Shown here piece after piece: positions 1-64,000 of a stretch of 64,000 nt of DNA. Origin of the DNA: Lysobacter niastensis (lineage in GTDB: Bacteria > Pseudomonadota > Gammaproteobacteria > Xanthomonadales > Xanthomonadaceae); the NCBI RefSeq assembly GCF_015453285.1, contig NZ_JADLZT010000001.1:372001-436000 (forward strand), read 5' to 3'. Made by a program: the position numbers and the translations under genes. The notes under the pieces were generated by a model that was not told where the DNA came from, searched no databases, and saw only the letters and a program-made list of their open reading frames with translations. Each line of letters starts with the position of its first letter. The stretch's first letter is position 1.

Positions 1-59
1 CGGCGGTCCCCGCGCCTACCATCCGCCCCTTCGCTTCGCTGCCCGTTTCCGGAGTTCCG

Positions 60-2153
<2,094 letters not shown>

Positions 2154-2192
2154 GCCGTACCGGCCGTCGGGCCGGCAGCTACCTCAGTTGAC

Positions 2193-2231
2193 GCGACGGC
2201 GCCCCCGGGTCGAACCTTGGGGCGCCGTCGC
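2193..2231 (+). terminator. GC-rich hairpin after the S9 peptidase
   Basis: Two perfectly complementary 13-base arms (2193-2205 and 2219-2231) enclose a 13-base loop. There is no T-run, so this may be a terminator of reduced strength or a 3' end stabiliser. It lies 40 bases after the peptidase stop and just before the ribosome-binding site of the next small gene. Confidence 0.5.
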
Positions 2232-2248
2232 GCTGTCAGGGGGAGTAC

Positions 2249-2518
2249 ATGGCCGCCAGCACCGATCTGGGTCTTCAACTCGAGCCACTGCCCGGGCAGG
2301 AGGAACCGCCTACCAAGGGCAAGCCGTTCCAGGACATAGGCCGGGAACCTTCAGACCAGGCCAAGCCGTCCTATCAGGGGCCCGATCGCCGCAAGGCCGA
2401 GCGCCGGACGGGGCTGGAGCGCCGTGAGGAGTTCCGCTTCGAGCCGGGCAAGGACGACCGCCGCAAGGGCAAGGACCGGCGCAAGCACAGCCGCCTCGAC
2501 GATACGTTCGTCTGGTAG
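2249..2518 (+). CDS. Small Arg/Lys-rich cytoplasmic protein, function unknown
   Basis: An 89-residue, highly charged protein with no signal peptide or membrane segment. The middle and C-terminal parts hold repeated DRR/ERR clusters (GPDRRKAERR, then DDRRKGKDRR), a pattern seen in uncharacterised proteobacterial proteins. A strong GGGGGAG stands six bases before the ATG, which supports translation. It sits alone between two hairpins. I do not recognise a function; nucleic-acid or polyanion binding is only a guess from the charge. Confidence 0.7.
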   Translation: MAASTDLGLQLEPLPGQEEPPTKGKPFQDIGREPSDQAKPSYQGPDRRKAERRTGLERREEFRFEPGKDDRRKGKDRRKHSRLDDTFVW

Positions 2519-2520
2519 GC

Positions 2521-2540
2521 GCCGCCGCCAGGGCGGCGGC
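2521..2540. terminator. Palindrome between convergent genes
   Basis: A near-perfect GCC/GGC palindrome (GCCGCC ... GGCGGC) immediately after the stop of the small Arg-rich gene and 23 bases before the end of the convergent ybdD gene. It could act as a transcription block in both directions; no T-run is present. Confidence 0.35.
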
Positions 2541-2562
2541 ACCCACGATCAGAGCGGCACGA

Positions 2563-2799
2563 TCAGCAGCAGCGTGAGCGGCCCTTGCCGTAGCGGGCCG
2601 CCATGCGCTCGTGGAAGAACTCCTCGCGCGTCATCGCCGATCGCCCCGGATGGCTGCGGCGCATGTGCTCGAGGTAGTTGTCGTAGTCCGGTATGCCGAT
2701 CGCCAGGCGCGCGGTCTGGGCGCTCGCACGCCACCAGCGTGCGAGCAGGGTCCAGGCCAGCCTCGCGGCGTCAGCGGCTGACGGCATCGAGCGCGACAT
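2563..2799 (-). CDS. YbdD/YjiX family protein
   Basis: A 78-residue member of the small YbdD/YjiX (DUF466) family, recognised from the [14 protein letters not shown] segment and the [16 protein letters not shown] motif. Family members are almost always encoded directly after cstA-type transporters and are thought to be needed for their activity. The same holds here: its start lies inside the last 29 bases of cstA, which implies translational coupling. It has a basic, Cys-containing C-terminus (GRSRCC). Confidence 0.9.
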
Positions 2800-4831
2800 A
2801 GTCGCTCTCCTGCGCGGTAGGCGACCGGCTGTTCCGCGCCGCCAGCGCGGCTTTCAGGCCGAAGAACACCGTGGCCAGGACCACCGCGATGAACAGCGCA
2901 GCCAGGCCGGCGTCTATGTAGTTGTTGAACACGATGCGCTGCATGTCGTCCATAGACTTGGCCGGCGCGATCACCTCGCCGCGCGAGGCGGCGTCGGCGA
3001 ACTTGCGGGCGTTGGCGATGAAGCCGATCTTCGGGTCGTCGTGGAAGAGCTTCTGCCAGCCGGCCGTCAGCGTGCACACCAGCAGCCACGCGGTCGGGAT
3101 CAGCGGGACCCACAGGAACTTCTCGCGCTTCATCTTCACCATCACCACGCAGCAGAACACCAGCGCCAGGCCGGCGAGCATCTGGTTGGCAATGCCGAAC
3201 AATGGCCACAGCGTGTTGATGCCGCCGAGCGGGTCGACCACGCCCTGGTACAGGAACCAGCCCCAGCCCGAAACCGCGACGGCGGTGCAGGCGATGTTGG
3301 CTGGCCAGCTGTCCGTGCGCTGGAACGGCGGATACGCCAGGCCGATCAGCTCCTGGATCATGAAGCGCGCGACGCGCGTGCCGGCATCGATCGTGGTGAG
3401 GATGAACAACGCCTCGAACAGGATGGCGTAGTGGTACCAGAACGCCATCATGCCTTCGCCGCCGACGAGGCCATGGAGGATTTGCGCCATGCCGACCGCG
3501 AGCGTCGGCGCGCCGCCGGTGCGCGAGAGGATGCTGGCTTCGCCGATCTCCCTGGCGGTGGCGGTCAGAACCTCAGGCGTGAGCACGAAGCCCCAGCTGG
3601 AGATCGCCGCCGCCGCGGATTCCGCGGTCGTGCCGATCAGCGCCGCGGGCGAGTTCATCGCGAAGTACACGCCGGGCTGCAGCACGCACGCGGCGATCAG
3701 CGCCATGATCGCGACGAACGCCTCCATCAGCATGCCGCCATAGCCGATCAACGGGATCTGCGCTTCGTTGGACAGCATCTTCGGCGTGGTGCCGGAGCTG
3801 ATCAGCGAATGGAACCCCGACACCGCACCGCAGGCGATGGTGATGAACAGGAACGGGAAGAGCTTGCCGCTGAACACCGGCCCGGTGCCATCGACGAACT
3901 TGGTCAGCGCCGGCATCTGCAGGTCGGGCATCGCGAACAGGATCGCGATGGCGAGGATCAGGACCGTGCCGATCTTGAGGAAGGTCGAGAGGTAATCGCG
4001 CGGCGCGAGCAGCAGCCACACCGGCAGCACCGCGGCGACGAAGCCGTAACCGATCATCAGCCAGGCCAGCGTCGTGCCCTTGAGATGGAACAACGGGCTC
4101 CACTCCGGATGTGTGGCGACCTGCCCGCCGAGCCAGATCGCCAGCAGCAGCAGCACGAAGCCGATCACCGACACCTCGAAGATGCGGCCCGGGCGGAAGT
4201 AACGCAGGTACACGCCCATCAGGATCGCGATCGGAATGGTCATGGCCACCGTGAAGGTGCCCCACGGCGATTCGGCCAGTGCCTTCACGACTACCAGCGC
4301 CAGCACCGCCAGCAGGATCACCATGATCATCAGGATGCCGATCATCGAGATCACGCCCGCGGACGGGCCGATCTCGGCGCGGATCATCTCGCCCAGCGAG
4401 CGTCCGTCGCGGCGCGTGGAGAAGAACAGCACCAGCATGTCCTGCACCGCGCCGGCGAGGACCACGCCGAACAGGATCCACAGCGTTCCGGGCAGGTAGC
4501 CCATCTGCGCGGCCAGTACCGGGCCGACCAGCGGACCGGCGCCGGCGATCGCGGCGAAGTGGTGACCGAACAGCACCGCACGCGGTGTCGGCACATAGTC
4601 CAGGCCGTCGTTGCGGCGCCATGCCGGCGTCGCGCGGGTCGCGTCGACGAGCAGCGCATTGCGTGCGATGTACAGCCCGTAGAAGCGATAGGCGATGGTG
4701 AATACCGACACGGCCGCGACCACCAGCCACATCGCGCTAATGGTTTCGCCGCGATGCAGCGCGATGGTGCCTAGACAGAACGCGGCCAGTACCGCCAGAG
4801 CGGACCAGCCAAGCCAGGACAGACCTTTCAT
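2771..4831 (-). CDS. cstA: Carbon starvation protein CstA, peptide/pyruvate transporter
   Basis: A 686-residue inner-membrane protein with some sixteen to eighteen hydrophobic segments. The CstA family includes E. coli CstA and BtsT, which import peptides or pyruvate under nutrient limitation. The signature region near residues 75-130 ([22 protein letters not shown]) is intact. The chosen ATG follows a GGGAGGGG ribosome-binding site on the minus strand. It heads a two-gene operon with ybdD, and its promoter must lie in the 117 bases between it and corA. Substrate (peptide versus pyruvate) cannot be decided from sequence. Confidence 0.95.
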
Positions 4832-4948
4832 GAATCCCCTCCCGATTGACCTCCGAAGGGTGGCCCCGCGGGCGGCGGCCGGTCAATGCGCAATGCGCCA
4901 TCCGCCCTGCGACTTTGGTCTAAGCGGGAACTCGTTCGCGGATCGGCG

Positions 4949-5941
4949 CTAGAGCCACTTGGCGCGGCGCAGCAAGCGGAACAGCAGCGCGCAGACCAGC
5001 GCGGTCACGCCGATCACGGCGAAATAGCTGTAGCGGCCGTGCAGTTCCGGCATGTGCTCGAAGTTCATGCCGTACCAGCTGGCGATCAGGGTTGGCGCGG
5101 CCAGCAGCGCGGCCCAGCCGGCCAGGCGCTTGACCACTTCGCCCTGCTGGATCGTCACCAGCGACAGGTTGACGGTCATCGCCGCGGTCAGCATCTCGCG
5201 CAACGTGTCGGTGGCCTCGTTGATGCGCACGGTGTGGTCGTGCACGTCGCGGAAGTAGAACTGGCTTTCCTCGTCGATCAGGCTGCTGCGCGAGCGCGAC
5301 AGCTGCCCAAGAATGTCCTGCAGCGGCGCGACCGCCATGCGCAGCCGCGTCAACTCCCGCTTGAGGTCGTAGAGCTGCTTGACCGTGTCCTTGCGGAATT
5401 CCTCGGCGAAGATCTCGTGCTCGAGCTCGTTGAGGTCCTGGCTGAACTCCTCGACGATCGGCGAGAAGTTGTCGACGATCAGGTCCAGCACCATGTACAG
5501 CGCCGCGCCCGGGCCGTGCGCCATGTCCCCGGGCTCGCGCTCGAGGCGCGCACGCGCCGGTGCGTAGCTGACCGAGGCGCCGTGGCGCACGGTCAGCAGG
5601 TAACGCGGGCCGACAAAGATATGGGTCTCGCCGAAGCGGATGTGCGAGTCCACCGACTGCGCGGTGTGCACGACGATGAAGAGCGAGTTGCCGTAGCTTT
5701 CCAGCTTTGGTCGCTGGTGCGCGCTCTTCGCGTCCTCGATGGCGAGGTCGTGCAGGCAGAACTCTTCCTGCAGCTTCTCGAGGATGCCTTCGTCGGGCTC
5801 GTACAGCCCAACCCAGACGAAGCTGCCGTCGTCGACGGCGAGCACGTCGCTGATTTCATCGAGGGTGATGTCCCGGCGCTGGCCGTCGCGGCTGTAGACG
5901 GCGCAGTTGACCACGCACTGGGGCAGGGACGGATCCTTCAT
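4949..5941 (-). CDS. corA: Magnesium/cobalt transporter CorA
   Basis: A 330-residue CorA-family divalent-cation channel. A long soluble, mostly helical N-terminal domain is followed by two membrane segments at the extreme C-terminus. The selectivity motif GMN is at residues 291-293, and the second helix ends in a basic tail (LLRRAKWL). I chose the ATG at 5941 (MKDPSLP) rather than an upstream one at 5977 because the extra residues would be encoded by a strong intergenic hairpin. It lies downstream of the corC/DUF4105 genes on the same strand. Confidence 0.93.
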   Translation of the reverse strand: MKDPSLPQCVVNCAVYSRDGQRRDITLDEISDVLAVDDGSFVWVGLYEPDEGILEKLQEEFCLHDLAIEDAKSAHQRPKLESYGNSLFIVVHTAQSVDSHIRFGETHIFVGPRYLLTVRHGASVSYAPARARLEREPGDMAHGPGAALYMVLDLIVDNFSPIVEEFSQDLNELEHEIFAEEFRKDTVKQLYDLKRELTRLRMAVAPLQDILGQLSRSRSSLIDEESQFYFRDVHDHTVRINEATDTLREMLTAAMTVNLSLVTIQQGEVVKRLAGWAALLAAPTLIASWYGMNFEHMPELHGRYSYFAVIGVTALVCALLFRLLRRAKWL

Positions 5942-5950
5942 GACGTGAAT

Positions 5951-5973
5951 CGTGCCCGCAGGCTGCGGGCACG
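5951..5973 (-). terminator. Perfect hairpin between the DUF4105 gene and corA
   Basis: Perfect 10-base arms (CGTGCCCGCA and its complement) around a 3-base loop, in the 51-base gap between the DUF4105 stop and the corA start. It has no T-run. It may attenuate read-through into corA or stabilise the 3' end of the upstream message. Confidence 0.45.
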
Positions 5974-5992
5974 GCAAGCGTGGCGAGTGCGG

Positions 5993-7174
5993 TTACCGTC
6001 CGCGCGAGCGGAACGCCTGCAGCAGCCCGAGCTGGATCGGCAGCAGCAGCGAGATCCAGTGCGCGTTCCGTTGCGGGTACACCGGCAGCCAGTACAGGAA
6101 CAGCCCCACCACGGCACCGATGGCGACGACGGCCAGCACGCGCCGGAACCACACGCCCGGATCGCGGCCGCGCAGCACGCGCCAGGCACCCGGAATCAGC
6201 AGCCAGCTCAGCGGGTTGAGCAGCAGCAGGTTGTGGTTGGCCCAGCCGTAGCGGTGTCCGGTGCCGAACCAGATGAACAGCATCAGCGCCGCGAGCACGC
6301 CCGACAGCAACCAGAACGGCAGGGCGAACGCAGCCAGTGCGCGCGGCTTCCGCCGCCCGAGCCATGCAGCGCCGACACCCAGCGCGATGCCGGTCAACGC
6401 CCACGGCCACCAGCGTGGCGGTGCGTCTTGCGGCTCGGGAGCCAGTTGATGCGGCAGCACCGGTTGCTCGGCGCCGATCAGGGGGCGGCCCGCGCCGTTG
6501 GTGGTTTCACGCAGGGCGTCGGCCAGGCGCATCGGCACGAACGATTCGTTCCAGACCGGTTCCGGCACATCGGCGGCCGGTCCCAGGCCGAGGTCGAATC
6601 CCAGCCACATCCACCACGCCGGCGACGCCAGCCGCACGGCCTCGCTGCGGAACGTGCTGCCGTGCGAGCGGCCTTCGATCTGACGGCGCAGGCCGCCACC
6701 CAGCGTGCGATCGATGGCATCGCGGACGCGGGTGGAGCAGTTGTCGTCGAAATACTGGTAGCGATAGAAGGCGTTTTCGGGCTTGGCGTTCTCTGCCAGC
6801 GCGGCGGCCAGTTCGCGGGCCTGCGTTTCGTCCAGGTTGAGCCACTGGATGTCCACGCCGCGGCCTTCGGCGCGGTACTGCGCCAGGTCCTGTTCGAACG
6901 GCAGCGCCGCCAGCCGGTAGCGCATCTCGCCGCGGATGAAGCGGCCGATGAAGTCCTTTTCGGTCGGATCGAAGAAACCGTAGTTGTACGAGGTCGCGGC
7001 GCCGGTATCGGGATCGAGCACCACCAACGCGTTATGGCCGAACCGTTCCCAGAAGATCTCGCCCGGCTGCATGGTTGCCACGCCGATGCGCGGCGCCGCA
7101 GCGAAGGCGTTCGCCGCAAGGAACCAGAGCAGGCAGGTCAGCAGCAGCCGCTGCACGCGGCCGGCGTCACGCAT
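5993..7174 (-). CDS. DUF4105 (Lnb-type N-terminal) membrane protein
   Basis: A 393-residue protein with a signal or anchor segment near residues 8-26 and a periplasmic DUF4105 domain over about 30-190 (PGEIFWERFGHNALVV, SYNYGFFDP, YRYQYFDDNCSTRVRDAI). Four or five hydrophobic helices follow. The conserved His in RFGHNA and Cys in DDNCSTR suggest a Cys/His hydrolase-like centre. The ATG at 7174 overlaps the corC stop by eight bases; an upstream start at 7216 would lie deeper in corC and is less likely. The molecular function of the family is not established. Confidence 0.85.
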   Translation of the reverse strand: MRDAGRVQRLLLTCLLWFLAANAFAAAPRIGVATMQPGEIFWERFGHNALVVLDPDTGAATSYNYGFFDPTEKDFIGRFIRGEMRYRLAALPFEQDLAQYRAEGRGVDIQWLNLDETQARELAAALAENAKPENAFYRYQYFDDNCSTRVRDAIDRTLGGGLRRQIEGRSHGSTFRSEAVRLASPAWWMWLGFDLGLGPAADVPEPVWNESFVPMRLADALRETTNGAGRPLIGAEQPVLPHQLAPEPQDAPPRWWPWALTGIALGVGAAWLGRRKPRALAAFALPFWLLSGVLAALMLFIWFGTGHRYGWANHNLLLLNPLSWLLIPGAWRVLRGRDPGVWFRRVLAVVAIGAVVGLFLYWLPVYPQRNAHWISLLLPIQLGLLQAFRSRGR

Positions 7175-8036
7175 CGCCGAGCACACCGACATGGAAGGCG
7201 TGGACCCGGCGCGCATCGGCGCTGGACACGCGGAACACGAAGCGGCCGAGGGTCAGTTCCTCGCCGGCTTCGGGCAGGTGGCCGATCGCGGCCGTGATCA
7301 GGCCGCCGATGGTGTCGTACTCGTCTTCGTCGAAATCGGCGCCGAAGCGCTCGTTGAAGTCGGCGATCGGGGTCAGCGCGTCGACCACGAACTGGCCATC
7401 GGCCTGCGCCGCGATCAGGGCGTTGGGGTCCTCGGCGTCATCGTGCTCGTCGTCGATCTCGCCGACGATCTGCTCCAGCACGTCCTCGATCGTCACCAGG
7501 CCGGCGACGCCGCCGTGCTCGTCGATGACGATGGCCATGTGGTTGCGCGACTGGCGGAACTCGCGCAGCAGCACGTTCAGGCGCTTGGATTCGGGGATCA
7601 GCACCGCCGGACGCAGCAGCGAGTGGATGCTGCCCGGGCCGTAGTCGGCGACCACGCCACGCAGCAGGTCCTTGGCCAGCAGCACGCCGAGGATCTCGTC
7701 CTTGTCCTCGCCGTGGACCGGGAATCGCGAATGCCCCGATTCGACCACCTGCTTCATCAGGTCCAGGAACTTGCCATCGGCCGGCAGCGAGACCATCTGC
7801 GCACGCGGGATCATCACGTCGCCGACCGTCATGTCGCCAATGGCGATCGCGCCTTCCATCATGCGCAGCGTGTCGGCAGCGATGAGGCCGTCCGCCTGCG
7901 CATCGCGCAACAGCTCGACCAGGTCTTCGCGGTTGGTGGGCTCGCCGGACAGCGCCGAGCTGATCCGTTCCAGCCAGGAGCGCCGCCGTTCGTGCGGTTC
8001 CGGCGCGTGGAAGCTACTACTGTCGTCCTCGGACAT
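7167..8036 (-). CDS. corC: HlyC/CorC (YbeX) family protein
   Basis: A 289-residue cytoplasmic protein with a pair of CBS domains (about 65-185, including MTVGDVMIPR and VIDEHGGVAGLVTIEDVLEQIVGE) and a C-terminal CorC/HlyC domain. Relatives act in magnesium and cobalt efflux and, as YbeX, in ribosome metabolism. It has no membrane domain, as is typical of the YbeX subgroup. It belongs to the conserved phoH-ybeY-corC series and overlaps the downstream DUF4105 gene by eight bases. Confidence 0.93.
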   Translation of the reverse strand: MSEDDSSSFHAPEPHERRRSWLERISSALSGEPTNREDLVELLRDAQADGLIAADTLRMMEGAIAIGDMTVGDVMIPRAQMVSLPADGKFLDLMKQVVESGHSRFPVHGEDKDEILGVLLAKDLLRGVVADYGPGSIHSLLRPAVLIPESKRLNVLLREFRQSRNHMAIVIDEHGGVAGLVTIEDVLEQIVGEIDDEHDDAEDPNALIAAQADGQFVVDALTPIADFNERFGADFDEDEYDTIGGLITAAIGHLPEAGEELTLGRFVFRVSSADARRVHAFHVGVLGDA

Positions 8037-8125
8037 TGTGTTCTAGAAGGCGCCCGCGGGGGGGAGGGCGTCCGGGCCAGTCTAGCGCATGCCGGATCGG
8101 GAGGCGGGGCGGCGACCCGGCGGTT

Positions 8126-8605
8126 TCAGCCGAGATAGGGGTCGGCGATGCCCAGGCCGGCGAGGATCTCGCGCTCGAGCTGCTCCATGCACTCGGCCTC
8201 GCGATCGTCGTCATGGTCCCAGCCGAGCAGGTGCAGCACGCCATGGACGGTGAGGTGGGCGTAGTGCGCGCCCAGCGCCTTCTTCTGTTCCTTGGCCTCG
8301 CGGGCGACGACCGGGGCGCAGATCACCAGGTCGCCCAGCAGTGGCAGCTTGACCCCCTTCGGCAGGCCTTCCGGCATTTCCGCCGGGAAGCTGAGCACGT
8401 TGGTCGCGTAGTCCTTGCCGCGGTAGTGCCGGTTGAGCGCGCGTCCTTCCTTGGTGCCGACGATGCGGATCGCCAGGTCGGCCTCGCGGATGCGGTTGGC
8501 CAGCGCCGCTCCCACCCACTTGCGGAAGCTCATCGCGGCCGGGATGCCCGTGCGCGGAACGGCGTAGTTGATCGTCACGTCGAGACGGATGGGGCCTTTG
8601 GTCAT
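8126..8605 (-). CDS. ybeY: Endoribonuclease / rRNA maturation factor YbeY
   Basis: A 159-residue metal-dependent RNase that acts in 16S rRNA 3' maturation and ribosome quality control. The zinc-binding motif is complete: His121, His125 and His131 in [11 protein letters not shown]. Length matches the family. It is encoded 16 bases after phoH and before corC, the usual order. The conserved arginine region (FPAEMPEG segment follows NVLSF) is present. Confidence 0.96.
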
Positions 8606-8621
8606 GGCGAGGGTTCGGTGC

Positions 8622-9608
8622 TCAGTGGGCCGGGCCGGTCGCGGAGTCCTGCGCGTCGCGTGCGTCGTAGGCGTTGACGATGCGCGCCACCAGCGGATGG
8701 CGGACCACGTCGCGGGACTCGAAGAAGGTGAAGCTGATGCCGTTGACGTTGCGCAGTACTTCGAGCGCGTCCTTCAGGCCGGACTTCTGGTGCTTGGGCA
8801 GATCGATCTGGGTCATGTCGCCGGTGACGACGGCAGTGCTGCCGTAGCCGATGCGGGTCAGGAACATCTTCATCTGCTCGATCGTGGTGTTCTGCGCTTC
8901 GTCGAGGATGACAAACGCATCGTTAAGCGTGCGTCCGCGCATGTAGGCCAGCGGCGCGATCTCGATGACGTTTTTTTCCAGCAGCTTGACGACCTTCTCC
9001 ACCCCCAGCATCTCGTAGAGCGCGTCGTACAGCGGGCGCAGGTACGGGTCCACCTTCTGGGTCAGGTCGCCCGGCAGGAAGCCGAGTTTTTCGCCGGCTT
9101 CCACCGCGGGGCGCACCAGGATCAGGCGCTGCACGCGTGATTCGTTGAGCGCCTCGACGGCGCTGGCCACGGCGAGGAACGTCTTGCCGGTGCCGGCTGG
9201 ACCGATGCCGAAATTGATGTCGTGCGTGGCGATCGCGTGCAGGTACTTGGCCTGGTTGGCGCCGCGGCCGCGGATGGTGCCGCGCTTGACGCGGATGTTG
9301 ACCTCCTGCGGCTCGACGCCGTCGCTGGCCACGGCATCGGCGTCGATCTCGGTGAGGCGCAGGTGGATGGCGGGTTCCGTCAGCGTTTCCTCGGCGGCAT
9401 CGCGCCACAGGTCGCGCAACAGCGTCTCGGCCTTGCCGACGGCGACCTGCGGGCCGACCACGCGGAACACGTTGCCGCGGTTGGCGATCTCCACGCCCAG
9501 GCGCAGTTCGATCATGCGCAGGTGGCCGTCGAAGGGCCCGCTCAGGTTGGCGAGGCGCTCGGCTTCTGCGGGCTCGAGGACGAATTCGGAAGTGGTTCGC
9601 GATGGCAT
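8622..9608 (-). CDS. ybeZ: PhoH-like ATPase (YbeZ)
   Basis: A 328-residue PhoH-family P-loop ATPase, which in E. coli partners YbeY in RNA metabolism. The Walker A motif GPAGTGKT is at residues 136-143, the Walker B-like segment is [10 protein letters not shown], and a KH-like N-terminal region precedes the ATPase core. It is the first gene of the minus-strand phoH-ybeY-corC-DUF4105 series, so the operon promoter should lie in the roughly 120 bases above 9608. miaB, often directly upstream of ybeZ, is 6 kb away here. Confidence 0.94.
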
Positions 9609-9728
9609 CAGGGGAGCCGGGTCATCCGTAACAGGCGCGTTCCGCGCGCAAGGCGCGCGTGCGGGTGGGGGACGTCACTTTGCGCCTGCAGGGCGCGTTT
9701 CGCAAAGGGATGCGGTCAGTGCAGGGCT

Positions 9729-9953
9729 TCAGTCGGAACCGGTTCGGCGCCTGTGGTTCCTTGCGATGGAAAACAGCCCGACCGCGATGACAGCGAGTGA
9801 GCCGATCAGCCACAGCCAATCGGTCGTGTGGTGAAAACCGCCGGTGCGCGCGATCCGCATCCAGCAACGCAACAGGCCGAGCAGGCCGAGTCCGCAGAAC
9901 CAGAGGCCGAGGGCATGGCGACGCAGCGGGTGATTGCGTTGATCGGGTGGCAT
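9729..9953 (-). CDS. Small two-helix membrane protein, unknown function
   Basis: A 74-residue protein with two hydrophobic stretches (about 15-29 and 46-62) separated by a short polar loop and ending in a basic tail (RNHRRRTG). The composition looks like a genuine inner-membrane protein. No clear ribosome-binding site precedes the ATG, so the call is moderate. It is read toward phoH and divergent from the tetR gene; a role with either is not evident. Confidence 0.5.
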   Translation of the reverse strand: MPPDQRNHPLRRHALGLWFCGLGLLGLLRCWMRIARTGGFHHTTDWLWLIGSLAVIAVGLFSIARNHRRRTGSD

Positions 9954-10052
9954 GCGGCGGAACGATAGACCAGTGGCGGGACGGGTGCCTTGCCAAGGGC
10001 GGCCGGCCGGGGCGGGCCTGCCGGGACCGTTCGTCGGATTGGGGTTGAAATC

Positions 10053-10070
10053 TAATTAATCAGATAATTA
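10053..10070. promoter_or_regulatory. AT-rich palindromic operator candidate before tetR
   Basis: TAATTA-ATCAGA-TAATTA, two identical self-complementary hexamers separated by six bases, lies nine bases before the tetR start. It sits in a local AT-rich island (about 10046-10077) inside GC-rich DNA. TetR regulators commonly autorepress through palindromes overlapping their own promoter, so this is the likely operator and promoter region. The assignment is inferred. Confidence 0.5.
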
Positions 10071-10079
10071 AATATACCC

Positions 10080-10769
10080 ATGAACACCGATACGCTCCCT
10101 CGGACCCGCGGCCGCCCGGCCCGGGCGACTTCCACCCCGTCGGGACGGGCTCCTGGCCGCCCGGGTGCGGACAGCCCCGACCTGCGGGCGCGCGTCCTCG
10201 ATGCCGCGATCGCCTGCTTCACCCGCCAGGGAATCGCAGGGGCTTCGCTGCGCAGCATCGCGTCCGAAGCGGGCGTGAACCCGGCGCTGCTGCACTACTA
10301 CTTCGGCGATAAGGAGCAGTTGCAGGAGGCGGTCGTCTCCGAGCGCATCCTCCCGGCCTTCGCCGTACTGCGCGAGCCGGTGATGCAGGCCGGCGACGAC
10401 GTCGCCGACCTGGTGGCTGCCTTCGTGAAGGGCGTGGGGCTCCTGGTCGCCGAGCATCCCTGGCTGCCGCCTCTGTGGGTGCGCGAGGTGCTTTGCGAAG
10501 GCGGCGCGCTGCGTAACGTGCTACTCGAGCGCATCGGTCCGCAGGTGCCGCAGATGATGGCGGCGCGCTTCGCCCAGGCGCAGCAGCGCGGCGAAATCAA
10601 CGAAGACCTGGACCCGCGCCTGCTGATGGTGTCGCTGGTGGGGCTGACCCTGTTCCCGATCGCGGGAGCGCCGATCTGGCGGCGCCTGCTGAACGCCGAC
10701 GACCTCGATTTCGATGTGATGCGCCGGCACACGCTGGCGTTGCTGGATCGTGGCCTCAGTTGCGCCTGA
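10080..10769 (+). CDS. TetR/AcrR family regulator (CecR/YbiH-like)
   Basis: A 229-residue repressor with a basic, Pro/Arg-rich N-terminal extension (about 1-35) and a TetR helix-turn-helix at about 38-85 (GIAGASLRSIASEAGVNPALLHYYFGDKE split over helices 2-4). A ligand-binding C-terminal domain follows. It is immediately upstream of an HlyD-ABC-permease exporter in the same orientation. This is the arrangement of E. coli cecR-ybhGFSR, so it probably controls that exporter and itself. Confidence 0.9.
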   Translation: MNTDTLPRTRGRPARATSTPSGRAPGRPGADSPDLRARVLDAAIACFTRQGIAGASLRSIASEAGVNPALLHYYFGDKEQLQEAVVSERILPAFAVLREPVMQAGDDVADLVAAFVKGVGLLVAEHPWLPPLWVREVLCEGGALRNVLLERIGPQVPQMMAARFAQAQQRGEINEDLDPRLLMVSLVGLTLFPIAGAPIWRRLLNADDLDFDVMRRHTLALLDRGLSCA

Positions 10770-10784
10770 TTACGTGAGGTTGAA

Positions 10785-11762
10785 ATGAGCACTGTCACCG
10801 GAGTTCCGGCCGTGAAGCATGCGCGACCCGCACTGTGGGTGTTGCTGGCGCTGATGCTGGCCGGCTGCAATGAAGAGGGCCAGCAGGCGCTGGGCACGCT
10901 GGAATGGGATCGCGTGGCCGTTCCGGCGCCGGCAGCCGAGAAGATCGTCCGCATCGACGTACGCGAAGGACAGCGCGTGGCGGCCGGTGCGCGCCTGGCC
11001 CAGCTCGAATTGGCCCGTACGCAGTCGCAGTTGGCCGCGCTGCAGGCCCAGGCGCGCCAGGCCGGCGACACGCTCGCCGAACTGCGCGCGGGTCCGCGCC
11101 GCGAAGACATTGCCCAGGGCCGCGCCAACCTGGCGGCGGCACAGGCACGCGCCACCAATGCGCAGGCGTTTTATCGCCGCATGCAGCCGCTGGGCCGGCA
11201 GCAGCTGGTGGCCGAGGCCGAAGTCGATCTCGCGCGCGCGGCCGCCGACAACGCGCAGGCGGAAGTTCGCGCCGCGCAGCAGGCACTGCTGGAACTCGAA
11301 CGCGGCACGCGCAGCGAGCAGATCGCCCAGGGCGAAGCCGCGCTGGCTGCCGCGCAGGCGCAGACAGCGGTGCAGACGGTCAACCTGGAGAAGATGGACC
11401 TCGTCGCGCCGCGCGCAGGCGTGGTCGACAGCCTGCCGTATCGCCTCGGCGACCAGGCGCCGGTCGGGGCGCCGCTGGTGATCATGCTGGTCGGCGATGC
11501 GCCATACGCACGTGTCTACGTTCCCGAGCCGATCCGCGCCAATGTCCGCGTCGGCCAGGCCGCGCAGGTCCATGTGGACGGTCGCGACGGCACGCTGCAG
11601 GGACGCGTGCGGATGATCCGCAGCGAACCGACCTTCACTCCGTACTACGCACTGATCGGCAAGGACGTTTCGCGCCTGAGCTACCTCGCCGAGGTCGAGT
11701 TGACGGGAAAGGATGCAGCTTCGCTTCCGGCCGGCGTGCCGGTGCGGGTGGAGTTCGAATGA
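10785..11762 (+). CDS. HlyD/MFP-family periplasmic adaptor lipoprotein (YbhG-like)
   Basis: A 325-residue membrane-fusion protein linking an inner-membrane ABC exporter to an outer-membrane channel. A lipobox (LAGC, Cys28) follows a hydrophobic leader. Residues about 85-205 form an Ala/Gln-rich coiled-coil hairpin, flanked by lipoyl-like halves (RIDVREGQRV; MDLVAPRAGVV), with a beta-barrel region at the C-terminus. Its stop overlaps the start of the ABC ATPase gene by four bases (ATGA). Confidence 0.92.
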   Translation: MSTVTGVPAVKHARPALWVLLALMLAGCNEEGQQALGTLEWDRVAVPAPAAEKIVRIDVREGQRVAAGARLAQLELARTQSQLAALQAQARQAGDTLAELRAGPRREDIAQGRANLAAAQARATNAQAFYRRMQPLGRQQLVAEAEVDLARAAADNAQAEVRAAQQALLELERGTRSEQIAQGEAALAAAQAQTAVQTVNLEKMDLVAPRAGVVDSLPYRLGDQAPVGAPLVIMLVGDAPYARVYVPEPIRANVRVGQAAQVHVDGRDGTLQGRVRMIRSEPTFTPYYALIGKDVSRLSYLAEVELTGKDAASLPAGVPVRVEFE

Positions 11763-12712
11763 GCCACGACGCCGCCCCCGCCATCCGCGCGCGCGGGCTC
11801 AGCAAACAGTTCGGTGCGTTGAAGGCGGTCGACAACGTCGACCTGACGGTGCCGACCGCAAACGTCTACGGCTTCCTCGGGCCCAACGGCTCGGGCAAGA
11901 CCACCACCATCCGCATGCTGTGCGGGCTGCTGACGCCGAGCCATGGCGACGTGGAGGTGCTCGGACTGAGCATCCCCGCACAGGCCGAGGAACTGCGCCG
12001 CCGCATCGGCTACATGACGCAGAAGTTCTCGTTGTTCGAAGACCTGAGCGTGCGCGAGAACCTGGAGTTCCTTGCCGCGGTGCAGGACATCCCGCGCGCC
12101 GAAGCGGCCAGGCGCATCGACGCGCTGCTGGAGCAGTACCACTTCCAGGACCGGCAAAACCAGCTTGCCGGCACCATGAGCGGCGGCCAGAAGCAACGTC
12201 TGGCGCTGGCTGGCGCGGTGATCCACAAGCCGGAGCTGCTGTTCCTCGATGAGCCCACCAGCGCGGTGGATCCGGAATCGCGCCGCGATTTCTGGGAGAA
12301 GCTCTTCGACCTGGCTGACGGTGGCACCACGATCCTGGTATCCACCCACTACATGGACGAGGCCGAGCGCTGCCATCGCATCGCCATTCTCGACCGCGGC
12401 GTGCTGGTCGCCGACGGCACGCCGGACGAACTGACGCACGCGCTGGCCGGGCGCACGGTCGAGGTCATTGCCGAACATCCGCGCCGGGCCCAGCAACTGC
12501 TGGTCGGCGTGCCGGGCGTGCTCAGCGTCGCGCAGATCGGCAACAGCCTGCGCGTGCTCAACGACCGCAATGGCGACGCCGCCGAGCGCCTGCGCAAGGC
12601 GCTGGCCGATGCCGGACTGCAGGCCGAGGTTGCCGATTCGCATCCCAACCTGGAGGACGTCTTCGTCTCGGCCACGCGCGGGCGCGATGAGGAGCAGGAG
12701 CGTGCGGCATGA
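11759..12712 (+). CDS. ABC transporter ATP-binding protein (YbhF-like)
   Basis: A 317-residue ATPase for a type-2 ABC exporter. Walker A GPNGSGKT is at residues 41-48, the signature is MSGGQKQR and Walker B is LLFLDEP. The C-terminal extension (about 225-317) resembles the DrrA-type tail. E. coli YbhF has two fused ATPase halves; this one is a single unit. The start at 11759 is set by the ATGA overlap with the adaptor gene and by homology at MSHDAAPAI. It overlaps the permease gene by four bases as well. Confidence 0.94.
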   Translation: MSHDAAPAIRARGLSKQFGALKAVDNVDLTVPTANVYGFLGPNGSGKTTTIRMLCGLLTPSHGDVEVLGLSIPAQAEELRRRIGYMTQKFSLFEDLSVRENLEFLAAVQDIPRAEAARRIDALLEQYHFQDRQNQLAGTMSGGQKQRLALAGAVIHKPELLFLDEPTSAVDPESRRDFWEKLFDLADGGTTILVSTHYMDEAERCHRIAILDRGVLVADGTPDELTHALAGRTVEVIAEHPRRAQQLLVGVPGVLSVAQIGNSLRVLNDRNGDAAERLRKALADAGLQAEVADSHPNLEDVFVSATRGRDEEQERAA

Positions 12713-13827
12713 GCCTGCGCCGCCTGCAAGCGATCGTCATGAAGGAACTGCGCCAGATGCGGCGCGACCGCATCACGCTGGCGATGATCGTCGGCATCCC
12801 GGTGATGCAGCTGGTGCTGTTCGGCTACGCGATCAACCTCAACCTGCGCGGCCTGTCTGCGGGCGTCGCCGACCAGGCGAATACCGCGGGATCGCGGGCC
12901 GTCGTCATGGACATGACCGCGACCGGTGTGATCGAGCCCAAGGTCAGTGCGCGCACGCCGCAGGAACTGATGGAACGCCTGCGGCGCGGAGAGATCAGTG
13001 TCGGCGTGGTCGTGCCGCACGATTTCGAGCGCCGGCGCCATGAGGGCCGCGAGGCGGTGCAGGTGCTCGTTGATGGAAGCGATACGGTCGTGCAGAGCGC
13101 TGCGGTGCAACTGGCGCAGTTGCCGCTCGACAACACGCCCAGGGCCAACACTCGGCCACTGCGCGAAGGCACGGGCCAAGTCGCGGCCGGGCAGATCAGC
13201 GTCGTCGCCTTCTACAACCCGGAGCGGCGTTCGGCGATCAACATCGTGCCAGGCCTGATCGGCATCATCCTGACGATGACGATGGTGATGTTCACCGCAG
13301 TCGCGATCGTGCGCGAGCGCGAGCGCGGCAACATGGAGCTGCTCATCGCCACGCCTTTGAGCCGCAGCGAACTGATGGTCGGAAAGGTGCTGCCTTATGC
13401 CGGCATCGGACTGATACAGACGTCGTTGGTGCTGCTGCTCGGCGTCTGGCTTTTCGACGTGCCGATACGCGGCAGCCTGCTGGATGTCTATCTCGCCGCC
13501 GTGCTGCTGATCGTCGCCAACCTGACGCTCGGCCTGCTGATCTCGACCAAGGCGCAATCGCAGTTCCAGGCGATGCAGATGACGTTCTTCGTGTTCCTGC
13601 CGTCGATCCTGCTGTCGGGCTTCATGTTTCCGTTCGCCGGCATGCCGAAGATCGTGCAGTGGCTGGCGGAGGTGTTGCCGCTGACGCATTTCCTGCGGCT
13701 GATCCGCGGCATCATGCTGCGCGGTGCCAGCCTGGTGGAGCTGTGGCCGGAAGTGCTCGCGCTGCTCGCCTTCATCACAGTGATGATGACCGCCGCGATC
13801 CTGCGCTTCCGCAAGCGCCTGGATTGA
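12709..13827 (+). CDS. ABC-2 type permease (YbhS/YbhR-like)
   Basis: A 372-residue inner-membrane permease. It has one N-terminal helix (about 23-43), a large periplasmic domain (about 45-175) and five C-terminal helices, the typical ABC-2/DrrB-like plan. The motif FVFLPSILLSGFMFPFAGMP is characteristic. Only one permease gene is present where E. coli has ybhS and ybhR, so the transporter is probably a homodimer. Drugs or other amphiphiles are likely substrates by family analogy. Confidence 0.93.
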   Translation: MSLRRLQAIVMKELRQMRRDRITLAMIVGIPVMQLVLFGYAINLNLRGLSAGVADQANTAGSRAVVMDMTATGVIEPKVSARTPQELMERLRRGEISVGVVVPHDFERRRHEGREAVQVLVDGSDTVVQSAAVQLAQLPLDNTPRANTRPLREGTGQVAAGQISVVAFYNPERRSAINIVPGLIGIILTMTMVMFTAVAIVRERERGNMELLIATPLSRSELMVGKVLPYAGIGLIQTSLVLLLGVWLFDVPIRGSLLDVYLAAVLLIVANLTLGLLISTKAQSQFQAMQMTFFVFLPSILLSGFMFPFAGMPKIVQWLAEVLPLTHFLRLIRGIMLRGASLVELWPEVLALLAFITVMMTAAILRFRKRLD

Positions 13828-13908
13828 ACGGGCAGAAGCTTGCTCCGGCTTGCGTCGCTGGGTCACTTTGCGCAAAGTCCGCCCAGTCGGATCGCCTGGG
13901 GAGGCGGC

Positions 13909-15591
13909 ATGCGCAAGCAGCGTTGGGGAAGGGCGGCAACGGGCCTGGGGGCCTTGGCCGTGGTACTCGCAGGGCAGGTGGGCGCCGCGGAGGTCACGGT
14001 ATTGAGTGCGGCGCGGATCCACACGATGGATACCGCCCAGCCGCGCGTGCAGGCGCTCGCGTTCGACGACGCCGGCCGCATTCTTGCGCTGGGAGACACC
14101 GCTTCGCTGCTGAAGCGCTATCCGAAGGCGGCGCGCCTGGATGCAGGCGACGCCACCGTGGTGCCGGGCCTGATCGACGCGCACGGCCATGTCGCGGGGC
14201 TGGGCATGTCGATGCTGACGGCCGATTTGATCGGCACGCGCAGCAAGGACGAAGTGCTTCAGCGTCTGCGGGCTTTCGCCGGACAACTTCCCCCGGGCGC
14301 GTGGCTGATCGGCCGGGGCTGGGACCAGAACGACTGGCCGGAACAGCGTTTCCCCACCGCTGCCGACCTCGATGCGGCATTTCCCGATCGCCCCGTGTGG
14401 CTGGAACGTGTCGACGGCCATGCCGGTTGGGCCAACACGGCCGCGATGCGCGCGGTGAAGCGCGACCTGTCGGGCACCTGGCAGCCGGAAGGCGGCCGCA
14501 TCGAACGCGATGGAAAAGGCCAGCCCGCCGGCATCTTCATCGATGGCGCGACCGCGCTGGTCGACTCCGCCCGTCCGCCGCTCGACGAAGCCACCGCCGA
14601 ACGCGCGCTGTCGCTCGGCATGCAGGCTGCGGTCGAGCATGGCCTGACCGGAGTGCACGATGCCGGCGTCGATCTTGCCGAATTGCGCCGCTACCAGCGT
14701 CTCGCGGATCGTGGGCAGATGCCGCTGCGCATCACCGCGATGGCGGCCGGCGACGGCGACGCGCTGGAGATGCTGTGCCATGACGGCCTGTACCGCCATG
14801 CATCAGGACGCCTGCAGATGCGCACGGTCAAGCTGTACGCCGATGGTGCGCTGGGCAGTCGCGGCGCGGCGATGCTGCAGGACTACAGCGACGACCATGG
14901 CAATCGCGGCCTGATGTTGACGACGCCTGAGGCGATGGTCGCTGCAGCCAGCAAGGCAAAGCGCTGCGGGGTTCAGGTGGCGACGCATGCCATCGGCGAT
15001 CGTGGCAACCACGAGGTGCTCGAAACCTACTCGCGTGTGCTGGGTGGAGCTTCCAGTGGAGGCCACCGCTGGCGCATCGAGCACGCGCAGGTGCTGGCGC
15101 CGGACGATCTGCCGCGCTTGGCCGGGCTGCACGTAATCGCCTCGATGCAGCCGACCCATGCCACCAGCGACATGCCGTGGGCACAGGATCGCGTTGGACC
15201 GCAACGCATCGTCGGCGCCTATGCATGGCGGCAGCTTCGCGACAGCGGCGCGCGGCTCGCGCTGGGCTCGGATTTTCCGGTCGAGTCGGTAGACCCGCGC
15301 CTGGGCCTGTTTGCCGCGGCCACGCGCACCGACGCCCAGGGATTGCCCGTGGGTGGCTGGTTTCCGGCCGAGAAGCTGACGGCGTACGAGGCGCTGCGCG
15401 GCTTCTCGCTAGACGCGGCCTACGCGGGTTTCGCCGAGACGGAAGTCGGCAGCCTGGAGGTCGGCAAACGCGCAGACTTCGTGCTGCTGAAGGAAGATCC
15501 GCTGGCGATCGATCCCGCAATGCTGCGCGAGCTCACCGTGCAGGCGACTTACGTGGATGGGCGCGCGGTTTACCGGGCGCCAAAGCAATAG
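13909..15591 (+). CDS. Secreted amidohydrolase (YtcJ-like, amidohydrolase_3)
   Basis: A 560-residue metal-dependent hydrolase with a signal peptide (about 1-27, ending GQVGAA). The metal-binding HxH is in GLIDAHGHV, later ligands lie in the ATHAIGDRG and RIEHAQ regions, and the active-site Asp is in GSDFPVE. The ATG at 13909 follows GGGGAGG at good spacing; an upstream start at 13840 would bury the signal peptide. Substrates of this periplasmic family are mostly unknown. It lies 81 bases after the exporter and could be co-transcribed. Confidence 0.9.
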   Translation: MRKQRWGRAATGLGALAVVLAGQVGAAEVTVLSAARIHTMDTAQPRVQALAFDDAGRILALGDTASLLKRYPKAARLDAGDATVVPGLIDAHGHVAGLGMSMLTADLIGTRSKDEVLQRLRAFAGQLPPGAWLIGRGWDQNDWPEQRFPTAADLDAAFPDRPVWLERVDGHAGWANTAAMRAVKRDLSGTWQPEGGRIERDGKGQPAGIFIDGATALVDSARPPLDEATAERALSLGMQAAVEHGLTGVHDAGVDLAELRRYQRLADRGQMPLRITAMAAGDGDALEMLCHDGLYRHASGRLQMRTVKLYADGALGSRGAAMLQDYSDDHGNRGLMLTTPEAMVAAASKAKRCGVQVATHAIGDRGNHEVLETYSRVLGGASSGGHRWRIEHAQVLAPDDLPRLAGLHVIASMQPTHATSDMPWAQDRVGPQRIVGAYAWRQLRDSGARLALGSDFPVESVDPRLGLFAAATRTDAQGLPVGGWFPAEKLTAYEALRGFSLDAAYAGFAETEVGSLEVGKRADFVLLKEDPLAIDPAMLRELTVQATYVDGRAVYRAPKQ

Positions 15592-15616
15592 GGCGTTGTT
15601 GCAGCCGGGCGGCAGT

Positions 15617-15649
15617 GCCCGTTATTCCCGCGACACTGGAATGACGGGC
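15617..15649. repeat. REP-like palindrome between convergent genes
   Basis: Twelve-base arms (GCCCGTTATTCC and GGAATGACGGGC, one G-T pair) around a nine-base loop. The unit resembles the dispersed TCATTCCCGCG-type palindromes of Xanthomonadaceae and the other two such elements in this window. It sits between the stops of the amidohydrolase gene and miaB and may serve as a bidirectional transcription block. Confidence 0.5.
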
Positions 15650-15658
15650 TGAAAAAAC

Positions 15659-17047
15659 TCAGGCCACCGCTTCTTCGTCCGCGGTTGCCACACGCCCGCG
15701 CAGCGAGTTGCTCATCGCTTCGGTGATGACGACGTCGACGAACTGGCCGACCAGGCGCGGATGCCCCGGGAAGTTCACCGAGCGCATGTTCTCGGTCTTG
15801 CCGGTCAGCTCGTTCGGATTCTTCTTCGACGGGCCTTCCACCAGCACGCTCTGCACGCTGCCGACCATCGCGTCGGAGATCGAGCGCGCATGCGCGTTGA
15901 TGTGCGCCTGCAGGCGCGACAGGCGCGCATGCTTCTCCTCGCTGGTGACGCTGTCTTCCAGATCGGCTGCCGGCGTGCCGGGGCGGCGCGAGTAGATGAA
16001 GGAGAACGACTGGTCGAAGCCGACGTCCTCGATCAGCTTCATGGTCTTCTCGAAGTCGGGGTCGGTCTCGCCGGGGAAGCCGACGATGAAGTCGGACGAG
16101 ATCGAGATGTCCGGACGCACCGCGCGCAGCTTGCGGATCTTCTGCTTGAACTCCAGCGCGGTGTAGCCGCGCTTCATCGCCGCCAGCACGCGGTCGCTGC
16201 CGGCCTGCACCGGCAGGTGCAGGTAGTTGGCAAGCTTGGGCACGTCGCGGTAAGCCTCGACCAGCGAGTCGGAGAACTCCAGCGGATGCGAGGTGGTGAA
16301 ACGGATGCGGCCGACGCCCTCGATCTCGGCGATGGCGCGGATCAGCAGGCCGAGGTCGGCGATTTCGCCATCCCCGTAGGGGCCGCGGTAGGCATTGACG
16401 TTCTGGCCGAGCAGGTTGATCTCGCGTACGCCCTGGGCAGCCAGGTCGGCCACCTCGACCAGCACGTCCTCGAACGGACGGCTGATCTCCTCGCCGCGGG
16501 TGTAGGGCACCACGCAGAACGAGCAGTACTTGCTGCAGCCTTCCATGATCGAGACGAACGCGCTCGGCCCTTCGGCGCGTGGCTCGGGCAGACGGTCGAA
16601 CTTCTCGATCTCGGGGAAGCTGATGTCGACCTGCGGCAGGCCGGTCTCGCGCTTGGCGCGGATCAGTTCGGGCAGGCGGTGCAGGGTTTGCGGGCCGAAC
16701 ACCAGGTCGACGAAGGGGGCGCGCTTGACGATCGCCTCGCCCTCCTGCGACGCGACGCAGCCGCCGACGCCGATCACCACCGGACGCTCGCCCTGCTTGA
16801 GCTGCTTCCAGCGGCCGAGCTGGCTGAAGACCTTCTCCTGCGCCTTCTCGCGGATCGAGCAGGTGTTGATCAGGATGACGTCGGCTTCCTCGACGTTGCT
16901 GGTCAGTTCCAGGCCATCGCTGGCAGCGAGGACGTCGGCCATCTTGGCCGAGTCGTACTCGTTCATCTGGCAGCCGTGGGTCTCGATGAAGAGCTTCTTG
17001 GTCGGCTGGGCCACAGGCTGGCCGGCCGGGGAGGTCGTGTCGGTCAT
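15659..17047 (-). CDS. miaB: tRNA-2-methylthio-N6-dimethylallyladenosine synthase MiaB
   Basis: A 462-residue radical-SAM methylthiotransferase that thiomethylates i6A37 in tRNA. The N-terminal cluster ligands are Cys26 ([12 protein letters not shown]), Cys63 (NTCSIREKA) and Cys97 (GVGGCVAS). The radical-SAM triad is Cys171, Cys175 and Cys178 (CSKYCSFC). A C-terminal TRAM domain covers about 385-450. All catalytic residues are present and the length is normal. It is divergent from the lytic transglycosylase gene and separated from ybeZ, unlike the common miaB-ybeZ arrangement. Confidence 0.97.
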
Positions 17048-17207
17048 GTCTCGATCCGGGAGGGGCGGCGGTTAATCCGCGCCGGAGGGGGCGCTAGTGT
17101 AGCGGCCGCAGCCGCCCAAGGGCCGGTTTGGCGTCCTGGTCACGTTTCCGCGGTCAGTGGCCATCAAGGCCTTGGCAAGGCAAGGACGACGGGAGACACT
17201 CGCCGGC

Positions 17208-18128
17208 ATGAGGGGGGGAGCACTGCTGCTGGGGATCAGTTGCCTGCTGCTGGGCGCGCCAGCCGTGGCCGGCACCCTGTACCGCTGCGAGACCGCCGAC
17301 GGCGTGCGCAGCTACGTCAGCAAGCGTGTACCCGGTGCCCGCTGCACCGTCGTCAGCCAATACCAGCCGGCGAAATCGAAAGCGGCCCGCCCGGTTCCGG
17401 AGCCGGCCGCTCCTGCGGCTTCGGGCGCGACCCTGGTCTCCAATGCCGTGGATGGGTCGCCTGCGGCAGCTTCGGTGCCCGCGCCTGTTGCGCCGGCAGC
17501 GGTCGCTCCTTCGACCCCCGTCAGCCCCGCCCACGCGCCGTCCCGCCGCGTCCAGGGGCAGGTCTACTCCTACATCCAGGACGGTGTGCGCCATTACACG
17601 AGCCGCCGCCCGAGTGGCCTGGCAAACGCCAGCCCGGTCCGCACGATCCGCTACAGCTACATCGAGACCTGTTACGCCTGCGCGGCTCGGCCGGGGGTCG
17701 ATTTCGGCAGGATCCGTCTCAATACCGCGGCCTATAACGCCGAGATCGCTGCCGCGTCGCGGGAATACGGGGTGGAAGAGGCGGTGGTCCGGGCCATCAT
17801 CCATGCCGAATCGGCCTATAACCCCAATGCGCTGTCGCGGGTCGGGGCGCAGGGGCTGATGCAGCTGATGCCGGCAACGGCGCGGCGCTTCGGCGTCGAC
17901 AACGCCTTCGACGCGGCCCAGAACATCCGCGGTGGCGTCCAGTACCTCGCCTGGCTGCTCAAGCGCTTCAACGGCAACCTGACCCTGGCCGCGGCGGGCT
18001 ACAACGCCGGTGAGGGGGCCGTGGACAAGTACAAGGGCGTGCCGCCCTACAACGAGACGCAGCGCTACGTGCAGCGGGTCGCGGTGCTCGCCGACCGCTA
18101 CCGGGGCTCGGCGCCGGTGGTCCGCTAG
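17208..18128 (+). CDS. Secreted lytic transglycosylase (SLT family)
   Basis: A 306-residue periplasmic peptidoglycan lytic transglycosylase with a signal peptide (about 1-22, ending APAVAG). Two short DUF4124-like repeats (LYRCETADGVRSY; VYSYIQDGVRHY) flank an Ala/Pro-rich linker. The SLT domain spans about 175-300, with catalytic Glu201 in HAESAYNP followed by GLMQLMPATA and AAGYNAGEGAV. I prefer the ATG at 17208 to a GTG at 17157 because it gives a proper signal peptide behind GGGAGA. Confidence 0.93.
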   Translation: MRGGALLLGISCLLLGAPAVAGTLYRCETADGVRSYVSKRVPGARCTVVSQYQPAKSKAARPVPEPAAPAASGATLVSNAVDGSPAAASVPAPVAPAAVAPSTPVSPAHAPSRRVQGQVYSYIQDGVRHYTSRRPSGLANASPVRTIRYSYIETCYACAARPGVDFGRIRLNTAAYNAEIAAASREYGVEEAVVRAIIHAESAYNPNALSRVGAQGLMQLMPATARRFGVDNAFDAAQNIRGGVQYLAWLLKRFNGNLTLAAAGYNAGEGAVDKYKGVPPYNETQRYVQRVAVLADRYRGSAPVVR

Positions 18129-18194
18129 GGCCGAGTGCATCTGGCACGGCCTGTGCCGCAGCGGGCGCCCCGTCGGGCCGGGGGCTTCGGCGGA

Positions 18195-18224
18195 TTGTCG
18201 GGCCATTAACCGTTCCGTTACACT
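18195..18224 (+). promoter_or_regulatory. Putative sigma-70 promoter for petABC
   Basis: TTGTCG (18195-18200), an 18-base spacer and TACACT (18219-18224), about 85 bases upstream of petA, in the 181-base gap after the transglycosylase gene. The match is moderate and unproven. Confidence 0.35.
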
Positions 18225-18309
18225 TCCTCGTCTTTTTGAGCCGCGAGCCGTCGCCAGTGGCGTGCGCGACGCGGTGAACTTCGTTTTCCAGTTTTTTGCG
18301 GAGTGCCGG

Positions 18310-18933
18310 ATGGCCAACCAAGGGATCAAAGATCCTAAAAACGATCCTGTGAACTCCGGCCGCCGCCGGTTCCTGACGGCTTCTACGGCCGTGGTGGGTG
18401 CAGTCGGCGCGGGATTCCTGGCGGTACCGTTCATCAAGTCGTGGAACCCCAGCTCGCGCGCCAAGCTCGCGGGCGCTCCGGTGACCGCCGACATCAGCGC
18501 CCTGGCCGAAGGCCAGCGCCTGATCATGGAGTGGCGTGGCCAGCCGATCTGGATCGTCAAGCGCTCCAAGGCGATCCTCGACGCGCTGCCGACGCTGGAT
18601 GGCCACCTGCGCGATCCCAAGTCCGAGAACAAGGATCAGCAGCCCGCCTACATCAAGGGTGAGACGCGCTCGATCAAGCCGGAAATCTCCGTGCTGGTCG
18701 GCCTGTGCACGCACCTGGGCTGCTCGCCGGAAATGAAGGCCGAGATCCGGCCGGAGCCGTTCGATCCTGAGTGGAAGGGCGGTTACTTCTGCCCCTGCCA
18801 CAAGTCGCGCTTCGACATGGCCGGGCGTGTGTTCCAGGGCGTGCCGGCGCCGACCAACCTGGTCGTCCCGCCCCATTATTACGAGAACGACTCCACGATC
18901 GTGATCGGCGTGGATCCGAAGGGAGCGGCGTAA
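18310..18933 (+). CDS. petA: Ubiquinol-cytochrome c reductase Rieske iron-sulfur subunit
   Basis: A 207-residue Rieske protein of the bc1 complex, which moves electrons from ubiquinol to cytochrome c1. A twin-arginine-like signal anchor (GRRRFLTAS) precedes a single membrane helix at about 22-42. The 2Fe-2S ligands are Cys133 and His135 (CTHLGC) and Cys161 and His164 (CPCHKS), with the structural disulfide between Cys138 and Cys163. The usual Gly of CPCHGS is Lys here. It is the first gene of petABC, and the ATG follows GGAGTGCCGG. Confidence 0.96.
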   Translation: MANQGIKDPKNDPVNSGRRRFLTASTAVVGAVGAGFLAVPFIKSWNPSSRAKLAGAPVTADISALAEGQRLIMEWRGQPIWIVKRSKAILDALPTLDGHLRDPKSENKDQQPAYIKGETRSIKPEISVLVGLCTHLGCSPEMKAEIRPEPFDPEWKGGYFCPCHKSRFDMAGRVFQGVPAPTNLVVPPHYYENDSTIVIGVDPKGAA

Positions 18934-18936
18934 GCC

Positions 18937-20196
18937 ATGTCCAACATCTTTACCCGCACCGCCAACAGCGTGATGGATTGGGTCAACGAGCGTGCCCCGG
19001 CGATGATGCCGGCGTACCGCAAGCACATGACCGAGTACTACGCGCCGAAGAACTTCAACTTCTGGTACTACATGGGTTCGCTGGCACTGTTGGTGCTGGT
19101 CAACCAGATCGTCACCGGCATCTTCCTGACGATGCACTTCAAGCCGTCCGCGGCCGAAGCGTTCTCGTCGGTCGAATACATCATGCGTGACGTGGAGTGG
19201 GGCTGGCTGATCCGCTACATGCACTCCACCGGCGCGTCGATGTTCTTCATCGTCGTCTACCTGCACATGTTCCGCGGCCTGATGTACGGCTCGTACCAGA
19301 AGCCGCGCGAGCTGGTGTGGATCCTCGGCATGCTCATCTACCTCGTGCTGATGGCCGAAGCCTTCATGGGCTACGTGCTGCCGTGGGGCCAGATGTCGTT
19401 CTGGGGCGCCAAGGTGATCATCTCGCTGTTCGGTGCCATCCCCGTGATCGGCAACGGCCTGACCGAGTGGATCATGGGCGACTACCTGCCGTCCGACGCC
19501 ACGCTCAACCGCTTCTTCGCCTTGCACGTGATCGCGCTGCCGCTGGTGCTGCTGCTGCTGGTCGTGCTGCACCTTGGAGCGCTGCACGAAGTCGGGTCCA
19601 ACAACCCCGACGGCGTCGACATCAAGAAGGGCCCGAAGGGCAACCGCTGGGACGCGAACAAGCCGGCCGACGGCATCCCGTTCCATCCGTACTACACGGT
19701 CAAGGACACCTTCGGCGTCGGCTTCTTCCTGGTCATCTGCGCCTTCGTGATCTTCTTCGCGCCGGCGTTCGGCGGCTGGTTCCTGGAGCATGACAACTTC
19801 ACCGAGGCCAACCGCCTGGTGACGCCGGAGCACATCAAGCCGGTCTGGTACTACACCCCGTACTACGCAATGCTTCGCGTGGTGCCGCACAAGCTCAGCG
19901 GCGTCATCGTGATGTTCGCGGCGATCGCGGTGCTGTTCGCGGTGCCGTGGCTCGACAAGTCGAAGGTCAAGTCGCACCGCTACCGTGGCTGGATCACCAA
20001 GTTCATGCTCGGCATGCTGGCGATCTGCTTCCTGTGGCTGGGCAAGATCGGCGCCGGTCCGGGTACCGATCCGGTCGAGACGATCATCGGCCGCGTGCTG
20101 ACCTTCCTGTACTTCGTCTTCTTCATCACCATGCCGATCTGGACCAAGATGGACCGGACCAAGGCGGTGCCGCAACGGGTGACGATGCATGACTGA
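18937..20196 (+). CDS. petB: Cytochrome b subunit of bc1 complex
   Basis: A 419-residue integral membrane cytochrome b with eight or nine helices carrying hemes bL and bH and the quinol sites. The conserved HSTGAS region of helix B, GYVLPWGQMSFWGA near the Qo site, and the paired histidines of helix D (FALHVIALPLVL and VVLHLGALHEVGSNNP) are present, as is the EF-loop region around PVWYYTPYYAMLR. It starts three bases after petA and overlaps petC by eight bases. Confidence 0.97.
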   Translation: MSNIFTRTANSVMDWVNERAPAMMPAYRKHMTEYYAPKNFNFWYYMGSLALLVLVNQIVTGIFLTMHFKPSAAEAFSSVEYIMRDVEWGWLIRYMHSTGASMFFIVVYLHMFRGLMYGSYQKPRELVWILGMLIYLVLMAEAFMGYVLPWGQMSFWGAKVIISLFGAIPVIGNGLTEWIMGDYLPSDATLNRFFALHVIALPLVLLLLVVLHLGALHEVGSNNPDGVDIKKGPKGNRWDANKPADGIPFHPYYTVKDTFGVGFFLVICAFVIFFAPAFGGWFLEHDNFTEANRLVTPEHIKPVWYYTPYYAMLRVVPHKLSGVIVMFAAIAVLFAVPWLDKSKVKSHRYRGWITKFMLGMLAICFLWLGKIGAGPGTDPVETIIGRVLTFLYFVFFITMPIWTKMDRTKAVPQRVTMHD

Positions 20197-20989
20197 CCTC
20201 ATCGCCAAAGGCCCTGAAGCACACCGTCGCTCCGTCCTGAAGATGCCCATCGTGAAGAAGCTCGCCACCTTCGCTGCCGGCCTGCTGGTCTCGGCCAGCG
20301 CCTTCGCCTCCAGCGGCGGAAACCTGCAGCAGTCGGGTACCGACCTGGGCGACGTCTCGTCGCTGCAGCGCGGCGCCCAGCTGTACATGAACTACTGCTC
20401 GGGCTGCCATTCGCTGAAGTACCTGCGCTACTCGCGCATGGCCGAGGACCTTGGCCTGAGCGAAGAAGAGGTGATGAACAACCTCAACTTCACCGGTGCC
20501 AAGTACGGCGAGCAGATCCAGGTCAGCCTGACCCCGGAACATGCCAACCAGTGGTTCGGCAAGATGCCGCCGGACCTGAGCCTGATCGCCCGTGTCCGCG
20601 GCAGCGATTGGATCTACACCTACCTGAAGTCGTTCTACCTGGATGAGTCGCGTCCGCTCGGCTGGAACAACCAGCTGTTCCCGAACGCCTCGATGCCCAA
20701 CCCGCTGTGGGAGCTGCAGGGCCTGCAGCACGCCGAGTATGGCGAGCCCGACAAGGCCACCGGCGATCGGCCGGTCCATGGCCTGAAGGTCGCCACCCCG
20801 GGCAAGCTGGACAGCGAGGGCTTCAACCAGGCGGTCCGCGACATCACAGCTTTCCTCGAGTACGCCGGCGAACCGGCCGCCCTCAAGCGCCAGAACCTGG
20901 GCGTCTGGGTGATCCTGTTCCTGGTGGCCTTCACGTTGATCGCCTACATGCTCAAGCTCGAGTACTGGCGGGACGTGGACAAGCACTGA
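20189..20989 (+). CDS. petC: Cytochrome c1 subunit of bc1 complex
   Basis: A 266-residue cytochrome c1. The heme-binding CSGCH is at residues 70-74, Met near the middle (GKMPPDLS context) is the probable axial ligand, and a C-terminal membrane anchor lies at about 241-258. The start at 20189 overlaps the petB stop; an alternative ATG at 20243 (MPIVKKLAT) begins exactly at the signal peptide and may be the true start. A rho-independent terminator follows the gene. Confidence 0.95.
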   Translation: MTDLIAKGPEAHRRSVLKMPIVKKLATFAAGLLVSASAFASSGGNLQQSGTDLGDVSSLQRGAQLYMNYCSGCHSLKYLRYSRMAEDLGLSEEEVMNNLNFTGAKYGEQIQVSLTPEHANQWFGKMPPDLSLIARVRGSDWIYTYLKSFYLDESRPLGWNNQLFPNASMPNPLWELQGLQHAEYGEPDKATGDRPVHGLKVATPGKLDSEGFNQAVRDITAFLEYAGEPAALKRQNLGVWVILFLVAFTLIAYMLKLEYWRDVDKH

Positions 20990-21003
20990 TCGCACACCGT
21001 GTT

Positions 21004-21035
21004 ACTGAAAGGCCCGCGTCAGCGGGCTTTTCAGT
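21004..21035 (+). terminator. Rho-independent terminator of petABC
   Basis: The core GCCCGC-GTCA-GCGGGC is followed by TTTT, and the stem is extended outward by ACTGAAA/TTTTCAGT so it could work in both directions. It begins about 15 bases after the petC stop. Confidence 0.85.
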
Positions 21036-21131
21036 ACATGGCAGGGGATGCGAAGCTCGAGGCCGTGACGACCGTCCACACGGGGTGGATGGCGTCTTGC
21101 TACTGGCGGATTCCGGTGGCTGGAGAGGTCG

Positions 21132-21770
21132 ATGATGGCGGCGAGCCCACGTATGCGTAATGCCCTGACCCTGTTTTCGTCCACCGATTGCGTGCTGTGC
21201 CACCGCGTGCGCCTGGTGCTCGCGGCCAAGGGCGTCACCTACGACCTGATTCCGGTCGATCCGCAGAACCCGCCGGAAGACCTCGTCGACCTCAACCCCT
21301 ATCACTCGGTACCGACCCTGGTCGAGCGCGACCTGGTGCTTTACGCCGCCAGTGTCGTCAGCGAATACCTCGACGAGCGCTACCCGCACCCGCCCCTGAT
21401 GCCCGTCGATCCGCTGTCGCGGGCGCGCCTGCGCCTGGCGATGCTGCGCCTGGAGCACGACTGGGTGCCGCAGGTACAGGCGATCCAGCTCGGCAACAAG
21501 GTCCAGGCCGAAGCCGCGCGCAAGCGGCTGAAGGAACTGCTGACCGCTTCGGTGCCGCTGTTCAAGGCCAGCAAGTTCTTCCTCAATCCGGAAATGAGCC
21601 TGGCCGATTGCGCGATGGCGCCCATCATCTGGCGCCTCGACGCGCTGGGCGTGCCCCTGCCTAAGGACGGCAAGGCCATCGAGGACTACGGCAACCGGAT
21701 CTTCCGCAACCCGGGGTTCATGCGCAGCCTGACCGAGCAGGAGCGCAAGCTGCGCGAGATGCCGGCCTGA
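21132..21770 (+). CDS. sspA: Stringent starvation protein A (GST-fold)
   Basis: A 212-residue protein of the SspA group of the glutathione-transferase fold, which binds RNA polymerase and adjusts transcription under starvation. The thioredoxin-like N-terminal half (FSSTDCVLCHRVRLVL; LNPYHSVPTLVERD) lacks a normal GST catalytic residue, as expected for SspA. A helical C-terminal half follows. GGAGAGG precedes the ATG. The location just after petABC and before sspB is the conserved gammaproteobacterial and betaproteobacterial arrangement. Confidence 0.94.
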   Translation: MMAASPRMRNALTLFSSTDCVLCHRVRLVLAAKGVTYDLIPVDPQNPPEDLVDLNPYHSVPTLVERDLVLYAASVVSEYLDERYPHPPLMPVDPLSRARLRLAMLRLEHDWVPQVQAIQLGNKVQAEAARKRLKELLTASVPLFKASKFFLNPEMSLADCAMAPIIWRLDALGVPLPKDGKAIEDYGNRIFRNPGFMRSLTEQERKLREMPA

Positions 21771-21883
21771 CTGCGCCGGCCGACTCGCCGCAGCGTGGAC
21801 ACGGGCCGCAGACTGCGACGGTGTGCTTGTCGAAGGCGGTCGCACGGGCCGCCGAAACGCCTGCTCGGCGTTAGACTGTGGGC

Positions 21884-22345
21884 ATGAGCGAAGACAGCGC
21901 CCTGATGACCAGCCATCGTCCGTACCTGTTGCGGGCGCTGTACGAATGGATTGCCGACAACGGCATGACCCCGCACCTGCTGGTGGATGCCACGCGCCCC
22001 TCTGTGCAGGTCCCGATGCACGCGGTCAAGGACGGCAAGATCGTCCTCAACATCGCCGAGCGCGCGGTTTCGCATCTCGAGATGGGCAACGACACGATCC
22101 GCTTCAGTGCACGATTCGGCGGCGTCAGTCATCCGGTTTCGGTGCCGGTGGGCGCCGTGCTGGCGATCTACGCCCGCGAGACGGGGCAGGGCATGGCATT
22201 GCCTGACGAAGCCCTGGCGTCGGGCAGCGAGGCTGACGACGAAGCGATCGAGTCCGCCCAGGACCATCCGCCCCACGGCGACGACGACGGCCCCGAGACG
22301 CCCACGCCTCCGCGCCGCGGCTCGCATCTGCGCATCGTCAAGTAA
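21884..22345 (+). CDS. sspB: ClpXP protease specificity-enhancing factor SspB
   Basis: A 153-residue adaptor that delivers ssrA-tagged proteins to ClpXP. The folded domain (RPYLLRALYEWIADNGMTPHL onward, to about residue 105) is followed by an acidic, Pro-rich flexible linker and the C-terminal LRIVK, the ClpX-binding peptide. The start is uncertain between 21884 and an internal ATG at 21905 (MTSHRP). It is co-oriented with sspA, with a 113-base gap. Confidence 0.94.
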   Translation: MSEDSALMTSHRPYLLRALYEWIADNGMTPHLLVDATRPSVQVPMHAVKDGKIVLNIAERAVSHLEMGNDTIRFSARFGGVSHPVSVPVGAVLAIYARETGQGMALPDEALASGSEADDEAIESAQDHPPHGDDDGPETPTPPRRGSHLRIVK

Positions 22346-22391
22346 CGCATCGGCGCGTTCGCTCGGCGCGCGAACGCCTGTGCCGATGCGT
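22345..22391 (+). terminator. Long hairpin directly after sspB
   Basis: A 10-base outer stem (ACGCATCGGC / GCCGATGCGT) and an 8-base inner stem (GCGTTCGC / GCGAACGC) pair perfectly apart from a four-base bulge. It begins at the sspB stop codon. It has no T-run and is followed at once by a REP-like unit, so it probably blocks or stabilises the 3' end. Confidence 0.55.
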
Positions 22392-22418
22392 CATCCCCGC
22401 GTAGGCGGGGATCCAGCG
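22389..22418. repeat. REP-like palindrome downstream of sspB
   Basis: CGTCATCCCCGC and GCGGGGATCCAGCG enclose a four-base loop. This is the classic form of a short dispersed palindrome in Xanthomonadaceae, also seen at 15617 and twice at 47918-48038. Confidence 0.6.
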
Positions 22419-22465
22419 TCCTGAGTGCCGCGCGCTGCGCGGCTCGACGGAACATCCAGGGCAGT

Positions 22466-22789
22466 TCAGTGCAGCGGCGTCACACCGCGCGTGACCGGGC
22501 CGCTGAAGGCAATCAGACGATCGCCGCGCATCACCAGCTTGCCGACATGGCGGTCTTCGCCATCGATCGAATAGTCGAACCGGAACGTGCGCTCCCACCC
22601 CAGCCAGCCGTTGTCGTGACGGCACAGCTTCAGGCCGATGGCGTGCACGCTGTGGTCGAGCCATTGCACGCCGGCGGCCCGGCAGGCGTCGCGGCCCACC
22701 GCTTCCGCGCGTTCAGCTGCCGCGCGCCCGGCGCTCCAGAATGCGAACACCGTCGCAGCGACGATCATCAGGATGAGTAGAGTCGGCAT
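22466..22789 (-). CDS. DUF3301 domain membrane protein
   Basis: A 107-residue protein with one N-terminal membrane helix (about 2-20) and a soluble domain typical of DUF3301 (VGRDACRAAGVQWLDHSV; LCRHDNGWLGWERTFRFDYS). Function unknown. The ATG at 22789 places the helix at the N-terminus; a longer reading starting at 22963 would extend across the divergent FHA gene and is unlikely. It is divergent from the FHA-domain gene, with a 76-base shared upstream region. Confidence 0.82.
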   Translation of the reverse strand: MPTLLILMIVAATVFAFWSAGRAAAERAEAVGRDACRAAGVQWLDHSVHAIGLKLCRHDNGWLGWERTFRFDYSIDGEDRHVGKLVMRGDRLIAFSGPVTRGVTPLH

Positions 22790-22865
22790 GCACTCACTGT
22801 GGTGGCGCGGGACTGAACTCGCAAGCCTCCGCATGGCGCAAGGTGGGCAGGGGGCCACCATCCGC

Positions 22866-23666
22866 ATGAAACTCGTATTTCCCGATGGCGAACACCCGCA
22901 GGTCCTGCTGGGCCTTGGCGTCAACCGGGTCGGTTCCGACCCGGAATCCAACATCGTCCTCAATCGTCCCGGCGTTCAACCGCAGCATTGCCAGCTGCAT
23001 GTGTCCGCACATGGCGTGATGCTCGACGTGCCGCACGGCACTCCGGTCAGCGTCAACGGCCGTCGCGTCGATGGCCTGATCTCGCTGCGACCAGGCGACA
23101 GCATGGCGTTCGATCGCGTGCAGGCGCGTCTGGCCGCACTCGAGACCACGCCGGGCATCCGTCCCGACGAAAGCCCGCTCGACGTACCGGCGGCGAACGA
23201 CGATCCCGGTGTGACGGCGGTTCGCTCGGCGACGCCACGCTACGTACTGCACGGGGTCTCCGGCAATGCGTCGGGGCAGAAGCTGCCGATCCACGGCGTC
23301 GTCACGGTGGGGCGTGCGCCCGAGTGCCAGTTGCGCCTCGACGACGAAGGTCTGTCGCGACGCCACGCGCGCTTGCTGCCCACCGAAAACGGCGTGCAGG
23401 TCGAGGACCTGGGGTCGACCAACGGCACCTACATCAACGGCAAGCGCGTGTTGCGTGGTGAGGCGAAAGTCGGCGACGTGATTGCTTTCGACGCCCTGCA
23501 GCTTCGCGTCGCGAAGCCCGGCGACAGGCTGGGGCCGGTGCAGGTGGTTCCGAAGCCGGGCCGCCGCCGCGAAAAATCGGCCAGCGACCGCCAGACCTGG
23601 TTGTGGCTGGGCGTGGCTGCCGTCATTGCCGTGTCGGCGGTGGCGGGCGTCTGGCTGCTGCGCTGA
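22866..23666 (+). CDS. Double FHA-domain membrane-anchored protein
   Basis: A 266-residue protein with two forkhead-associated domains. The first, at about 1-90 (LGVNRVGSDPESNIVLNRPGV), has a degenerate motif. The second, at about 118-215, holds the full set GRAPECQL, LSRRHARL and STNGTYING and should bind phosphothreonine. A basic stretch and one C-terminal membrane helix (about 245-265) would tether it to the inner membrane with the FHA domains in the cytoplasm. No Ser/Thr kinase gene is nearby. Confidence 0.85.
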   Translation: MKLVFPDGEHPQVLLGLGVNRVGSDPESNIVLNRPGVQPQHCQLHVSAHGVMLDVPHGTPVSVNGRRVDGLISLRPGDSMAFDRVQARLAALETTPGIRPDESPLDVPAANDDPGVTAVRSATPRYVLHGVSGNASGQKLPIHGVVTVGRAPECQLRLDDEGLSRRHARLLPTENGVQVEDLGSTNGTYINGKRVLRGEAKVGDVIAFDALQLRVAKPGDRLGPVQVVPKPGRRREKSASDRQTWLWLGVAAVIAVSAVAGVWLLR

Positions 23667-23685
23667 CAGTGCCGGGCGTCCGCGA

Positions 23686-24561
23686 TCAGGCGGATGCCGG
23701 CGGAGGACCCAGCTTCAGTGAGAGATCGATCGCGCGGACATGCTTGGTCAGTCCGCCGATCGAGATGAAATCGACGCCGTCCTCGGCAATCGCACGCAAC
23801 GTGGTCATGTCGACGCCGCCGGAAACTTCCAGCGGTATCGTGCCGTTGAACGGAGCGCTCCTGGCGATCCGCACCGCCTCGCGGCGCATCGCTGCATCGA
23901 AGTCGTCGATGAGGATGCGGTCGCAACCTTCGCGCAGGGCCTCTTCGAGTTGCGCGATCGTCTCTACCTCCACGATCAACGGCAGCGTCGGGTGCATCGC
24001 ACGCGCTGCCCGGATGGCCGCCGTGATCGACCCTGCCACGCGCACGTGGTTCTCCTTGAGCATCACGGCATCAAACAGTCCGATGCGGTGGTTGACGCCG
24101 CCTCCCACGCGCACGGCGTATTTCTGCGCCAGCCGCAATCCCGGAATGGTCTTGCGGGTATCCAGGATCCTGGCTCGGGTGCCTTCCACCGCGGCGACAT
24201 ACGCGGCCGTGGCGGTGGCGGTGCCGGAGAGCGTCTGCAGGAAATTGAGCGACGCGCGCTCGGCGCTCACCAGGGCGCGGGTGCGGCCCTGCAGGAGCGC
24301 CAGCACCGTGCCCTTGCCGACGCGGTCGCCTTCGGCCACGCGCCAGTCGATCGACATGTCCGGATCGAGCGCGCGATGACAGGCGTCGAACCACGGCCGC
24401 CCGCACACCACCGCATCCTCCTTGCACAGCAGGTAGGCGGATTCGGCCGTGTCCGGCAGCAGCTGGGCGGTCACATCGCCCCCACCGAGATCCTCGGCCA
24501 GGGCTCGCCGGACGTCGTCGGCGACCTGCTCGGCCGGGGGCGGGGCGATGCTGGCGGTCAT
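23686..24561 (-). CDS. nadC: Nicotinate-nucleotide pyrophosphorylase NadC
   Basis: A 291-residue quinolinate phosphoribosyltransferase, which converts quinolinate and PRPP to nicotinate mononucleotide in NAD synthesis. Substrate-binding segments TLSGTATAT, ILDTRKTIPGLRLAQKYAVRVGGG (split by the catalytic Lys/Arg region), HRIGLFDAVMLKENH and IEVSGGV are all present. It overlaps the Trm112-like gene by four bases, so the two are coupled. Length is normal. Confidence 0.96.
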   Translation of the reverse strand: MTASIAPPPAEQVADDVRRALAEDLGGGDVTAQLLPDTAESAYLLCKEDAVVCGRPWFDACHRALDPDMSIDWRVAEGDRVGKGTVLALLQGRTRALVSAERASLNFLQTLSGTATATAAYVAAVEGTRARILDTRKTIPGLRLAQKYAVRVGGGVNHRIGLFDAVMLKENHVRVAGSITAAIRAARAMHPTLPLIVEVETIAQLEEALREGCDRILIDDFDAAMRREAVRIARSAPFNGTIPLEVSGGVDMTTLRAIAEDGVDFISIGGLTKHVRAIDLSLKLGPPPASA

Positions 24562-24827
24562 GCCGCGGGGAACCCGTCGACCTGGGCGGTGGCGATGGCC
24601 TCTTCGGCCAGCAGCACGGGGATGCCGTCGTCGATCCGGTAGACCGTCTTGCGGTCGCGCGTCACCAGCGCTTCCTGCAGCGATTCGGCCTGGGCGCTGC
24701 CGTCGCCACGGACGATGCCGCCGGCCGCAATGGCGCCATTGAGCGCCTGCAGGCCACGGCTGTCGAGCAGCTGCAAGGGCTGGCGCGTGGTGGGGCAGAC
24801 GAGCAGGTCGAGGAGCTTGCGGTCCAT
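24558..24827 (-). CDS. Trm112/YcaR-like small protein
   Basis: An 89-residue protein of the Trm112/UPF0434 type, recognised by MDRKLLDLLVCPTT at the N-terminus and YRIDDGIPVLL near the C-terminus. Only one Cys is retained in the first zinc-knuckle position, and the central insertion is longer than in E. coli YcaR (60 aa). It is the upstream partner of nadC through an ATGA overlap. The biochemical role is unknown. Confidence 0.8.
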   Translation of the reverse strand: MDRKLLDLLVCPTTRQPLQLLDSRGLQALNGAIAAGGIVRGDGSAQAESLQEALVTRDRKTVYRIDDGIPVLLAEEAIATAQVDGFPAA

Positions 24828-24885
24828 GGGCGATGAAGCTCTTGCGGAAGGCCGGTAGAATACCGTTTTGCCGCAGGGTCGAACC

Positions 24886-25404
24886 ATGACAGACGCATCG
24901 ATAGACGCATCATCGCAGGCGCCGCTGGTCGGCATCGTGATGGGCTCGCGCTCCGACTGGGAGACGATGCAGCACGCCGCCGCCAAGCTCGAAGCACTCG
25001 GCGTCCCGCACGAGGTGCAGGTCGTGTCGGCCCACCGCACTCCCGACCTGCTTTTCGATTACGCCGCCAAGGCCAAGGCGCGCGGCCTGCGCGCGATCAT
25101 CGCCGGCGCCGGTGGCGCCGCGCACTTGCCGGGCATGCTGGCCGCCAAGACCGCGGTGCCGGTGCTGGGCGTGCCGGTGCAGAGCAAGGCGCTCAACGGC
25201 ATGGACTCGCTGCTGTCGATCGTGCAGATGCCGGCGGGCATCCCGGTGGCGACTTTCGCCATCGGCAACGCCGGCGCCGCCAACGCGGCCTTGTTTGCGG
25301 CGGCATTGCTCGCGCACGAACAGCCGGCGATCGGCCAGGCGCTGGAAGACTTCCGCACGCGCCAGACCGACGACGTGCTCGCTAACGGCGACCCGCGGAA
25401 ATGA
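24886..25404 (+). CDS. purE: N5-carboxyaminoimidazole ribonucleotide mutase PurE
   Basis: A 172-residue class I PurE, which converts N5-CAIR to CAIR in purine synthesis. The motifs [17 protein letters not shown] and [10 protein letters not shown] contain the substrate-binding Ser, Asp and His. ATG 24886 is preferred to an upstream TTG at 24868. It overlaps purK by four bases, the standard arrangement. Confidence 0.97.
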
Positions 25405-26543
25405 CGACCGTCGGCATCCTAGGTGGCGGCCAGCTCGCGCGCATGATGGCGCTCTCCGGTGCGCCGCTGGGCCTGCGCTTTCTGGTGATGGACAACGTCG
25501 CCGATGCCTGCGCCGGCCAGTTTGCACCCATGGTAGTGGGCGACTACCGCGACGAAGCCGCGCTGACCGAGTTCGCATCGAAGGTTGACGTCGCCACGTT
25601 CGACTTCGAGAACGTGCCGGCCGAATCGGCGCACTGGCTGACCGACCGGGTTCCGGTATTCCCGAAACCGCGCGCGCTGGCAACGGCCCAGGACCGACTG
25701 GCCGAGAAGACCCTGTTCCAGGAGCTCGGCATCCCGGTGCCGCCCTTCGCGGCGATCGACACGCGCGAGCAGCTCGATGCCGCCATCGCGCAGATCGGCG
25801 CGCCCTGCATCCTCAAGACCCGTCGGCTCGGCTACGACGGCAAGGGCCAGTTCCGCATCAAGACGCCTGCCGATGCAGGCGCTGCCTGGGACGCGCTGGG
25901 CGCGCAGGCCGGGAAGGTCGGCCTGATCCTCGAAGGCTTCGTCCACTTCCAGCGCGAACTTTCGGTAGTCGCCGTGCGCGGCCGCGATGGCGAGTTCCGC
26001 ACCTGGCCTCTGACGGAGAACTGGCACGTGGACGGCGTGCTGTCTGCCAGCCTCGCGCCGGCCAGGGTCGACGAAGCGACGGCGCAGACCGCATTCGAGT
26101 ACGCACGCAAGCTGGCCGAATCGCTGGACTATGTCGGCGTGTTCGCGCTGGAGCTGTTCTGCCGCGACGGCGAACTGCTCGCCAATGAACTGGCTCCGCG
26201 CGTGCACAACTCCGGCCACTGGACCATCGAAGGCAGCGAGACCTCGCAGTTCCAGAACCACCTGCGTGCCGTGCTCGGTTTGCCGCTCGGCGATACGCGC
26301 ATGGTCGGCATGGCCTGCATGCTCAACTGGATCGGACAGATGCCGGATGCATTGCCGGTGCTGCGCGAGCCCGGCGGCCACTGGCACGACTACGGCAAGG
26401 AGCCGCGCGCCGGACGCAAGGTGGGGCATGCCACGCTGCGGGCCGATGATGCAGGTGCGCTGGCGGCGACGTTGCGCAGGGTGGGCGATGCGCTCGAACG
26501 TGCGGATCAGGTGGCGCCGGTGATCGCGGCACTCGCTCGCTGA
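25401..26543 (+). CDS. purK: N5-carboxyaminoimidazole ribonucleotide synthase PurK
   Basis: A 380-residue ATP-grasp enzyme that carboxylates AIR with bicarbonate. It has the dinucleotide-like N-terminal [11 protein letters not shown], the ATP-grasp core ([40 protein letters not shown]) and a normal length. Translationally coupled to purE. A strong terminator follows. Confidence 0.97.
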
Positions 26544-26560
26544 GCCACGGCAACAAAGAA

Positions 26561-26588
26561 AAAACGGCCGGGAAATCCCGGCCGTTTT
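26561..26588. terminator. Bidirectional terminator between purK and sodB
   Basis: CGGCCGGG-AAAT-CCCGGCCG, flanked by AAAA on the left and TTTT on the right, forms a perfect stem that can terminate both purEK and the convergent sodB. Confidence 0.9.
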
Positions 26589-26609
26589 CGTATCCGCGCG
26601 GTGCGCCGA

Positions 26610-27188
26610 TTACTTCATGTTGGAAGCGACGAAGTCCCAGTTGACCAGGTTCCAGAACGCTTCGAGGTACTTCGGACGGGCGTTGCGGTAGTCGATGTAG
26701 TAGGCGTGCTCCCACACGTCGCAGGTCAGCAGCGCGATGTCCTCGCCGGTCAGCGGGGTGGCGGCGTTGGAGGTGCTCACCAACGCCAGCGAACCGTCCG
26801 GGCGCTGCACCAGCCAGCCCCAGCCCGAACCGAAGGTGCCAACGGACACCTTGGTGAACTCTTCCTTGAACTTCTCGAAGCTGCCGAAGGCCTTGTTGAT
26901 GGCATCGGCGACCTTGCCGGTCGGCTCGCCGCCGCCCTTGGGCGACAGGCAGTTCCAGTAGAAGGTGTGGTTCCAGATCTGCGCAGCGTTGTTGAACATG
27001 CCGCCCTGCGACTTGCGGACGATCTCCTCCAGCGACATCGAAGCGAACTCGGTGCCCTCGATCATCTTGTTGAGGTTGTCGACGTAGGTCTTGTGGTGCT
27101 TGCCGTAGTGGAAGTCGATGGTCTCGCCGGAGATGTGCGGCTCGAGCGCGGTGCGGTCGTACGGCAGGGCGGGCAGTTCAATGGCCAT
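26610..27188 (-). CDS. sodB: Iron superoxide dismutase SodB
   Basis: A 192-residue cytoplasmic superoxide dismutase. Metal ligands are His27, His74, Asp157 and His161. Gln70 in [14 protein letters not shown], together with that motif, is diagnostic of the iron type rather than the manganese type. The ATG at 27188 starts exactly at [10 protein letters not shown]. Length is standard. Confidence 0.97.
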
Positions 27189-27357
27189 TGCGGGCTCCTG
27201 AGGGGCTGGCTGGATGGGGGTTGCCGGGGCGGCTTCCGGACCGTGTCTGGGTCGGGACGCGTCCGCGGCTCGGGAAGGCTTACAATTACATTCTATCCCC
27301 ACGTTTCGTTGCCGTGCCGTCAATGGCGGTGCAACGCTCCATCGCAGGAGTTTCACC

Positions 27358-27678
27358 ATGTCCGTCATGGAACGGATCCAGTCCGAAGTCGAAAGCCATC
27401 CCATCGTGCTTTTCATGAAGGGCAACGCGCAGTTCCCGATGTGCGGCTTTTCCAGTCGCGCGGTGCAGGCGCTCAAGGCGGCTGGCGCGACGCAGTTGCA
27501 CACGGTCAACGTGCTCGAGGATCCGGAGATCCGCGCCAACCTGCCGCGCTTCTCCAACTGGCCGACGTTTCCGCAGCTCTTCATCCACGGCGAGCTGATC
27601 GGCGGCTGCGACATCACGCTTGAGCTGTTCGAATCCGGTGAGCTGGCTCGCATGATCAGCGAGACCCAGCGCCAGTGA
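27358..27678 (+). CDS. grxD: Monothiol glutaredoxin, Grx4/GrxD type
   Basis: A 106-residue monothiol glutaredoxin with the CGFS active site at Cys29 ([13 protein letters not shown]), and the glutathione-contacting WPTFPQLFI and GGCDI segments. Such proteins carry and deliver Fe-S clusters. GCAGGAG precedes the ATG. It overlaps the SDR gene by four bases (GTGA). A TACAAT at 27281-27286 could be its -10 element, without a good -35. Confidence 0.95.
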
Positions 27679-28418
27679 GCGCGACCGGAACCGGCGAGGA
27701 AGCGCGCGTCCTCGATGGGCGCGTAGTGCTGGTCACCGGCGCGCACGGTGGCCTGGGCAGCGCTTCGGCGCAGGCGTGCGCGCGCGCCGGCGCGACGGTG
27801 GTGCTGCTTGGCCGCAAGCTGCCCAAGCTCAATCGCATCTACGACGCCGTGGCCCAGGCCGGCCCGGAGCCGCTGTTGTATCCGCTCGACCTGGAAGGCG
27901 CGTCCCCGGACGATTACGCCGAACTGGCAGAGCGACTGGAAGGCGAGGTCGGACGCCTCGACGGCGTGCTGCACTGCGCCGCCGATTTCGCCGGGCTGAC
28001 GCCGCTTGCGCAGACCGATCCGGCCGCGTTCGCCCGCGCCATCCACGTCAACCTCACCGCACCCTGGTGGCTGTCGCAGGCCTGTTTGCCATTGCTGGGC
28101 AAGGCCGATGACGCAGCGCTGGTGTTCGTGCTCGACGAACAGGCGCGGGCAGGGCAGGCGTACTGGGGTGGTTACGGACTGGCCAAGCAGGGACTGGCTG
28201 GGCTGGTCGCCATGCTTCATGCAGAACTGGCCAATTCCCGCATCCGCGTCGCCGGACTCCAGCCGGGGCCGATGCGGACGCCGCTGCGCGCCAAGGCTTA
28301 CGTCGAAGAGAACGATCGCCTCGCGGTCGATCCGTCGGTGTACGCCGACGCCTGCGTCGCGCTGCTGTCGCCCGCCGGCGCAGTCCACCGCGGCCAGGTC
28401 TGGAACCCCCTGTCATGA
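27675..28418 (+). CDS. SDR family oxidoreductase (YciK-like)
   Basis: A 247-residue short-chain dehydrogenase/reductase starting at GTG. The NAD(P)-binding motif is [10 protein letters not shown] (about residues 20-29), and the catalytic pair lies in YGLAKQG. It resembles YciK, whose substrate is unknown. It is in a tight operon with the glutaredoxin upstream and marC downstream, each joined by a four-base overlap. Confidence 0.9.
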
Positions 28419-29011
28419 CGATCGCCTCGGCGGCGCTCCTGCTGTTCCTGATCCTGGACCCGCTCGGCAACGTGCCGGTGTTCCTCAGCCTGCTTCGCGG
28501 CCTGCCGCCGAAGCGGCAGCGGTTCGTGCTGGCGCGCGAGCTGCTGATCGCGCTGGCGGTGCTGATGATGTTCCTGTGGGGCGGCAAGTACGCGCTGGAG
28601 CTGATGCACCTGCGCCAGGAGTCTGTGTCGATCGCGGGCGGCATCGTGCTGTTCCTGATCGGCATCCGCATGATCTTCCCGCCGCCGGAAGGCCTGATGG
28701 GCGAGATCCCGGACGGCGAGCCTTTCATCGTCCCCATGGCCATTCCGCTGGTGGCGGGCCCCTCCGGCATGGCCGCCGTGATGCTGATGGGCAGCAACGA
28801 GCCCACCCGGTTGGGCGACTGGAGCCTGGCCCTGCTGATCGCCTGGGGCGCGACCGCGGCCATCCTGTTCTCGGCCACCATGCTCTACAAGCTGCTGGGC
28901 AGCCGAGCCCTGACCGCCATCGAGCGTCTGATGGGCATGCTGCTGGTGGCCATTTCCGTCCAGATGTTCCTTGACGGATTAGGCACTTACCTGCAGATCT
29001 CGCCGCCTTGA
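28415..29011 (+). CDS. MarC family inner-membrane protein
   Basis: A 198-residue protein with six hydrophobic helices and the MarC-family motifs LDPLGNVPVFLSLL and PFIVPMAIPLVAGPSG. The family was once linked to multiple antibiotic resistance, but that role has not held up and the function is unknown. Its start overlaps the SDR stop (ATGA). Confidence 0.92.
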   Translation: MTIASAALLLFLILDPLGNVPVFLSLLRGLPPKRQRFVLARELLIALAVLMMFLWGGKYALELMHLRQESVSIAGGIVLFLIGIRMIFPPPEGLMGEIPDGEPFIVPMAIPLVAGPSGMAAVMLMGSNEPTRLGDWSLALLIAWGATAAILFSATMLYKLLGSRALTAIERLMGMLLVAISVQMFLDGLGTYLQISPP

Positions 29012-29212
29012 CCGGATCTGGCTCTTAACGGCTTTTTTTGACGGTCGTCACGTCCCTGTAACAACCCCCTCCTAGCCTGTTAAACTGCTGTTAACCCGGC
29101 AGGGGTGCTTCCGTCCGGGTCAGGGGTATTGATTCCGCCCACGAGCGACGCCCGTCCAACGGGCGCCGACGCACCCGCCACGCTTTCCCTTTTTGCATCC
29201 GAGGCCATCGTA

Positions 29213-32200
29213 ATGACCCACCCTAACCGTGTCCGGTTGTCCAAACTGACGCTGGGCCTGCTTGCCGCGCTCGCTGCTGCTCCCGTCTTCGCCCAAGCCA
29301 CGTCCGCCGGTATCGCCGGCCGCGTCGTGGGTGCCGACGGCCAGCCTGTGGTCGGCGCAGAAGTCGTCATCACCCACACCGAGTCGGGCACCGTCAGCCG
29401 CGCCGTGACCGGCGCCGACGGCCGCTACAACGCCCGCGGCCTCCGCGTCGGTGGTCCGTACACGATCACCACCACCTCCGGCGCTGGCGCCGGCAGCCAG
29501 GACGGCGTCTACCTCAACCTCGACAAGGTCAACCAGGTCGACGTGACCCTGGCTGGCGGCAGCGTGACCACGCTGGAATCGGTGCAGGCGATCTCCTACG
29601 GCGGCTCGGAAGTGTTCAGCGCGACCAAGATGGGCGCCGGCACCACCGTGACCCGTGAGCAGTTGGAGTCGATGCCGACGATCAACCGCAACATCCAGGA
29701 CTTCGCCCGCCTCGACCCGCGCGTCGTGCAGAGCGACAAGGCCCGTAACGAGATCTCGGTCGGCGGCCAGAACCCGCGCTACAACGTGATCCGCGTCGAC
29801 GGCATCAGCAGCGCCGACTCCTTCGGTCTGCAGGGCAACGGCCTTCCGACCCCGCGCCAGCCGTTCTCCATCGATACCATCGACGAAATCGCCGTGGACG
29901 TCGCCAACTACGACGTCACCATCTCCGGCGCTGTCGGCGGCGTGATCAACGCCGTTACCAAGTCGGGCACCAACGAGTTCCACGGTTCGGTCTACGGCGT
30001 CTACCGCGACAACGACTGGTCGGGCAAGAACCAGAACGACATCCGTCCGGTGCTGTTCGACTCCGAGGAAACCTACGGCGCGACCTTCGGCGGCCCGATC
30101 GTCAAGGACAAGCTGTTCTTCTTCATCAACTACGAGAACTACACCGGCAAGGACCTTTTCACCGGCAACTCGGGCTTCGGTCCGGTGGGTTCGGGCGAAA
30201 GCAACATCGTCGGCATCACCCAGGCCCAGATCGACCAGGTGATCGCGATCTCGCAGGGCAAGGGCTTCGATCCGGGCACGCTGGCCAAGCCGGCGCTTGA
30301 CACCGAGAGCGAAGAGTTCGGCATCAAGTTCGACTGGAACATCACCGACGCCCAGCGCGCCACCTTCCGCTACGGCAAGACCGAGCAGAGCACGCCGTTC
30401 CTGCAGGGCTTCAGCAACAGCTCGCTGGCGCTGAACACCTACCACTACGTTTCCGACTTCGAACTGGAGACCTACAGCGCGCAGCTGTTCAGCGACTGGA
30501 CCGACGTCTTCTCGACCGAAGCCAAGGTCTCGTACCGCGACTATTTGACCGAGCGCAACCCGCTGACCGATCTGCCGGCCATCGCCGTGCGCATCGGCAA
30601 CAACACGCTGAACTTCGGTACCGAAGAGAACACCCACGCCAACGTCCTCGGGACCAAGACGTGGAACGCCTTCTTCGCCGGCAACCTGTTCCTCGGCGAC
30701 CACACCGTCAAGTTCGGTGCCGACTACGAGTCGAACGAGGTCTACAACCTGTTCGGCCGCCGCGTGAACGGTGTTTACACCTTCAACAGCATCGCCGACT
30801 ACGCCGCCAACCGTTCCAGCCGCTACCAGCTGTTCTACCCGCTGAACGGCGATCTCGACGCGATGGCCGCGGTGTTCACCCAGAAGAACCTGGGCCTGTT
30901 CCTGCAGGACAGCTGGGCGGTCAACCAGAACCTGACGCTGACCTACGGCCTGCGCTACGACCGCTCGATCGTCGACGACAAGCCGGTGTTCAACGCCACC
31001 GCTTCGTCGCTGTTCGGCGTGCGTAACGACAACACCGTCGACGGCGCCGACCTGTGGTCGCCGCGCGTCGGCTTCAACTACACCATGGACACCGAGCGTC
31101 CGTCGCAGGTGCGCGGCGGCCTGGGCCTGTTCAAGGGTGCAGCGGCCACCGTGTGGCTGGCCAACCCGTACGCGAACAACGGCGTCACCTACACCGACTT
31201 CTTCGACTCCAACGGCACCACCGTCTTCTCGCCGGATCCGAACGGCCAGCTGGCGATCGCGCAGACCGGCGGCGTGCCGGGCACGCAGTCGGTGGACTTC
31301 ATCGATCCCGACCTGACCCAGCCGTCGGTGTGGAAGACCAACCTGGCGTTCGATACCGAGCTGCCGTTCTACGGCATCGTCGCCTCGACCGAGCTGGTCC
31401 TGACCTCGGTCAAGGAAGGCATCTACTACCAGCAGCTGAACCTGGGCGCGCCGACCCGCGTCGGCCAGGACGGTCGCCTCATGTACTGGAACGCTGCCGG
31501 CTACAATCGCGCCGCCTGGAACCAGGCCGGCGTCGGCACCGGTACCACGGCCCGTGCTGCCCGCGACCTCCGTTTCAACGACGCCATCATCGCCAAGCAG
31601 ACCACCAAGGGTGAAAGCCAGCAGCTGACCTTCTCGTTGAACAAGCCGTTCAACGACAGCGACTGGGCGTGGACCGCGGCGTACACCTACACCAACGCCA
31701 ACGAAGTCAGCCCGCTGACCAGCTCGACCTCGAGCTCGCAGCTGGGCAACGTTTCGATCTTCCAGGCCAACGAAGAGGTCAGCGCGACCTCGGCCTACGA
31801 GATCAAGAACCGCTTCCTGGCGACGCTGCAGTGGAAGCACGCGTTCTTCGGCGACAACGACACCATGGTGTCGCTGGTGTACGAGGGCCGCAGCGGCCGT
31901 CCGTACACCTACAACTTCGACAACGACGCCAACGGCGACGGCCGCATCAACGACCTGCTGTACATCCCGAACGGCCCGGGCGACGTGCTGTTCGGCTCGG
32001 CGGCGGAAGAGGCCGCGTTCTGGAACTTCGTCGCTGGCGACGAGTACCTGAACTCGCACAAGGGTCAGGTCGCCGTGCGCAACGACTCGACCGCTCCGTG
32101 GGTCAACCAGTTCGACCTGCAGATCTCGCAGGAACTGCCGGGCTTCTGGGAAGGCCACAAGGCCGAGCTGACGCTCGACATCCTCAACGTCGGCAACCTG

Positions 32201-32392
32201 ATCAACAACGATTGGGGCCGCGTCGAAGAAATGTCGTTCCCGTCGATGCGCGGCGTGGTCGAGTACGGCGGTGTCGATCCGACCACCGGCAAGTACGTCT
32301 ACCGCTTCAACACGCCGGACAGCCTGACGGTCTACGACGACAAGGGCATCTCGCGCTGGGCCGGCCAGATCAGCTTCCGCTACCGGTTCTGA
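29213..32392 (+). CDS. TonB-dependent receptor, Oar-like with N-terminal carboxypeptidase-regulatory domain
   Basis: A 1059-residue outer-membrane receptor. A signal peptide (about 1-28, ending APVFAQA) is followed by a carboxypeptidase-regulatory-like beta-sandwich (about 30-115), a plug domain (about 130-250) and a long beta-barrel ending in the aromatic terminus FRYRF. The layout matches Oar-type receptors, which are numerous in Xanthomonadaceae and probably import large or protein-derived substrates. It is monocistronic, with a 200-base upstream region and a strong terminator. The start at 29213 is chosen over an in-frame upstream codon because it begins the signal peptide. Confidence 0.95.
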   Translation: MTHPNRVRLSKLTLGLLAALAAAPVFAQATSAGIAGRVVGADGQPVVGAEVVITHTESGTVSRAVTGADGRYNARGLRVGGPYTITTTSGAGAGSQDGVYLNLDKVNQVDVTLAGGSVTTLESVQAISYGGSEVFSATKMGAGTTVTREQLESMPTINRNIQDFARLDPRVVQSDKARNEISVGGQNPRYNVIRVDGISSADSFGLQGNGLPTPRQPFSIDTIDEIAVDVANYDVTISGAVGGVINAVTKSGTNEFHGSVYGVYRDNDWSGKNQNDIRPVLFDSEETYGATFGGPIVKDKLFFFINYENYTGKDLFTGNSGFGPVGSGESNIVGITQAQIDQVIAISQGKGFDPGTLAKPALDTESEEFGIKFDWNITDAQRATFRYGKTEQSTPFLQGFSNSSLALNTYHYVSDFELETYSAQLFSDWTDVFSTEAKVSYRDYLTERNPLTDLPAIAVRIGNNTLNFGTEENTHANVLGTKTWNAFFAGNLFLGDHTVKFGADYESNEVYNLFGRRVNGVYTFNSIADYAANRSSRYQLFYPLNGDLDAMAAVFTQKNLGLFLQDSWAVNQNLTLTYGLRYDRSIVDDKPVFNATASSLFGVRNDNTVDGADLWSPRVGFNYTMDTERPSQVRGGLGLFKGAAATVWLANPYANNGVTYTDFFDSNGTTVFSPDPNGQLAIAQTGGVPGTQSVDFIDPDLTQPSVWKTNLAFDTELPFYGIVASTELVLTSVKEGIYYQQLNLGAPTRVGQDGRLMYWNAAGYNRAAWNQAGVGTGTTARAARDLRFNDAIIAKQTTKGESQQLTFSLNKPFNDSDWAWTAAYTYTNANEVSPLTSSTSSSQLGNVSIFQANEEVSATSAYEIKNRFLATLQWKHAFFGDNDTMVSLVYEGRSGRPYTYNFDNDANGDGRINDLLYIPNGPGDVLFGSAAEEAAFWNFVAGDEYLNSHKGQVAVRNDSTAPWVNQFDLQISQELPGFWEGHKAELTLDILNVGNLINNDWGRVEEMSFPSMRGVVEYGGVDPTTGKYVYRFNTPDSLTVYDDKGISRWAGQISFRYRF

Positions 32393-32423
32393 TCGCGGCG
32401 AAAGCCGAACGTGCGACAACGAG

Positions 32424-32450
32424 AACGGCCGGGGAAACCTGGCCGTTTTC
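32424..32450 (+). terminator. Rho-independent terminator of the TonB-dependent receptor gene
   Basis: AACGGCCGGG and CCTGGCCGTT pair over ten positions (one G-T) around a GAAA loop, followed by TTTTCTTTT. The arm is nearly the same as in the terminators at 26561 and 43012. Confidence 0.9.
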
Positions 32451-32510
32451 TTTTGTGGGGGCGGCTGCGCTAGAGTCGCAGCCGACAACAAGACGAAAGC
32501 AAGAGAGCAG

Positions 32511-33884
32511 ATGAGCGCCACGATCGACACCACCCTCCCCACCGTCAACGCCCGCATCTATCCGCGCGGCGGACTCGACGTCCTGTCACGCGACGAGGTC
32601 GCTCGCCTGCGTGACGCCTCAACCGGCATGCACGACCTGCTGCGCCGCTGCGCGCTTGCGGTGCTGACCAGCGGCAGCGCCTCGGACGACCCGCGCGCTG
32701 CCCGCGAGCTTTACCCCGACTTCGACATCCAGGTGCACCAGCAGGATCGCGGCGTCCGCATCGACTTGGCGCACGCTCCTGCGATGGCCTTCGTCGACGG
32801 CGAAATCATCCATGGTGTCGCCGATCTGCTGTTCGCGGTGGTGCGCGACCTCGCCTACACGGCGATCGAACTCGGCAGCGGCCGCGATCTGGAAAGCACC
32901 GAAGGCATCACCGATTCGGTGTTCGGCCTGTTGCGCAACGCCCGCATCCTGCATCCGGCCGACCCGAACCTGGTGGTCTGCTGGGGCGGCCATTCGATCT
33001 CGCGCGACGAGTACGTCTACACCAAGCAGGTCGGTTACGAGCTCGGCCTGCGTGGGCTCGATATCTGCACCGGCTGCGGGCCGGGCGCGATGAAGGGCCC
33101 GATGAAGGGTGCCACGATCGCGCACGCCAAGCAGCGCCAGCGCCGCAGCCGCTACATCGGCATTACCGAGCCGGGCATCATCGCGGCCGAATCGCCGAAC
33201 CCGATCGTCAACCACCTGGTGATCATGCCGGACATCGAGAAGCGCCTGGAGGCGTTCGTCCGGCTGGGCCACGGCATCATCGTGTTTCCGGGCGGCGTCG
33301 GTACTGCGGAGGAAATCCTCTACCTGCTCGGCATCCTGTTGCGCGAGGAGAACCAGGGCCTGCCGTTCCCGCTGGTATTCACCGGCCCGTCTGCATCGGC
33401 GCCGTATTTCGAGCAGATCGACAAGTTCATCCGGCTCACGCTGGGCGAGGCGGCGACGTCGCGCTACGAGATCGTCATCGGCGATCCGGTCACCGTCGCC
33501 AAGCGCATGTCGACCGGCATCCGCAAGGTGCGCGAGAACCGCATCGCGCACCAGGATTCGTTCTTCTTCAACTGGTCGCTCAAGGTGCCGCTCGAGTTCC
33601 AGCGTCCCTTCGTGCCTTCGCACGAGGCGATGGCGAAGCTGGACCTGCACCACGGGCGCAAGCCGCACGAACTCGCGGCCGATCTGCGTCGTGCCTTCTC
33701 AGGCATCGTGGCTGGCAACGTGAAGGAAGACGGCATGCGCCGTATCGAAGCGCGCGGACCGTTCGAGATCCACGGCGACGCCGACATGATGCAGTCGCTC
33801 GATGCCCTGTTGCGGGCCTTCGTCGATCAGCGTCGCATGAAGATCGCTGGCGAGTACAAGCCCTGCTACAGGGTGGTCACCTGA
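32511..33884 (+). CDS. ppnN: Pyrimidine/purine-5'-nucleotide nucleosidase PpnN
   Basis: A 457-residue LOG-family nucleosidase (YgdH) that cleaves nucleoside monophosphates to base and ribose phosphate. In E. coli it is stimulated by (p)ppGpp. The N-terminal DUF4478-like region, the central Rossmann domain with TGCGPGAMKGPMKG and PGGVGTAEE (nucleotide and catalytic motifs) and the C-terminal DUF3412-like region are complete. Length matches the family. Confidence 0.95.
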   Translation: MSATIDTTLPTVNARIYPRGGLDVLSRDEVARLRDASTGMHDLLRRCALAVLTSGSASDDPRAARELYPDFDIQVHQQDRGVRIDLAHAPAMAFVDGEIIHGVADLLFAVVRDLAYTAIELGSGRDLESTEGITDSVFGLLRNARILHPADPNLVVCWGGHSISRDEYVYTKQVGYELGLRGLDICTGCGPGAMKGPMKGATIAHAKQRQRRSRYIGITEPGIIAAESPNPIVNHLVIMPDIEKRLEAFVRLGHGIIVFPGGVGTAEEILYLLGILLREENQGLPFPLVFTGPSASAPYFEQIDKFIRLTLGEAATSRYEIVIGDPVTVAKRMSTGIRKVRENRIAHQDSFFFNWSLKVPLEFQRPFVPSHEAMAKLDLHHGRKPHELAADLRRAFSGIVAGNVKEDGMRRIEARGPFEIHGDADMMQSLDALLRAFVDQRRMKIAGEYKPCYRVVT

Positions 33885-33893
33885 CCGGTCGGA

Positions 33894-34316
33894 TCAGAGG
33901 CAGTTGCCGCTGCCGCTGCCGCTCGCGGTCTTCCGCGGCGGCAGGCCGGGCCGCGTCACGACATCGAGTTCCAAGGTGTACGTGCCGCACCGGTCGCCGG
34001 TCTGCGAGCCCTTGGGCGTCGCCGTGATCGTGTAGGCCGACGCGGTGTTGACCGTGACCGCAAACGTGTAGTTGCTTTGCGCGTCGTTGAACGACGTGCC
34101 GGTGGTGCCCGTCACCTGCAGGAGCGTGCCGTAGGTGGTGTTGTTCGAGCGCCAGCGCTCTTGGCGCAATTGCAGGTCGCCCAGAACCATGACGGCTTCC
34201 GTGCGACGGCTCTTCTTCACCTGCTCCGAGAAGGTCGGAATTGCGATGGCCGCCAGAATTCCGACGATGGCAATCACCACGACCAGCTCGATCAGCGTAA
34301 AGCCTGAATGCTTCAT
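33894..34316 (-). CDS. pilE: Type IV pilin-like protein (PilE family)
   Basis: A 140-residue prepilin with the cleavage site G^FTLIELVVVIAIVGILAAIA at the N-terminus, including the essential Glu5. A globular domain follows, with a C-terminal disulfide pair (DRCGTYTLE ... SGNCL). It is divergent from fimT-pilW-pilX-pilV, with a 163-base shared upstream region, and belongs to the minor-pilin island. The ATG at 34316 is preferred because it starts immediately at the leader. Confidence 0.92.
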   Translation of the reverse strand: MKHSGFTLIELVVVIAIVGILAAIAIPTFSEQVKKSRRTEAVMVLGDLQLRQERWRSNNTTYGTLLQVTGTTGTSFNDAQSNYTFAVTVNTASAYTITATPKGSQTGDRCGTYTLELDVVTRPGLPPRKTASGSGSGNCL

Positions 34317-34479
34317 TTTCCGGGCTCCCCGAACCTCGACGCGGCATCGTAACACCCGCCGGTCGGTCCATTTCCGCCGCTGCCGGGCGTTTATCCAGCC
34401 GGTGCGCCCGTTCGTCCGGTAGGACATTGCCGCGTGCCCGTCCTCTTGCTTAGATGGCATGGGAAAAGGGGCTCGGATC

Positions 34480-35073
34480 ATGCGCGTGGCGAACACAAAA
34501 GGATTCACCCTCGTCGAATTGATGGTCACGCTGGCCGTTCTGGCGATCCTGGTCACACTTTCGATTCCGACGTTCAACGACTTCAGGCAGCGCTCCGCTT
34601 TGCGCGGTGCGGCCGACCAGGTCGTGTCCTTCATCGGCGACGCGCGCTTCGAAGCGCTGCGTCGCAATTCGGACGTAAAGATCGGCTTCGTGACCAATCC
34701 TTCCGGCGCGTTCTGCATCGGCGCCGCGACGACCACCGTTCCTGGCGACGACGCCTCGTGCGATTGCTTCACTGCCGGCAGTTGCGACGTCAGTGCCTAT
34801 CCGGACGACCAGGCCCAGTGGAAGGGCGTGCGCTTCCCGTCGCTGCCGACCATCGGCAACGACGACACCGATGCCAGCGGCGTGATCGTGATCGATCCCA
34901 AGCGGGCGAACCTCACCGAGGCGGGCGACGTCGGCCGCATCTCCCTGCAGTCGCCGACGGGTTCGCAGGATTACCGGGTCGATGTCGTCGTCGACCGCAA
35001 TGGCCGCGCGACGGCATGCCAGCCGGCGGCGGCGCCGTCGAAGTTGTCGGACTACCAGGATCGAGGCTGCTGA
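34480..35073 (+). CDS. fimT: FimT/GspH-family pseudopilin
   Basis: A 197-residue pseudopilin with leader MRVANTKG^FTLVELM and a GspH/FimT-type globular domain (RQRSALRGAADQVVSFIGDARFEA). FimT-type minor pilins help initiate type IV pilus assembly and in some species bind DNA. I chose the ATG at 34480 (preceded by AAGGGG) over 34459. It abuts pilW: its stop and the pilW start share one base. Confidence 0.9.
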   Translation: MRVANTKGFTLVELMVTLAVLAILVTLSIPTFNDFRQRSALRGAADQVVSFIGDARFEALRRNSDVKIGFVTNPSGAFCIGAATTTVPGDDASCDCFTAGSCDVSAYPDDQAQWKGVRFPSLPTIGNDDTDASGVIVIDPKRANLTEAGDVGRISLQSPTGSQDYRVDVVVDRNGRATACQPAAAPSKLSDYQDRGC

Positions 35074-35861
35074 TGATGGTCGCCGTACGCAAACAGGCCG
35101 GCTTCTCGCTGGTGGAACTGATGGTGGCGCTGGTCGCCGGCATGATCGTGGTCGGCGCCGTGCTGGCGTTCGCGCTGTCCAGCATCCGGGCGAGCTCCGA
35201 GTACGTCCGTACGACCCGCCTGACCCAGGAACTGCGCACCAGCCTGGAGACCGCGACTGACGACCTGCGCCGGGCGGGCTTCGACGAACAGTCCCTGCGC
35301 TACGTGGCACGGCCACCGTCGTTCACCGAGACTTCGCCGTTCTCGCGTGTCTTCATCAGCACGAACGCGTCCTGCGTCATCTATGCCTATGACCGGAAAG
35401 ATGGCACGGATGGAACGCTCGACCTCTCCAACGGCGAGGTGCGTGGAATCCGCAGGGCGGTGAGGTCGGTCAACGGTCGCAACGTCGGTGTGCTGGAAAT
35501 GGCGGAAAGCTCCGGCACGACGCAGCCGGATTGCACGGGTGGCTCGCCCGACTACTCGACCTTTCCGGCGACCTGCACCGCTGGCTGGTGCCCGCTGTCA
35601 GATCCGCGCCTGATCGACATCACCGCATTCCAGGTCGTCAACGACCGCCCCGCCACCAGCGGCGTGCCGGGACTGATCGCCACCGGCTCGGGCCCGGCCG
35701 TGCTCCCCATGCAGTTGCGCAAGCTGCAGGTGACCATGTCCGGCTCGCTGATTTCGATGCCTACCGTGATCCGCACCATCACCACCGACGTGCGGGTCCG
35801 GGCCGACTGCGTGCGCGCGGCCGCCGCCACCAATTGCATCGCTGTTCCGAACGGGACGTAA
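35073..35861 (+). CDS. pilW: Minor pilin PilW
   Basis: A 262-residue minor pilin with leader ending KQAG^FSLVELMVALVAGM (Glu5 kept) and the PilW-type segment that follows (RTSLETATDDLRRAGFDEQ). PilW takes part in the initiating tip complex of type IV pili. It is coupled to fimT (TGATG) and lies 15 bases before the pilX-like gene. Confidence 0.9.
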   Translation: MMVAVRKQAGFSLVELMVALVAGMIVVGAVLAFALSSIRASSEYVRTTRLTQELRTSLETATDDLRRAGFDEQSLRYVARPPSFTETSPFSRVFISTNASCVIYAYDRKDGTDGTLDLSNGEVRGIRRAVRSVNGRNVGVLEMAESSGTTQPDCTGGSPDYSTFPATCTAGWCPLSDPRLIDITAFQVVNDRPATSGVPGLIATGSGPAVLPMQLRKLQVTMSGSLISMPTVIRTITTDVRVRADCVRAAAATNCIAVPNGT

Positions 35862-35875
35862 CGGGAACCCCCTGC

Positions 35876-37498
35876 ATGAACGCGCGTAACCCATCACCTG
35901 CACGTCCCGGCCGCCGCGCGCAGCGCGGTGTCACGACGCTGGCCATCACGCTGATCCTCCTCGCCATCGTCACGGTCATCGTGTTGTTCGCGACAAACGT
36001 TGCGTTCTTCGAGCAGCGCACGTCGACCAACCAGAACCGTGCCGTGTCGACCGAGCAGATGGCCGAGTACGCGGTCAGCCTGGGCGGCCAGTACCTCAAT
36101 GCCAACCGGGCGGTGGTCGTGAAGACCGCGACGGGCGGCTGGCTCACCGGTGGCACCCGCCGCTGGCTTGCCTGCCCGAGCGGAACGCTTGCCGCGGGCC
36201 ACCCATGCCTGGCCGAGCGCGACCCGACGCGCCGCGCCGGGATGTACTACTACGACAACGACCCGACCACGACCGACGTGGACGGGATCCCCTACAGCAC
36301 CCTCACGGCCTCCACCGGCGGCATCCTGACCGGTGCGGACAGCTCCAGCCGCTTCAGCGGCACCACTGTGCTGAATGCGCTGTTGTGTCGCGTCGGCCCC
36401 AATGCGACCAATCCGACGGTACCGGAATGCCAGCTCAATCCGACGGCCGCAGGCAATGTCGCCGTCACGCTGGTTGCGACGTCCCAGGTGGCTGGCGAAA
36501 GCGCCGCGGCCACGGTCAAGGAGACCTGGGCGACCGCGATGACGATGAACCCGTCTGCGCCGGTCCCGCTGATCGCGTCGGGCCTGGTCGAGGGCCTGGG
36601 TAACGCACAGGTCGTGGCGGCGCCGAACGCCGGTGGATATGGTGTGGCCGCATCGATCTGGTCACCCAACGACATCGACATCGGCAGCAGCGGCGCCAGC
36701 GCCTGCGGCTCCGGCGGCCTGGGCAGCGTCAGCACCTGCCATCTCGGCGAGTACCTGCAGAACACCCCACGCACGAACCTCAAGACCACCTGCGCCACGT
36801 CCAACAATGCATGCGGTTGCCCGGCGGTCAGCGCCAGCGGCGTCGACTTCCTGTCGGGCCACTCGCAGAGCACGCGCAAGGAAAACCTCGACATCCTGGA
36901 TCGCGACGGCAACTGCGGCACGCTGCCGGACATCACGTTCTTCCCGCGCAACCCGTACGACGACCCGAATGATCCGACGGATGACTCGCTGTTCGAGTAC
37001 ATCTTCGACGTCGACTATGTGGTCGCCGAGGGCGGTACCACGGTGCAGACCAACTGCGGCAGCAGCGGAACCGAGAATTGCGCCGCGTACGCGCTGACCA
37101 ACGACTACAACGCCACTGTGCTGCCCAACTGCAGCAGCCTCAACACGTCGTCGAGCGGCATCTTCTACGTGACCGGCGACTGTGATCTCAACTCGACCGG
37201 CTCTGCGACGGCGTCCGTCATCCTGGTGGTGGACGGCGAGGTTCGCATCAACGGCAATGTCGACTTCTTCGGCATGCTGTTCGCGCGCAGCAACGACAAC
37301 ACCGCCGAAGTTCGCGGCAACGGCAACGTCAAGATCTTCGGTTCGCTGGTGGTGGAGGGTGATGTCAACATCACCGGCAGCATCGACCTGGTCTATGACA
37401 GCACCAGCGCCTCCGGTAATGCAGGCGGCGTTATCCCGGACAGCGTGAAGTTCGGCCGCGTGACGGGAAGCTGGCTCGACAGCCAGACGGGCATCTGA
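35876..37498 (+). CDS. pilX: PilX-type pilus assembly protein, oversized
   Basis: A 540-residue PilX-like protein; classical PilX is under 200 residues. The N-terminus (RRAQRG^VTTLAITLILLAIV) has the prepilin-like hydrophobic helix, but Thr stands where Glu5 would be, as is usual for PilX/GspK-type tip subunits. The C-terminal 140 residues repeat ING-N-V-like units (VDGEVRINGNVDFFG; VRGNGNVKIFGSLVVEGDVNITG), which read as a short beta-helix. Several Cys pairs suggest disulfides. The large domain may expose an adhesive or tip surface. Confidence 0.87.
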   Translation: MNARNPSPARPGRRAQRGVTTLAITLILLAIVTVIVLFATNVAFFEQRTSTNQNRAVSTEQMAEYAVSLGGQYLNANRAVVVKTATGGWLTGGTRRWLACPSGTLAAGHPCLAERDPTRRAGMYYYDNDPTTTDVDGIPYSTLTASTGGILTGADSSSRFSGTTVLNALLCRVGPNATNPTVPECQLNPTAAGNVAVTLVATSQVAGESAAATVKETWATAMTMNPSAPVPLIASGLVEGLGNAQVVAAPNAGGYGVAASIWSPNDIDIGSSGASACGSGGLGSVSTCHLGEYLQNTPRTNLKTTCATSNNACGCPAVSASGVDFLSGHSQSTRKENLDILDRDGNCGTLPDITFFPRNPYDDPNDPTDDSLFEYIFDVDYVVAEGGTTVQTNCGSSGTENCAAYALTNDYNATVLPNCSSLNTSSSGIFYVTGDCDLNSTGSATASVILVVDGEVRINGNVDFFGMLFARSNDNTAEVRGNGNVKIFGSLVVEGDVNITGSIDLVYDSTSASGNAGGVIPDSVKFGRVTGSWLDSQTGI

Positions 37499-37508
37499 GG
37501 ACGCACAC

Positions 37509-39857
37509 ATGAAACTCGTCTCTTCGCATCGCGCCAAGGGCTTCAGCCTGCTGGAAGTGCTGATCGCGGTCGTCGTTCTCTCGTTTGGCCTGCTGGCATT
37601 GGCGGCATTGCAGAGCCGCATCTTCCAGGCGTCGGCCGAGGCCAAGGCGCAATCGGTCGGCCTGGCGATGGCCAAGGCCAAGATCGAGGACATGCGTTCG
37701 TACATGACGATGGCCCAGTACCAGGGCCTCACCTCGGGCTCCGATTCGGCGACCACGGTCGACGGCACGTCGTACAGGCGCAGTTGGACCGTGAAGCGCT
37801 ATGCCGTAGCCGTCGGCAGCACCACGTTCTCCGAGTACACGAACGTCACCGCCAACCTGCCGGCAGCTTACTCGCCCAATCGCGAGTTCAAGACGGTCCA
37901 GATGGAGGTCACCTGGACTGATCCGTCGAACCAGCAACGCTGGGTCCGCATGGAAGACGCGATCTCGGGCATCGATCCGCAGGACTCGGCGCGCAACCAG
38001 CGCACCCGTGGTGGCCGGTCGCGCGGTCCGAAGGTGATGATCTACGACCCCAGCTCCGAGAATGGCGTCATTCCGATCGCGGTGGGTGACGGTACCTCCA
38101 CCGCGGCGACGAACCCCAAGCCGGTCAACGTCTCGCGCACCGGCGACGATGCGGTGGAAACGCGTTACGACGTGTTGACCTATGCTGCGCTCAGCGGCGG
38201 CACGGCCCAGGCGCAGACGCGCGTCGAGACGACCGTAGTCGGTTGCACCTGCACCAACACGCCGACCACCGCCACTGTTTACCGGCCGACGTACTGGAAT
38301 GGCTTGCGCTACACCACCCCCGTGGCTGCGACCTATACGGGTCAGGCGCGCGCGGCCAGCGGCGTCACGCAAAGCCGGTACTGCGACGCCTGCTGCGGCA
38401 GCCACCATGACCCATCGGGCGTGCAGGGCGCGAAGTTCTCGCCGCGCCTGACCTCGCACCAGCACTACCGCCTCAACAACGGTGCGTTCGAGGTTGCGGC
38501 GGCCGGGCAGAACTACCTGGAAGCCTGCCGCCTGATCCGCGTCGACGGCATCTTCGACGTCGCTGCCGACCTGTCCAACGACTACACCAACCTGCTGGCG
38601 ACCGCGAACAACGCCAGCAGCCCGGTTCCGGGCGGGACGGCGGTCACCAACTACCAGAACTTCGTACTGGATTATCTCGACCACCGCTACGTGGCCCAGA
38701 ATCCGGGCACGTCGACGGCCTCGACGGTTTACAACAACCGGCAGTCGCCCGCACCGGCCACGGACGCGGCGGCGCGCCAGCTCGATGACCCGGCGGAAAT
38801 CAGCATCGCGGCCACCAACGACACCAAGTGGTTGCATGCCCGCGGCCTGTATGTCGACTTCCTGGAGCCCGAGGCTGTCGACGCAGTCGTCGACGCGAAG
38901 AGTGCCTGCGGCAACGTGTCGGCCTCGGTGCTGCGCTCCTGCGTACTGCGGGTGTTGCCGTTCACCTCGATCAACCTGACCGAGATCGCCGAGTGGACGC
39001 CGATCACCGGCACACAGGTGAAGGCGAGTAATGACGATTTCTCGACATCGGTCGCGATCGACACTCCGGTGCGTGGCAAGGTTACGCCAGGCAGTAATCC
39101 AACGCCCAACCAGGTAACTGACGTGTTCGCACGCGTCGGCTCGTCCAACTCCGGCGTTGCGATCTTCGGCGACATCAGTCCGAACGAGGACGAGCAGATC
39201 TACAACCCCGACATCACCGGCTTCTGGCGTGACCAGCAGGCGTTCCGTGTCAGCAATAACAGCGGTGGCGGGCAGCCCGGTGGTGCGTTCAATATCGCCT
39301 TCGCCGGTTACACGGTGGTCATGAGCGATCCGCCTCAGGCCGGCTACACCTACGGCAATCGCAGCGATACCTGCAGCAACCCAAGTGGCGCGTCCTTCCC
39401 CTGCACGACACAGCAAGGTGAAACCCTGCCGGCTCCGCTGGTGGTACGCGTCGGCAACTACAACCAGAGTGGCACGATCACGATCCCCAACCCGTGCCGG
39501 AACAACGGCACCACGACGATGCCCTATCGCGTGGACTACGCCGTGAGCTCGTTTACGTCGACGAACGGATCGACCACGTTCGGCACGATGAACGTGCTCA
39601 ACCCCGGTGCCGTCGGTGTGATCCCGACCGGCGAGTACACCGAAGCGAGTGTGTCCACTGTTGCAGCGAACGACACGATCACCGCCAACTTCGGTGCGCC
39701 GACCTACATGTGCCCGTCGAACTATCCGAATCCGGGTGGTAACACCAACTCACCCAACAGCCGCTACCAGTGCACGGGCAATGGCTCCAACGCCGCACCG
39801 ACCTGGTCGTCGATGGTGGCATGCCCGAGCCAAACCGGAGTGCCCTCGTTCCCCTGA
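37509..39857 (+). CDS. Giant PilV-like prepilin (782 aa)
   Basis: The N-terminus is a normal PilV prepilin (HRAKG^FSLLEVLIAVVVLSFG, Glu5 present), but the protein is 782 residues long where PilV is usually about 150-200. The extension contains a Cys/His cluster at about 242-315 (CTCTN; CDACCGSHHD; SHQHY; EACR) that looks metal-binding, then long Ser/Thr/Asn-rich beta-type sequence with scattered Cys. It ends the fimT-pilW-pilX operon, where pilY1 would be expected. A tip adhesin replacing PilY1 is a plausible inference, not shown. Confidence 0.85.
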   Translation: MKLVSSHRAKGFSLLEVLIAVVVLSFGLLALAALQSRIFQASAEAKAQSVGLAMAKAKIEDMRSYMTMAQYQGLTSGSDSATTVDGTSYRRSWTVKRYAVAVGSTTFSEYTNVTANLPAAYSPNREFKTVQMEVTWTDPSNQQRWVRMEDAISGIDPQDSARNQRTRGGRSRGPKVMIYDPSSENGVIPIAVGDGTSTAATNPKPVNVSRTGDDAVETRYDVLTYAALSGGTAQAQTRVETTVVGCTCTNTPTTATVYRPTYWNGLRYTTPVAATYTGQARAASGVTQSRYCDACCGSHHDPSGVQGAKFSPRLTSHQHYRLNNGAFEVAAAGQNYLEACRLIRVDGIFDVAADLSNDYTNLLATANNASSPVPGGTAVTNYQNFVLDYLDHRYVAQNPGTSTASTVYNNRQSPAPATDAAARQLDDPAEISIAATNDTKWLHARGLYVDFLEPEAVDAVVDAKSACGNVSASVLRSCVLRVLPFTSINLTEIAEWTPITGTQVKASNDDFSTSVAIDTPVRGKVTPGSNPTPNQVTDVFARVGSSNSGVAIFGDISPNEDEQIYNPDITGFWRDQQAFRVSNNSGGGQPGGAFNIAFAGYTVVMSDPPQAGYTYGNRSDTCSNPSGASFPCTTQQGETLPAPLVVRVGNYNQSGTITIPNPCRNNGTTTMPYRVDYAVSSFTSTNGSTTFGTMNVLNPGAVGVIPTGEYTEASVSTVAANDTITANFGAPTYMCPSNYPNPGGNTNSPNSRYQCTGNGSNAAPTWSSMVACPSQTGVPSFP

Positions 39858-39895
39858 TCGGATGATGCCAGCGGCGGAAAATGCGAAATCCGGGG

Positions 39896-39924
39896 TTGAC
39901 CAAAGACCCCGGGCCTAGCATCAT
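39896..39924 (+). promoter_or_regulatory. Promoter of tRNA-Asn
   Basis: TTGACC (39896-39901), a 17-base spacer and CATCAT (39919-39924). The predicted transcript start is a few bases before the mature tRNA 5' end. Confidence 0.55.
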
Positions 39925-39934
39925 ATGCAGCCCC

Positions 39935-40011
39935 GCCCGAATAGCTCAGCCGGTTAGAGCACTTGACTGTTAATCAGGGGGTCGTTGGTTCGAGTCCAAC
40001 TTCGGGCGCCA
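39935..40011 (+). tRNA. tRNA-Asn (anticodon GTT)
   Basis: A 77-base cloverleaf with a 7-bp acceptor stem (GCCCGAA / TTCGGGC), D arm AGCTCAGCCGGTTAGAGC, anticodon GTT within GACTGTTAATC, T arm GGTTCGAGTCC and an encoded CCA. It is followed by a terminator, and no attachment-site duplication was seen nearby. Confidence 0.97.
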
Positions 40012-40026
40012 GTTTCGAAAAACATC

Positions 40027-40055
40027 AAAGGCTCGCCATCAGGCGGGCCTTTTTT
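40027..40055 (+). terminator. Terminator of tRNA-Asn
   Basis: AAAGGCTCGCC-ATCA-GGCGGGCCTTT (one G-T pair) runs into a six-T tract, 16 bases after the tRNA. Confidence 0.88.
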
Positions 40056-40091
40056 GTGGCTGATGACCGGGTGTGAATCGAGCGCCGGAGG

Positions 40092-40634
40092 TCAGGCGCC
40101 GTAAGCACAGGCTTGTGCCGCAGCTTCCGTCGGCTTGCCGTGCCGCATCTGCCCGCTGTTGGACAGGACCAGTGTGCTCGCCTTCGCCGCGCCACGGGCA
40201 TCGCACAGGGTGAAGGTGACGTTGGAGCCGGCATTCCCGCCGTTGGGCTGGATGATCAGGCGTGTACGCCCTTGAGTTGACTTGAGGCGGATGCCGCCCG
40301 CCAGCGCGGCCTCGCGCCGCACGACGGTTTCATTGGCGTCGCGGGTGCGGTCGCCATCCAGATCGGCGAAGACCATCCATCCCGGGCTCCAATCGCTGGA
40401 CCCGCTGCAGCGCTCCGCGGTGGAAACAGGGCAGATCACGACTTCCGTCGCGGTGACCGTGGCATGCCGGTTCGCGTCCAGCAGCGTGCCCTCCAGCGCG
40501 GACTGGGCCAGCGCCCGGTAGGCAGCGGCGCGGGCATTGGACCAGGCGGGAACCGCCAGGGCCAGAAGGATCGCGGTCACCGTCAGCGCGATGATGACCT
40601 CCAGCAGGGTGAATCCGGCGTCCGTGCGGCTCAT
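40092..40634 (-). CDS. GspH/FimT-family pseudopilin (second copy)
   Basis: A 180-residue pseudopilin with leader SRTDAG^FTLLEVIIALTVTAILLALA and a GspH-type domain with two Cys pairs (VICPVSTAERC; TLCDARG). AGGAGAG precedes the ATG at 40634. It is convergent with tRNA-Asn, divergent from uvrB, and lies just outside the fimT-pilV operon, so it may be a duplicated or accessory member of the island. Sequence similarity to fimT is limited to the leader and helix. Confidence 0.88.
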   Translation of the reverse strand: MSRTDAGFTLLEVIIALTVTAILLALAVPAWSNARAAAYRALAQSALEGTLLDANRHATVTATEVVICPVSTAERCSGSSDWSPGWMVFADLDGDRTRDANETVVRREAALAGGIRLKSTQGRTRLIIQPNGGNAGSNVTFTLCDARGAAKASTLVLSNSGQMRHGKPTEAAAQACAYGA

Positions 40635-40780
40635 GCTTCTCTCCTGGTCTTGCACCGCAAGCTAGGCCTGAAGCCGGGCTGAAAGATTCAGTCCGCGCAC
40701 CATGCGGGGGTAGGTAAACAGCCCTTCAACCCCCATCTCCAACGCGGACTACACTGTCGGATTGCCCCGCACTGACGCCG

Positions 40781-42817
<2,037 letters not shown>

Positions 42818-42864
42818 TGCCGCCTGAATCGGGAGCCATGCCGGAAAATTTGTCGACAGGGCTG

Positions 42865-42893
42865 TTGCTGATGGCGAGCCGACGGGCTACACT
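42865..42893 (+). promoter_or_regulatory. Promoter of tRNA-Val
   Basis: TTGCTG (42865-42870), a 17-base spacer and TACACT (42888-42893), about 34 bases before the tRNA 5' end. The downstream stretch GCGCGCCCC may act as a stringent-type discriminator. Confidence 0.6.
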
Positions 42894-42926
42894 GCGCGCC
42901 CCTCGTCGAGCAGTTTGGCGACGAAA

Positions 42927-43001
42927 GGGCGGTTAGCTCAGCGGTAGAGCACTACCTTGACATGGTAGGGGTCACAGGTTCGAACCCTGTACCGCCCACC
43001 A
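42927..43001 (+). tRNA. tRNA-Val (anticodon GAC)
   Basis: A 75-base tRNA with acceptor stem GGGCGGT / ACCGCCC, D arm AGCTCAGCGGTAGAGC, anticodon GAC (in CTTGACATG), T arm AGGTTCGAACCCT and an encoded CCA. The anticodon reads GUC and GUU valine codons. Confidence 0.97.
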
Positions 43002-43011
43002 ATATGTTGCG

Positions 43012-43044
43012 AACGGCCGGGCATTGCCCGGCCGTTCTGCTTTT
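43012..43044 (+). terminator. Terminator of tRNA-Val
   Basis: AACGGCCGGGC-ATT-GCCCGGCCGTT, a perfect 11-bp stem, followed by CTGCTTTT. The stem core repeats that of the terminators at 26561 and 32424. Confidence 0.82.
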
Positions 43045-43106
43045 GGCGGATGCGTATGGCGGTGGGCGCGGTTTCCACTTGTGATCCGCGCGGAAACATC
43101 CGGGCG

Positions 43107-43135
43107 TTGACTTGTCCCGGGGCAGCCACAACTAT
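43107..43135 (+). promoter_or_regulatory. Putative thrS promoter
   Basis: TTGACT (43107-43112), a 17-base spacer and AACTAT (43130-43135). The -35 is good and the -10 weak. A start near 43142 would put the Thr-rich leader ORF about 70 bases into the transcript, as an attenuator needs. The region 43045-43106 shows nothing else. Confidence 0.4.
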
Positions 43136-43210
43136 CTGCATGTATCCCCGGCCACTGGCCGAGACAGGACGAGAGGTGACCCGCGGACATCCGCCGGTCG
43201 AGCGTGCGAC

Positions 43211-43237
43211 ATGAGCACTACCACCCCCCATCGCTGA
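43211..43237 (+). CDS. Thr-rich leader peptide of thrS (MSTTTPHR)
   Basis: An eight-codon ORF, ATG AGC ACT ACC ACC CCC CAT CGC TGA, with three consecutive threonine codons, placed 110 bases before thrS and 23 bases before a rho-independent terminator. Its ribosome-binding site is weak (GAGCG). In attenuation, shortage of charged tRNA-Thr would stall the ribosome here. The name and role are inferred from architecture; too short for standard gene finders. Confidence 0.65.
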
Positions 43238-43281
43238 GCGCCGACGACGCCCTCCAATGACGGCGCCGCGGCGCCGTTTTT
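43238..43281 (+). promoter_or_regulatory. Attenuator: antiterminator/terminator upstream of thrS
   Basis: The terminator stem ACGGCGC-CGCG-GCGCCGT (43260-43277) runs into five T (43277-43281). Its 5' arm (CGGCGC, 43261-43266) can instead pair with GCGCCG at 43238-43243, directly after the leader stop codon. A ribosome that reaches the stop covers 43238-43243 and lets the terminator form; one stalled at the Thr codons leaves it free. This is the logic of an amino-acid attenuator for thrS. Confidence 0.7.
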
Positions 43282-43346
43282 CGTTTCTGCCCCTGCATCT
43301 CCATGCCAAGCCGCGCCGCCGGCGCGCCAGCCCATCGCTACCGACA

Positions 43347-45248
43347 ATGATCGCCATTACGCTCCCCGACGGCAGCCGCCGCGAGTTCGAACAACCCGTT
43401 TCCGTCGCCGAGATCGCCGCCTCGATCGGCGCCGGCCTCGCCAAGGCCGCACTGGCCGGCAAGGTCGACGGCAAGCTGGTCGACACCAGCTACCGCATCG
43501 CCAATGACGCCTCGCTCGAGATCGTCACCGACAAGCATCCCGATGCACTCGATGTGCTGCGCCATTCCACCGCGCACCTGCTCGCGCAGGCCGTGCAGCG
43601 CCTGTTCCCGGGCGCGCAGGTCACCATCGGTCCGGTGATCGACAACGGCTTCTACTACGACTTCGCATACGAGCGTCCGTTCACGCCGGAGGACCTGCCG
43701 GCGATCGAGGCGGAGATGCAGAAGATCGTCAAGGAGTCGCTGCTGGTCTCGCGCAGCGTGAAGTCGCGTGACGACGCGGTCGCGTTTTTCCGTGGCTTGG
43801 GCGAGGAGTACAAGGCCGAGATCATCGAGTCGATTCCGGCCAACGAAGATCTGAGCCTGTACTCGCAGGGCGAGTTCACCGACCTTTGCCGCGGCCCGCA
43901 TGTGCCAGGCACGGACAAGCTGCGCGCCTTCAAGCTGATGAAGGTCGCCGGTGCCTACTGGCGCGGCGACTCCAACAACCAGATGCTCAGCCGCATCTAC
44001 GGCACGGCCTGGCTCAACGACAAGGACCTCAAGGCGTACCTGACGCAGCTGGAAGAGGCCGAGAAGCGCGACCATCGCAAGATCGCCAAGCAGCAGGACC
44101 TGTTCCACCTGCAGGAAGAAGGCCCCGGCCTGATCTTCTGGCATCCCAAGGGCTGGTCGATCTGGCAGGTCGTCGAGCAGTACATGCGCAAGGTTTACCG
44201 CGACACCGGTTACGGCGAGGTGCGCTGCCCGCAGATCCTGGACGTCTCGCTGTGGCAGAAGTCCGGCCACTGGGACAACTACAAGGACAACATGTTCTTC
44301 ACCGAGTCGGAGAAGCGCACGTATGCGCTCAAGCCGATGAACTGCCCGGGCCATGTGCAGGTGTTCAACCAGGGGCTGCACAGCTACCGCGACCTGCCGA
44401 TTCGTTACGGCGAGTTCGGCGCCTGCCATCGCAACGAGCCGTCCGGCGCGTTGCACGGCATCCTGCGCGTGCGTGGCTTCACCCAGGACGACGGCCACAT
44501 CTTCTGCACCGAAGACCAGATCGAGTCCGAAGTCCGCGCCTTCCACGAGCAGGCGCTGAAGGTCTACGGCGACTTCGGTTTCAGTGACATCCAGATCAAG
44601 ATCGCGCTGCGTCCCGACTCTCGCCTGGGCGACGACGAAACGTGGGACAAGGCCGAGAACGCCCTGCGCTCGGCGCTGCGCGCGGCCGGCGTGGAATGGC
44701 AGGAACTGCCGGGCGAGGGCGCCTTCTATGGCCCGAAGATCGAGTACCACCTGTCGGACGCCATCGGCCGCACCTGGCAGTTGGGCACGATGCAGGTCGA
44801 CTTCATGATGCCGGGCCGCCTGGGGGCCGAGTACGTCGACGAGCACAGTCAGCGCCGCCAGCCGGTGATGCTGCACCGGGCCATCGTCGGCTCGATGGAG
44901 CGTTTCATCGGCATCCTGATCGAGCACCACGCCGGCCAGTTCCCGGCCTGGCTGGCCCCGGTCCAGGCCGTGGTCATGAACATCACCGACGCCCAGGCCG
45001 ACTACGTGGCCGAGGTCCGGAAATCCCTTGCAAATCAAGGGTTCCGGGTCGACGCCGATTTGCGGAACGAGAAGATCGGCTATAAGATTCGCGAGCACAC
45101 GCTGCAGCGCGTGCCATACCTGCTGGTGGTCGGAGACCGCGAGAAGGAAAATGGCCACGTCGCCGTGCGCACGCGGGGAGGGGAGGACCTGGGGACGATG
45201 TCCGTCGCCGATTTCGCCTCGCGTTTGCGCAGTGAGGGCGTACAGTAA
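43347..45248 (+). CDS. thrS: Threonyl-tRNA synthetase
   Basis: A 633-residue class II synthetase. It has an N-terminal TGS domain (about 1-62), an editing domain with [11 protein letters not shown] (about 74-84), the catalytic core with the zinc Cys333 in MNCPGHV and motif 2 around [20 protein letters not shown] (shown in part), and a C-terminal anticodon-binding domain (about 530-633). The start at 43347 ([10 protein letters not shown]) matches the family; a longer in-frame reading from 43257 would begin inside the attenuator. It heads the translation gene series. Confidence 0.97.
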
Positions 45249-45314
45249 CGTCCGCAGCTTGCCCAGTCCCGGCCGCACCCCGCGGCTGGCACGATCCATA
45301 CCGGAGATTGCAAC

Positions 45315-45836
45315 ATCAGTACCCCCGAAAAGCCGAATCGAAAGAACCAGGAGATCCGCGTACCCCGCGTGCGCGTGATCGGCAGTGATGGCGAGATGAT
45401 CGGCGTGCTCACGCGCGACGAAGCGCTTCGCATGGCCGAGGAAGAAGACCTGGATCTGGTCGAAATTCAGCCCAACGCCGATCCGCCGGTCTGCAAGATC
45501 ATGGATTTCGGCAAGTTCCGCTTCGAGCAGCAGAAAAAGGCCAACGAGGCCAAGAAGAAGACGAAGCAGGTCGAGATCAAGGAACTCAAGTTCCGCCCGG
45601 TCACCGACGAAGGCGATTACCAGATCAAGCTGCGCAACATGCGCCGCTTCCTGGAAGAGGGCGACAAGGTCAAGGTCAACATCCGCTTCCGTGGCCGCGA
45701 AATGAGCCATCAGGAACTGGGACGCGAAATGGCCGCCCGGATCGAGGCGGACCTGGGTGATGACATCGTGATCGAGTCGCGCCCGCGCCTGGAAGGCCGG
45801 CAGATGGTCATGATGATCGCGCCCAAGAAGAAGTGA
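45315..45836 (+). CDS. infC: Translation initiation factor IF-3, non-canonical ATC start
   Basis: A 173-residue IF-3. The expected N-terminus ([20 protein letters not shown]) is in frame but no ATG, GTG or TTG precedes it; the protein most likely starts at ATC (45315), with GGAG eight bases upstream. E. coli infC uses ATT for autoregulation by start-codon discrimination, so the same control is expected here. The N-domain, basic linker ([14 protein letters not shown]) and C-domain ([12 protein letters not shown]) are complete. A GTG start at 45369 would delete the conserved N-terminus. Confidence 0.95.
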
Positions 45837-45837
45837 G

Positions 45838-45923
45838 GTCAGCGGCCAGTGGCCGCTGACACCCTCCCGCCTGCGGTAGAGGGGGAGGGAGAGGGAAGCG
45901 CCGCAAGGCGCTTCTTTTCTTTT
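45838..45923 (+). terminator. Double hairpin and terminator after infC
   Basis: First, a perfect 10-bp stem GTCAGCGGCC-AGT-GGCCGCTGAC (45838-45860) begins at the infC stop. Second, GAAGCGCC-GCAA-GGCGCTTC (45895-45914), with a GNRA-type loop, is followed by TTTTCTTTT. Together they should end most transcripts from thrS-infC. Confidence 0.85.
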
Positions 45924-46014
45924 CGGGGTGGCAGCGTCAGCCTCACCCAGTCCCTCGCCCTGAGCGGGGGCAGGGGCAGGCTCGGGACCAAAGCCCTGAT
46001 TTTCAAAGGAAAGA

Positions 46015-46043
46015 TTGCAAGCCAGGCGCCGAGCCCGCATAAT
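46015..46043 (+). promoter_or_regulatory. Strong promoter for rpmI-rplT-pheST
   Basis: TTGCAA (46015-46020), a 17-base spacer and CATAAT (46038-46043), close to the sigma-70 consensus. It lies between the infC terminator and rpmI, giving a 5' untranslated leader of roughly 145 bases. It makes the ribosomal-protein and pheST part an independent unit. Confidence 0.7.
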
Positions 46044-46196
46044 GTGCGGCCCGGTTCGCCGGGTTGTTGTTTGCTGTACCACGGACCTGTCGCAGATTTA
46101 TTTAGAATCAACGACTTACAAGCCGGCAAGGGCAGGACGGAAAGAGTGGCCATGCCACCGCCCAGGCCAGTGACCTAACTCCGAAAGGACATCGCA
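46044..46196 (+). promoter_or_regulatory. rpmI-rplT leader, possible L20 autoregulatory region
   Basis: A hairpin CCCGG-TTCG-CCGGG (46050-46063) followed by TTGTTGTTT lies close to the predicted transcript start. The rest (46080-46185) is a less GC-rich leader with AAGCCGGCAAGGGC-type segments, ending in the CGAAAGGA ribosome-binding site of rpmI. L20 represses its own operon through the leader in bacteria studied; whether this leader folds the same way is not known. Confidence 0.45.
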
Positions 46197-46394
46197 ATGC
46201 CCAAGATCAAGACCAATCGGGCGGCGGCCAAGCGCTTCCGGAAGACCGCTTCCGGCAAGTACAAGTGCGGCCACGCCAACAAGAGCCACATCCTCACCAA
46301 GAAGGCGACCAAGCGGAAGCGCAACCTGCGGCAGACGAACCACGTTCGTGCCGAGGACGCGGGCCGTCTGGACCGCATGCTTCCGTATTTGTGA
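46197..46394 (+). CDS. rpmI: 50S ribosomal protein L35
   Basis: A 65-residue, very basic L35 with the family N-terminus [17 protein letters not shown] and the C-terminal [19 protein letters not shown] precedes the ATG. It is 12 bases before rplT. Confidence 0.98.
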
Positions 46395-46406
46395 GGAGAC
46401 TGAAAA

Positions 46407-46766
46407 ATGGCACGAGTTAAGCGTGGTGTTACGGCGCGTCGCCGTCACAAGAAAATCCTGAAGCAGGCCAAGGGCTACTATCACGCCCGTCGCAAGGTCT
46501 TCCGCGTCGCCAAGCAGGCGGTGACGAAGGCCCTGCAGTACGCCTACATCGGTCGTAAGCAGAAGAAGCGCAATTTCCGTTCGCTGTGGATCACCCGCAT
46601 CAATGCGGCGGCCCGCATCAACGGCATGAGCTACAGCCGCTTCATGAACGGCCTGCTGAAGGCCGGCATCACCCTCGACCGCAAGGTGCTGGCGGACATC
46701 GCCGTGCACGACGCGCAGGGTTTTGCGGCGCTGGCAGAGAAGGCGAAGAGCGCGCTCGCGGCGTAA
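46407..46766 (+). CDS. rplT: 50S ribosomal protein L20
   Basis: A 119-residue L20 with the N-terminal [16 protein letters not shown], the helical [20 protein letters not shown] segment (in part) and the [13 protein letters not shown]-domain. It is an early 23S rRNA assembly protein and, in studied species, the translational repressor of the rpmI-rplT operon. Confidence 0.98.
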
Positions 46767-46827
46767 GTTGGTCGATCGCATGGCGTCCCGCATCGCCGGG
46801 GCCGTGCATCGCACAATGCAGTACACG

Positions 46828-46857
46828 CATGGGGAAGGGCGCAAGTCCTTCCCCATG
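46828..46857 (+). terminator. Hairpin between rplT and pheS
   Basis: CATGGGGAAGG and CCTTCCCCATG form a perfect 11-bp stem around an eight-base loop, followed by TTCGTTTCT. It resembles a terminator or attenuator, 57 bases before pheS. No Phe-rich leader ORF was found before it. Confidence 0.6.
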
Positions 46858-46901
46858 TTCGTTTCTGGGGCCCGGCATGGCCCCGATGGCACAAGACCTG
46901 A

Positions 46902-47909
<1,008 letters not shown>

Positions 47910-47917
47910 ACGTTGGC

Positions 47918-48038
47918 CGTCATCCCGGCCAAAACCGGGGTCCATTTTGACTTTGCCGTCAGGGCAAAGCAGGGATTCCGGGCTCGGGTGGCGCAAAGAA
48001 CAACAGCAACATGGATCCCGGTGTTCGCCGGGATGACG
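47918..48038. repeat. Paired inverted REP-like element between pheS and pheT
   Basis: A left unit, CGTCATCCCGGCCAAAACCG onward (47918-47945), and an inverted right unit (48011-48038, ATGGATCCCGG ... CCGGGATGACG) face each other across 65 bases. A smaller hairpin CTTTGCC/GGCAAAG lies between them at 47951-47969. The arms can fold back over about 28 positions. Such dispersed palindromes are common in Xanthomonadaceae; here one lies inside an operon between two subunits of one enzyme. Confidence 0.7.
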
Positions 48039-48061
48039 AGAAAGATCGGGATAGGCGAAGA

Positions 48062-50434
48062 ATGAAATTCTCCGAGAACTGGCTGCGCCAGCATGTGCCG
48101 ACCAACGCAACGCGCGAGCAGCTCGCGGCGACGCTGACCGCGATCGGCCTGGAGGTCGAGGAAGTGACCGCGCTGGGCGAGTCGCTCGACGGCGTCGTCG
48201 TCGCGCAGATCGTCAGCGCAGAAAAGCATCCCGAGGCCGATCGGCTGCAGGTTTGCCAGGTCGATACCGGCAACGGCATGGTCCAGATCGTCTGTGGCGC
48301 GCCCAACGCGCGTGCGGGTCTGAAAGCTCCGCTGGCAATGGTCGGAGCCAACCTGCCCGGCGACATCGCGATCAAGGCTGCCAAGCTGCGGGGCGTCGAG
48401 TCGTTCGGCATGCTGTGTTCGGCCAAGGAGCTGGGCGTGGACCCGGATGCCTCCGGCCTGCTCGAACTGCCGGCCGACGCGCCGGTCGGCGCCGCACTGG
48501 CGCAATACCTGGCGCTGCCGGACGCATCGATCGAGATCAAGCTCACCCCGAACCGCGCCGACTGCTTCAGCGTGCGAGGCATCGCCTACGACGTGGCCGC
48601 CGCCGCGGGCGGGGAAGTCGCGCCGTTCGACATCGCACCGGTTGCAGCGCAGTCGGATGCGCGCTTGGCAATCGAGCTGAACGCCGGCGCCGATGCGCCG
48701 CGTTATTGCGGCCGTGTCATCGAAGGCGTCAACGCCTCCGTGCCGACGCCGGTGTGGATGGCCGAGCGCCTGCGTCGCAGCGGCATCCGCCCGGTGTCGT
48801 TCCTGGTCGATGTCACCCAGTACGTCATGCTCGAGCTCGGCCAGCCGATGCACGCGTTCGATCGCGACACGCTGAAGGGATCGGTCGGTGTACGTCGCGC
48901 GCGTGCCGGCGAAAGCCTCAAGCTGCTAGACGGTCGCGATGTCGTGCTGGACGAACAATTCCTCGCGATTACCGACGCCGACCGCGTGGTCGCGCTGGCG
49001 GGCGTGATGGGTGGCTTCGACACGCGCGTGACCGATGCCACGAAGAGCGTGTTCCTCGAAGCCGCGCACTTCGCACCCGCCGCGATCATCGGCCGTGGTC
49101 GCAAGCTGGGCCTGCACACCGATGCGGCCCATCGCTTCGAACGCGGTGTCGCGCCGGTGCTGCCGGAAACCGCCATCGAGTACGCAACGAAGCTGATCGT
49201 CGACATCGCCGGTGGCGTGTCGGGACCGGTGGTCGAGGCCGCGTTGCCGGAACACCTGCAGCCGTCGCATCCGATCCTGCTGCGCCGCGCGCGCCTGGCC
49301 CGCGTGCTGGGCCTGGATATCACCGACGACCAGGTGGAGCGCATCCTGCGTGGGCTGGGTCTCGATGTTGAGAGTGCGGCCGACGGCTGGCGCGTGGTGC
49401 CGCCGAGCCGCCGCTTCGACCTGGCGATCGAGGAGGACCTGATCGAGGAAGTCGCGCGCATCCACGGTTATGACGCGATCCCGACGACGCTGCCGGGCGG
49501 CGCCTCGCGCCTGGTGGCGCCGAGCGAGACCCGCATCGACGAAGCCGCGGTGCGCCGCCAGATGACGGCGCGCGATTACCTGGAGGCGGTCAACTACGCC
49601 TTCGTCGATGCGCAACTGCTGGCTGACTGGCACCTCGCCGACGGATGCGTGCCGCTGGCCAATCCGCTCAGCGCCGAGCTTGGTGTGATGCGCACGTCGC
49701 TTCTGCCGGGCCTGGTCGCCTCGGTGGCGCGCAATGCCGCGCGTCAGCAGCCGCGAGTCCGGCTGTTCGAACTGGGGCGCGTGTTCGCCGCCAACGGCAA
49801 TGAAGCCCCGATCGAGACGCGCCGAGTCGCGGCCGCCGTGATCGGTGCGGCCCGGCCCGAGCAATGGGGCGGCGAGTCGCGTGCTCTGGGCTTCCATGAC
49901 CTCAAGGGCGACCTCGACAGCCTCGCATCGCTGGCTGGAGCGCAACTGGAATACCGCAGTTCGCAAACGGCCTGGGCCCATCCGGGCCGTTCGGCGGATG
50001 TCTATCGCGACGGCGTCCGGCTGGGCTGGATCGGCCAGCTGCACCCGCGCCTCCAGCGTGCCCTCGATCTCGATGCCGAGGTCCTGGCGTTCGAACTCGA
50101 TTTCACCTCCCTGTTCAGCCGGGCGGTGCCGCGGGCCGGGCATCTGTCCAAGTTCCCGTCCGTCCGCCGCGATCTGGCGTTCGTCGTCGCGGAAAGCGCC
50201 CCGTGGGCGGAAATCTCGTCGGCCGTCCGGGCGGCCGCAGGCCCGGCGCTGCGGGATCTGGTGCTGTTCGACCGCTATCAGGGCAAGGGCGTGGAACCGG
50301 GATTCAAAAGCCTCGCTATGGGCTTGATTCTGCAGGATGAATCGCGCACGCTGACTGACCGCGAGGTGGACGCGGCGGTGTCCTCGGTGACCGAGGCGCT
50401 GCAGCGCAGCCACGGTGCGGTCATCCGCGGTTGA
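48062..50434 (+). CDS. pheT: Phenylalanyl-tRNA synthetase beta subunit
   Basis: A 790-residue subunit with an N-terminal tRNA-binding (EMAP/OB) domain (about 40-148, SAEKHPEADRLQVCQVD), B3/B4 editing domain, B5 domain, a catalytic-like core and a C-terminal ferredoxin-like anticodon-binding domain (HLSKFPSVRRDLAF onward). The start at 48062 (MKFSENWLRQHV) matches the family. An in-frame ATG at 48011 would read through the REP-like repeat and is rejected. It lies 152 bases after pheS. Confidence 0.97.
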   Translation: MKFSENWLRQHVPTNATREQLAATLTAIGLEVEEVTALGESLDGVVVAQIVSAEKHPEADRLQVCQVDTGNGMVQIVCGAPNARAGLKAPLAMVGANLPGDIAIKAAKLRGVESFGMLCSAKELGVDPDASGLLELPADAPVGAALAQYLALPDASIEIKLTPNRADCFSVRGIAYDVAAAAGGEVAPFDIAPVAAQSDARLAIELNAGADAPRYCGRVIEGVNASVPTPVWMAERLRRSGIRPVSFLVDVTQYVMLELGQPMHAFDRDTLKGSVGVRRARAGESLKLLDGRDVVLDEQFLAITDADRVVALAGVMGGFDTRVTDATKSVFLEAAHFAPAAIIGRGRKLGLHTDAAHRFERGVAPVLPETAIEYATKLIVDIAGGVSGPVVEAALPEHLQPSHPILLRRARLARVLGLDITDDQVERILRGLGLDVESAADGWRVVPPSRRFDLAIEEDLIEEVARIHGYDAIPTTLPGGASRLVAPSETRIDEAAVRRQMTARDYLEAVNYAFVDAQLLADWHLADGCVPLANPLSAELGVMRTSLLPGLVASVARNAARQQPRVRLFELGRVFAANGNEAPIETRRVAAAVIGAARPEQWGGESRALGFHDLKGDLDSLASLAGAQLEYRSSQTAWAHPGRSADVYRDGVRLGWIGQLHPRLQRALDLDAEVLAFELDFTSLFSRAVPRAGHLSKFPSVRRDLAFVVAESAPWAEISSAVRAAAGPALRDLVLFDRYQGKGVEPGFKSLAMGLILQDESRTLTDREVDAAVSSVTEALQRSHGAVIRG

Positions 50435-50446
50435 GGTAGGAAGGGC

Positions 50447-50749
50447 ATGGCACTGACCAAGGCTGAAATGGCGGAACGCCTGTTCGACGAAGTCGGGCTG
50501 AACAAGCGCGAGGCGAAGGAATTCGTCGATTCGTTCTTCGACGCCCTGCGCGAGGCTCTCGAGCACGGCCGGCAGGTCAAGCTGTCGGGTTTCGGCAATT
50601 TCGACCTGCGCCGCAAGAACCAGCGCCCCGGCCGCAACCCGAAGACCGGTGAGGAGATTCCGATCTCCGCCCGCACGGTGGTGACCTTCCGTCCGGGCCA
50701 GAAGCTCAAGGAACGCGTCGAAGCCTACGTTGGAGGTGAGCATGCTTGA
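50447..50749 (+). CDS. ihfA: Integration host factor alpha subunit
   Basis: A 100-residue HU/IHF-family DNA-bending protein. [24 protein letters not shown] and [20 protein letters not shown] (the DNA-wrapping arm with Pro) identify IHF alpha rather than HU or IHF beta. It follows pheT by 12 bases, the conserved arrangement, and its end overlaps the merR gene by eight bases. Confidence 0.96.
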
Positions 50750-51098
50750 TCCGGGCAGCAATCGAGAACTGCCGCCAATCCCAGCCAAGCGCTACTTCAC
50801 CATCGGTGAAGTCAGTGAGCTGTGCGACGTCAAGCCGCACGTGCTGCGCTACTGGGAGACCGAGTTCCCGACGCTCAATCCGGTCAAGCGCCGCGGCAAT
50901 CGCCGCTACTACCAGCGCCACGAGGTGCTGATGGTCCGGCAGATCCGCGGCCTGTTGTACGAACAGGGCTACACCATCGGCGGTGCGCGCCTGCGCCTGG
51001 AAGGCGAGGCGGCCAAGGACGAGTCGGCGTTGAGCTCGCAGATCATCAAGCAGGTGCGCATGGAGTTGGAAGAAGTCCTGCACCTGCTGCGCCGCTGA
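50742..51098 (+). CDS. MerR-family transcriptional regulator
   Basis: A 118-residue MerR protein with a winged helix ([24 protein letters not shown]) and a short C-terminal helix for dimerisation, but no obvious metal-binding Cys. Orthologues are found directly after ihfA in many proteobacteria; the target is unknown. The ATG at 50742 has GGAGG five bases upstream. The terminal segment [17 protein letters not shown] is a probable coiled coil. Confidence 0.93.
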
Positions 51099-51193
51099 AC
51101 ATCGTGGCTTGCGGATATCGGTCGATGCATGGCCGGATCCGCCGTTAAACCGCTATACTTCACGCCCGCCTTCGGGCGGACATCGCAACACGT

Positions 51194-51270
51194 CGGGGCG
51201 TAGCGCAGCCTGGTAGCGCATCTGCCTGGGGGGCAGAGGGTCGTCGGTTCAAATCCGGCCGTCCCGACCA
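51194..51270 (+). tRNA. tRNA-Pro (anticodon GGG)
   Basis: A 77-base tRNA with acceptor stem CGGGGCG / CGTCCCG (one G-T), D arm AGCGCAGCCTGGTAGCGC, anticodon GGG in CTGGGGG, T arm CGGTTCAAATCCG and an encoded CCA. It is followed 12 bases later by a strong terminator. Confidence 0.97.
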
Positions 51271-51282
51271 ATATTCGAAATC

Positions 51283-51320
51283 AAACCGCTCTCTCGCCTC
51301 GTGCGAGGGAGCGGTTTTTT
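51283..51320 (+). terminator. Terminator of tRNA-Pro
   Basis: A long stem, ACCGCTC + CTCGC pairing with GCGAG + GAGCGGT, runs directly into six T. Confidence 0.92.
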
Positions 51321-51689
51321 CGTTGTGGCGCAGGCGATGCGAAGGCCAAGAGCTTCGGCATTCTCTCCATGCCCGAGGACTTTGCTGGATTCGCAGCTTC
51401 CTTCGACACTGTTTGAAAGCACTCTCCACCAGAGCATCACGCACGCAGTTGAGTACTCCTGCCTGCTTCCGTATGACCTGTTGCGCGTCTCCGCAACCTG
51501 CACTTTCAACGTCGCACAGATCTGGGGCGGCTTCTTTGCGGTGCCACCCGGCGGCACACTCTGCCCGGTTCCTACCGTTCGTCGAATCCACCGGTTATCC
51601 GCCACTTGTCCACAGGGTTATCCGTCGCGTCCGTCGGCGGGCAGGGGTAGCTTCGACGGCGTTCAGGGGACCTTTGCCGGGGGGTATCA
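51321..51689. other. Intergenic region with DnaA-box-like cluster
   Basis: No convincing gene. The composition is less GC-rich than neighbours. Between 51595 and 51626 three 9-mers resemble DnaA boxes in one orientation: TTATCCGCC, TTGTCCACA and TTATCCGTC, two to three bases apart. An open frame across 51301-51693 has no ribosome-binding site and odd composition, so it is not called. Confidence 0.4.
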
Positions 51690-51923
51690 ATGAGTCGGAG
51701 CAGCATCCAGTACAGAAGTGCGATGGAGCGCTATGTGTCGCTTGCGGATCCGCAGGAAATCGCAGACCTGATCGATGACTACCTGCTGGCGCGCAATTAC
51801 AGCCTGACAGAGCAGAGTCGCGAACTGGTCCGGAATGTCCTTGCTCCATTCCGGTCGCATGCCCCGATGCTTCGGGCAGACCTGATCGGGTTTCTCGACA
51901 CGATGATCGCGCCGGCCCGGTGA
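51690..51923 (+). CDS. Small helical hypothetical protein (77 aa)
   Basis: A 77-residue soluble protein with no signal or membrane segment; the whole chain looks helical (LADPQEIADLIDDYLLARNY; SRELVRNVLAPF). The ATG is preceded by CCGGGGGG, and a strong terminator follows the stop by 38 bases, which supports a real transcript. I do not recognise a family. The AT-richer intergenic DNA upstream would hold its promoter. Confidence 0.6.
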   Translation: MSRSSIQYRSAMERYVSLADPQEIADLIDDYLLARNYSLTEQSRELVRNVLAPFRSHAPMLRADLIGFLDTMIAPAR

Positions 51924-51961
51924 ATCCGGGCGGCGTAGCATCTCGCCAGAGGCAGCGAAAT

Positions 51962-51993
51962 GCGGACCGGTATCCCCGGTCCGCTTTTTTTTT
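51962..51993 (+). terminator. Terminator after the 77-aa gene
   Basis: GCGGACCGG-TATCC-CCGGTCCGC followed by nine T, a textbook rho-independent terminator. Confidence 0.95.
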
Positions 51994-52059
51994 ACCTATG
52001 GAACTTGGCTAAGCCGTGGCAGTCTGATTGGCAACCGGTCAATGCAGCAAGGACGTTCC

Positions 52060-53058
52060 ATGCGCCGATTACTGTTGGTTTCCTGTCTCGCACTGTTGTC
52101 CATCTCCAGGGCGTTAGCCCAGGCCGCCGCGCCGCCGCCTGAAGGCGAGATCCGCGATCTCGCACCCATCGTGGTCAGTGGTGTACAGCCTGGTCCCGGC
52201 ATGTGGAAGGTATCGAAGGGCGATCACGCCATGTGGGTGCTCGGCACGATCTCGCCGGTCCCCAAGCGCATGGAATGGGAAGCACGCGACGTGGAGGCCG
52301 TGATCGCACGGGCGCAGGAGTTCATCGAGGCCCCGGGCGTGAGGGTCGACGCCAAGGCCGGATTCTTCCAGCGGCTCGCACTCGTGCCCAAGGCGCTGGG
52401 CGCTCGCAAGAACCCCGATGGATTGACGCTTGAACAGGTCGTGCCCGCCGACATGTACGCCCGCTGGCTGCCGCTCAAGCGCAAATACATGGGCAACGAC
52501 GCCGGCATCGAGCAGTGGCGCCCGATGTTTGCCGCGATGGAGCTCTATCAGGAGGCGATCGACGACTCTGGTTTGAAGCAGGGTGGACTGGTCGCACCGG
52601 TCGTGGATCGTGCGGTGAAGAAGTACAAGGTCAACCGGACGTCGCCGACGTTGATGATCATGATCGAGGACCCTAAGCAGGCCCTGCTGGAGTTCCGTGA
52701 ATCCCAGCTCGACGACCTGGATTGCTTCGGTAAGACCCTGCAACGGCTTGAGACGGACCTGGACACGATGCGCGACCGTGCCAACGCCTGGGCGACCGGC
52801 GATCTCGACACGCTGCGCGCATTGCCCTACAGCGACCAGAACGAGGCCTGCCTGCGCGCAGCCGCGCGCGCGGGCGTGCTGCGCAAGCGCGCCGGCGATA
52901 TCGAGGCTCAGGTGGAATCGCGCTGGATGGAGGCCGCGGAAAAGGCGCTGGCGAACAATGCCGTCACGTTCGCGGTACTGCCGATGCGCGAACTGCTCAA
53001 GCCCGACGGTTACATTGCCAAGCTGCAGTCGAAGGGCTACGTCGTGGAGGCGCCGTAG
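52060..53058 (+). CDS. TraB/GumN family secreted protein
   Basis: A 332-residue protein with a signal peptide (about 1-22, ending RALAQA) and a TraB/GumN (TIKI-like) domain: KVSKGDHAMWVLGTISPVPK near residues 50-75 is the first conserved segment, and the C-terminal part includes NNAVTFAVLPMRELL. GumN-type proteins include putative metalloproteases; here the usual GTIH-type His is replaced by Ser (GTIS), so activity is doubtful. AAGGA precedes ATG 52060. Confidence 0.85.
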   Translation: MRRLLLVSCLALLSISRALAQAAAPPPEGEIRDLAPIVVSGVQPGPGMWKVSKGDHAMWVLGTISPVPKRMEWEARDVEAVIARAQEFIEAPGVRVDAKAGFFQRLALVPKALGARKNPDGLTLEQVVPADMYARWLPLKRKYMGNDAGIEQWRPMFAAMELYQEAIDDSGLKQGGLVAPVVDRAVKKYKVNRTSPTLMIMIEDPKQALLEFRESQLDDLDCFGKTLQRLETDLDTMRDRANAWATGDLDTLRALPYSDQNEACLRAAARAGVLRKRAGDIEAQVESRWMEAAEKALANNAVTFAVLPMRELLKPDGYIAKLQSKGYVVEAP

Positions 53059-53095
53059 TCGTTGGTCTAACGCGAGGTATTGGGGCGAACGCGGC

Positions 53096-54481
53096 CTAGA
53101 CGGCTTTCTTGAACGCCCAGTACAGGGCCTTGGCCCTGGAATACGCCGGCGAATCACCGGCCACGGAAGCGCGGAAGAAATCGATGGCCTTCATTTCCAT
53201 CTTGTGCCGCCAGAACTCCCAGGGATCCCGATGCCGATAGGCTTCGAAATAGCGGTCCAGTTCCTCTGACGTATTGGCTTCGGCCTGATCCGAGTAGCGG
53301 GCGACGTAGGGCGTGAAATCGGGGTAGAGCCCCGAGCGCGGCCAGCTGCCGATCAGCGTGGTCTTCATGAAGTTGCCGATTAGGAGGTCGTCGAAGATCC
53401 GGTACTCCACCGCGGTCATCAACGAGTTGCGCGGAACCTCGAAGCGAAGGCTACGCCGGTTGCCCTGGCCGAGCGGTATCTCGAAATCACTTGCCCCGAC
53501 TCTCAACACGATCGAATCGAGCCACGACTTCAGGTGCTCCACGCGCTGGAAATAGGCCCGACATTGCGCCTGGTCGCTGGCGCTGAGCACATCCCCCCAG
53601 TCGTCGCCAAAGTCCGCCGGCCTGTATATGCGGCCATCGTTCGGCTTGGGTGCGATCGGCCCATGCTCGTCGGTCTCGCAGTCCCAGCGAGTGAAGGCCG
53701 GCAGCAACTCCACGCTGTTCGACTCGAAGCCAACGGCGAAGTCCGCGATGGGTGTCGTGTATTCGCTCGCCCACTCCGAGTCTTCACGCTGATACTTGTG
53801 CATCGTGGAAAACGGGATGTAATGCGTTACGCCGTAGCTTTCCGCACTGTGCTTCACCGCCTGGCCGACGGGAAGCTTCAACCCCGCCTTGGGGACGATG
53901 AAGGTTCCATCTTCGCGGTAGTAGTTGATCATGTCGGCGTCGCCGTAGCCGATCAGCGAAAGCAGGAAGCTCTTGTCGAACTCCCGGATCACCTTGCGGA
54001 CGTGGCGCCCCCAGCCGCGGTCGATCGCGTCGTTGGTGTTGACCAGCAGGCGCCCGTTCACATCGATCAGGATGATCGCATCCTGGTAGTAGTCCGAAAT
54101 GCACTGCACGCGCACGTGCGGTGACAGGGTGACCCACTCCTTCTGCGGCAACACTTTGACGCGGTGCCCCATCCTTTCGAGATCGCTCCTGATCCGCTGG
54201 CCGTGATGATCGGGCAGGAGGATGGTGCGTCCGAGGAAGAGCGGCAGCGACTCGGGATTCAGGTGGTCGGGATGCCCATGCGAGAACCAGATGAAGGGAG
54301 ATTCCTTCGCGGCCTGCTTCAGTTCGGGCGGAATTTCGTGACTGAGAGTCCAGCTGCCGAAATAGCTGGAACCCTCGATCCAGGGGTCCGTGGCCAGCAG
54401 CGGCCTGCCCTCGTCATACACCAGGATCGTTGCATTTCCGATGGTTTCGAAACCGCATCGAAAAGGTGTTTGGCTGCCCAT
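53096..54481 (-). CDS. MBL-fold metal-dependent hydrolase, orphan
   Basis: A 461-residue metallo-beta-lactamase-fold protein. The metal-binding motif is SHGHPDHL (His68, His70, Asp72, His73), preceded by LLATDPWIEGSSYFGSW. The later Asp/His sites lie in the NTNDAIDRG region. A C-terminal part of about 180 residues is not typical of small MBL enzymes. Overall it recalls the UlaG/CMAH-like branch that acts on sugars or sugar nucleotides. No sugar genes are nearby. GGGGAG precedes the ATG. Substrate unknown. Confidence 0.75.
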   Translation of the reverse strand: MGSQTPFRCGFETIGNATILVYDEGRPLLATDPWIEGSSYFGSWTLSHEIPPELKQAAKESPFIWFSHGHPDHLNPESLPLFLGRTILLPDHHGQRIRSDLERMGHRVKVLPQKEWVTLSPHVRVQCISDYYQDAIILIDVNGRLLVNTNDAIDRGWGRHVRKVIREFDKSFLLSLIGYGDADMINYYREDGTFIVPKAGLKLPVGQAVKHSAESYGVTHYIPFSTMHKYQREDSEWASEYTTPIADFAVGFESNSVELLPAFTRWDCETDEHGPIAPKPNDGRIYRPADFGDDWGDVLSASDQAQCRAYFQRVEHLKSWLDSIVLRVGASDFEIPLGQGNRRSLRFEVPRNSLMTAVEYRIFDDLLIGNFMKTTLIGSWPRSGLYPDFTPYVARYSDQAEANTSEELDRYFEAYRHRDPWEFWRHKMEMKAIDFFRASVAGDSPAYSRAKALYWAFKKAV

Positions 54482-54728
54482 CGTTGTTCATCTCCCCGGC
54501 ACATGCATTCCGCGAGAAAAATGGCTGGATGACACCCAAACGGTGTACTCAGCATCTCATCCACGGACCTACTTGAACGCGAGTCGCGCGCTGACCCGGT
54601 CAAACGCACGTCGTGCTCTTGCCAGGAATAACGCGAATCGACAGTCCTGCCGGGCGGGGCGCCCGGCACGAACGATCATATGCCTGTCGTCCTTGGTGGC
54701 GTGATCGTCCGAGTGCGGCAGTCGCTGC
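54482..54728. other. Intergenic region between dxs and the MBL-fold gene
   Basis: It holds the upstream region of the minus-strand MBL gene. A hairpin GCCGGGCG/CGCCCGGC near 54649-54667 may stall dxs transcripts; it has no T-run. Open frames here have no convincing protein character. Confidence 0.4.
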
Positions 54729-56648
54729 TTACACGGCGGCGCTGCGCGCTTTCGGATCGCCCTGCTGGGGCCAGCGCTGCAGGACGGCTGCACGGATTCC
54801 GGCGACGTCCAGTCCGGCTTCGCTCAACAGCTGTTCGCGGCTCGCGTGGTGCTGGAATGCATCGGGCAGGCCCAAGTGCAGCACCGGCATGGTGATGCCT
54901 TCGGCGGCGAGCAGTTCGGCGACACCCGAACCCGCACCGCCAGCGACCACGTTGTCCTCGATCGTCACGAAGCCGTCGTGGTGGCGTACGAGTTCGAGGA
55001 TCATCGCGCGGTCCAAGGGTTTCACGAAGCGCATGTTGACCACGGTCAAGCCGAGTTCCTCGCCCGCCTTTTCGGCAGCCGTGACGACGGCGCCAAAGGC
55101 GAGCAGGGCGATGCCGTGTCCGCGGCGGCGAACCTCGGCCTTGCCGATCGGGAGGGTGTCGAGTTCAGGTTGCACGGCGACGCCGGGGCCGGTGCCGCGC
55201 GGATACCGCACCGCCGCTGGACCTTCGTACTGGAAGCCAGTGCTGAGCATCTGCCGGCACTCGTTCTCGTCGGCCGGTGCCATCACCACCATGTTTGGCA
55301 CGCAGCGCAGATAGCTCAGGTCGAGGTTGCCCGCATGCGTAGCGCCATCCGGGCCGACCACGCCGCCGCGGTCGATCGCGAACAGTACGTCCAGGTTCTG
55401 GATGGCGACGTCGTGCACGAGCTGGTCGTAACCGCGCTGCAGGAACGTCGAGTAGATCGCGACCACCGGCTTGACGCCTTCGCAGGCCATGCCGGCGGCC
55501 AGGGTGACGGCGTGTTGCTCGGCGATGGCGACGTCGAAGTAGCGCTGCGGGTATTCCTTGCTGAAGCGCACCAGGCCTGAGCCCTCGCGCATCGCCGGGG
55601 TGATGCCCATCAGCCTGCTGTCGACGGCGGCCATGTCGCACAGCCATTCGCCGAAGACGTCGGTGTACGTCGGCTTCTTCGCGCCAGGCTTGCTGACCAT
55701 TCCCTGCGCCGGATCGAACGGGCTGACCGCGTGGTATCCGATCTGGTCGCCTTCGGCGAGTTCGTAGCCCTTGCCCTTGGTCGTGATGATGTGCAGCAAC
55801 TGCGGACCCTGGAGGCCCTTGAGCGTCTTGAGCGCACCCAGCAATGCGTCCATATCGTGGCCGTCGATCGGGCCGGTGTAATGGAAGCCCAACTCCTCGA
55901 AGAACGTGGAGGGCACGAACATGCCCTTCCAGTGTTCTTCCCAGCGCTTTACGAACTTCGCCGGGCCGCTGTGCTTGTCGCCCAGCAGCTTCTTGCCGCC
56001 TTCGCGGATCGCGTTGAGGGTGCGGCTGCCGGTCAGGCGCCCCAGCATCCGAGTGACGCCACCGACGTTCTCGGAGATCGACATCTGGTTGTCGTTGAGG
56101 ATGACCAGCAGGTTCGGCTCGATGCCGTCCGGCTCGTCGCCCATGCCGCCGCCATGCGCCAATGCCTCGAAGGCCATGCCGCCGGTGATCGCGCCGTCGC
56201 CGATCACGGCCACGACCTTGCGCTCGTCGCCCATGCGCTGGAGCGCGATGGCCATGCCAAGGGCGGCGGAAATCGAGGTCGAGGAGTGGCCGACGCCGAA
56301 CGTGTCGTACTCGGATTCTTCCCGCTTGGGGAAGGGTGCCACGCCGTCCTTCTGCTTGACGGTGTGGATGGTGTCGCGCCGTCCGGTGAGGATCTTGTGC
56401 GGATAGCTCTGGTGGCCGACGTCCCACACCAGGCGGTCCACCGGAGTTTCGTAGAGCCAGTGCAGCGCGACCGTCAGTTCGATGACACCCAGTCCGGCGC
56501 CGAAGTGGCCGCCGACTTTGGCGACCTGTTCGATCAGATAGGCGCGCAGTTCGTCGGCGATCACGGCCAGTTCCTCTTCAGGGAACTGGCGCAGGTCGGC
56601 GGGAACTTCGATTCGGGAAAGACGCGGGTAGCGCTGCGGATCGATCAT
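54729..56648 (-). CDS. dxs: 1-deoxy-D-xylulose-5-phosphate synthase
   Basis: A 639-residue thiamine-diphosphate enzyme that makes DXP from pyruvate and glyceraldehyde-3-phosphate, the first step of the MEP isoprenoid pathway. The catalytic [12 protein letters not shown] (His near 80), ThDP-binding [18 protein letters not shown] (GDG...N with LNDNQMSIS) and transketolase segment [16 protein letters not shown] are intact. Length is normal. It stands alone on the minus strand, next to a receiver-like gene. Confidence 0.97.
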
Positions 56649-56731
56649 TACGACGGGATCTGGCGATTAGCCGCCAATTGTCCCGCCGCGGACGCGCCCC
56701 GGCAAGGCGCGGCCTCGGAAGCCCTTCAGAC

Positions 56732-57814
56732 TCAGCGGCCGCGAAGCCGCCCGAACAGGCCGCCGGACTTGGGCGGATCGGCTTCCGGCTCGGGTTCGCG
56801 GAAGGGCTCGGCGAACCCGGTGGCCAGGTTGGCATTCACGAAATCGGTCGCCTCCTCCGGCGTCACGCCACTGGCGTCAGCGATTTCGGGAAGCGTGGCC
56901 GGCCCTTTCATCATCGCCGTGGCGATGCGGAAGTGCTTGGGGAACTCACGCTCGGTCTGCGGCCACTTGAGCAGTTGGTATCGGGCGCCCGGGTCGTAGC
57001 CTGCGGCAAGCCGGCCGCGATCGGCCAGCAGGGCGCCGAACCACACCAGGCGACCCAGCGGCTGCGGCACCCCGAGCGTAGCAGCCTGGCGATCCCATTC
57101 AGCCGCGTCGAGCGCGACGAAATCGGCTTCATCCAGTGGGCCCTGGAAGGCGGCGTCCAACGGCTTGAGCAGGGCGGGTCCGTGGTACTGGCGACGCTCG
57201 GCATCGATCAACAGCACCAGGGAGTCGCGCTGGAAACGGCGCTTGCCTTTGAGCGCGCCGGGGGCCAGCCAATCACCAAGGCGGCGCTCGACAGGGGCGG
57301 CTGGGGCCGGTGGCGCAGGTTGCGGCGCCTGTGCCGCTTCGGAGGGCACGGTGTCGGGCTCAGGGGCTGCAACGGCCGCGGGCGCCACGGCCATCGGCAC
57401 CGGTTCGCTGGTGACGGCGGCCGGAGCTTCGATTGGAGTGGGGGGCGGTGTTTCCGGCTCGGGCGTGTTCGCCGGTGCCGCCAGTGGTGCGGAAGTCCTC
57501 GGTTCCGGCGCGCCGGAATCGAGTTGCTGCAGCAGTGCCTTGAGTTCGCCTGCGCCAAACGGCTTGCCCAGCCGGTACTCGGTCTGGACCCGGGAAGCCG
57601 ATGTCAGGCCGATCACCGTCTTGCCCGCGCCGTGCAGGCGCAACCAGCTCATCGGCCCATACATGCTGTCCATGTCGACGACGACGTAGTCGGCATCCGC
57701 GTCGGAAAGCAACTGCCAATGACCGCCTACTCGGGCGTTCGCATCTGCGAAGGCCGCCTGTAGTGCGGACTCCGTTACCGGATCCATTCCGGTGAGACCC
57801 AAGGTGGGGCGCAT
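56732..57814 (-). CDS. Receiver-like protein with Pro/Ala linker and C-terminal winged-helix-like domain
   Basis: A 360-residue cytoplasmic protein of unknown function. Residues 1-100 look like a degenerate response-regulator receiver: DADYVVVDMDS at the phosphoacceptor strand, TVIGLTSA at the fourth strand and LGKPFGAGELKALLQ with the Lys-Pro pair. Residues about 103-180 are an Ala/Pro/Glu linker. The C-terminal part (about 185-340) ends in a helix-turn-helix-like LPEIADASGVTPEEATDFV. It is divergent from the GTPase/pseudokinase operon and probably shares its regulatory region and pathway; that link is inferred. Confidence 0.72.
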   Translation of the reverse strand: MRPTLGLTGMDPVTESALQAAFADANARVGGHWQLLSDADADYVVVDMDSMYGPMSWLRLHGAGKTVIGLTSASRVQTEYRLGKPFGAGELKALLQQLDSGAPEPRTSAPLAAPANTPEPETPPPTPIEAPAAVTSEPVPMAVAPAAVAAPEPDTVPSEAAQAPQPAPPAPAAPVERRLGDWLAPGALKGKRRFQRDSLVLLIDAERRQYHGPALLKPLDAAFQGPLDEADFVALDAAEWDRQAATLGVPQPLGRLVWFGALLADRGRLAAGYDPGARYQLLKWPQTEREFPKHFRIATAMMKGPATLPEIADASGVTPEEATDFVNANLATGFAEPFREPEPEADPPKSGGLFGRLRGR

Positions 57815-58207
57815 GTGCGTCCAGACTTTTCAATGATTCGTCGAGTGTTGCGGACAACCCCGCGCACGTCAACGCGAATACATGGTGGTCTTGGGTGGGC
57901 TCGCGAGCCGGGTGCCCGCCGGCGTGCGGCTTGCTCTCGGTCCGTCATGCGGGGAAATGTGATTCTTACTAAATGTGATTTTCTTGAGTTGCTCAAGTAA
58001 AAAAATATTTCGCCGTTAAGATAATCTGTAAATTAATTACAAACGAACACCTATTAATTGTGATTTTTGAGAAGGTCACAATTCGTTCGGCTTTCCTGGG
58101 GTGCGAGCCGCTGGTTCGCGTATGCAAGTCGGATGAGTGGACCCGCCGCGTCGGCAAGGTTTCGCGTGCGCGAGGCGTACGCCCATCGTGTCGCTTTCGG
58201 TAAACAC
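57815..58207. promoter_or_regulatory. AT-rich, repeat-laden divergent control region
   Basis: About 140 bases (57945-58085) are far more AT-rich than anything else in the window. They contain AAATGTGATT twice (57955 and 57971) and a third TTGTGATT (58058). There is also an 8-bp inverted repeat AATTGTGA / TCACAATT (58056-58063 and 58076-58083, 12-base spacer) and CTTGAG-TTG-CTCAAG (57983-57997). The TGTGA/TCACA elements recall CRP/Clp half-sites but with wider spacing. They separate the receiver-like gene from the GTPase gene. Confidence 0.6.
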
Positions 58208-58711
58208 ATGAAGTCGAAATCGTTCAAGATCTGTGTGCTCGGTGAGTTCGCCGTCGGAAAAACCAGTACGGTCGCGAGGTGCGTGCGCAACACGTTCAGC
58301 GAGGTCTATCTGACCACCGTGGGGGTCAAGGTCGACAGCAGGAGCCTGAGCCTTTCTGCAGACCAGGAGGTGCGCCTGGTGCTGTGGGATATCGCAGGGT
58401 CCAACACGCTGGACCAGGTGCGAACGAATTACATCCTGGGAGCGCACGCACTTCTTCTCGTCGCGGACGGAACAAGGGAGCCCACGGTTGCGACTGCGCT
58501 CGGGCTGCGGGATCAGGCGCAAGTAATACTGGAGAGGGATCTGCCCAGCGTACTGATGCTGAACAAAGCCGACCTCGTCGGCGAGTGGAGCGTGCCGCTT
58601 GGCCGCATCCGGGAGGTCGAACACGAACTTCCGATCATTTCCGCCAGCGCCAAGACCGGTGAGGGCGTCGAGGAGGCGTTGCGCGAACTGGTCAAGGCGT
58701 TGATGCCGTGA
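58208..58711 (+). CDS. Ras/Rab-like small GTPase
   Basis: A 167-residue small GTPase. Motifs: P-loop GEFAVGKT (12-19), switch I Thr36/37 (LTTVG), switch II DIAG (61-64), NKAD (119-122) and SAK (147-149). The catalytic Gln that follows DxxG in Ras and Rab is Ser65, so hydrolysis may need a partner. No C-terminal lipidation Cys. The start is set at 58208 by homology; the ribosome-binding site is weak and an upstream in-frame extension is implausible. Its stop overlaps the next gene (GTGA). Resembles bacterial MglA/Rup-type GTPases only at motif level. Confidence 0.9.
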   Translation: MKSKSFKICVLGEFAVGKTSTVARCVRNTFSEVYLTTVGVKVDSRSLSLSADQEVRLVLWDIAGSNTLDQVRTNYILGAHALLLVADGTREPTVATALGLRDQAQVILERDLPSVLMLNKADLVGEWSVPLGRIREVEHELPIISASAKTGEGVEEALRELVKALMP

Positions 58712-59892
58712 GAGCCCGGAAACGCTCTAAGGCTGCGCACGATGTTTCGGCAGTCGCCAGGCCGCCGCTGGTGGTGACGATCGACAGCTCCGGTCGTGTC
58801 GTCGACATGGTGGGCGACCCCGGCATGTTTGCGGACGATGGATCGGATGAATCACACGTCGTCCAATGCCTGCTCGACCTGCTCGAGGGCACAGATGGAC
58901 ATGCCGAAGTGCTGCACTCTGTCGAACTGGCGCCGGGACGATACGCCGACATCCATATCGTGTCGGAAGGCGATCTGCGCCATTTCGTCCTGCTGGATGC
59001 CAGCGAAGTCATGCAGGCATTGCAGCGCTCGCAGCAGGTGGGCCACGACGCCGCCCTTGGCCAGGAGCGCGAGCGGCGCGCACTGCGGCATCCCGCCAAC
59101 GAGCGGATCGCACGCCACGGCGCCCCTTTTCGCTTTGGCGCAGGTCTGTTCGCGGCAATCGCAACTGAGATGCGCGAATCGCTGGCAGTGCTGGCCGGTC
59201 ACTCCCGCATGCTGGCCAGACACTGTGAGGACGATGAGATCGCGCTCCGGTCGGTGGCGGCCATCCAGCATGCAGCGGTGCGCCTGGATGCGCTTTCGTC
59301 GAACGGTTTGATCGCGTTGGGCGGGCTAGCAGCAGGTGGCCGGGAGCCGGGCGTGGTGAATCTGCAGCAACTGGCCGCATTCCTCCATGACGCGTTCGCC
59401 TTGCATGCCAACGGGCGGGGAATCGGCTTCGAGGTTCAGGTGACTCGTTCCCGTACGCTCGTCGAGCTCGATGATGTCTCGTTCCGACAGGTGTTGATGA
59501 ACCTGCTCATTCATGCCCTTGACGGCATGAGCCATGGAGAGCTGATGTTGTCCTTGTCGCCAGGCACCCGCCACATGGAGGTGGAAATCTCGGCGGAACC
59601 GGATGGTTTCAAGGCGTCGCACTTCGGCCCCTTGATCACGACCAGTGAGGTGCTTCATTCCAATTCCATGGGAAGCCTCGAACTTGCCGTCAGTCAGCAG
59701 ATCCTGCGCAGAATGGATGCACGGATAGAGCTCGTTCCGGCAGCGCAAGGGGGCTACCTCGTCTGGTTCCGCATCCCGGTTCGCCAATCCGAAAACGAAG
59801 GTGCGGCGGACCCGAAGACCGTCGCGGTAGCTGTGACCGAGGCGAATCGGGAGCCGCTCGACTCGGTGCTGTTGGAACTGGGGCAACTGTAG
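58708..59892 (+). CDS. PAS-containing histidine-kinase-like protein lacking catalytic motifs
   Basis: A 394-residue protein built like a sensor kinase: PAS-like N-terminus (about 20-98), helical linker, DHp-like segment (about 145-200) and ATPase-like domain (about 218-358). The phosphoacceptor His is Thr153 (IATEMRESL against HEMRTPL). The N-box Asn is His269 (NLLIHA). The G1 box reads EPDGF and the G2 box SMGSLEL, so both glycine loops are lost. The fold is kept, which points to a binding rather than a phosphorylating role. It starts at GTG overlapping the GTPase stop. Confidence 0.85.
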   Translation: MRARKRSKAAHDVSAVARPPLVVTIDSSGRVVDMVGDPGMFADDGSDESHVVQCLLDLLEGTDGHAEVLHSVELAPGRYADIHIVSEGDLRHFVLLDASEVMQALQRSQQVGHDAALGQERERRALRHPANERIARHGAPFRFGAGLFAAIATEMRESLAVLAGHSRMLARHCEDDEIALRSVAAIQHAAVRLDALSSNGLIALGGLAAGGREPGVVNLQQLAAFLHDAFALHANGRGIGFEVQVTRSRTLVELDDVSFRQVLMNLLIHALDGMSHGELMLSLSPGTRHMEVEISAEPDGFKASHFGPLITTSEVLHSNSMGSLELAVSQQILRRMDARIELVPAAQGGYLVWFRIPVRQSENEGAADPKTVAVAVTEANREPLDSVLLELGQL

Positions 59893-60080
59893 TGGTGGCA
59901 CCGACCACGGAGCTGGAGCGCGTTCCGACGATGATGATCGGCGCGGAGGAGGTCTCGGCAGGGGAGGCGGGCTGGGTATCGGATGGCGTTCGCATCAGCG
60001 TCGCGACTGGTGACGACCGGCAGACGTTGTATGACGCTGTCCCGGCCATGCTTTCAAATGTACCGGGCAAAGCGGGATGA
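59892..60080 (+). CDS. Coupled 62-codon ORF between pseudokinase and LysR genes
   Basis: A 62-residue acidic ORF, starting at a GTG that shares a base with the pseudokinase stop (TAGTG) and ending in an ATGA overlap with the LysR gene. It fills the gap exactly, which suggests translational coupling. Sequence (ELERVPTMMIGAEEVSAGE; DDRQTLYDAVPAML) matches nothing I know and has no predicted membrane segment. It could equally be a chance frame over a promoter for lysR. Confidence 0.4.
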   Translation: MVAPTTELERVPTMMIGAEEVSAGEAGWVSDGVRISVATGDDRQTLYDAVPAMLSNVPGKAG

Positions 60081-60964
60081 TCCAGATCATCGACATGACG
60101 GCGTTCGTCACCGTGGTGCAGGTGGCGAGCTTCACCGAAGCGGCCAAGCGCCTGGAAGTGACCAAGTCGGTAGTCAGTCGACGCATCGCGGATATCGAAA
60201 GGGAGTTGGGTGTGCCGCTGCTGGATCGAGGCGCACGTGGCGGCGTCCGTCCTACCGAGGTGGGTGCTGTGTATTACGCCAAGTGCGTCCGCATCCTTGA
60301 GTCGATTCACGCTGCGAATGACTTCGTGTCCGGTTTCAACAGTCTGGTCAAGGGACGCTTGAATGTTGTCGTGCCCAGTTCCTTCGCCGACGCTCTTGTC
60401 ACTCCGTTGCTCAACCGGTTCGCAGCGTTGTACCCGGACATCTTGCTGGATGTATCGATTGGCGGCGAGGACGGCCTTGTTGACACGAACTTCGACATAG
60501 CCATCCGGGTCGGCGAAATCGATGAGCCGGACATGATTGCGCGCCCCATGGCCAGCTACCGGAACTTGTTGTGTGCAAGCCCCGGCTACCTGGATCATCG
60601 GGGAAGCCCATCTACGCCTGAGGAACTGATCGATCATGACGGCTTGGCGGATGCCGCCGTCGGGACTCCGGGCACATGGCGGTTGCAGGTCCGAGGGGAC
60701 TGGAAAGACATTCGTTACCGGGAAAAGCTGCGCAGCTCCAGTTGCCGACACTTGATCACGGCTGCATGCGGCGGCCTTGGGATTGTCATGGTGCCGGACC
60801 TGCTGGTGACGCATGAGCTGGAGTCCGGCCGTCTGCGCGCATTGCTGATGGACTATCCGGCGCCCAGCGGCTCATTGTCGGTGGTCTATCCGAAGAGCCG
60901 CCGAGCATCGCAGAAGGTGCAGAGGCTGCTCGCATTCCTGCTGGAGTCTGCGGGACGATCGTAA
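60077..60964 (+). CDS. LysR-family transcriptional regulator
   Basis: A 295-residue LTTR with an N-terminal winged helix (TEAAKRLEVTKSVVSRRIADIE) and a co-inducer-binding domain (about 92-295) with the motif GGLGIVMVPDLL. It is close to the AaeR/DsdC-like subgroup that ends in a short basic tail. It is the last gene of the GTPase-pseudokinase operon by position; normal LTTRs are divergent from their targets, and no divergent partner is seen here. The regulon is unknown. Confidence 0.93.
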   Translation: MIQIIDMTAFVTVVQVASFTEAAKRLEVTKSVVSRRIADIERELGVPLLDRGARGGVRPTEVGAVYYAKCVRILESIHAANDFVSGFNSLVKGRLNVVVPSSFADALVTPLLNRFAALYPDILLDVSIGGEDGLVDTNFDIAIRVGEIDEPDMIARPMASYRNLLCASPGYLDHRGSPSTPEELIDHDGLADAAVGTPGTWRLQVRGDWKDIRYREKLRSSSCRHLITAACGGLGIVMVPDLLVTHELESGRLRALLMDYPAPSGSLSVVYPKSRRASQKVQRLLAFLLESAGRS

Positions 60965-61260
60965 TCTTGCTCCGATGAGGCGAGCATCGCCTTGTGCCCG
61001 CATGTTCGCCAAACGCGAACACCCTGTTCGCGCGAAACCTCTCGTGTGATCCCGGGTACACATCGATCCTATGTCGCAAGGACGGCAGGCGTAACGTCGA
61101 CACCGAGCAGGGGTAGTCGACGGGGCGAGCGGGCGAAGGAGCGACAAGCACAGCCATTGGTATCGGGGGCATCCGACATCAATGGCAGTGCCAACTCATA
61201 TCAGTGCAAACAGTTTCAACAGCTTCTTCCTGGCAGTCCCCGCTGTGGGAAGTCGGCGGG
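60965..61260. other. Intergenic region after lysR
   Basis: No gene was found. A hairpin CGCGAAC-ACCCT-GTTCGCG (61014-61032) and a weak one at 60973-60989 follow the lysR stop and may end its transcript. No T-run. The remainder shows no recognisable feature; an open frame across 60992-61273 looks like a shadow. Confidence 0.45.
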
Positions 61261-61400
61261 CACACGATTGTGACGATCGTGCGCTCGTGTGGTGTCCATC
61301 TCCATCCCCTAGTGCCCGATGGACATCCGAATGTCGCTCCTGAGCGACGACCGAAGGGGGTCAATCCCCTTCGGTCCCTTTTCTTCACCGCCCGGAGGCA
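61261..61400 (+). promoter_or_regulatory. Highly structured aqpZ leader: four consecutive hairpins
   Basis: Four stem-loops follow one another: CACACGA/TCGTGTG (61261-61291), TGTCCATC/GATGGACA (61293-61325), GTCGCT/AGCGAC (61333-61348) and GACCGAAGGGG/CCCCTTCGGTC (61349-61376). The last is followed by CCCTTTTCTT and then, after 18 bases, by GGAGG and the GTG start. The fourth looks like an intrinsic terminator in the 5' leader. This could be a riboregulator (attenuator or thermosensor-like) or only the end of another transcript. Confidence 0.6.
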
Positions 61401-61402
61401 TC

Positions 61403-62095
61403 GTGAGTCGCAAGCTGATCGCCGAGATGATTGGTACTTTCTGGTTGGTACTCGGTGGCTGCGGGACCGCGATCCTGGCCGGGAATCAAGTCGGCATTCT
61501 GGGCGTTTCGGCTGCATTTGGCCTTGCCGTACTTACCGGGGCCTTTGCGTTGGGACACATCTCCGGCGCCCACTTCAACCCGGCAGTCAGCGTCGGCTTG
61601 TGGGTCGGTGGCAGGTTCCGTGGACGCGATGTGGTTCCTTACATCGTCGCGCAGGGCGCCGGCGCAATTCTTGCGGCGTCTGTGCTGTACGTGGTGGCGC
61701 AGGGATATCCCGATTTTCTCATTGAGCCACAAGCCCCCGGTGCATTCGCTAGCAACGGTTACGGGGCGCTCTCACCCGACGGTTACGCGCTTCCGGCGGC
61801 GTTCCTCGTCGAGGCGCTGCTGACTGCCAGCTTCGTGCTGGTCATCATGGCTGCGACACGGCCGCGGCCCGATGTTCCTTCCGACTTCGCCCCGCTGATC
61901 ATCGGGTTGGCTCTGACGCTGATTCACCTGGTGAGCATTCCCGTGACCAATACCTCCGTGAATCCGGCGCGATCCTCGGGCATGGCCCTGTTCGCCGGAG
62001 CCGGTGTGTTGTCGCAGCTTTGGCTGTTCTGGGCGGCCCCTTTGCTGGGCGGAGCCATTGGCGGCGCGACTTACCGGGTAATCTCGCTGGACTGA
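61403..62095 (+). CDS. aqpZ: Aquaporin Z
   Basis: A 230-residue water channel with six helices and two NPA motifs (HFNPAVSVG and SVNPARSSG). The selectivity residues of AqpZ are kept: His in [11 protein letters not shown], Thr in TNTSVNPA and Arg in NPARS. This is the water-selective type, not GlpF. It starts at GTG with GGAGG just upstream, after a structured leader. Overlapping the N-terminal reading with codons from 61319 would enter the hairpins and is rejected. Confidence 0.95.
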
Positions 62096-62116
62096 TGCCG
62101 CTGTGTGACGAATCGA

Positions 62117-62803
62117 TCAGTGGGCCAAGCGCGACTTCTGCGGCAGCTGACTGCGCAGGAACGCCATCTGGTCGGCCAGGATGTTGCGGTTGCTCAGAAT
62201 GAGGTGCTCGATCCAGCTCGGCCGGTATGGCACCGCCAGCAGGGGCATGCTCGCCTGCTGAGGTGTCCGGTTGCCCTTGCGGGAGTTGCAGTGGAAACAC
62301 GCCGCGACGACATTTTCCCAAATGTCACGGCCGCCCTTGGAAACGGGTACCACGTGGTCGCGCGTAAGTTGCGGGCGGTGGAATTCGCTGCCGCAGTACA
62401 GGCACAGGTGGCCGTCGCGTGCGAACAATGCCGCGTTGGTCAGTGCGGGAGTGGGATCCCACGAATGCGAGTGCGCATGACCTCGTGCTGCCACGATGGG
62501 GTGCAGGGCGATCGTGCTCTGCTGGCCGGTGCGGCGGCAGGTTCCGCCGTGGACTTCGAGGCAGGGGTCACCCAAGGTCCATGCGACAGCATCGCGCACG
62601 TACAGGCACGTTGCTTCCTGCCAGCTGATCCAGCTCAACGCGCGGCCATGTGCGTCCAGCGAAAGCAGGCGCACTGCGTTGAGGCGGGAAACGACGTTGC
62701 CCCCGGGATATGCGGAGACATCCGTGTGGGCCGGGCCAGGCTGAATGGAATCAGCAAGGGTTCCGGCTTGGACCAGGCGAAGCTTCGCTCTATCGGTCTC
62801 CAT
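62117..62803 (-). CDS. HNH endonuclease family protein
   Basis: A 228-residue protein with a C-terminal HNH domain: the Cys pairs CLYC and CFHC bind zinc, and the ββα core reads TRDHVVPVSKGGRDIWENVV with the catalytic His. The N-terminal half (about 1-120) shows a conserved VVSRLNAVRLLSLDAHGRAL-like strand region without a named domain. The type is widespread as a lone chromosomal gene in proteobacteria. No mobile-element genes flank it. The ATG has no clear ribosome-binding site; TATAAG lies about 13 bases upstream, which may mean a very short leader. Confidence 0.85.
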   Translation of the reverse strand: METDRAKLRLVQAGTLADSIQPGPAHTDVSAYPGGNVVSRLNAVRLLSLDAHGRALSWISWQEATCLYVRDAVAWTLGDPCLEVHGGTCRRTGQQSTIALHPIVAARGHAHSHSWDPTPALTNAALFARDGHLCLYCGSEFHRPQLTRDHVVPVSKGGRDIWENVVAACFHCNSRKGNRTPQQASMPLLAVPYRPSWIEHLILSNRNILADQMAFLRSQLPQKSRLAH

Positions 62804-62946
62804 CGGGGATTCAGCTTATACCCGAAAGATGACGATTTGCACACCTGGACGTGAAAGCATGCAGGGACGTTCGTTCGAGCCAGTCTTGACCTGTCGTCAC
62901 ACGGCGCTGCCCAGGGGCAGGCCCTGGGCAGCCGGGAACCTCACGG

Positions 62947-64000
62947 TCAGAATGCGTCGGCGTCGAGTGCGGTCAGGTTGTCTGCGCCGCTGACCATTGC
63001 TGCCGCGTGAGCTTGTGTCCGCGGGAGGATGCGGGCGAAGTAGAACCTGGCCGTTTCGCGCTTGGCGGCCTTGAACGAGGCTGACTGCGAAGATGCTTCG
63101 CTGGCGGCCACGCTGCGAGCCCACCAATAGGCGAGCGCCACATAGCCTGAGTACATCAGGTAGTCGTATGACGCCGCACCGATCTCTTCGGCATTCGCCG
63201 ATGCACGCCTGCCGATCTGCATCGTCAGTTCCTGCCACTGAGCGGCCTTCTCGCGAAGTGGGCCCAGGAGGTCGGCAAGCGCCGGATGGTCCGCTTGTTC
63301 GTCGCAGAAGCGGGTGATTCGTTCGAGGAACACCTTCAAGCCCGCGCCTTGCGTTTGCATGACCTTGCGGCCCAGCAGGTCGAGGGCCTGGATGCCAGTG
63401 GTCCCCTCGTACAGGGTGGTGATGCGGGCATCGCGTGCGAGCTGCTCCATGCCGTGTTCGGCGATATAGCCGTGACCGCCGAAGCATTGCAGTGCGTGAT
63501 ACGTGCACTCCACGCCCCATTCCGTCAGGCAGGCCTTCACGATGGGGGTGACGAAGCCGAGCAGGGCGTCGGCTTGTTCTCTCTCGGCAGCATCCTCGGC
63601 GTGCGTGGCTATGTCGACCTGCAGCGCGGCGTCATAGCCCATGAGCCGGCCACCTTCGACGAGGGCTTTGCAGGTGAGCAGCATGCGGCGCACGTCCGGA
63701 TGCACGATGATGGGGTCGGCCGGCTTGTCCGGATACTTCGGGCCGGACAGGGAACGCATTTGCAAGCGCTCACGTGAATAGCGCAAGGCGTTCTGCAAAG
63801 CGCGGTCCGACAGTCCGAGTCCCTGCAGTCCGACGGCGAGGCGTGCGGTGTTCATCATGACGAACATCGCCGCCAGGCCCTTGTGCGGTTTCCCGACCAG
63901 GTAGCCTTGCGCGCCGTCGAAGTTCATGACGCAGGTGGCAGAGCCGTGGATGCCCATCTTGTGCTCGAGGCTTCCGCAGCGAACGGCGTTGGCCTCTCCG
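62947..64000 (-). CDS. Acyl-CoA dehydrogenase, 5' end beyond the window
   Basis: The C-terminal 351 residues of an acyl-CoA dehydrogenase; the reading frame continues past the right edge. GSLEHKMGIHGSATCVMNFDGA and LYEGTTGIQALDLLGRKV place it in the ACAD family with the long C-terminal domain (FadE-like AcdB/C group). It oxidises acyl-CoA to enoyl-CoA with FAD in fatty-acid degradation. The catalytic Glu is likely in LYEGTTG. The start and FAD-binding N-terminus are outside the window. Confidence 0.93.
   Translation of the reverse strand, partial: GEANAVRCGSLEHKMGIHGSATCVMNFDGAQGYLVGKPHKGLAAMFVMMNTARLAVGLQGLGLSDRALQNALRYSRERLQMRSLSGPKYPDKPADPIIVHPDVRRMLLTCKALVEGGRLMGYDAALQVDIATHAEDAAEREQADALLGFVTPIVKACLTEWGVECTYHALQCFGGHGYIAEHGMEQLARDARITTLYEGTTGIQALDLLGRKVMQTQGAGLKVFLERITRFCDEQADHPALADLLGPLREKAAQWQELTMQIGRRASANAEEIGAASYDYLMYSGYVALAYWWARSVAASEASSQSASFKAAKRETARFYFARILPRTQAHAAAMVSGADNLTALDADAF

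Follow-up and report, generated by a model that had tools for sequence, protein, structure and literature searches.

How does Lysobacter niastensis control thrS, the gene for threonyl-tRNA synthetase (ThrRS)? The E. coli gene is the standard example of a synthetase gene whose own product regulates it at the level of translation, and thrS of B. subtilis is T-box controlled. For the gene in our window, the whole stretch of 64,000 nucleotides that was analysed, the original prediction had proposed a threonine attenuator, built from a short Thr-rich leader ORF and a pair of mutually exclusive RNA structures. Sequence tests in relatives support the attenuator interpretation once the antiterminator partner and the claim of a Thr triplet are corrected, and we consider it highly probable that the thrS leader is a ribosome-mediated transcription attenuator governed by the supply of threonyl-tRNA. 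The locus reads as follows.

Upstream of tRNA-Val: uvrB, first in the listed gene order
42927-43001: tRNA-Val gene, ending 209 bases before the leader ATG
43011-43037: terminator-like hairpin of tRNA-Val, from the terminator scan
43107-43135, forward strand: putative sigma-70-type promoter TTGACT-N17-AACTAT, score 8/12
43174-43281: leader region, between the promoter-like site and thrS
43174-43178, forward strand: Shine-Dalgarno sequence AGGTG of the leader ORF, upstream of hairpin H1
43178-43199, forward strand: hairpin H1, between Shine-Dalgarno sequence and start codon, supported by covariation
43200-43210, forward strand: conserved linker GAGYGTGYGAC, before the leader start codon
43211-43237, forward strand: leader ORF MSTTTPHR*, ATGAGCACTACCACCCCCCATCGCTGA, by direct reading of the sequence
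43217-43225, forward strand: Thr control codons ACT ACC ACC, codons 3, 4 and 5, of which 3 and 4 are conserved
43238-43249, forward strand: antiterminator 5' arm, directly after the stop codon (43235-43237)
43259-43281, forward strand: intrinsic terminator with 8-bp stem, CGCG loop and five T, from terminator scan and fold
43264-43274, forward strand: antiterminator 3' arm, made of the end of the terminator 5' arm, the loop and the start of the 3' arm
43347-45248, forward strand: thrS, threonyl-tRNA synthetase, the target gene (TIGR00418, 722 bits)
45315-50434, forward strand: infC, rpmI, rplT, pheS and pheT, downstream of thrS on the same strand

To compare this region across relatives, at least 80 named loci were taken from a scan with the thrS N-terminus, and ThrS searches were also run in 12 genus genomes and 297 family genomes; the thrS loci nearest to the source among the matches listed are mostly from Lysobacter, with L028 and L038 at 91-92%. 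An alignment, A1, was made of 57 of 71 distinct 5' blocks bearing GGTG (L036 and L061, without GGTG, and repeats were dropped), and a covariance model of the 5' block, R1, was built from it. R1 matched 275 of the 297 family genomes, among them 255 of the 269 that are of good quality, in 48 of 54 genera; nearly every matched genome had one match. Within the order it matched 36 of 121 genomes, 19 from the source's family, 16 from one other family and 1 from a third, and within the class 7 of 369. Five of these seven belong to the same order; the other two, L161 and L162, are weak matches (E 1.8e-4 and 0.002) and gave none to a DNA profile of A1. Outside the group, the plasmid collection that was searched held no match to the 5' block. 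The copies fetched are part of those found, mostly the best-scoring (30 loci and 80 regions, nine of the 80 from genomes without an R1 match). The DNA profile matched 183 of 227 loci, and 167 of the 183 are distinct, 75 of them fetched via thrS and 92 via R1; one species can recur among them. In all 167 distinct copies thrS follows on the same strand, its start lying 93-635 bases (median 151) from the leader ATG.

A motif surrounding the ATG had served to choose A1, and its conservation is therefore in part a product of selection; loci found via thrS alone make the fairer test. Removal of 20 betaproteobacterial and six other outside loci left 54 such named loci, and among the matches listed the 5' block is present in 49 of them. 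Four of the five blockless loci keep a Thr leader (L042 and L077 read MTRT..., L074 reads MSTRT..., and L053 is cut by a contig end), and one, L066, has none. The block is likewise absent from 22 of the 297 family genomes. Nine of these were read: six, all of genus g10, carry a different 5' block, two combine a Thr leader with a Shine-Dalgarno sequence directly before it, and in L234 no leader was seen. The block of the g10 loci (L227-L232) reads GTTCGAACGAACACGATCACC ATG ACG CGC, their leaders are of the form MTRT or MTRN, and a terminator again precedes thrS; read by eye, four of the six leaders hold a single Thr.

The leader ORF MSTTTPHR stands where it had been predicted, and in each of the 167 copies an ATG is followed by a stop within 9 codons, as leader function in the relatives had been expected to demand. 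The leaders are 5-9 codons long, 8 codons in 135 copies. Thr occupies codon 3 in 167 of 167, spelled ACT (ACU) in 164, and codon 4 in 156, with 11 copies lacking it there. Codon 5 is Thr in 74 of 167 copies. Thus one or two Thr codons are conserved, not three: the run of three consecutive Thr codons exists in this leader but is not kept as a triplet. ACT accounts for 2 of the 106 Thr codons in four genes of the 64-kb stretch, so its constancy in the leader amounts to an additional constraint. ACU and ACC are decoded by the same tRNA. A single invariant Thr codon is few for an attenuator and counts against the attenuation reading. A predicted leader ORF with codons for the amino acid of the downstream gene is a feature of attenuators of this type, and the thrS leader has one.

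Behind the leader ORF, the terminator scan found GACGGCGC-CGCG-GCGCCGTT at 43259-43278, with five T at 43277-43281; the original prediction had seen this terminator with its five T and had placed the stem at 43260-43277. The surrounding 1.3-kb region holds 4 terminator-like sites against 0.7 expected from shuffles. A terminator was detected in 161 of the 167 copies (87/92 of those fetched via R1, 74/75 of those fetched via thrS), and 157 terminators, 148 of them distinct, passed a filter on stability and U tract. In the six copies without a terminator, one (L102) has only TTT and the others (L132, L150, L170, L191 and L239) have no U tract; all six retain the leader. Beyond these, L068, L087, L171 and L226 failed the filter. 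In genus g27 (L150, L170, L239) the Thr leader ORF is retained with a hairpin behind it that has no U tract, and L171, a further g27 copy, fails the terminator filter; these copies perhaps use another termination route or carry a decayed attenuator. A predicted intrinsic terminator between leader ORF and gene is thus the general arrangement.

What would keep this terminator from forming? Folded alone, 43211-43281 takes the antiterminator as its best structure (z -2.5, a stability matched by 3 of 200 shuffles), and for the wider 43200-43290 z is -1.0 with 28 of 200 shuffles as stable; in DNA this rich in GC the excess over chance of a single sequence is modest, and it is the relatives that make the structure secure. 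Within the antiterminator, 43269-43274, part of the terminator loop and 3' arm, is the partner of GCGCCG (43238-43243), and two further sets of pairs join 43245-46 to 43267-68 and 43248-49 to 43264-65. The mutually exclusive antiterminator of the original prediction is therefore present, with 43269-43274 rather than 43261-43266 as the partner of GCGCCG, and its arm, expected three bases behind the stop codon, is indeed close to it and begins immediately after it.

In the relatives, the antiterminator arm covaries with the terminator loop, as the prediction had asked of both structures. Arm and loop change together as CTCGT with CGAGG, CTG with CCAGG, GTG with CCACG, CTTGT with CAAGG and TTCG with GCCGA. 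Over the 148 distinct terminators, duplexes of each post-stop arm with the loop of the same leader average -13.24 kcal/mol, compared with -11.47 (sd 0.17) when partners are permuted; 0 of 20,000 permutations were as good, a permutation that does not remove relatedness. Their own loop was ranked in the best quarter by 93 of 148 arms and in the best tenth by 53, and outside the best quarter by 55. The cognate advantage was also seen with loop plus 3' arm as the partner (-10.72 vs -10.31 permuted), with 5' arm plus loop (-10.65 vs -10.04) and with the whole terminator (-17.42 vs -16.17). The terminator 5' arm alone, the partner drawn in the original prediction, gave no cognate advantage (-7.25 vs -7.48 permuted), and we reject it as the conserved partner.

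When whole leaders were left free to fold, the antiterminator was best in 109 of 148, the terminator in 37 and neither in 2. Deleting the 10 bases that directly follow the stop codon made the terminator best in 119, with 29 in which it was still not best; with the last 10 bases removed instead, the terminator was best in 69. The antiterminator was preferred in 30% of cases with shuffled arms and in 54% with the arms of other species. Its first pair lies a median of 3 bases after the stop codon, and the stop codon is at most 12 bases before the arm in 133 of 148 leaders. Codon 3 begins a median of 24 bases before the arm and never fewer than 20 (148/148); this distance is 24-25 in leaders of 6-8 codons and 30 in three leaders of 9 codons, a constancy that may simply reflect point changes without indels. 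A ribosome reaches some 12-13 bases from its A-site codon. As modelled, the antiterminator excludes the terminator and is within reach of a ribosome at the stop codon but not of one at the control codons.

Two other pairings were looked for in the leader. Between leader ORF and post-stop arm, where leaders of the enteric type (trp, his) form a 1:2, or anti-antiterminator, hairpin, there was no clear pairing, and 954 of 10,000 permutations were as good. The predicted fold also offers a hairpin, GUGC-GACAUGA-GCAC, whose loop would hold the AUG; covariation speaks neither for nor against it, since its columns are almost invariant or its pairs are lost where codon 2 changes.

The mechanism that we propose runs as follows. 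With ample Thr-tRNA, a ribosome would translate all 8 codons, reach the stop codon and cover the antiterminator arm, the terminator would form, and transcription would end near 43281. When Thr-tRNA is scarce, through low threonine or too little ThrRS, the ribosome would pause on one of the Thr codons 3 and 4, leaving the arm, some 20 bases ahead of it, free to pair with the loop and 3' arm of the terminator, and RNA polymerase would continue into thrS. Since there is no sign of a 1:2 hairpin, an untranslated leader should mostly read through. In this scheme we infer the promoter, the positions of the ribosome, termination itself and the response to threonine.

Leader RNA made from the putative promoter would start near 43142. 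A stricter promoter scan of the same region missed this site; scores of at least 8 were reached in 68 of the 102 copies whose upstream sequence was long enough, compared with 7 of 306 mononucleotide shuffles. In the three relatives examined for this, L028, L034 and L124, the best promoter-like score before the leader is only 3-5 of 12, so the leader there may be transcribed from further upstream. At the other end, 109 bases lie between the leader stop codon and the thrS ATG at 43347. The attenuator would act on thrS, and infC, rpmI, rplT, pheS and pheT are possibly under its control as well. The start of infC seems to be ATC at 45315-45317 (GGAGATTGCAAC ATC AGT ACC), with a similar stretch in the loci of relatives; E. 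coli infC, too, has an unusual start codon, AUU. A strong hairpin at 46829-46864 (ATGGGGAAGG...CCTTCCCCAT) and GTTCGTTT lie between rplT and pheS. Lying ahead of pheST, this hairpin may be another point of control; inspection by eye showed no Phe-rich leader there.

The leader start codon would itself be served by a Shine-Dalgarno sequence from which H1 separates it. H1 pairs 43178-43181 with 43196-43199 and 43183-43185 with 43192-43194, with a C.C mismatch between the two helices. In the alignment, 97.0% of cells are paired and 6 of the 7 pairs show changes on both sides, which number 35 cells against 7.3 in shuffles (0/500). GGTG stands upstream of H1 in 164 of 167 copies (AGGTG in 136, GGGTG in 26, other forms in two); the three exceptions have AGGA there. 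At -48 to -25, at least 5 bases of AAGGAGGTGATC are found in 142 copies, and 162 of the 167 have no Shine-Dalgarno match of 4 or more bases at -16 to -3. In three loci that lack H1 (L233, L235 and L074), GAGGTG sits 4-5 bases ahead of the ATG, in keeping with a bridging of H1 where it is present. Seven of the ten linker positions from -10 to -1 are identical in all 167 copies and one more in 165, partly through selection via the profile. The placement of the putative leader Shine-Dalgarno sequence, parted from its AUG by a covarying hairpin, is a newly seen feature. It is conceivable, if rather unlikely, that H1 and the linker GAGYGUGYGAC form a second sensor, in which whatever binds or opens H1 would set leader translation, and so termination, beyond the test made by the Thr codons; ThrRS and ribosomal protein S1 are the obvious candidate binders.

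Could the same RNA be controlled in another way altogether? If ThrRS bound H1 or the linker, the leader could be a site of translational or protein-bound control like the E. coli thrS operator, with the ORF secondary. H1 splits the ribosome site of the leader and covaries, and PMC3858243 describes a ribosome site of E. coli thrS that is also interrupted by a hairpin recognised by ThrRS. However, the loops of H1 vary (G-GNRA-C in 104 of 167 copies, others in 63), no constant anticodon-like triplet was seen in them in the alignment, and the element lies by the leader ORF, whose ATG precedes thrS by 93-635 bases. The Thr codons and the covariation of antiterminator and loop would be left unexplained, and we regard this reading as very improbable.

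The leader ORF might instead act through translation coupling, reinitiation or Rho, with no part for the intrinsic terminator, and the five copies that keep a Thr leader without a U tract (L132, L150, L170, L191, L239) speak for it. Set against the terminator in 161 of 167 copies and a loop that covaries with the arm behind the stop codon, it seems to us very improbable. The proximity of the tRNA-Val gene, 209 bases before the leader ATG, allows another view, in which the terminator is a common one, serving the tRNA-Val transcript or a small RNA, and the ORF is there by chance. But tRNA-Val has its own terminator-like hairpin at 43011-43037, and an ORF with Thr at codon 3 in every copy is not a matter of chance; this explanation is extremely unlikely. 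Ribosome-mediated attenuation remains our preferred account of the leader.

Similar leaders occur beyond the order. Among the matches listed, a clear Thr leader precedes thrS in 17 of 20 betaproteobacterial loci (examples are MTPRTTTKLWE, MFRTTTVAGN and MTPRTLTETTSERR); L091 and L104 are weaker candidates, and L106 resembles L091. The scan found a terminator in 15 of the 17, missing it in L094 and L098. In these 15, bases at the stop codon or just behind it are possible partners of the terminator loop (CTAGT with CGCTAGTCG, TCGAAAGC with CGCTAGTCGAGG), and this pairing is weak in L085 and L105; the cognate advantage is weaker here, 358 of 20,000 permutations being as good (n=15, related sequences). 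These leaders (MTPRT..., FRTTT...) share the Thr leader and terminator with the leader described here but have neither H1 nor a common 5' block. Many betaproteobacterial thrS genes thus carry a similar putative leader. A DNA pattern written for it matched 9 of 369 class genomes, two exactly, so that the form looks narrow in the class sample or the pattern too strictly written. The six other outside loci (L079, L082, L090, L092, L096 and L101) showed no clear Thr leader.

One leader stands apart from its gene. The absence of a leader from L116, the thrS locus of genome G098, prompted a look at the R1 match of that genome, which is outside the 167. There the leader reads MRTTALS and stands with its terminator on a different contig (L259, 1536-2989), where the gene that follows is a phage-type integrase gene (PF00589) and not thrS. 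Both sides, L259 and L116, share CTTTTTTGTT, the U tract of the terminator, which suggests that a mobile element entered at the terminator; the terminator of the attenuator may be the attachment site of such an element.

How does the thrS leader compare with known systems? Attenuation by a leader peptide is known for the thr operon, whose Thr leader has Thr codons in its peptide and controls a terminator. The thrS leader differs from the Rfam family of that name, Thr leader (RF00506; named so in PMC3766115), in target gene and in sequence, and the RF00506 covariance model found no match in the 64-kb stretch at the gathering score, nor in nine loci at E up to 0.5. The same searches gave no T-box family match, and the leader matched no named Rfam family. 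Among synthetase genes, PMC1262725 describes leader-peptide attenuation for pheST of gamma-proteobacteria and, as predictions, for trpS and leuS of some Streptomyces. The thrS leader is like these in having codons for its own amino acid in a leader peptide, with terminator and antiterminator upstream of the gene. Compared with their general layout, it differs in its target, in a leader that has 5-9 codons and a single invariant Thr among them, in the lack of a clear 1:2 hairpin and in the hairpin between Shine-Dalgarno sequence and start codon.

With the E. coli thrS operator, as described in PMC3858243 and PMC3936740, it shares the gene controlled and a hairpin that interrupts a ribosome site. 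In E. coli the split site is that of thrS itself, its distal part is U-rich and ThrRS is the ligand and repressor (PMC3858243); here the site would be that of the leader ORF, with the Shine-Dalgarno sequence as the distal part, and the outcome would be termination rather than repression by ThrRS. In H1, the hairpin compared, no constant loop like the tRNA-Thr anticodon was seen, unlike in the E. coli operator.

Leader-peptide attenuation of thrS was not found in the titles and abstract beginnings searched. A 2004 survey of attenuators in proteobacteria, which falls outside that scope, may already list thrS.

In conclusion, judged from its sequence, the thrS leader is most probably ribosome-mediated attenuation in a new form. 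Unlike E. coli, two bacterial groups appear to govern thrS by leader-peptide attenuation, and they would do so with a leader very small in layout. That a Shine-Dalgarno sequence may act across a conserved hairpin is a claim open to direct test. If H1 did serve as a second sensor, one RNA of about 110 bases would read both the level of the synthetase and its charged tRNA.
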